This document shows positions 1 through 32,780 of a DNA stretch of 32,780 bases, piece after piece (positions within the stretch are counted from its first letter, which is position 1; every line of letters begins with the position of its first letter). The stretch lies in contig JAISTU010000159.1 of assembly GCA_031272415.1 (NCBI GenBank), positions 1-32,780 on the forward strand, given 5' to 3'. The translations under genes and the position numbers were made by a program. Origin of the DNA: Bacteroidales bacterium. GTDB taxonomy: Bacteria; Bacteroidota; Bacteroidia; Bacteroidales; WCHB1-69. The notes under the pieces are model-generated. The model made no database searches. It was not told where the DNA came from and worked only from the letters and a program-made list of their open reading frames with translations.

Positions 1-42
1 AGGAGGGTGCAAAAATGCAAAAAAAATCCCTCCTTTTATATT

Positions 43-831
43 TCATATTTCTTTCATATTTTTCAAAAAATTCATTGCTGTTTTATTGAAAAAGAGTGAG
101 TTATCAATATTACATAAATGTCCTGCATTGGGGACGATAGAAAGGAAAGCATTTTTTGAGGGATATTTTTCCAAAAATTGTTTTACTCTCGGCAAAAACA
201 TGTAATCCTCTTCGCCCATTATGTAAAGTGTTGGTATTGATATTTTTAAGGAATAAATATGGCTTAAATAATCCGTAATTTTAGTTGTCAAAGCGAGCCA
301 GCGTGAAAATTCTTTTTGTCCAATTTTTATTGCATTGTCAATGAACATATTACGAGAAAATTGATGTCGTTTTTTTGGCATTAAAATTTTGGAATAGAAT
401 TTATAAATCCACATATACGGCATAAATTTTCGCAAGGGACGCACGATAGTGAGCAAAATTTTGGAACGTAGATTAAACTCTATAATCGTACCTGCCATTA
501 TCATACTTTTTACCCGCTGCGGATATAGTTGTGCAATTTTGCGGATAACAATTGTACCCATTGAACAACCCATGAAATGACATGCTGTAAGTTGCAGATA
601 ATCAATCACTTCCATTACATTGCTAATAATTTCATCATACGAATATTGCCTACTAAAAGGTAGCCTCGCTTTAGATTGTCCGTGTCCGGCAAGGTCTATC
701 AACAAAAGGTTATATTCTGCCGCAAAAACAGCAATTTGTTTGTAAAAAACAGCACTGCTACCGCCCAGTCCGTGTATAAACACCATCCATTGAGTAGTAT
801 TTTTATTTTCAAAAGTCTTGTAAAACAGCAT
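43..831 (-). CDS. alpha/beta hydrolase
   Basis: 262 aa; HGxGG oxyanion motif (FIHGLGGSS), nucleophile elbow GCSMG, C-terminal PNAGHLCNID with catalytic His. 7 bp downstream of ligA on the same strand. Confidence 0.88.
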   Translation of the reverse strand: MLFYKTFENKNTTQWMVFIHGLGGSSAVFYKQIAVFAAEYNLLLIDLAGHGQSKARLPFSRQYSYDEIISNVMEVIDYLQLTACHFMGCSMGTIVIRKIAQLYPQRVKSMIMAGTIIEFNLRSKILLTIVRPLRKFMPYMWIYKFYSKILMPKKRHQFSRNMFIDNAIKIGQKEFSRWLALTTKITDYLSHIYSLKISIPTLYIMGEEDYMFLPRVKQFLEKYPSKNAFLSIVPNAGHLCNIDNSLFFNKTAMNFLKNMKEI

Positions 832-838
832 TTTTAGG

Positions 839-2965
<2,127 letters not shown>

Positions 2966-3037
2966 TCAAAATAAAATCGTTTTTTTTACGTTATAAATGT
3001 TTAAAATATTTATAAGAAAAATACAAAAATCGAAGGA

Positions 3038-4630
3038 ATGAATTATAAAAACAGACAAAAATTAGTATTGTTGGCTTTTCTATTGCCAATAATTTCTTTT
3101 GCACAAACAGTTGATTTTGAGGATTTTAGAGACGAATGCACGACCATTACGATGGGCAAAAAGGCGACACATGACGGCTCTGTACGCACTTCGCACACAG
3201 ACGACAGCCACAGAACTCGCTCTAATATTTTGATAGTGCCGGCAGCAAATCACCCCAAAGAGGCAACCGTTACCATGTATAAACGGCTCTGGTGTGATAC
3301 GACCAAAATGCGTTCCTATCGCAATGATTCTATTGGTGTTATTCCGCAAGTTGAGCATACTTTTGGGTACATCAACACGGCATATCCTTGCATGAACGAA
3401 AAGCAGTTGGCAATTGGAGAATCTACTATCGGCGGACGTAATACTTTGCAATCGGATAATGGTTTAATTGATTGCCAGCGTTTGTGCGGATTGTTGTTGC
3501 AACGCTGTTCAACGGCACGACAGGCTATTGCTACCGCCGGCGATTTGCTAAAAAAATATGGCTGGATAGATGCGGGAGAATGCTTAACAATAGCCGACAA
3601 AAATGAAGTTTGGCACTTGGAAATCTATGGTCCCGGCAAAGGCAATAAAGGTGCTTTATGGGTGGCGCAAAGAGTGCCTGATGACCATGTTGCAGTCAAT
3701 GCCAATGCGAGTACTATTAGTTTGATAGACACTACTTTACATGATTATTTTATGTATTCTGACAATCTATTTCAATTGGCATTGGACAGCGGTTGGTGGA
3801 AAAAAGGCGAGCCGTTTCGGTTTTGCTATGTATATGCACCACACAGCCGTACCATGTTGGCGTGTCGCCGCAGGGAATGGAGAGTGTTTGATTTGGTAGC
3901 ACCTTCTTTGCACCTTGACCCCAACACGGAATTGTACCCGTTCTCGGTAAAACCTGATAGTTTGGTTTCTATAGAAAAAATGATGAGCATTTTCAGGGAT
4001 TATTACGAAGGAACAGAATATGATATGAGAAAAAATATTACGGTTACAAATGACAGTGGAAAAACGGTTATCTCGCCATTGGCAAATCCTTTTATGACAG
4101 TAGATGAACTCAAACTTCATAAAGTAAATGGGGGCTGGCATCAATATGGTGAACGGGCAATAGCAGTACGTTTTACGATGTATGGAACTGTTTTGCAGTG
4201 TCGGAATTGGTTACCTGATGAAATTGGCGGTGTGGCTTGGATTGCGTTGGACAATGTAGCCTCTTCGGTTTATGTGCCGATTTATTGTTCTGTTACCGAT
4301 TTGCCAACTACTTATAAAACTTGTGGCAGACAAACAGGATTTAGCAAAGATGCTGCGTGGTGGGCTTTTAATCGCTTGGGAACTCTTGCCTCCAAACGCT
4401 GGGGTAGTATGCGACATGATATTGATAGTACATGGCAACCCTTTCAAAATGAGATGTTTACAGAACAGCCTGTGATTGAGAAAAAAGCATTGGACGTTTA
4501 TAATGCCAAAAATCCTACCAAAACAATAAAAATTTTGACCGATTATACAAATCTTTATGCTAACAAAGCCGTACAAAAGGCATGGGATTTGGGCGACCAA
4601 ATTTGGACAAAATATGACGGAATGTGGTAA
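3038..4630 (+). CDS. C69-family (U34) dipeptidase, secreted
   Basis: 530 aa with N-terminal signal peptide (LVLLAFLLPIISFAQ); DECTTITMGKKATHDGS resembles the C69/PepD-type N-terminal Cys nucleophile motif; ESTIGGR and AWWAFNRLGTLASKRWGSM fit the family. Confidence 0.85.
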   Translation: MNYKNRQKLVLLAFLLPIISFAQTVDFEDFRDECTTITMGKKATHDGSVRTSHTDDSHRTRSNILIVPAANHPKEATVTMYKRLWCDTTKMRSYRNDSIGVIPQVEHTFGYINTAYPCMNEKQLAIGESTIGGRNTLQSDNGLIDCQRLCGLLLQRCSTARQAIATAGDLLKKYGWIDAGECLTIADKNEVWHLEIYGPGKGNKGALWVAQRVPDDHVAVNANASTISLIDTTLHDYFMYSDNLFQLALDSGWWKKGEPFRFCYVYAPHSRTMLACRRREWRVFDLVAPSLHLDPNTELYPFSVKPDSLVSIEKMMSIFRDYYEGTEYDMRKNITVTNDSGKTVISPLANPFMTVDELKLHKVNGGWHQYGERAIAVRFTMYGTVLQCRNWLPDEIGGVAWIALDNVASSVYVPIYCSVTDLPTTYKTCGRQTGFSKDAAWWAFNRLGTLASKRWGSMRHDIDSTWQPFQNEMFTEQPVIEKKALDVYNAKNPTKTIKILTDYTNLYANKAVQKAWDLGDQIWTKYDGMW

Positions 4631-4761
4631 AAAATGTGCAAAAAGTAAAAAAAAGGTCTATTTATGCAAAAAATAAACTGTCATTTTCGGCATTGGGTTT
4701 TAATTGTTTTCAATTTATTTTTAATTTACACAAGTAACGCACACAAAACAGTGATTTAGAG

Positions 4762-5565
4762 ATGAAAAAAGATAGAAAAATAGGGATTTGTCTCAGCGGA
4801 GGCGGTGCTTTGGGATATGCACATATTGGTGCTTTACAGGCATTGGAAGAGGCTGGTATTGAGGTCAATTACGTTTCCGGCACCAGCATGGGGGCTATCG
4901 TTGGAGTGTTGTATGCAGCAGGTTATTCGCCCAAAGAAATTTTTGAATTGATAGAAAAAGAAAAAGTATATAAAACCATCAATTTGTTGGATTTAAGAGG
5001 CGATGACAAAACAGGATTTTCTAAACATACCAAATTGCGAAAAGTATTGGATAAATATCTCGCTTTCAATGAGTTTGACAGTTTAAAGAAACATTTTTTT
5101 GTTTGCTGTACGGATATTCGCAATGGTATTGCTCGCATTTTTGATTCTGGTAGCCACTTAAAAGAATATGTAATCGCTTCTGCATCAATACCTTGTATAT
5201 ATGAGTCTGTAATGATTGACGGTGTAGAATATTTGGACGGCGGCATTGTCAATAATTTTCCTATTGAGCCATTGATAGAGCAACAATGTGATGTCATTTT
5301 TGGGGTTAGTGTTGTGCATTTTACTCCTTATACCGAAGAGGTAGGCAGGTTAAATTTGTTGCCGTTGGTCTATGCACTCATGGATGAAAATATCAACAAA
5401 GAGCGACATCAACTTTGCCACCATTTTATTGCTGTTGAAGGTATGAATACTATTGATAATCACATCTTTTCATTCAAAAATTATCAATATATTTATCAAT
5501 GTGGCTACCAAAGCATGAAAAAATATTTGTCTCAAAACGCAAAGCAGTTGAGAATTGAAAATTGA
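4762..5565 (+). CDS. patatin-like phospholipase
   Basis: Oxyanion loop SGGGALGYAHIG, nucleophile GTSMG, catalytic Asp in YLDGGIVNNFPIEPL. Confidence 0.93.
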   Translation: MKKDRKIGICLSGGGALGYAHIGALQALEEAGIEVNYVSGTSMGAIVGVLYAAGYSPKEIFELIEKEKVYKTINLLDLRGDDKTGFSKHTKLRKVLDKYLAFNEFDSLKKHFFVCCTDIRNGIARIFDSGSHLKEYVIASASIPCIYESVMIDGVEYLDGGIVNNFPIEPLIEQQCDVIFGVSVVHFTPYTEEVGRLNLLPLVYALMDENINKERHQLCHHFIAVEGMNTIDNHIFSFKNYQYIYQCGYQSMKKYLSQNAKQLRIEN

Positions 5566-5685
5566 AAATTGAGAGTTGTTGTAGGGGAAAGGCAAAGAAA
5601 GTGTAATGTGTAGAGTGTAGATTTTTTTTTGCATTTTGGGATAAATTTGTTCTAAAAATTGAAAAAAAACTTTCAACTTCCTTTT

Positions 5686-5729
5686 CAGCCCTGTACCTTT
5701 TGTCCTTGTACCCTTTTCGGGCAGGGCTG
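5686..5729. repeat. Intergenic inverted repeat CAGCCCTG...CAGGGCTG downstream of recG and the patatin gene
   Basis: Perfect 8-bp arms 5686-5693 and 5722-5729 with an internal CCC/GGG stem. It lies between convergent genes so could act in 3'-end formation, but no T-tract directly follows the stem. Confidence 0.45.
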
Positions 5730-5755
5730 CCGTTTCTATATTTTTTAATTGAAAT

Positions 5756-7870
5756 TTATCCTATTTTATAGTAAGTCTTTGATTTAAAGAGTTTTATAAG
5801 ATATTTTTTGAGCAGTGCATGTTGGGGGAGAGAGAGTTCGGGGTCTTGGGCGAGGATAGAGGCGGCTTGTTTGTAGGCAATATCAATGATAGAGGCATCT
5901 TTTTCGTTGGCAATATCCAATAGTTTAAAATTCAAAGCCCCGCTTTGTTTGATACCTGCGATGTCGCCGGGACCTCTTAATTGCAGGTCTTTGTTAGCAA
6001 TTTCAAAGCCATCGGTGGTGTTTATCATGGCTTTTATTCTTTTTTTGGATACATCGGTCAATTTGACGCCCGTAACAAGCAGACAATAAGACTGTTCTGC
6101 ACCGCGACCGACCCGCCCCCGCAACTGATGCAATTGCGATAACCCAAATCTTTCCGCATTTTCAATCACCATTACGCTCGCATTGGGAACATCTACCCCC
6201 ACTTCGATGACCGTTGTTGCCAACATAATTTGCGTTTGACCACTTACAAAAGCCTGCATTTGTTGTTCTTTTTCGTCTGTCGGCAACTGACCATGCACGC
6301 ACGAAATATGATATTGAGGCTCCGGAAAATCTATCTTAAACGCCTCATAACCCTCCATTAAATTGCGAAAATCCATTGTTTCTGACTCTTTTATGAGCGG
6401 AAAAACAACATAAATTTGCCTCCCTTTGGCAATTTCAGATTTCAAAAAATGGGTCAATTGTTGCCGATGATTTTGATATAAATGCTTGGTTATAATTTGT
6501 TTACGTCCTGCCGGCAGTTCATCAATTTTAGACACTTCCAAATCGCCATAAACAGTCATTGACAAAGTGCGCGGAATCGGCGTTGCAGTCATTATCAAAA
6601 CATGTGGCGGAATAATATTTTTTCGCCATAATTTAGCCCTTTGCTCTACTCCAAATCGATGTTGTTCATCAATCACTACAAATCCCAAACGATTAAAAAC
6701 AACGCTGTTTTCTACTAATGCATGAGTTCCTATAAGTATCTGAATTTCACCGTTTTCAATAGCAGGCAGTATCAATTTTCTGTCTTTCTTTTTGGTTGAA
6801 CCGGTCAATAATTCAACTTTAACGGGCATATTTTGCAACACTTTTGTAATACTTTTGTAATGCTGCATTGCCAAAATTTCGGTAGGAGCCATTAAGCAAG
6901 TTTGGTAGCCGTTGCCGATTGCCAACAACATCAACATTACTGCTGTAATGGTTTTTCCGCTGCCGACGTCCCCCTGCAAAAGTCGGTTCATTTGTTTGCC
7001 GGACTTAAAATCAGCCCAAATTTCTTTAATCACCCGCTCTTGTGCTTTTGTGAGCGAAAAAGGCAAATGATGATAATAAAATTCATTGAAAAGACTGCCT
7101 ACTTTGGGGAAAATGTAGCCGTTGCTTTGTTCTTTGTGCATCCTTTTTAATCGCAACATAAACAATTGCATAAAAAATACCTCCTCAAATTTGAGGCGAT
7201 ATTGGGCTTTTTCATTTAACTCCATATTTTGCGGAAAATGAATGTTTATCAGTGCATTACGTCTATCCATTAAATGCAATTGTTGAAGTACGGAAGTCGG
7301 CAAATTTTCAAGTATTTGTTGATGAACTTCTGACAAAACTTGATAACATAATTTGCTGATATTGAGGCTGTCTAATCCACTTTTTTTGGCTTTTTCGGAA
7401 GTAATATAGCAAGGCAAAAAGGGGATATTATCTTTTTGTGTGTCATCATTTTCTATTCGCATTTCAGGATGCGAGATATTGATGGTATGATTAAAAGCTG
7501 TTGGTCTTCCGAACACAATGTAAATCACATCTTTACGCAAATAATCCGACCAATATTTGAGACTTTTAAACCAAACCAATTCTATTTCGGAAATTCCGTC
7601 TGAAAATAGGGCAATTAACCTACTTTTAGCCCCTTCTCCCACTATTTTTGCGTCAACAATATGCCCTCTGATTTGAATGTCTGTATTGAGCATTTGAGCG
7701 GCTTGCAGGCAAGAGTAAAACTTCGATTTATCCACATGTTTAAACGGATAATAGGTCAAAAAATCGGCGTAAGTGCTGATACCAAATTCTTTTTCGAGTA
7801 TATCCGCCTTTCTGGAACCTACTCCTTTGAGAAATTTTACCGAAGTACTAAAAACAGAATTATTTTGCAT
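5756..7870 (-). CDS. recG: ATP-dependent DNA helicase RecG
   Basis: 704 aa; Walker A LLQGDVGSGKT, DEQHRFGVEQR, TATPIPRTL, QLRGRVGRG. Confidence 0.97.
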   Translation of the reverse strand: MQNNSVFSTSVKFLKGVGSRKADILEKEFGISTYADFLTYYPFKHVDKSKFYSCLQAAQMLNTDIQIRGHIVDAKIVGEGAKSRLIALFSDGISEIELVWFKSLKYWSDYLRKDVIYIVFGRPTAFNHTINISHPEMRIENDDTQKDNIPFLPCYITSEKAKKSGLDSLNISKLCYQVLSEVHQQILENLPTSVLQQLHLMDRRNALINIHFPQNMELNEKAQYRLKFEEVFFMQLFMLRLKRMHKEQSNGYIFPKVGSLFNEFYYHHLPFSLTKAQERVIKEIWADFKSGKQMNRLLQGDVGSGKTITAVMLMLLAIGNGYQTCLMAPTEILAMQHYKSITKVLQNMPVKVELLTGSTKKKDRKLILPAIENGEIQILIGTHALVENSVVFNRLGFVVIDEQHRFGVEQRAKLWRKNIIPPHVLIMTATPIPRTLSMTVYGDLEVSKIDELPAGRKQIITKHLYQNHRQQLTHFLKSEIAKGRQIYVVFPLIKESETMDFRNLMEGYEAFKIDFPEPQYHISCVHGQLPTDEKEQQMQAFVSGQTQIMLATTVIEVGVDVPNASVMVIENAERFGLSQLHQLRGRVGRGAEQSYCLLVTGVKLTDVSKKRIKAMINTTDGFEIANKDLQLRGPGDIAGIKQSGALNFKLLDIANEKDASIIDIAYKQAASILAQDPELSLPQHALLKKYLIKLFKSKTYYKIG

Positions 7871-7891
7871 AAAAAAGTGCCGATTTTGGCT

Positions 7892-8896
7892 TTATTTTAT
7901 CAGATTGAGGATTTTTTTCATTTCGGCTTTAAGGGGTGCATTTTCATACAAAATTCGGTACACCATTTCGGCAATAGGAATATAAATTTGGTGTTTAGCA
8001 TTGATTTGATGAATACATTTTGCTGCATAATAACCCTCTGCGACCATTTTCATTTCCAATTGAACAGCATTGACCGAATAGCCTCTGCCAATCATCATGC
8101 CAAAAGTACGATTGCGACTGTATTGCGAATAAGATGTTACCAAAAAGTCGCCAGCATAAGGTGAAGTACAAAAATTTCTCTTCTCTAATGGGGCTATTGT
8201 ATTGACAAAATTACACATTTCTCCTACACAATTGGCGTTCAATGAGGCTAATAAATTGTCGCCAAAATCAGCCCCCCTAAATATGCCTCCTGCTAATGCA
8301 TAAATATTTTTCAACACAACTGCATACTCAAGTCCTTCTATATCAGGAGATTGTGATATTTTTACATAATTACAAGCGAACATTTTTTGCACATTTTCCG
8401 CCAAATAAGGATTGGCAGAGCCGGCAGTCAAATAGGTTAATTTTTCATCTGCAATTTCTTCTGCGTGCGAGGGACCACTGACAACACATAAATAATCATC
8501 TTTTATTGAGAAAGTATCTGACATATAGGCACTTACGGTCTGCATAGTTTCAGGAACTATCCCTTTGATGGCGGAGACGATATTTTTGCCTTTTAAGTCC
8601 TTTTTATCCAATGTAGAGAGCGTTTTGTGCAAATAAACCGAAGGCGTAACCAATACAACTGTATCTGCCGCCGCAATAATGGCTTTCAATCGGGTAGAGA
8701 TATGAATTTTACGCGGATTGAACTCTACTGAACTCAAATACAGTGCATTATGTCCATATTCTTTTAAACTTTCAACAATTTCAGGCTCTCGCACCCACCA
8801 ATATACATTTAATTGATTGTCATACAATATTTTAACAATGGCTGTTGCCCAACTGCCTCCTCCTATAACTGCTATTTTTTCTTTGTTCTGATACAT
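7892..8896 (-). CDS. gpsA: NAD(P)H-dependent glycerol-3-phosphate dehydrogenase
   Basis: GGGSWATAIVKIL Rossmann motif, SGPSHAEEI, LKNIYALAGG. ORF open to 8929; MYQNKEKIAVIGGG (ATG 8894-8896) is the likely start. Confidence 0.93.
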   Translation of the reverse strand: MYQNKEKIAVIGGGSWATAIVKILYDNQLNVYWWVREPEIVESLKEYGHNALYLSSVEFNPRKIHISTRLKAIIAAADTVVLVTPSVYLHKTLSTLDKKDLKGKNIVSAIKGIVPETMQTVSAYMSDTFSIKDDYLCVVSGPSHAEEIADEKLTYLTAGSANPYLAENVQKMFACNYVKISQSPDIEGLEYAVVLKNIYALAGGIFRGADFGDNLLASLNANCVGEMCNFVNTIAPLEKRNFCTSPYAGDFLVTSYSQYSRNRTFGMMIGRGYSVNAVQLEMKMVAEGYYAAKCIHQINAKHQIYIPIAEMVYRILYENAPLKAEMKKILNLIK

Positions 8897-8925
8897 AAAT
8901 TTTATTTTTTTTAACTTGCTGATTA

Positions 8926-10557
8926 TCAAAGATTTATAATTGTTTTACTTTTGGGATATTTTACTTTGTAACTCAACCTTACTTTTTGGGTTTTATTGGC
9001 AGGAATATTGAGTTTCCACGTTAAAATTCCCAAATCTTTATTCTCTTCTGCGGCAGTTTTTTCTAACAAAGTAACTTCAATTTCGCTGTCTCCGCTGATC
9101 GGGTATTGATCTTTGAGTATCAATGAAATACTATCTGATTTATTGTTGCGAACCGATATATCATAAGTAAAAGTTTGCTCTTTGTTGGACGCCAAAAATT
9201 TAACATCAGATTTATCGGTAATTTTTTCCCTTTTGATAACAATGGCGGGGTCTTTTCCCATGCTAACCGACAGCGTATCAGTGGTTTGCTCTGCTGTAAG
9301 TTGAGTTTTGCCGTTATAAATACCTTCCAAAATAATATTTGCCTCACCGTTGAGAATATTGTATTGCGAATAATTGGCAATTTCTGCCGTCAAATAAACC
9401 GACTTATCCAACTTTGGAACAGAATAATATTGATAAGACACCGGAATTTTCGCCTCTTTGAGCGTTACCGCATGTGCTTTATTGTTCGATGCAATATCAT
9501 AAGGAACTGAAATGTCATAACTTACATTTAATTGATTTTGAACAACTTCCGTATAATCTGCAACACCACTTTGTTTAGACATTGACGGCTGTGCTGTTTC
9601 TGCTGCTCTCGTTTCCATGGTAGCGGATTTTGCCGAAGAAACCATTACATTGCTTGCTGTATTGTTGGAATACACCGTAATTGGTCTTCCAAAATTGATA
9701 AGCCACGTTTTTAAAACAGGTATTCTATTGCTGACAGACGGATTTCCGCTTGATAATGAGAGTTTTACGGACTTCCAATCTATCCCTGTCTGCTGATAAA
9801 TTTGGGCTTTATATACCAAAACTGCCGGCTGCGAAATATTTTCCACTTTAAAATCGTAACAAGGCACCCAGTTCGCATTGGGAGCAATATAATGAATATC
9901 CAAATTAACTTTCGCCGCTGTGCTACTCATCAATTGCAACAACAAAGTGCCTTTGGATATTTTTTTATTGTCTTGTGAATTAAGACTGATTTTTGTGTTT
10001 AATGTGTTGAGTATCAATTGCTTTTTATTTTTTTGATTGGTCAAATTATCAATATTGTTTTGCAATTCCAATCTTTTTGTTCGGTAAAAGGTGAGCATTT
10101 TTTCAATTTCAGCCGTATTAAAACCCTGTTGAGAAGTGTATGTTTGGTTATTTTTATCCAAAAATTCCAAAGATTTTTTATCGGTAGTGATTTGATTTTC
10201 CAACTTTTGGATGTCAGATTTTATAATTTCGATGCTATCTTTTACTTTTTTTATTTCGGATGTTTCATCAATAGTCTCATATTCCGACAGATATGAACTT
10301 GTAAAATGAGCCGAAAGTACTGTTACAGAACTGGGGGCTGCCACTCGGATGGTGTTTTCATCCAAATTGTCTGCCACATTCCTTACCACCACTTCACTAA
10401 CACCCACAGGCAAAGTGAGCGATACAACTTGCGTCAATTCGGCACCACTAAAATACACCGCTGCCGACTGCACTTTGGCGGTCGTAAAAATAGGCTTTTG
10501 CGAATATGCCGCAAAATAAACTCCAAATATCAAAAAAAATAATGTCTTTAATTTCAT
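8926..10557 (-). CDS. Mucoidy inhibitor MuiA-family / DUF4139 protein, secreted
   Basis: 543 aa with signal peptide; N-terminal AAVYFSGAELTQVVSLTLPVG (DUF4140-like), coiled coil, then DIHYIAPNANWVPCYDFKV and the C-terminal DUF4139-like region. Confidence 0.88.
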   Translation of the reverse strand: MKLKTLFFLIFGVYFAAYSQKPIFTTAKVQSAAVYFSGAELTQVVSLTLPVGVSEVVVRNVADNLDENTIRVAAPSSVTVLSAHFTSSYLSEYETIDETSEIKKVKDSIEIIKSDIQKLENQITTDKKSLEFLDKNNQTYTSQQGFNTAEIEKMLTFYRTKRLELQNNIDNLTNQKNKKQLILNTLNTKISLNSQDNKKISKGTLLLQLMSSTAAKVNLDIHYIAPNANWVPCYDFKVENISQPAVLVYKAQIYQQTGIDWKSVKLSLSSGNPSVSNRIPVLKTWLINFGRPITVYSNNTASNVMVSSAKSATMETRAAETAQPSMSKQSGVADYTEVVQNQLNVSYDISVPYDIASNNKAHAVTLKEAKIPVSYQYYSVPKLDKSVYLTAEIANYSQYNILNGEANIILEGIYNGKTQLTAEQTTDTLSVSMGKDPAIVIKREKITDKSDVKFLASNKEQTFTYDISVRNNKSDSISLILKDQYPISGDSEIEVTLLEKTAAEENKDLGILTWKLNIPANKTQKVRLSYKVKYPKSKTIINL

Positions 10558-10737
10558 TTTTTATTAAAAATTATGTAAAATCAACAATAATAACGCAAAA
10601 AAAATCAAAATATTGTGTATCAATTTCTTTTTTTTTTGTATATAATTGATTTTCAATCTAATATATCTATCGAATAAAAAAAATCAAAAAAAAATCAATT
10701 TGCAGGCAACGAAAGGGCATTTTTTTTATCACATAAA

Positions 10738-10829
10738 TATAAGACGTCTTTTTATGAAAGTTGAAATTTGAAAGTTGAAAGTTTTTTATCTTTTAGAGAC
10801 AACTTTTTTGCAAAAAACAGCGTCTTATA
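10738..10829. repeat. Intergenic 9-bp inverted repeat pair TATAAGACG...CGTCTTATA
   Basis: Perfect arms at 10738-10746 and 10821-10829; the interior has a (gttgaaattt/gaaagttgaaag) simple repeat. Confidence 0.5.
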
Positions 10830-10865
10830 GAAAAGTAATTTTTTTATATAATTCAAAAAAAGATG

Positions 10866-10873
10866 TAACTTTG
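10866..10873 (+). promoter_or_regulatory. Candidate Bacteroidota -7 element TAACTTTG
   Basis: Matches TAnnTTTG, 39 bp upstream of the ATG at 10912. Confidence 0.5.
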
Positions 10874-10911
10874 TAAAATAAAGAACACATTTCAAAAAAA
10901 AGTTGAATATT

Positions 10912-13900
10912 ATGCGGTTTAACAGTTGGATTTATCGGATTTTGGGGATTTTGATACTCATTTTGGCGACAGTTGCGGGGAAAGGGCAAGTTGCTTCTTT
11001 CAATTTTTCGCAGCCCAATGGTGCTTGTGCACCTTCAATGGTGAACTTTACAAACACAAGTTCAGCCAATTATACGAGTATCAGTTGGAATTTTGGGGAT
11101 TTTTCAAGTCCAAGCAATGCACTCGATCCCTCACATCCTTACTCCAATCCGGGTGTGTATGTGGTTACGCTGACTATGACCTATCCTAACGGCACGCGAA
11201 CTGCCATCGACACCGTCCGCGTTTATCAAAAGCCTGATTTTGACTTCTCCAAACTCAATGACAGTATTTGCTCCGGCAATAGTATCAGTTTTACGTCTTC
11301 GGTCATTTATCCGCCTTCTTTGTCGGAAGTGGCTTCTTATTTGTGGAATTTTGGCGATGGATTGTCGGATTCGATTTCCCCCGTTTCGCACATTTACGGC
11401 AAGGATACTATTGATAGACATTACACTGTTTCTCTGACAGTTACGGATATTCACGGCTGCTCTGATATTGTTACAAAAAATAATTATCTGACTTTGTGGG
11501 CGACGCCGAAAGTGGATTTTACGGCGGATAAAACGGCATTTTGTCAGCCCCCTATTCCAACGGTGGAAGCAGTGCATTTTACGAATTTAACAAGTGCCGT
11601 CAATGCTAATTCGTACCTTTGGAATTTTGGGGACGGCAGTGCGATTGATGCCACAAAAAATCCAACTCACACTTATTCTGCCCCCACGAATGCAAAATAT
11701 TCCGTCAAATTGGTCGCCACCTCCCCCAAGGGCTGCAAAGATAGTTTGACAAAGAGCAATTACATTGATTTTCACATATTTGAGTCAAGATTTGAAGTTT
11801 CTAATCGCTTCGGTTGCGACTCTTTGGTAACATTTGTAAGGGGCATGAATGGCAGCGGAACAACTTATTTTTGGGATTTTGGAGACGGCGACACCGCCAC
11901 AACTCGCTCCGAATCTTTGCCACATAGATACAAATATCCGGGTGATTATGTAATTACTGTCTATAGCACCTCATTAGAAGGCTGTCAAGATATTGATACT
12001 GTGCATATTAGGGTGTATGATGTTCCTGACGCCACTTTTTACGCCTCCGATACTGCATGGTGCGACCCTTTTCAACCCATAATATTAAAAAACACAACAA
12101 ATTACGGCTATTCTGATGATTTTGGATTAGGCTCTGTCGTTTGGCACATAGGATTGATTGCACCGAACGATACATTATTATTTGGAGATAGTCTAACATT
12201 TGCTTATGGAGATAAATTCTACGATGCATACACAATAAGTTTATCTGTTACTACCCCTTATGGGTGCGTTTTAGTTCCTAATTCTCATAGTGTAAGTATA
12301 TATTCATTTAAGATACAGGATGAAATGTATGAAGAAGTTGTTGTCCCCGATCATTGTCATCCTAACGGTTGGGCAGAATACGTTTTTCCCAACTTTTTAT
12401 CTACATCAAATTTCACCAAAGCAATTATATATTGGCAGTATCCGGACACCACTATTTTTGATACCGTTCCGCTAAATGGGAACGTAGAAAAAGATATAGA
12501 TGGGATATATACTTTAAAAAGAGAGTTGTTCTCAAACCTTACTTTTTCGTATCTTTATCCTGATACAGGAGTCTATGAAATGCGATTTCATCTTGAAAAT
12601 GAAGACGGTTGCGAAAAAGATTATATACATCCGGTGCCTATTGGCTTGCATCCTTTGGGTACTTTTGATTATGAATATACAGAAAATTGCTACAGCGTAG
12701 GGGGGATGTGGGTCACGGGGCGGGACTCCTTAATGATGGATAGCAGTTTGGCAGCGCCCGATAGTGTCAAAACCACAAGTTGGAAATGGCTTGAATTTAC
12801 AGACCAAGCCATTTCCAACAATAATCCTTGCTTTGTAAGACCTTTTGCAGTAGGTTATTATGGTGTAAAAATGATACCCTATCATAATTTATGTCCGGGG
12901 GATACAGTATGTATAGATTCTGTTGGTTATATTTGTCCGCCAATTGCTGCACTCACATATCCTCCTGCTTTTGACCCTCCTGGATCTATTTTTTGTGATA
13001 CCTCTAAATTTACTTTTGAGAGTCAATCTGTGCAAGCCACGCGTGAGTGGTGGTGGTATGGCGACACATCTTTTTGGTACGGCGGTAGCAATTCAGGCTG
13101 GATACACCCCGATAGCAATCCTACATTTGATTATATGCCACATGCTTTGAATTATTTGTATGAATCTGAAGGATTTGTAATTACCAATTTAATAGCCGTC
13201 AATGATGATACCAATAGAAACAGCCCTACTTATAATCCTTGCGGTTATTGTGAAGATACCAATCGCGTTTCATTTGTTATTTCAATTGAGGACACCATAG
13301 TACATCCAACTACAGAGTCGCTATATTGCCAAAATGCAAGTGTTTTATTTTATGATTCAAGCAGATGCACAGATAAAATAATATATTGGGGAATATATGC
13401 TGATGGACTTACAAATACCGGTCCTTTTGATTCATGGAATAATGAATTTTCGACTGTCAATAAAGTTACGGCTGCAGGTGGCGTTATAAGTGGATATATA
13501 TGGGATGAAAGTTTTTGGGGGTGCAAAAGGTATCATCCTTTTTCCATTTATGTTTATCCTCAATCTACGCCGCGTTTTCGCTCCAGTTATGACAGCCTTA
13601 ATTACCATTATAGAACAGATACCATTTGTGCCAATAACCCTGATACGCTATATTTTATAGACAGTTCTTATACTGCTTATCCATTTGATACTCTTGATAT
13701 TATAAGTTACAGGTGGTGGGTTTTTGCCGATACATTAACGGTGATAGATACAATGTGTGGCAAAAATTTAACTTTGATAGATACTTTTGCGGGCATTCAC
13801 AATGTCAGATTAACGATTGTCAATGAGGCAGGGTGCGAATCTTACGTTGATGGTTCCAGTTATATCGTTTCTACAAAGGTATTTCCGTCCTTTGTGAGCG

Positions 13901-15831
13901 ATGCGGATGCACATTGTGAGGATAAGCCGGTCGGATTTGTCAGCACTTCTGAAATTTTTCCTGAACAAATGCGGGATTATGCCCAAATTTCATACACTTG
14001 GGATTTTGGGGACGGCTCACCGTGGGAAACTTACTACACCCCGAACGGCTGGACAAAACCGGATACCGTTTTTCATGCCTATTCTACTGCTTCTATGAAC
14101 AGCAAATACGCTGTTACTCTGACAGTTAACGTAACCGGCATCCCCTGCTCGGCAAGCGTTACAGATACGGTGAGAATCCACAAAGTGAAAGCCATTTTTT
14201 CGGACAATGGACATCAATATCCTTGCCCAAGCGATTTGGGCAGAAGTATCACATTTACAGACAGTTCCATTGGCAACATTACTTGGTGGCATTGGAATTT
14301 TGGCGATACTGTCAGCGGCACTTCCAACGATGTCTATGGCGACACGCAACGCACTGTAGTTCACACTTATACACGCTCCGGCAGTTACACTATCCACTTG
14401 GTAGTCAGGGACGACATCGGCTGCACAGACAGCATAACGGCAACAAATTACGTTTTTATTGACGGTCCGCAAGGCGATGTTGATTATGCACCACTTTCGG
14501 GCTGCTTGGATTTGTCGGTTACTTTTACGCCCAATATTTCGCTCTCAGACACCATTATTTTCAACCCCGATGGCGGTAATTTGTTTTCCCAAGCGGGCAG
14601 CAATCTCAATCAACCTTTCACTTTTACTTACACACAGCCGTATCCTTATGTTCCTTATTTTTATCTTATTCAATGGGTTAATAATCAAGGAGTTATGGAA
14701 AGATGTGTAGTTGAATGGCGAGGCAAAGACACCATTTATCCCATGCACTTGGATGTAGATTTTACAAGCGAAAGCCCCTATTGCTCTCACAATCCGGCAG
14801 AATTTGTGTCATATATTCAAACAACGCCGAATGTATATATTGATTCGCTGATTTGGGACTTTGGCAATGGAGACAAAGGCTCACAGCCCACAACGCAATA
14901 TGAAACGGAGGTCGACACACAAATTGTTGTCTGTTTAAAAGTATCTGCAAAACATTGTGATTCAACAATTTGCAAAGAAATAACGGTACTGCCTTTGCCC
15001 CCGATTGATTTCAAACCCGATTCGGCTGCATTCTGTCAGGGAGAAGAAGTGAAATTTTATATAGATAGTACAACAGATATTTCACATATTATCAAATATT
15101 TATGGACTTTCAAAGACGGATTTACAAGCACAAATTATCCTCTCAAACGTGCTTTTTCGCAGACAGGAATTTATCCCTTTGATGTCAAAATTGATTTTAA
15201 TATGAACAGAAATTGCTCAAAAATTTACCATGACACTTTTGATTTTTTGATATATGATGCTCCTGTGGCTGAATTTAGTGCCGATATTTGGGAAACTTTA
15301 CCTGAAAAAATGATACAATTCACTGATTTATCGACAAGTACAAGTCCTATTTTGCTGTGGCAATGGGATTTTGGAGACGGCGAAGAAGACTATCTGCAAA
15401 ATCCTACACATTCTTATTCTTCATCGGGCTATTTTACTGTAAATCTGTTAATTGAAGACCAAAATGGCTGTCAAGACACTGTTTCTCACAAAATTATCAT
15501 CAAAGAATTGTTTACTTTTCCCAATGTTTTCACTCCTGATGCGGGTGGGGGAAAGCAGTATTATTTTCGCCCCGTTGAAGAAAAAGGCACGTTTGAGGAG
15601 TTTACAATCATTGTCTATGACCGTTGGGGAGTAGAAATTTGGCGACAAAAGTGCCAATCACCTGATTGTCCGTCAAAAGAAGATACATTTTGGTGGGACG
15701 GCACTAACAAACAAGGCAAACATGTAGTCGATGGTGTTTATTTTTGGACGGTTTATGCTCTCCCCCAATCCAACTCCGATACCGTTATTCTCAACGGCTC
15801 TGTAACGGTTTTGAGTAGTCCAAACAATTGA
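10912..15831 (+). CDS. Very large secreted multi-PKD-domain protein with T9SS type B (gliding motility-associated) C-terminal domain
   Basis: Signal peptide; nine PKD cores readable (WNFGDFSS, WNFGDGLS, WNFGDGSA, WDFGDGDT, WDFGDGSP, WNFGDTVS, WDFGNGDK, WTFKDGFT, WDFGDGEE). C-terminus FPNVFTPDAGGGKQYYFRP...YDRWGVEIWRQ...WDGTNKQGKHVVDGVYFW is type B CTD-like. Supplied ORF start 10903 is a TTG; the in-frame ATG is at 10912. Confidence 0.95.
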   Translation: MRFNSWIYRILGILILILATVAGKGQVASFNFSQPNGACAPSMVNFTNTSSANYTSISWNFGDFSSPSNALDPSHPYSNPGVYVVTLTMTYPNGTRTAIDTVRVYQKPDFDFSKLNDSICSGNSISFTSSVIYPPSLSEVASYLWNFGDGLSDSISPVSHIYGKDTIDRHYTVSLTVTDIHGCSDIVTKNNYLTLWATPKVDFTADKTAFCQPPIPTVEAVHFTNLTSAVNANSYLWNFGDGSAIDATKNPTHTYSAPTNAKYSVKLVATSPKGCKDSLTKSNYIDFHIFESRFEVSNRFGCDSLVTFVRGMNGSGTTYFWDFGDGDTATTRSESLPHRYKYPGDYVITVYSTSLEGCQDIDTVHIRVYDVPDATFYASDTAWCDPFQPIILKNTTNYGYSDDFGLGSVVWHIGLIAPNDTLLFGDSLTFAYGDKFYDAYTISLSVTTPYGCVLVPNSHSVSIYSFKIQDEMYEEVVVPDHCHPNGWAEYVFPNFLSTSNFTKAIIYWQYPDTTIFDTVPLNGNVEKDIDGIYTLKRELFSNLTFSYLYPDTGVYEMRFHLENEDGCEKDYIHPVPIGLHPLGTFDYEYTENCYSVGGMWVTGRDSLMMDSSLAAPDSVKTTSWKWLEFTDQAISNNNPCFVRPFAVGYYGVKMIPYHNLCPGDTVCIDSVGYICPPIAALTYPPAFDPPGSIFCDTSKFTFESQSVQATREWWWYGDTSFWYGGSNSGWIHPDSNPTFDYMPHALNYLYESEGFVITNLIAVNDDTNRNSPTYNPCGYCEDTNRVSFVISIEDTIVHPTTESLYCQNASVLFYDSSRCTDKIIYWGIYADGLTNTGPFDSWNNEFSTVNKVTAAGGVISGYIWDESFWGCKRYHPFSIYVYPQSTPRFRSSYDSLNYHYRTDTICANNPDTLYFIDSSYTAYPFDTLDIISYRWWVFADTLTVIDTMCGKNLTLIDTFAGIHNVRLTIVNEAGCESYVDGSSYIVSTKVFPSFVSDADAHCEDKPVGFVSTSEIFPEQMRDYAQISYTWDFGDGSPWETYYTPNGWTKPDTVFHAYSTASMNSKYAVTLTVNVTGIPCSASVTDTVRIHKVKAIFSDNGHQYPCPSDLGRSITFTDSSIGNITWWHWNFGDTVSGTSNDVYGDTQRTVVHTYTRSGSYTIHLVVRDDIGCTDSITATNYVFIDGPQGDVDYAPLSGCLDLSVTFTPNISLSDTIIFNPDGGNLFSQAGSNLNQPFTFTYTQPYPYVPYFYLIQWVNNQGVMERCVVEWRGKDTIYPMHLDVDFTSESPYCSHNPAEFVSYIQTTPNVYIDSLIWDFGNGDKGSQPTTQYETEVDTQIVVCLKVSAKHCDSTICKEITVLPLPPIDFKPDSAAFCQGEEVKFYIDSTTDISHIIKYLWTFKDGFTSTNYPLKRAFSQTGIYPFDVKIDFNMNRNCSKIYHDTFDFLIYDAPVAEFSADIWETLPEKMIQFTDLSTSTSPILLWQWDFGDGEEDYLQNPTHSYSSSGYFTVNLLIEDQNGCQDTVSHKIIIKELFTFPNVFTPDAGGGKQYYFRPVEEKGTFEEFTIIVYDRWGVEIWRQKCQSPDCPSKEDTFWWDGTNKQGKHVVDGVYFWTVYALPQSNSDTVILNGSVTVLSSPNN

Positions 15832-15850
15832 AAATTGAGATTTTTTTAGA

Positions 15851-15880
15851 GTAGAGACGTGGCACGCCGCGTCTCCATTG
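15851..15880. repeat. GTAGAGACGTGGC-type palindromic intergenic repeat (diverged copy)
   Basis: gtagagacgtggcacgccgcgtctccattg; same hairpin unit as at 25215 and 27853 with one stem change. Confidence 0.75.
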
Positions 15881-15965
15881 TAAAACACTGATAATTATAT
15901 ACTTTTTCTAATTTTAGAAAAATTTTCTCCCAAAATGCAAATAAATCTCCACTCTCCACTCTACT

Positions 15966-17261
15966 CTAAAGGCTCATATAATTAAGTTGATGTATTTTAT
16001 TTCTATAGGTACCTTTTACATCGAAAAGTACGGCTTTTTCTTTTGTAATTGATTGAAAATAAGACTCATCCAATGTAGCATATTGTTGATGATTGACTGC
16101 CACAATGACTGCCAAATAATCATTGCTCAACCGGTCGGTTAGTGGCAAATGATATTCATTTTCAAATTCTTCTTTATCTGCATAAGGGTCTGATATATTG
16201 ACTTTTACACCGTAATTTTGCAACTCATGCACAATATCCACCACTTTTGTATTACGAATATCTTTTACATTTTCTTTAAAAGTAGCACCCATAACAAGTA
16301 CTTTGGCATCTTTGATAGTTTCCCCCAGAGAAATAATCTTTTTGACCACCATTTTGGCAATATAAAATCCCATGCTGTCGTTAATGCTGCGACCGGATTC
16401 AATAATTTGCGGATAATGCCGATATTCTTTGGCTTTGAAAGTCAAATAATAAGGGTCTACACCAATGCAATGACCGCCCACCAAGCCGGGTTTAAAATTT
16501 AAAAAATTCCACTTTGTCGCAGCGGCTTCTAAAACCTCAAATGTATTGATACTCATTTTATTAAATATCATAGAAAGTTCGTTCATAAGTGCTATATTAA
16601 CATCTCGTTGTGTATTTTCAATAATTTTACTTGCTTCTGCAACTTTAATGGAAGAAGTTTTAAAAGTGCCTGCTTTGGCAACAATTTGGTATATTTTTGC
16701 AATTTCTTCCAAAGATTGCTCTGTGGAGGCAGAGACAATTTTTTTAACGGTAGCAAGTGTATGCTCTTTGTCGCCCGGATTGATTCTTTCGGGGCTAAAT
16801 CCTACAAAAAAATCTTTATTGAACTTTAAACCTGATGTTTTTTCGAGCAAAGGCACACAATCTTCTTCCGTACAGCCGGGATAAACTGTTGATTCATAGA
16901 TTACTATGTCTCCTTTTTTGAGTACTTTTCCTACTGTTTGGGTTGCATTGAGCAAAAGTGTCAAATCGGGCAACAAATGTGTATCAATTGGTGTCGGAAC
17001 GGCAATAATATGCACCCCCGCAGCAGATAAATCTTTTTCGTTATAGGTGAACAAAATATCACAATTTTGAAATTCTTCTTTTTCCAACTCACCGCTGGGA
17101 TCTATTGCTCTCTGCATCAATTCAATACGGTCTTTTTTGATGTCAAAACCTATCACTTTTATTTTTTTTGCAAAAGAAAGTGCTATCGGCAAGCCCACAT
17201 ATCCCAATCCAATTACAGAAAGAGATATTTGTTTGTTTATCAATTGATTATATGTATTCAT
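15966..17261 (-). CDS. UDP-sugar (UDP-N-acetyl-hexosamine type, WbpO/TviB-like) dehydrogenase
   Basis: VIGLGYVGLPIALSFA, YESTVYPGCTEEDCVPLLE, GFSPERINPGD, GGHCIGVDPYYLTFKA. Confidence 0.93.
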   Translation of the reverse strand: MNTYNQLINKQISLSVIGLGYVGLPIALSFAKKIKVIGFDIKKDRIELMQRAIDPSGELEKEEFQNCDILFTYNEKDLSAAGVHIIAVPTPIDTHLLPDLTLLLNATQTVGKVLKKGDIVIYESTVYPGCTEEDCVPLLEKTSGLKFNKDFFVGFSPERINPGDKEHTLATVKKIVSASTEQSLEEIAKIYQIVAKAGTFKTSSIKVAEASKIIENTQRDVNIALMNELSMIFNKMSINTFEVLEAAATKWNFLNFKPGLVGGHCIGVDPYYLTFKAKEYRHYPQIIESGRSINDSMGFYIAKMVVKKIISLGETIKDAKVLVMGATFKENVKDIRNTKVVDIVHELQNYGVKVNISDPYADKEEFENEYHLPLTDRLSNDYLAVIVAVNHQQYATLDESYFQSITKEKAVLFDVKGTYRNKIHQLNYMSL

Positions 17262-17285
17262 TTATAGTTTTACTTTAATTTTTTT

Positions 17286-19367
17286 TTAATAACCTCCACT
17301 CCATTTTCTTAAACCCCATTCTGCCGCCAACAATACAAAAATACTGACAAGCAACCAAATGCTGTTCAATAGTGAGGTGTGTTTTTTATTATAATGCACT
17401 ACCGATTTAATATTTGTGTTGTTTTCTAATGTATTGCACAGATTATCAAGGTCATTATCTGCAAAAGATTGTCCATTATTAAGCGATGCCAAATTGAACA
17501 ATAATTGATGATTGGCGACCAAATTTAAGGCTTCAATATTGAGTTGATGAACACTGAAAAAACCTGATTTTGTGTGCTTTACACCATTGTAAACCGTATT
17601 TGCCGTCCATGAATAATCGCCCTGCGGAAACAAGCCCGCATCCAAAGTATAAGCATTAAAAGTTCGCGTAAAAATAAAAGAATATTGCTTCCCTGCGGAT
17701 TTTATTTGCATTTCGACCTCCGGCTGATTAACCAATTCATAATTATCATTAAACAATTGCGCATCAAAACGGATATTTTCGCTCTCCGAAAAAACATTTT
17801 TCCCCGTAACTCTAAACAAACTGCGGTCGGCTTTGGTGGATAAATATTGCATTGTTTTGGAGACCAATTCATCAAATTCGTCCTGATGTTGAGTATATAA
17901 AAAGTTGTGCAAACGCCATCTCCACAAGCCATCACCGGCAAAAATCGCCGTCTTTCGCTCCTGATTTTGACAATATACAAAAAGCGGATAATTGGTGCTT
18001 ATTCCATTGATTTTCTGATACAAAAGCACATTGGTTGCGGGGCTTAATTTGAAATTCCCAAAAGGTACTTTTATCGGAGGCAAAACAGAAAAAAGTTGTT
18101 TGCTTGCCTCAGAGAGTAAAAAGTTGCCAAATCCTTGATTATAAAGTGGAAAAGCATCATTTTTCATGTTATTGGAGGGCAAAACTTGCAGCCCTGCATT
18201 CAATTGATTGAAAAGTCCGTAATCCGTTTGCTCGCCCAAAACATAAAAGCAAGGCATATTTAATTTTTGAATTTGAGCCGTCAATGTCGCCGCAGGATTG
18301 GTGCGAGAGGGCAATCCATGCAATACAACAATATCATAATCGGCTAATTTTCCCGTAAATTTAGACACCTCAAAAGCCTCCGTTTGGTACATATCCATCG
18401 CCTCAATGGACTGCCTAATAGCACTTATATCGGGATGAGGTGCATTGTAAATAAAGGCTATTTTTTTGCGTTGGTCAATAACCTCAATAAATATATCTTT
18501 GCGATTGTTTGCCGTCGTGATTTCACCTGTAATCGGCTCAATTTCAATGCGATAGCGATGAAGTCCGGACTCTTTTGCCTCAAAATTCAACCTCTCCCAT
18601 TGCAGATAAGAATGGGTATTGATAGTAAGTTTTTTCTCAAAAATTAAATCATCTTTGTGATAGACTTTCAAAGTGGTGCTTTGTCCTGCCAATTTGTCCG
18701 CTTTGATTAAAATTTCAAGTGGAAAAAAACTGTTTCTATAAACGGTTTTATTGTAATTTACTTTGCTGATTAACAAGTCTTTATGCTGAATTGTATCGCC
18801 CATCAAAACGCTGTAAACAGGGGCTTTGAGGCGATTGGCAGCATAATATGGGTCATTACCAACATTAAAAATACCGTCACTGAACAATACGACTGCCCCT
18901 ACATTCCTTGACGCATAAGTGGAATTGATTTGCTCAAAAAATGCCGATAAATGGCTCGTTTCATCCGAAAAATCCAACTTATTATTCGCATCTTTTAAAC
19001 GCAAACTGTCGCCAACCAAAAAAGTTTCAACCGTAAATTTATCCTCCAACTTTTGAGTAATTTGCTGTAATTTTTCTTTGAAATCTCCTTTATAATAATT
19101 TGATTTTGAGCCTGTTACAATAGATTGTGAATTATCTACTCCTATTAAAACAATCGGCTTTTCAATGTCTTTACTCGTTTTGCGAATGATAGGATTCAAA
19201 AGCAAAAAAGCAATCGCTGTAACGCAAATCGCCCGCAACACAAATGCCACACGCTTTACCCAAAGAGGCAACTCCGGCAAAGGCGTCCTAACATACAACA
19301 AAACCGCATAACCTACTCCCAAAAGCAAACACAAAAATATAAACCAAAATGAATACTGTGCAATCAT
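17286..19367 (-). CDS. VWA-like membrane protein of unknown function
   Basis: 693 aa; N-terminal TM segments, MIDAS-like DNSQS and VVLFSDGIFN, C-terminal TM (SIWLLVSIFVLLAAEWGLRKW). Confidence 0.8.
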   Translation of the reverse strand: MIAQYSFWFIFLCLLLGVGYAVLLYVRTPLPELPLWVKRVAFVLRAICVTAIAFLLLNPIIRKTSKDIEKPIVLIGVDNSQSIVTGSKSNYYKGDFKEKLQQITQKLEDKFTVETFLVGDSLRLKDANNKLDFSDETSHLSAFFEQINSTYASRNVGAVVLFSDGIFNVGNDPYYAANRLKAPVYSVLMGDTIQHKDLLISKVNYNKTVYRNSFFPLEILIKADKLAGQSTTLKVYHKDDLIFEKKLTINTHSYLQWERLNFEAKESGLHRYRIEIEPITGEITTANNRKDIFIEVIDQRKKIAFIYNAPHPDISAIRQSIEAMDMYQTEAFEVSKFTGKLADYDIVVLHGLPSRTNPAATLTAQIQKLNMPCFYVLGEQTDYGLFNQLNAGLQVLPSNNMKNDAFPLYNQGFGNFLLSEASKQLFSVLPPIKVPFGNFKLSPATNVLLYQKINGISTNYPLFVYCQNQERKTAIFAGDGLWRWRLHNFLYTQHQDEFDELVSKTMQYLSTKADRSLFRVTGKNVFSESENIRFDAQLFNDNYELVNQPEVEMQIKSAGKQYSFIFTRTFNAYTLDAGLFPQGDYSWTANTVYNGVKHTKSGFFSVHQLNIEALNLVANHQLLFNLASLNNGQSFADNDLDNLCNTLENNTNIKSVVHYNKKHTSLLNSIWLLVSIFVLLAAEWGLRKWSGGY

Positions 19368-19610
19368 TATCCTATTTTCTCTATCCTATTTTATTGTTAA
19401 TAAAAATAAACATAATTTACAAAGATACACAAATTCTTCAATTTAAAATTAAAAACCTTTTTTTTATTTATTAATAATTTATTTTTTTTTATTTAATTTC
19501 CTGATAATAAGGATATTACGCATTATATCCTCTGTGACAAAAAGGCATAACGCAATCTTGCTTTTAATTTGTAATTGATAATTTTTAATTGCTCCCGATA
19601 GGGAGTGTGT

Positions 19611-19666
19611 AACTGCTTGCTTATCAAGCAGTTGGTGGTGGGGGGGGGGGGGTAAATGCTTGATAA
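19611..19666. repeat. Overlapping inverted repeats around a 13-G homopolymer
   Basis: AACTGCTTG (19611-19619)/CAAGCAGTT (19625-19633), and TTATCAAGCA (19621-19630)/TGCTTGATAA (19657-19666); G13 run at 19640-19652 lies between the arms of the second pair. Confidence 0.85.
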
Positions 19667-19791
19667 TCAGTCAATTGCATAGAAAAAGTGTACTTTTTAT
19701 TGTCTCTCTCACAAAGACTCAAAGCATTCTCCCAACACATTAACACAGCACCTTCGCTGTACTTTAAATTCTGACTGATTTTATCAACCAT
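19624..19791 (-). CDS. Small hypothetical ORF ending in a poly-Pro tract encoded by C13; possibly phase-variable
   Basis: MVDKISQNLKYSEGAVLMCWENALSLCERDNKKYTFSMQLTDYQAFTPPPPPPTA from ATG 19789-19791 (the supplied GTG start at 19848 overlaps the promoter-like element). No recognised family. Confidence 0.3.
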   Translation of the reverse strand: MVDKISQNLKYSEGAVLMCWENALSLCERDNKKYTFSMQLTDYQAFTPPPPPPTA

Positions 19792-19836
19792 ATTACTTTT
19801 TCCTATTAAAAATTGATTATACTTTTTACATGTTTT

Positions 19837-19864
19837 GCGAAGGTACACTTTTTTTGATACAAAA
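19837..19864 (-). promoter_or_regulatory. Candidate promoter for the small ORF
   Basis: Reverse strand TTTTGTATCAAAAAAAGTGTACCTTCGC is nearly identical to the candidate promoter upstream of the PorP/SprF gene (TTTTGTATCAAAAAAAAGTGTATCTTTGCG). Confidence 0.45.
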
Positions 19865-20024
19865 GTTAATTTTGCGAAAAAAAATTTGCAATTATTTTAT
19901 AATTTATTGATTGTCAAGGAGAAATTTTTTTAAGTTTTTTTATTGTCTGAACTTTGATTTTCGTATGATTGATGTGATTAACATGATTTTATAAAGGTAG
20001 AGAATTTAACCCGAAAGTTTTAAT

Positions 20025-20184
20025 TTTCATAACCGCAGGGCAAACGCAGTGCGACCTGCGGGAAAAAAGACGCATGCTCAATTGTCTGAAAGACATAACA
20101 TTATAAGTTCTGTCTTTCAGACAGTGGTGGGACTGTTATCAAATACCGCAGGTCGCCATTACACTTTGACCTGCGGTTATGAAA
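20025..20184. repeat. Structured intergenic element, copy 1
   Basis: 15-bp outer arms TTTCATAACCGCAGG (20025-20039)/CCTGCGGTTATGAAA (20170-20184). Internal stems TGTCTGAAAGACA (20083-20095)/TGTCTTTCAGACA (20111-20123) and ACCGCAGGTC (20145-20154)/GACCTGCGGT (20168-20177). Confidence 0.8.
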
Positions 20185-20272
20185 GTTTTGTCCTTTCAGG
20201 ACAGGGGAATGAAGAATTGAGAATGTTTTTATCCATTTTTTTAGAACTTTTTTATCCCAAAATACAAAAAAA

Positions 20273-20291
20273 TCTACACTCTACACTCTGA
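20273..20291. repeat. TCTACAC heptamer repeat module
   Basis: tctacactctacactctga; recurs at 28051, 25583, 5601 (reverse), 15946 (variant) and 32753 (reverse). Confidence 0.8.
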
Positions 20292-20382
20292 AAATTTGTC
20301 CTTTCTGGGGTATAAGCAAAAGCGACTTTTTATTGCTAAAAAGCCGCCCAAAACCGAGTAAAATAATTATATATTAATATAT

Positions 20383-21864
20383 TTAATTTTTTCCGTTGGA
20401 GGAGCCTAATCTTGTCATGGCACATCTAAAGCCAATAAAACAAGTGGATTCGGTTTGGTCAAGGAATCTTCTATTACCCGGACTTGCCCAGTATTGAATG
20501 TCTTTCCAAGAACCGCCTTTGTAGACTCTTGCATTATCATCAACCAAAGAGAATGCGGTTGTACTTTTTTGATACATTTGATTAGTACCCAAAGTGTTAT
20601 CGGCATTTTTCCAACTTTCACCATCAATTTGTGAAGCCCAATCACCATCTAAATAGTTGATATTGTTTGCACTACGATAGTTACGTCTTCTATCATTTTT
20701 AAAATCCGTAACCAATTGCATAGGAACATTTCCTTCTTCGTCTCTATCTTCAACTGTTCCGTCTTCCAACACTTTAACAGTTTGATACACATTGCCTCTG
20801 TATGGGTCAATATCGGTCATATCCTCCGGCGAAAGCGGACGATAAACATCCATTACCCATTCTGCCACATTGCCTGCCATATTATAAAGACCGTAATCGT
20901 TAGGCCAATAATAAACCACAGGAACAGTGTAAGAGCCTGCATCATTGAGATGACCTGCCGTGCCCATATAATCGCCACGTCCGCGTCTTAAATTAGCAAC
21001 AAATTCACCCATGTATTTTTTGTCATCGGTACGAGTTACCTGACCATTCCAAGGGTATGTTCTACGCTCTAATACTCTCTCGTCGAGTGTATTACCTATC
21101 AACCCCAAAGCGGCATATTCCCATTCGGCTTCTGTTGGTAATCTGTAATTGGGCAACAAAATACCGTCTTCCATTTGTGCATTTCGTTCTTCACCGGTAG
21201 AGATATACTGCAAACGTTTATCACTGCTAAATTCATAAGTAGGATAAACATAATAGGCTTTAGTGTTGAAATAATTTTCAGGGGTAGGCTCGGCTGTTTT
21301 AACGGCTAAACCTCTTTCGATAAGAATATTTTCATTGACACGGTCGGTACGCCATGCACAATATCTTGTCGCTTGTTCCCATGAAATTCCAACAACAGGA
21401 TAGGTAGCATACGCAGGATAGCGTAAATAATATTCTACCAAATCTTCCCGTGCTGCCAAACGGTCACGCCAAACCGTAGTATCTGGCAAAGCAGCATTAA
21501 ACACCGATATAAGGTCAGCAGGAACAAATACTAACCCTAACCAATGTAAATACTCCAGCCAATCACGATTGGTAACTTCCGTTTCATCAATGTAATAAGA
21601 AGATAAAGTTACAGTTCGTTGGTAATTATCCCAATCTCCCATAACATCTTCTTCCATCCTTCCCATTGTAAATCTACCGCCTTCGATAAACACCAATCCC
21701 GGACCTGTTTCTTGTCCCTGAAATGCCGCCACTTCAAAGCCGCCATTTTTAGGGTCATTATAAGCCCAACCTGTGGTGTGGGAAACTTCTTTTTTGCAGG
21801 ACATCAACATTAGCACGAAAATCATGCCTCCTGCCACTACGCTTAACATCTTCTTTGTATTCAT
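20383..21864 (-). CDS. GldJ/GldK-type gliding-motility/T9SS lipoprotein with formylglycine-generating-enzyme (SUMF1) fold
   Basis: Lipobox LMLMSC; TGWAYNDPKNGGFEV...PGLVFIEGGRFTMGRMEEDVMGDWDNY...YIDETEVTN, YKGGSWKD...GFRCA. The TGW-NDP-GGF start favours GldJ. Start set at ATG 21862-21864 (MNTKKMLSVV); ORF is open to 21942. Confidence 0.85.
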   Translation of the reverse strand: MNTKKMLSVVAGGMIFVLMLMSCKKEVSHTTGWAYNDPKNGGFEVAAFQGQETGPGLVFIEGGRFTMGRMEEDVMGDWDNYQRTVTLSSYYIDETEVTNRDWLEYLHWLGLVFVPADLISVFNAALPDTTVWRDRLAAREDLVEYYLRYPAYATYPVVGISWEQATRYCAWRTDRVNENILIERGLAVKTAEPTPENYFNTKAYYVYPTYEFSSDKRLQYISTGEERNAQMEDGILLPNYRLPTEAEWEYAALGLIGNTLDERVLERRTYPWNGQVTRTDDKKYMGEFVANLRRGRGDYMGTAGHLNDAGSYTVPVVYYWPNDYGLYNMAGNVAEWVMDVYRPLSPEDMTDIDPYRGNVYQTVKVLEDGTVEDRDEEGNVPMQLVTDFKNDRRRNYRSANNINYLDGDWASQIDGESWKNADNTLGTNQMYQKSTTAFSLVDDNARVYKGGSWKDIQYWASPGNRRFLDQTESTCFIGFRCAMTRLGSSNGKN

Positions 21865-21926
21865 CTGTATCTGCATTTTATTATATTCTATTTTATTTAT
21901 ATTCTTATTTTTATATTTATAATTTT

Positions 21927-22949
21927 CTAAAATTTTGGACAATTTATGTGTCGTATTCTTCTTGATTTAACAGGACAAGGCAAATGAAATTGCATAGAAA
22001 CTTCATGAGAACCGCCTGTATTGGGTTTGCTATATTTATTTGATGGCAAAGTTACGTCATAAGAATAGCCGATTTTAAACCATTCATATTCCACGCCTGC
22101 CAAAAATATCAAAGCGTCTGAATTTTTGTATCCCAATCGATACCATGCTCCCAAAACCATTGGATAGCATGAAAAATACATCCCTACATTGGCAGTCATA
22201 TATTGATACCCACCCGAAAAATTGTTTTGATATTGTAAAATCAAATTGGGGGACAAATACATATCACCCATGCTTTTTTCAGACCTCATACTTTGCTTGA
22301 GTTTAAGCATAGCCCCAAAATTACCTGTAATTTTCATCGGCAAACGGACTTCTTTCCCTGTGAGGTCAAAAAAACTTTCTCTGGGCTGTGTAAAATGATG
22401 TACCGCAACTCCGCCGTAAAATTGTTCGGAATAAAAGGCTATTCCGGCGGCAAAGTCAGCAATTACTTTCGTTTTGTGCGGTAAATTTTCTTTTGTTGAA
22501 TAAATAAATCCTGAACGAGGGTCTACCATGTCGGCAAAACTACATTTACTAAAATCAAGTGTTTTCTGCTGACAAGTAACTTGTGCCGCCAAACGCATGG
22601 CTACTTTACGTGTCAAATCAGCCTTAAAGGAATACATTATGCTGAACATATTGGTATTTATTTGTCCCGTACCGGCTCTGTCGCCGACAAAAAGCACTCC
22701 AATTCCGCCTGCAATGGCGTTGAAATGCTGGTCATAGGAGGCTGAATATGAAAGATATTTCCCATCTATCGAGGGCCACTGCAACCGAAAATTGGTTGTA
22801 ATTCTCGGACAAACCACTGACCCCGCATACGCAGGATTCATATACAACGGATTAGAATAAAACTGTGAAAAATGAACGTCCTGTCCTTTCACAATATTCA
22901 CCGTAACCATGAGCGAAACCGCTATTATCAATTTATGCAACTTGTTCAT
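21927..22949 (-). CDS. PorP/SprF family type IX secretion outer-membrane protein
   Basis: Signal peptide then GQDVHFSQFYSNPLYMNPAYAGSVVCPRITTNFRLQWP...YSASYDQHF..GGIGVLFVGDRAG, the family N-terminal signature. Confidence 0.95.
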   Translation of the reverse strand: MNKLHKLIIAVSLMVTVNIVKGQDVHFSQFYSNPLYMNPAYAGSVVCPRITTNFRLQWPSIDGKYLSYSASYDQHFNAIAGGIGVLFVGDRAGTGQINTNMFSIMYSFKADLTRKVAMRLAAQVTCQQKTLDFSKCSFADMVDPRSGFIYSTKENLPHKTKVIADFAAGIAFYSEQFYGGVAVHHFTQPRESFFDLTGKEVRLPMKITGNFGAMLKLKQSMRSEKSMGDMYLSPNLILQYQNNFSGGYQYMTANVGMYFSCYPMVLGAWYRLGYKNSDALIFLAGVEYEWFKIGYSYDVTLPSNKYSKPNTGGSHEVSMQFHLPCPVKSRRIRHINCPKF

Positions 22950-22993
22950 TTACTCTACATATTATAATTTTAAACAATGGACTTATGCCATAC

Positions 22994-23021
22994 GCAAAGA
23001 TACACTTTTTTTTGATACAAA
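22994..23021 (-). promoter_or_regulatory. Candidate promoter of the PorP/SprF-GldJ operon
   Basis: Reverse strand contains TATCTTTG (22995-23002), matching TAnnTTTG, with a T-rich/TTTTTG upstream block. Confidence 0.5.
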
Positions 23022-23162
23022 AATTTTTTTTTGCATTTTTTTTAGTTTTGTACGTACTTTTTTTTGAGATTGTTACACTTTTTTGAAAAAAAAATGTTTT
23101 TACTCGAAAATATCAATTCTGTATTCATCTGATTATCAATCATTTATATTTTGAAAAAAAAG

Positions 23163-23987
23163 TTATATTGATTTTAAAATTTCTTTTACAAGCCATCTGA
23201 GGGTAGGTTCTGCGTTTTTTGCAGCCATAAGCACCTCATTATGAGAGACTTTCTCTATTTTTCCTTCAATTCCGAGGTCGGTAATAATGGAAAAAGCGAT
23301 GCACTCCATCCCCGCATGTTTGGCGACAATTGCCTCCGGAACGGTAGACATGCCCACACAATCTGCTCCAAAACGGCGAAACATCACATATTCGGCAGGT
23401 GTTTCAAATGTCGGTCCTGATGTCCCCACATAAATCCCTTCTTTGAGTTCAATATTGCCCTTTTGTGCCGCTGTTTTGGCTAAATTTCGCAACCTTAATG
23501 AATATGTTTCACTCATATCGGGAAAACGTACCCCTAATTGCTCATGATTTGCACCTCTGAGCGGATTTTCAGGAAAATGATTGATGTGGTCGGTAATCAA
23601 AACAATATCCCCAATTTTGTAATTGGGATTCATACCTCCGCTGGCATTGGAAAGTATTAAATTATTGATTCCCAATGCTTTAAATATTCTCACTGGATAA
23701 GTAACCTCCTCCATGCTATAGCCCTCATAATAATGAAAACGCCCTTTCATTGCTAAAACAGGAATACCATTTAAAGTGCCAATGAGCAATTTAGAGGCAT
23801 GTCCCCGCACCGTTGAGAGAGGAAAATGCGGAATATCAGCGTAATCAATCTCTTTTTCAACGCAAATATCTTCCGATAAAGCGTCTAATCCGCTCCCTAA
23901 AATGATAGCCGTTTGGGGAGAAGATGTTATTTTATCTTTCAGAAAATCAACTGTTTGTGTTATCTGTTCTATAATGGTCTGCGACAT
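23163..23987 (-). CDS. Purine-nucleoside phosphorylase (trimeric type I)
   Basis: ILGSGLDAL, MKGRFHYYEGYSMEEVTYPVR, NASGGMNP, SGPTFETPAEYVMFRRFGADCVGMSTVPEAIVAKHAGM. Confidence 0.95.
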   Translation of the reverse strand: MSQTIIEQITQTVDFLKDKITSSPQTAIILGSGLDALSEDICVEKEIDYADIPHFPLSTVRGHASKLLIGTLNGIPVLAMKGRFHYYEGYSMEEVTYPVRIFKALGINNLILSNASGGMNPNYKIGDIVLITDHINHFPENPLRGANHEQLGVRFPDMSETYSLRLRNLAKTAAQKGNIELKEGIYVGTSGPTFETPAEYVMFRRFGADCVGMSTVPEAIVAKHAGMECIAFSIITDLGIEGKIEKVSHNEVLMAAKNAEPTLRWLVKEILKSI

Positions 23988-25011
23988 AATTTAAAATTTG
24001 ATTATTAAATAGTTCTTCATCGCTCTGATGAAATTTGATTTCAATAGGTAAGTAAAAGATGGGTAAATCTTCTATAAAATGCACAATATCAGGCTCTAAC
24101 AGCCGCATGGCATCTTTTTCGGTAACAATAATTGCCTTATTTTTGCTCAAAGACCGCTCCAATAAAAATCGCCAACGCTTAACATTGGAAATCTGAAAAA
24201 TATGATGGTCTGCATATAAACAAGTTTGTACTTCCGAATAATTATTTTTGATATGCGTAACAAAAGGGTACGGATTGGCAATGCCTGCCACTGCAACAAC
24301 ACTACTCAATGTCTCCACACAAATATTTTCTGCCAAAGTTGTCAAAGGACATAAATTGCAAAAACTGATGTAAGAAAAATAAACCTTTTGATGTGGTAAT
24401 GGTTTGATTTTCTGCATAATATATTCCCTGTCCATGGGTAATAAAACTTTTGGGGACTTTGTTACAATAATAATGTCAGCATCTTTTGCTGCCACACGAG
24501 GCTCCCGCAAATGCCCGACAGGAAACACAAAATCTTTGTGATAACTGTGGTAATAATCGGTCAACAATATGGACAAACCCGGTTTTAATTTCAAATATTG
24601 ATAGGCATCATCTAAGAGAACAACATCCATATCAGACTGTAAATCAATTATTTGCTTAATTGCTTTTAATCTGTTTTTTGCGACTGCTACAGTTGCTTTG
24701 GGAAGATTTTTTAAAAATATCATCGGTTCGTCTCCAATTTGCGAAACGGTGTCAGAATGTTGAGCGATTTTGCAGCCTTTTGTTTTTCTGCCATATCCGC
24801 GACTGAGTGTTGCCATATTGACATACTTTTCTAACAGGCGATACAAATAGATAATATGAGGCGTCTTGCCGGAGCCGCCCATACACAAATTTCCTACCGA
24901 TATAGTGATTATCGGTGCCTTTTGTCGCCGTCCTGCATTGTAATATCGCCGTCTAATTAGCATTGCTATCGCCCAAATGAACGCAATCGGATAAAAAATA
25001 ATCTTCCACAT
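23947..25011 (-). CDS. lpxK: Tetraacyldisaccharide 4'-kinase
   Basis: VGNLCMGGSGKTPHIIYL P-loop, SRGYGRKTKG, GDEPMIFLKNLP, LLDDAYQYLKLKPGLSILLTDY, VTEKDAMRL. Confidence 0.95.
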   Translation of the reverse strand: MWKIIFYPIAFIWAIAMLIRRRYYNAGRRQKAPIITISVGNLCMGGSGKTPHIIYLYRLLEKYVNMATLSRGYGRKTKGCKIAQHSDTVSQIGDEPMIFLKNLPKATVAVAKNRLKAIKQIIDLQSDMDVVLLDDAYQYLKLKPGLSILLTDYYHSYHKDFVFPVGHLREPRVAAKDADIIIVTKSPKVLLPMDREYIMQKIKPLPHQKVYFSYISFCNLCPLTTLAENICVETLSSVVAVAGIANPYPFVTHIKNNYSEVQTCLYADHHIFQISNVKRWRFLLERSLSKNKAIIVTEKDAMRLLEPDIVHFIEDLPIFYLPIEIKFHQSDEELFNNQILNYVADHYRTDNTNS

Positions 25012-25214
25012 TTACATTTACATTGTATTATAATTTTTGTATTCTTCTAAAACGTAGTATTGCTTAATTTATTGTGAAAAAAATAAGAAAAAAAATAACC
25101 GACAAAATTGAAATGTTTTTATTTAATTGATAATCAAGTTATTATGAATAAAAAAAATTGAGAATGAAGAATTGAAAGCCTCCTAAATTCCCTTAAGGGG
25201 AACTTCATGGAAAT

Positions 25215-25327
25215 AGTAGAGACGTGGCACGCCACGTCTTTACATTACTGTCTGAACCACGATTTTCGTATGATTGGTGTGATTATTATGATTTTAAAAT
25301 TGTCTGAACCACGATTTTCATAAGATT
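25215..25327. repeat. Long direct repeat, copy A (GTAGAGACG hairpin plus two TGTCTGAACC units)
   Basis: 25215-25312 is identical over 98 nt to 27853-27950; after one inserted T in copy B the match continues through GATTTTCATAAGATT. Confidence 0.95.
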
Positions 25328-25367
25328 TATATGATTAGTAGGATAAAAAAAAAGACAAATGTTCAAT

Positions 25368-25461
25368 TGTCTGAAAGACAAAACATTATAAGTTCTGTCT
25401 TTCAGATAGTGGTGGGAGTGTTATCAAATTCCGCAGGTCGCCGTTACACTCTGACCTGCGG
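25368..25461. repeat. Structured intergenic element, copy 2
   Basis: TGTCTGAAAGACA (25368-25380)/TGTCTTTCAGATA (25396-25408) and CCGCAGGTC (25431-25439)/GACCTGCGG (25453-25461); homologous to 20083-20176. Confidence 0.8.
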
Positions 25462-25662
25462 TTATGAAAGTTTTATCCTTGCAGGACGGGGAGTTGAGAG
25501 AATTTTTTCTAATTTTAGAATGTTTTTATCCCAAAATGCAAAAAAAAAAAGAAAAATCGTAAATCTAAAATCTAAAATCGGCAATCTCTACACTCTGAAA
25601 TAATTCTCAATTCTCAATTCTCAATTAAAAAAGGTTTTTAACTTTCAATTCAAAAAAAAGTG

Positions 25663-25670
25663 TAATTTTG
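25663..25670 (+). promoter_or_regulatory. Candidate -7 element TAATTTTG
   Basis: Matches TAnnTTTG, 38 bp upstream of the ATG at 25708. Confidence 0.5.
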
Positions 25671-25707
25671 CAAAAATCTTTAACTTTTTTTATGAAAGGA
25701 TAATAAA

Positions 25708-27846
25708 ATGAAAAAATATATTTTTGTAGTAGCAGTAAGTTATTTAGGTTTAGGCTTTAATGCAAAAGTTCAAGCACAAGCAAACCTTGATTTTAGTTAT
25801 GGCGATTTGACCAATTGGCAATGTTATTCAGGTAGTAGTAATGTTCCGGATATTCCGTGTGCATGTTTGCTACAGCCTGAATTATTTTACATTTTTGAGT
25901 CGGTAGAATTTGATTATGGTTGTAGCAATATACCAACAATAATGCCGGGTAAAAGTTATTCTTGCAGATTAGGGCTATCTTATAATACTGTAGCAGCAAT
26001 AGAATATACATTAACGGTTAATGAGAATAATGCTCGCTTTTTGTTGTCATTTGCACTGATTGCAGAGATATCAGGGCATGGTTTAGTAGGTGCTCCTAAA
26101 TTAGAGGTAGATTTTAAAGACACTAATGGCAACAATATCAATGCTTTACCTTTCAATCACTTAGAAATTGCAGCCGAATACTTGCCCGCAGGAATAAATT
26201 TGATATGCTATGATGCTAACATAAGTGGCATAAATGGATTGAATTGGCAAACAGTTGCTTTTGGGTTAGAGTCTTTAATCGGACAAACTATTAAAATAAA
26301 ATTAACATCATTTACCTGCTCAGGACACAGGGGCTATGCTTATGTTGCTTGTGAAACCCAACCTGCATCTATTATTAATCTATGTGAGGGTCAAAATGTT
26401 GCACATCTATCAGTCCCAACGGGCTTTTCTTCTTATCAATGGTCTCGCTCGTCAGATGCAAATTTTAATTTAACCACTCGGAATATTAACGCTTTAAATC
26501 CATTGGACAGCGAAATATTTACTTGTGTCGCCACTTCCCCTTTCTTATACAGTACAACATTTGTGAGCAAAATCAACAAGGTTTCTATTGATGCCTCATT
26601 TTTTTATGACAAACCCGAACAAGTACACGACCCTTTGTCAGGCAACCAATATGACACCCTTTTGCGGAGAGCAACTTTTGTGGATATGTCTAAAGTTACC
26701 AATAGTGAGAAAAAGCGTATTGAGTGGTCTATCAATGGATTAGCCTCTCAAATCGGCACGTCAAGCGACAGTATTTTTACTGTTCAATTTCCTGACCCTG
26801 ATACTCCTACAACTTATTTGGTAAATTTGCGTGTTATTTCCGAAATCGGTTGCGAAAAAACTTCTGATACACTGTATTCCAATTACATACGCATTTATCC
26901 TTCTCCAAAAATAGCACTTGCAGGGCAGCAGTATTTATGTATCGGAAATGTTGATACTTTACGCGGATATGCCACAAAAACAAATATGGTTCGTTATCGA
27001 TGGCATTTTGACCCTGCTACAAATGCTAATATTCTCAACGACAGCACTTTAGAAATCAATCAACAAGGAGTATACATTTTAGAGGCTGAAAATGAATATG
27101 GTTGCATAATATATGATACTCAATATGTTAGCGAAATTTCTATCGATACAACTTTTATTTTCGACTCGGTGATTGCGGGTAAAAATTATACAAAATATGG
27201 CTTTAATGTCAGCGATATAGGCACTTATGAGCGGATAGAACAAAATTTTTTCGGCTGCGATAGCATAATTATTCTACAACTTGCTCCTATTGAGGCAAAA
27301 ATAACAGCAAGAAGCGACACAAATGGTGTAATTTGTTCTGCAACAAAGGGTTTTGATGCCTATCTTTGGTATCCCAATTATTACAATTTGCCTGCCGAAC
27401 AATGCTACTTGATAGCCGACACTGCAATAGCGATTTATGAAAGTTACGATACGGCTGTTAATTGGGTTTATATGCCTCATGCATGGTACAATCGTTATGG
27501 GTCTTACTATTTCTGCAAAATGTTAATAGAAGTTCCCAACAAAAAAAGTTATATCGCCGTTTATGCAACTATTGATATTAAAGATTATATTAAAGATTTG
27601 AGCATCAATGATATAGAGATTACTCACTTACTCATTTATCCCAACCCGACAACTTCCCAATTAAAAATTAAAAATGAGCAATTAAAAGAAGTTGAAAATG
27701 TGGAGATTACGGACGTATTAGGGCGTATTCAACAATCGTCAATCATCAATCAACAATCCGAAATAATAATTGATGTTTCGCATCTCCCACAAGGGATGTA
27801 TTTTATCAAAATCGGTAATAAGAGAGGAAAATTCTTCCGCAATTAA
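25708..27846 (+). CDS. Secreted protein with T9SS type A C-terminal sorting domain; body of unknown function
   Basis: 712 aa with signal peptide; C-terminus LLIYPNPTTSQLKI...VEITDVLGRI...IDVSHLPQGMYFIKIGNKRGKFFRN is a typical type A CTD. Confidence 0.92.
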   Translation: MKKYIFVVAVSYLGLGFNAKVQAQANLDFSYGDLTNWQCYSGSSNVPDIPCACLLQPELFYIFESVEFDYGCSNIPTIMPGKSYSCRLGLSYNTVAAIEYTLTVNENNARFLLSFALIAEISGHGLVGAPKLEVDFKDTNGNNINALPFNHLEIAAEYLPAGINLICYDANISGINGLNWQTVAFGLESLIGQTIKIKLTSFTCSGHRGYAYVACETQPASIINLCEGQNVAHLSVPTGFSSYQWSRSSDANFNLTTRNINALNPLDSEIFTCVATSPFLYSTTFVSKINKVSIDASFFYDKPEQVHDPLSGNQYDTLLRRATFVDMSKVTNSEKKRIEWSINGLASQIGTSSDSIFTVQFPDPDTPTTYLVNLRVISEIGCEKTSDTLYSNYIRIYPSPKIALAGQQYLCIGNVDTLRGYATKTNMVRYRWHFDPATNANILNDSTLEINQQGVYILEAENEYGCIIYDTQYVSEISIDTTFIFDSVIAGKNYTKYGFNVSDIGTYERIEQNFFGCDSIIILQLAPIEAKITARSDTNGVICSATKGFDAYLWYPNYYNLPAEQCYLIADTAIAIYESYDTAVNWVYMPHAWYNRYGSYYFCKMLIEVPNKKSYIAVYATIDIKDYIKDLSINDIEITHLLIYPNPTTSQLKIKNEQLKEVENVEITDVLGRIQQSSIINQQSEIIIDVSHLPQGMYFIKIGNKRGKFFRN

Positions 27847-27852
27847 AAATTA

Positions 27853-27966
27853 AGTAGAGACGTGGCACGCCACGTCTTTACATTACTGTCTGAACCACGA
27901 TTTTCGTATGATTGGTGTGATTATTATGATTTTAAAATTGTCTGAACCACTGATTTTCATAAGATT
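27853..27966. repeat. Long direct repeat, copy B
   Basis: See copy A at 25215-25327; begins 7 bp after the stop codon of the T9SS cargo gene. Confidence 0.95.
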
Positions 27967-28025
27967 AACAGGATTAAAATAATCACAAAAATCATTAAAA
28001 TCATTCAAAATCACAGTTCAGACAA
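27938..28025. repeat. MITE-like/palindromic element with TTGTCTGAAC...GTTCAGACAA ends
   Basis: Perfect 10-bp terminal inverted repeats at 27938-27947 and 28016-28025; sub-terminal GATTTT/AAAATC also complementary. Confidence 0.8.
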
Positions 28026-28105
28026 GGGGGTGCAAAAATGTAAAAAAAAATCTACACTCTACACTCTGAAAAAAAAGTTTTTTATTTTTAATTGAATAAT
28101 TTGTG

Positions 28106-28113
28106 TATCTTTG
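28106..28113 (+). promoter_or_regulatory. Candidate dapA -7 element TATCTTTG
   Basis: Exact TAnnTTTG, 18 bp upstream of the dapA ATG. Confidence 0.6.
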
Positions 28114-28130
28114 TAAAATAGCATACGTAG

Positions 28131-29015
28131 ATGAGAAAAAATATTTTTTCAGGTACAGGAGTCGCATTGATAACTCCTTTTAAGTTGGATTATTCTATTG
28201 ATTATCAGCGCATTAACGATTTAGTTGAACGGTTGATAAATAATGGTATTGGGTATATTGTCGCTTTGGGGACCACCGCAGAAACACCTGCTTTGACGCT
28301 TGAAGAACGGAATAATGTGTTAAAAACGGTCGTAAATGCCGTCAAAAAACGGATACCGATTGTGGCAGGCATTGGCGGAAATCATCTCAAAGATATTGAG
28401 GAGCAATTACAACTCTTTGATTTGTCGTCAGTTGCAGCCATTTTGTCGGTAACACCCTATTATAACCGTCCCTCACAAAGCGGATTAGTTGCTTATTATA
28501 AGGCGATTGCGGACATGACCGATTTGCCGCTGTTGCTATACAATGTTCCAAAGCGAACAGGTACCAATTTGGAGGCTGCTACAACGCTCAAAATAGCAGA
28601 CGAAATACCGTCTGTTATCGGCGTCAAAGAGGCTTCGGGTAAATGGGAACAAATGATGGAAATTTTACGCTACCGAAGGGATGATTTTTTGCTCATTTCG
28701 GGGGATGATGCACTCACTTTGCCTTTGTTGGCATGTGGCGCAGACGGCGTTATTTCAGTGATTGCCAATGCATTTCCCAAACAATTTTCAGATATGGTTG
28801 CCTTTGCTCTCAATGGCGACATAAAAAATGCACAACAGTTGAACAATTTTTTGTTTGAAATTTATAAAAATTCAGTTGAGGGGGGAAGTCCTGCCGGAAT
28901 TAAATGTTTTTTGGCACAAATGGGGTATATTGATGAAATATTAAGATTACCTTTGTTGCCTGTTAATGAACAAATTAGAAATGTTATTTGCTCACTTATA
29001 AATGGAATACAGTAA
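28131..29015 (+). CDS. dapA: 4-hydroxy-tetrahydrodipicolinate synthase
   Basis: GTGVALITPF, ALGTTAETPALTLEER, PYYNRPSQSGLVAYYKAIAD, YNVPKRTG, GVKEASG, GDDALTLPLLACGADGVISV. Confidence 0.96.
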   Translation: MRKNIFSGTGVALITPFKLDYSIDYQRINDLVERLINNGIGYIVALGTTAETPALTLEERNNVLKTVVNAVKKRIPIVAGIGGNHLKDIEEQLQLFDLSSVAAILSVTPYYNRPSQSGLVAYYKAIADMTDLPLLLYNVPKRTGTNLEAATTLKIADEIPSVIGVKEASGKWEQMMEILRYRRDDFLLISGDDALTLPLLACGADGVISVIANAFPKQFSDMVAFALNGDIKNAQQLNNFLFEIYKNSVEGGSPAGIKCFLAQMGYIDEILRLPLLPVNEQIRNVICSLINGIQ

Positions 29016-30039
29016 TTATAAAGAAATTATAGCGGCGTTTAAGAAAAAAGAATATGCACCTGTTTACCTTTTGGAGGGGACAGAGGATTATTTTATTGAT
29101 AAGGTGTCGGTTGCATTAGAAGAAGGTTTTTTTGCAGATGAGTCTTACAAAGATTTTGATTATCAGGTTTTGTACGGCAAAGAAACATCAGTGGCAGAAA
29201 TTATAGTAGCCGCCAAACAATTTCCCATGTTGTCGCCCTACCGTTTGGTGGTGGTGAGGGAGGCACAAAGCGTAGATAAGTTAAAAGAATTGGAGGAATA
29301 TGCAAAAAAACCGCAGACAAAAACGGTTTTAGCACTCTGTTATAAGCATGGAACAGTAGACGGTAAATCGACTTTTTATAAGGCAATCAGTAAAAACGGA
29401 GTTGTTTTTAAGCCGGCTACAATTTACGACAATCAGTTACCTGCATATATAAAAGAGATTGCCAAAGATAAAAAATATACACTTTCGCAGGATGCCATAA
29501 ATCTGTTGGCGACATATATTGGGGCAAATTTGACGCAAATTGACAACGAATTGTCCAAATTGGTCAATGTTTTACCGCCCGGTTCTCAAATTACACCTGA
29601 TATTATTGAACAATATATCGGTATTAGCAAAAAATACAATAATTATGAATTTTGTAATGCTGTTATGGCGAAAGAAGAAGCCAAAGCATACGAAATTTTA
29701 GACCATTTGTCTAAAGATGACGGTAAAAATGACAAAGGAAAGCAGCGGGCATCATTAGTAAACACACTTTATAGTCAGTTTTTTTCACTTTTACAATATG
29801 AATATTTACCCAACGAAATGGATAGAAAAACTTTTTTAAAAGGGAAACCGCTGTCTGTATATGACCTTTATAGAAAAGCAGCCGGTGTGTTTCCAATACC
29901 AAAAATTTTTAGAATAATTGCGTTATTGCGTCAATATGATTTGATGAACAAGGGTAGTTTAGGTGTGAGTGTGCCTGAAAATGAATTAGTTAAAGAATTA
30001 ATATTTAAAATATTTCAAATAGCAGAAACAAGAAGATGA
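29002..30039 (+). CDS. holA: DNA polymerase III subunit delta
   Basis: PVYLLEGTEDYFIDKV, YGKETSVAEIIVAAKQFPMLSPYRLVVVREAQ, IGANLTQIDNELSKLV, C-terminal LLRQYDLMNKGS. Overlaps dapA by 14 bp. Confidence 0.9.
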   Translation: MEYSNYKEIIAAFKKKEYAPVYLLEGTEDYFIDKVSVALEEGFFADESYKDFDYQVLYGKETSVAEIIVAAKQFPMLSPYRLVVVREAQSVDKLKELEEYAKKPQTKTVLALCYKHGTVDGKSTFYKAISKNGVVFKPATIYDNQLPAYIKEIAKDKKYTLSQDAINLLATYIGANLTQIDNELSKLVNVLPPGSQITPDIIEQYIGISKKYNNYEFCNAVMAKEEAKAYEILDHLSKDDGKNDKGKQRASLVNTLYSQFFSLLQYEYLPNEMDRKTFLKGKPLSVYDLYRKAAGVFPIPKIFRIIALLRQYDLMNKGSLGVSVPENELVKELIFKIFQIAETRR

Positions 30040-31007
30040 AATACATAATAGTAACAGGAGCGGCAGGATTTATCGGCAGTTGTTTGCTTACCCGCTTGTA
30101 CGAGGCGGGATATAAGCACATTTTGGCAGTAGATGATTTTTCAAAACCTGCAAAAAGCCCTAATTTTGAAAATAAAAAATATATCGAAAAAGTGAGTCGT
30201 ACAGAGTTTTTTTCGTGGTTAGAAATGAATTATTCTCATGTAGGATTTGTGTTGCATATAGGCGCCAGAACAGATACTACCGAAACCAATTGGGAATTGT
30301 TGGCGGAGTTAAATCTCAATTATACCCAGCAGGTTTGGGATGCTTGTACATCTTACTGTATTCCACTTATATATGCCTCATCTGCTGCAACTTACGGACT
30401 TGGAGAATATGGTTATGATGACGACCATGATATTGTTGAAAAATTAAAACCACTCAATTTGTACGGCAAATCTAAAAATGAATTTGATAAATGGGCATTG
30501 GAACAGGAGGACACGCCACCGTTTTGGGCAGGATTAAAGTTTTTTAACGTTTATGGTCCTAATGAATACCATAAAAATCGCATGGCTTCGGTGATATTGC
30601 ATGCTTTTGAGCAAATTGCAAAGGATGGGAAAATTACACTTTTTCGCTCACATCATCCTGATTATCAAGACGGTTGTCAAAAACGAGATTTTGTTTATGT
30701 CAAAGATGTGGTAGATGTTATTTTGTTTTTAATGGAACAACAGCCAACATCAGGTTTATATAATGTAGGCACAGGCACTGCACGTACTTTTTTGGATTTG
30801 GCACACGCAGTTTTTGCCGCTTTAAACAAGCCCACTGTCATAGAGTGGACTGATACACCGGAAGATATTAGAGATAAATATCAATATTTTACGCAAGCCA
30901 ATATGGAAAAATTGCTCGATGAAGGCTACTCAAAACCTTTTACCTCCCTCGAAGAGGGCATCAAAGATTACATAACAAATTATCTTTTAGAAAAGAAAAT
31001 TTTGTAA
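30036..31007 (+). CDS. hldD: ADP-L-glycero-D-manno-heptose 6-epimerase
   Basis: IIVTGAAGFIGSCLLTRL, HIGARTDTTETNWELL, YASSAATYG, LNLYGKSKNEFDKWAL, FFNVYGPNEYHKNRMASV. ATGA overlap with holA. Confidence 0.94.
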   Translation: MKYIIVTGAAGFIGSCLLTRLYEAGYKHILAVDDFSKPAKSPNFENKKYIEKVSRTEFFSWLEMNYSHVGFVLHIGARTDTTETNWELLAELNLNYTQQVWDACTSYCIPLIYASSAATYGLGEYGYDDDHDIVEKLKPLNLYGKSKNEFDKWALEQEDTPPFWAGLKFFNVYGPNEYHKNRMASVILHAFEQIAKDGKITLFRSHHPDYQDGCQKRDFVYVKDVVDVILFLMEQQPTSGLYNVGTGTARTFLDLAHAVFAALNKPTVIEWTDTPEDIRDKYQYFTQANMEKLLDEGYSKPFTSLEEGIKDYITNYLLEKKIL

Positions 31008-31113
31008 TACCAAAATGCAACAAAAACAGTCCATTGTATAAAAATGGAGATTGCGGGTTATGCCCGTAATGACGAGTGGGGACAATAGTATAGAGGAAAC
31101 ATCATTTTGGTAT
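31007..31113. mobile_element. MITE-like palindromic element
   Basis: Perfect 11-bp inverted ends ATACCAAAATG (31007-31017)/CATTTTGGTAT (31103-31113); internal hairpin ATTGCGGG (31050-31057)/CCCGTAAT (31063-31070). Confidence 0.65.
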
Positions 31114-31117
31114 AAAA

Positions 31118-31148
31118 AGAAAAAAGGGCGACCACAAGGATACGCCCT
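31118..31148 (-). terminator. Rho-independent terminator of pepD
   Basis: Reverse strand: AGGGCG-tatccttgtggt-CGCCCT followed by TTTTTCTTTTT, about 25 bp past the pepD stop. Confidence 0.75.
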
Positions 31149-31173
31149 AACAAACAAATAAACCAAAACGAAA

Positions 31174-32631
31174 TTATTTTGTTGGTACGTTTTTCAACGT
31201 TTGTGTCAAAAAGTTCCAAAATTTTTCAACACTTTCAATGTTTACTCTTTCCGATGGCGAATGAGGATTTTGGATGGTAGGTCCAAAAGAAATCATATCC
31301 CAATTGGGGTACACACCGCCCAATAAACCGCACTCCAAACCGGCATGAATTGCTTTCACTTCCGGTGTTTTGTTGAACATTTTTTTGTACACATCCAACA
31401 TAGTGTTTAAAATGGGCGATTTCATGTTCGGGTTCCAGCCCGGATAACCGCCTGTAAGAGAGATAGTTGCGCTTGCCATTTGAGCAATTGCCTTCATCTT
31501 TTCTCCAACAGCGTCTTTTGCCGAATCCACTGAACTACGGATAAGATTGATTAACTCCGCTTTGCCGTTTTCTACTGTAAAAATGGCAAAATTGTTAGAC
31601 GTTTCAACTAAATCTTTCATAGAATTGCTCATTCGCAAAACGCCGTGAGGAATTGCATAAGCCATTTGCAAAATCTGCATATCTTCCTCATTTACAACAA
31701 CTTCATTTGGTGCATCTACAGGTTGAATTTCAATTTCCAATTTAGGGTCTGTCAATGCAAATTCTTTTTTAAGCGTGTTGGCAAAAGCGGCGACCATTTG
31801 TTCAAAAGCGGCTGCTTGTGCTACAGGTACGGCTACAATTGCTTCTGCTTCACGCGGAATAGCATTACGCAAACTGCCTCCATGTATAGTAGCAATGCGA
31901 ATGTTATACTCCTCTATTGATTTCATTAACAATCTGGTCATCAGTTTGTTAGCATTTGCACGTCCTAAATGGATGTCCATGCCTGAATGACCGCCTTCCG
32001 CCTTTGAAATAAAAATTCGATACGCTTTGGCATCATTTGGAAAAGGTTCAGTGTGATAAATTTTCTCAATACTGCCGTCCAAACCGCCTGCACAACCGAC
32101 ATACAGTTCACCTTCGGTTTCGGAGTCCAAGTTCATCAAAATATCACCCTTAAACTCGCCCGCTTGCAGTCCAAAGGCGCCTGTCATACCCGTTTCTTCG
32201 TCAATGGTAATCAGCACTTCAATGGGACCATGTTCGAGGTCTTTGGCAGTTAAAATTGCCATTGCAGCCGCACAGCCGATACCGTTGTCTGCTCCCAAAG
32301 TGGTTCCGTTAGCACGCACCCATCCGTCTTCGCCGACCACCATTTCAATGGGGTCTTTTTCAAAATCGTGCGTTTTGTCGCTGTTTTTTTGCGGAACCAT
32401 ATCAATATGACCCTGCAAAATAACACCTTTTCGGTTTTCCATACCCTTTGTGGCGGGTTTAGACATAATCAGATTGCCCGTTGCGTCTTTACGGCAGGCA
32501 ATATTGTTTTCTTTTGCCCATTTTTCCAACCATGCAACTATTTTTTCTTCATGTTTGGAAGGGTGTGGGATACTGCAAATGTTGCTAAAATTGTCCCACA
32601 ATGCTTTTGGTTGTAATCCTTGCTTACTCAT
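31174..32631 (-). CDS. pepD: Aminoacyl-histidine dipeptidase (M20 family)
   Basis: LQGHIDMVPQKN, GTTLGADNGIGCAAAMAIL, TIDEETGMTGAFGL, GGHSGMDIHLGRANANK, HAGLECGLLGGVYP. Confidence 0.95.
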   Translation of the reverse strand: MSKQGLQPKALWDNFSNICSIPHPSKHEEKIVAWLEKWAKENNIACRKDATGNLIMSKPATKGMENRKGVILQGHIDMVPQKNSDKTHDFEKDPIEMVVGEDGWVRANGTTLGADNGIGCAAAMAILTAKDLEHGPIEVLITIDEETGMTGAFGLQAGEFKGDILMNLDSETEGELYVGCAGGLDGSIEKIYHTEPFPNDAKAYRIFISKAEGGHSGMDIHLGRANANKLMTRLLMKSIEEYNIRIATIHGGSLRNAIPREAEAIVAVPVAQAAAFEQMVAAFANTLKKEFALTDPKLEIEIQPVDAPNEVVVNEEDMQILQMAYAIPHGVLRMSNSMKDLVETSNNFAIFTVENGKAELINLIRSSVDSAKDAVGEKMKAIAQMASATISLTGGYPGWNPNMKSPILNTMLDVYKKMFNKTPEVKAIHAGLECGLLGGVYPNWDMISFGPTIQNPHSPSERVNIESVEKFWNFLTQTLKNVPTK

Positions 32632-32752
32632 TTTACTTTATAATTAGTTTATTCTTAATAAATTATGTAATATTACTTTGTTATATCAAATTTGATTTAC
32701 ATAAATGCAAAAATACACAAAAAAATCAATTAAAAATTAAAAAACTTTTTTT

Positions 32753-32780
32753 CAGAGTGTAGAGTGTAGAGTGTAGATTT
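32753..32780. repeat. Heptamer repeat module, reverse orientation, three units, truncated by window end
   Basis: cagagtgtagagtgtagagtgtagattt. Confidence 0.8.

Follow-up and report, generated by a model that had tools for sequence, protein, structure and literature searches.

In Bacteroidota, DNA inversion is the best-known route to phase variation. The closest described systems based on repeat tracts come from other bacteria. In Streptococcus gallolyticus, the pil1 leader carries a GCAGA repeat at one locus and acts through a transcription terminator (PMC3894217). The genome of Campylobacter jejuni NCTC11168 contains 29 poly-G/C tracts of 7 or more (PMC4965091), and at nadA of Neisseria meningitidis a repeat tract lies upstream of the promoter, where its length changes operator spacing (PMC2791445). 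A literature search returned no report of a C-tract leader cassette system of the kind described here.

The window, the whole stretch of 32,780 nt that was analysed, belongs to a 2.34-Mb draft Bacteroidota assembly of 229 contigs (hereafter the own genome). It contains one copy of a repeated cassette in which, as in pil1, the repeat is located not in the regulated gene but in a leader ORF upstream of it, so that repeat number, through the frame and stop position of the leader, would set the expression of a downstream surface gene. Unlike pil1, the repeat is a C homopolymer, there are about 30 copies, palindromes surround the tract, stops fall at the downstream start and no clear terminator was seen in a simple scan. 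The C. jejuni contingency loci are similar in that tens of G/C homopolymers occur per genome and the switched genes are typically surface or modification genes. In classical contingency loci, however, the tract lies within the reading frame or the promoter of the very gene that is switched, whereas here an upstream leader cassette with conserved flanks is repeated. The nadA arrangement is not that of the own genome, and no regulator is known here; it resembles promoter-upstream motif sites of other Bacteroidota. Phase-variable hsdS finds its parallel in C tracts within HsdS-like genes elsewhere in Bacteroidota (L257 with C9, L266 with C8), preceded by the same motif. In the hsdS type the tract is within a long coding sequence, and in the own-genome family it is in the leader.

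The C tract and leader ORF of the window copy

The original prediction had singled out a run of 13 G on the + strand at 19640-19652. The run is there, and it is the sole G/C run longer than 6 in the whole window. Its surroundings, read on the - strand, are as follows.

19856..19864, - strand: -33 region TTTTGTATC of the leader promoter, matching the promoter block of the PorP/SprF gene
19838..19845, - strand: -7 promoter element TACCTTCG, by its sequence a weakened form of TAnnTTTG
19624..19791, - strand: leader ORF of 55 codons plus stop at C13 (MVDKISQNLKYSEGAVLMCWENALSLCERDNKKYTFSMQLTDYQAFTPPPPPPTA), a subgroup A leader common to L002-L005
19657..19669, - strand: 5' palindrome TGATTATCAAGCA, conserved across most of the family; TTTA and then the C tract come next
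19640..19652, - strand: C13 homopolymer (G13 on the + strand), the proposed slippage site, C8-C20 among relatives
19611..19633, - strand: 3' palindromic element AACTGCTTGATAAGCAAGCAGTT, source of the TGA stop for the current frame
19624..19626, - strand: TGA stop of the present C13 frame, 13 nt 3' of the tract
19480..19610, - strand: post-tract region resembling L010-L012, unlike subgroup A copies
19420-19427: own -7 element of the 693-aa gene, TATCTTTG
17286..19367, - strand: next co-directional gene, 693 aa, no Pfam match, uncoupled to the leader in any frame

The ORF sizes had been estimated correctly from the sequence: C13 gives 55 aa, C12 gives 103 aa and C14 gives 89 aa. The stops of the three frames lie 13, 114 and 158 nt past the tract and the next gene starts at +273. 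Thus, neither extended frame (stops at 114 and 158 nt) gets to the next gene, and tract length at this copy alters the leader frame only. The sequence also contains both of the alternative hairpins that had been proposed, TGCTTGATAATCA (19657-19669) and the palindrome AACTGCTTGCTTATCAAGCAGTT (19611-19633). Predicted folds place the C tract in a loop between two arms, as suggested, but the pairing of left and right arms finds no covariation among 19 copies, with a paired fraction of 0.80 versus 0.805 in shuffles. A structured RNA element was considered and rejected, as there was neither covariation support nor an Rfam family above the gathering score.

The likeness of the promoter block to that of the PorP/SprF gene, whose identity was confirmed by Pfam, was rightly noted (TTTTGTATCA...AGTGTACCTTCGC in the window copy versus TTTTTGTATCA...AGTGTATCTTTGCG). 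The Bacteroidota-type -7 element TAnnTTTG, with a background frequency in the window of roughly one per kb on each strand, occurs 90-330 nt upstream of the tract in 31 of 33 family copies (mostly at 177-299 nt), and the window copy is without it. The 5' half of this copy matches subgroup A (L002) and its 3' half, including the post-tract region, matches L010-L012 and not subgroup A; the window copy is therefore a 5'/3' mosaic. BspA-like genes are located about 200 nt downstream in L010 and L011 (confirmed by Pfam for L010), and no BspA-like gene is found downstream of the window copy. To judge from its sequence, the window copy seems to be an orphan or decaying member of the family, with a damaged promoter and a target that has presumably been lost.

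Shuffled 5' and 3' halves are seen between window positions 19480-19865 and L002 plus L010-L012, and also in L017 and L023/L030, as if recombination had occurred at the tract or the palindromes. The window also has an intergenic region (20030-20240) in which CCGCAGGTC and a sequence similar to CTGTCTGAAAGACA are present as inverted copies.

A dispersed cassette family and its downstream genes

The window locus is one of about 35 dispersed relatives in its own genome, which could not be seen from the window sequence alone. Some 40 DNA matches to the window region were identified there, centred on C tracts, and the loci read contain 38 distinct tracts of at least C8. In 32 of the 38, a leader ORF of 36-57 codons runs into the tract, and these share one architecture: a promoter, the leader ORF, usually a palindromic block ending in TTGATTATCAAGCATTTA, a tract of C8-C20, a second palindrome with a TGA, and a co-directional gene. 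The N-terminal parts of the leaders fall into several unrelated groups, and the DNA around the tract is common to most copies (...TATGCAATTGnnTGATTATCAAGCATTTA-C(8-20)-AACTGCTTGATAATCAAGCAGTTACGTGCATTT; the flanks of L043, L064 and L066-L068 differ). Tract length differs among copies, with the proviso that lengths in a draft assembly may be wrong, and the frame entering the tract also differs from copy to copy. Constraint on the leader codons is weak (pN/pS 0.54-1.06), as would be the case if the act of translation counted for more than the peptide made.

The own genome has 24 tracts of C11 or longer and none of 293 other genomes of the order has more than 9, so the abundance of C tracts is far beyond chance. 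No DNA relatives of the cassette were found in 40 related genomes. Contigs C49, C56, C74 and C85 of the own genome start or end in or beside cassettes, and assembly gaps have probably cost further copies.

Where the contig is long enough, nearly every copy has a same-strand gene that starts within about 730 nt 3' of the tract, and the spacer is usually without TAnnTTTG. Among the downstream products are LRR proteins of the BspA type, an outer-membrane barrel protein and an fn3 lipoprotein, together with several secreted proteins, small membrane proteins, methyltransferases (FkbM and others) and a restriction nuclease (REase). Most have signal-peptide-like N-termini, and a few have another or no assignment. 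The genes are thus mostly of surface, modification or restriction classes and resemble those usually under phase variation.

In most copies one frame meets an early TGA 7-13 nt past the tract, and the palindrome TTGATAATCAA holds TGATAA in that frame. A frame that, past the tract, either fuses to the downstream gene or stops no more than 25 nt from its start is present in 15 of the 24 testable copies; when the spacer is shuffled by dinucleotides, 2.9 such copies are expected (P=6e-18). A harsher control, which used points at the same distances upstream of real window genes with operon genes included, predicts 7.0 (P=4e-4). In L004, L009, L013, L019, L021, L022, L024 and L064, the stop is positioned over the start or immediately past it. 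Among these, L021 and L064 have a leader stop that overlaps the start codon, and at C11 the frame of L019 ends over the start ATG. The stop lies 8-21 nt before the start in L015, L016, L017, L030, L040 and L068 (L040 begins at the tract, so that its leader is not visible). In-frame fusion is possible in L024 and L027, and L003 leads directly into a 436-aa ORF. The remaining 9 of the 24 testable copies have no coupled frame. With assembled lengths taken at face value, L004, L019 and L064 are in the coupled frame and most others are out of it. In the family, therefore, the homopolymer is placed where a change in its length would change expression or frame.

The motif and C tract across Bacteroidota

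We scanned 85,000 species genomes with GATWATCAA-N4-TTA-C7, a pattern chosen from the own genome whose matches include chance ones in coding sequence. At least 80 stretches match; among the matches listed, about 74 are named as Bacteroidota, and isolates of Capnocytophaga, Runella, Lacihabitans, Raineya and Bacteroides are among them. Viral contigs gave no match to motif plus tract. In a phylum sample of 346 genomes, motif plus tract occurs in the own genome only and is thus rare per genome. Tracts of C11 or longer taken without bias from the order do not carry the motif, which therefore marks a subclass. Enrichment of TGATWATCA-N5-TTAC without a C tract was strong against a reversed control, but the sites were mostly ordinary coding sequence and this line was set aside.

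The matches are found in several contexts. In L200, L203, L245, L213 and three Saprospirales paralogues, the motif and tract lie in a leader or protein N-terminus before signal-peptide-like stretches. In the HsdS-like type I restriction genes L254, L257, L258 and L266, the motif and a C8/C9 tract lie between the two halves, in and out of frame. Among the 81 sites from the matches listed (L187-L266), a -7 element TAnnTTTG falls 40-59 nt past the tract in 14, a count that includes a few homologous pairs, versus 0-4 in other bins. This suggests a class of promoter-upstream tracts that act by control of spacing in transcription. Homologous pairs differ in tract length: L187 has C9 and L259 has C8 with an identical 300-nt flank, and L233 has C10 and L263 has C7. 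A Paludibacter MAG (L338-L349) has its own multi-copy leader family, in which an unrelated 37-codon leader (MVYKNMxIDNLLKPQQQEV...SLIINML) stands with the same motif in the same layout of promoter, leader, motif and C tract. Four genomes of one family (L111, L112, L117 and L123) share a conserved intergenic TTGAAAATCAG-N4-TTA-C9/C10 that is common to the species.

Among the phylum sites with a nearby gene (n=38, from the matches listed) there was no excess of coupling (17 versus 13.9 expected); support for the leader mode is thus confined to the own genome, apart from single examples in other genomes. We tentatively raise the possibility, which we consider a good deal less likely than its opposite, that TTGATNATCAA-N4-TTA-C(n) is a portable cis-acting Bacteroidota phase-variation module. 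The palindrome would then travel with the C tract in leader, N-terminus, HsdS and promoter-upstream contexts, and would itself promote or control tract instability or bind a dedicated factor.

Proposed leader switching and competing explanations

In the explanation that we consider probable, leader cassettes that undergo phase variation form a dispersed family, to which the tract belongs, and the frame decides access to the next gene. Each cassette would be transcribed from its own promoter and would encode a leader of 36-57 codons that runs into the C tract. Replication slippage, which we infer to take place within the population, would alter the number of C and hence the frame in which ribosomes exit the tract. 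In the OFF state, ribosomes would halt at once on the TGA of the downstream palindrome. In the ON state, they would continue to a stop overlapping or near the next start codon, or read straight into the gene, which would then be translated by coupling and re-initiation or as a fusion. About 30 surface and modification genes could each be switched on or off by chance in this way. The slippage-type phase variation originally proposed for the window locus is thus well supported for the family, by frame geometry and by tract-length differences, but the window copy, which is uncoupled and has an altered promoter, is a candidate only.

The logic is that of the pil1 leader, which contains a repeat and stops at a position given by its frame (PMC3894217), and several of the cassettes end 8-55 nt short of the start instead of overlapping it. 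Translation of the leader could accordingly govern a transcription attenuator or Rho-dependent polarity and not re-initiation. We consider this unlikely, although it is the most plausible of the alternatives: in a simple scan, T-runs of 6 or more were absent downstream of many copies and no consistent T-run after a hairpin was seen, and the many stops that overlap a start codon point to coupling. The original prediction had assumed a small protein with alternative C-termini, and the leader ORFs are indeed open, have start codons and form subgroups of recognisable peptides. That the cassettes are small-protein genes diversified by a variable frame is nevertheless improbable given the pN/pS values above, the variation of frame among copies, the lack of a Pfam match above the cut-off and the coupling geometry with the next gene. 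In the relatives, which lie ahead of other genes, the frames either come to an end at the downstream start or fuse to it, so the idea of alternative C-termini was abandoned; with weak codon constraint and an entry frame that varies between copies, the ORF is best read as a leader.

It is just as improbable that the elements are mobile or recombining palindromic repeats (MITE/REP-like) with an incidental C tract. Dispersed copies, palindromes flanking the tract and mosaic 5' and 3' halves would fit such elements, but upstream of the tract stand a promoter and a leader, the frames show coupling to the genes that follow, and counts of Y1 transposase (PF01797) among genomes are unrelated to motif counts. 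The motif was also absent from the Y1 loci fetched, and an origin from IS200/IS605 or REP/RAYT was rejected, as motif and Y1 transposases show no relation. An assembly or sequencing artefact could be suspected in a draft genome of 229 contigs, several of which end in or near C tracts; with the same flanks at many loci, and motif plus C tracts also in unrelated assemblies including isolate genomes, we regard it as extremely improbable.

Returning to leader cassettes as the preferred reading, genes of this kind may be annotated as OFF, as truncated or with the wrong start, and tracts of this type are places where contigs break. That one palindrome recurs beside C tracts in varied regulatory settings suggests that it marks hypermutable sites or drives them. 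The family would represent a slippage-type system with one leader cassette repeated before many unrelated genes, and thus one type of element could randomise an entire surface repertoire.
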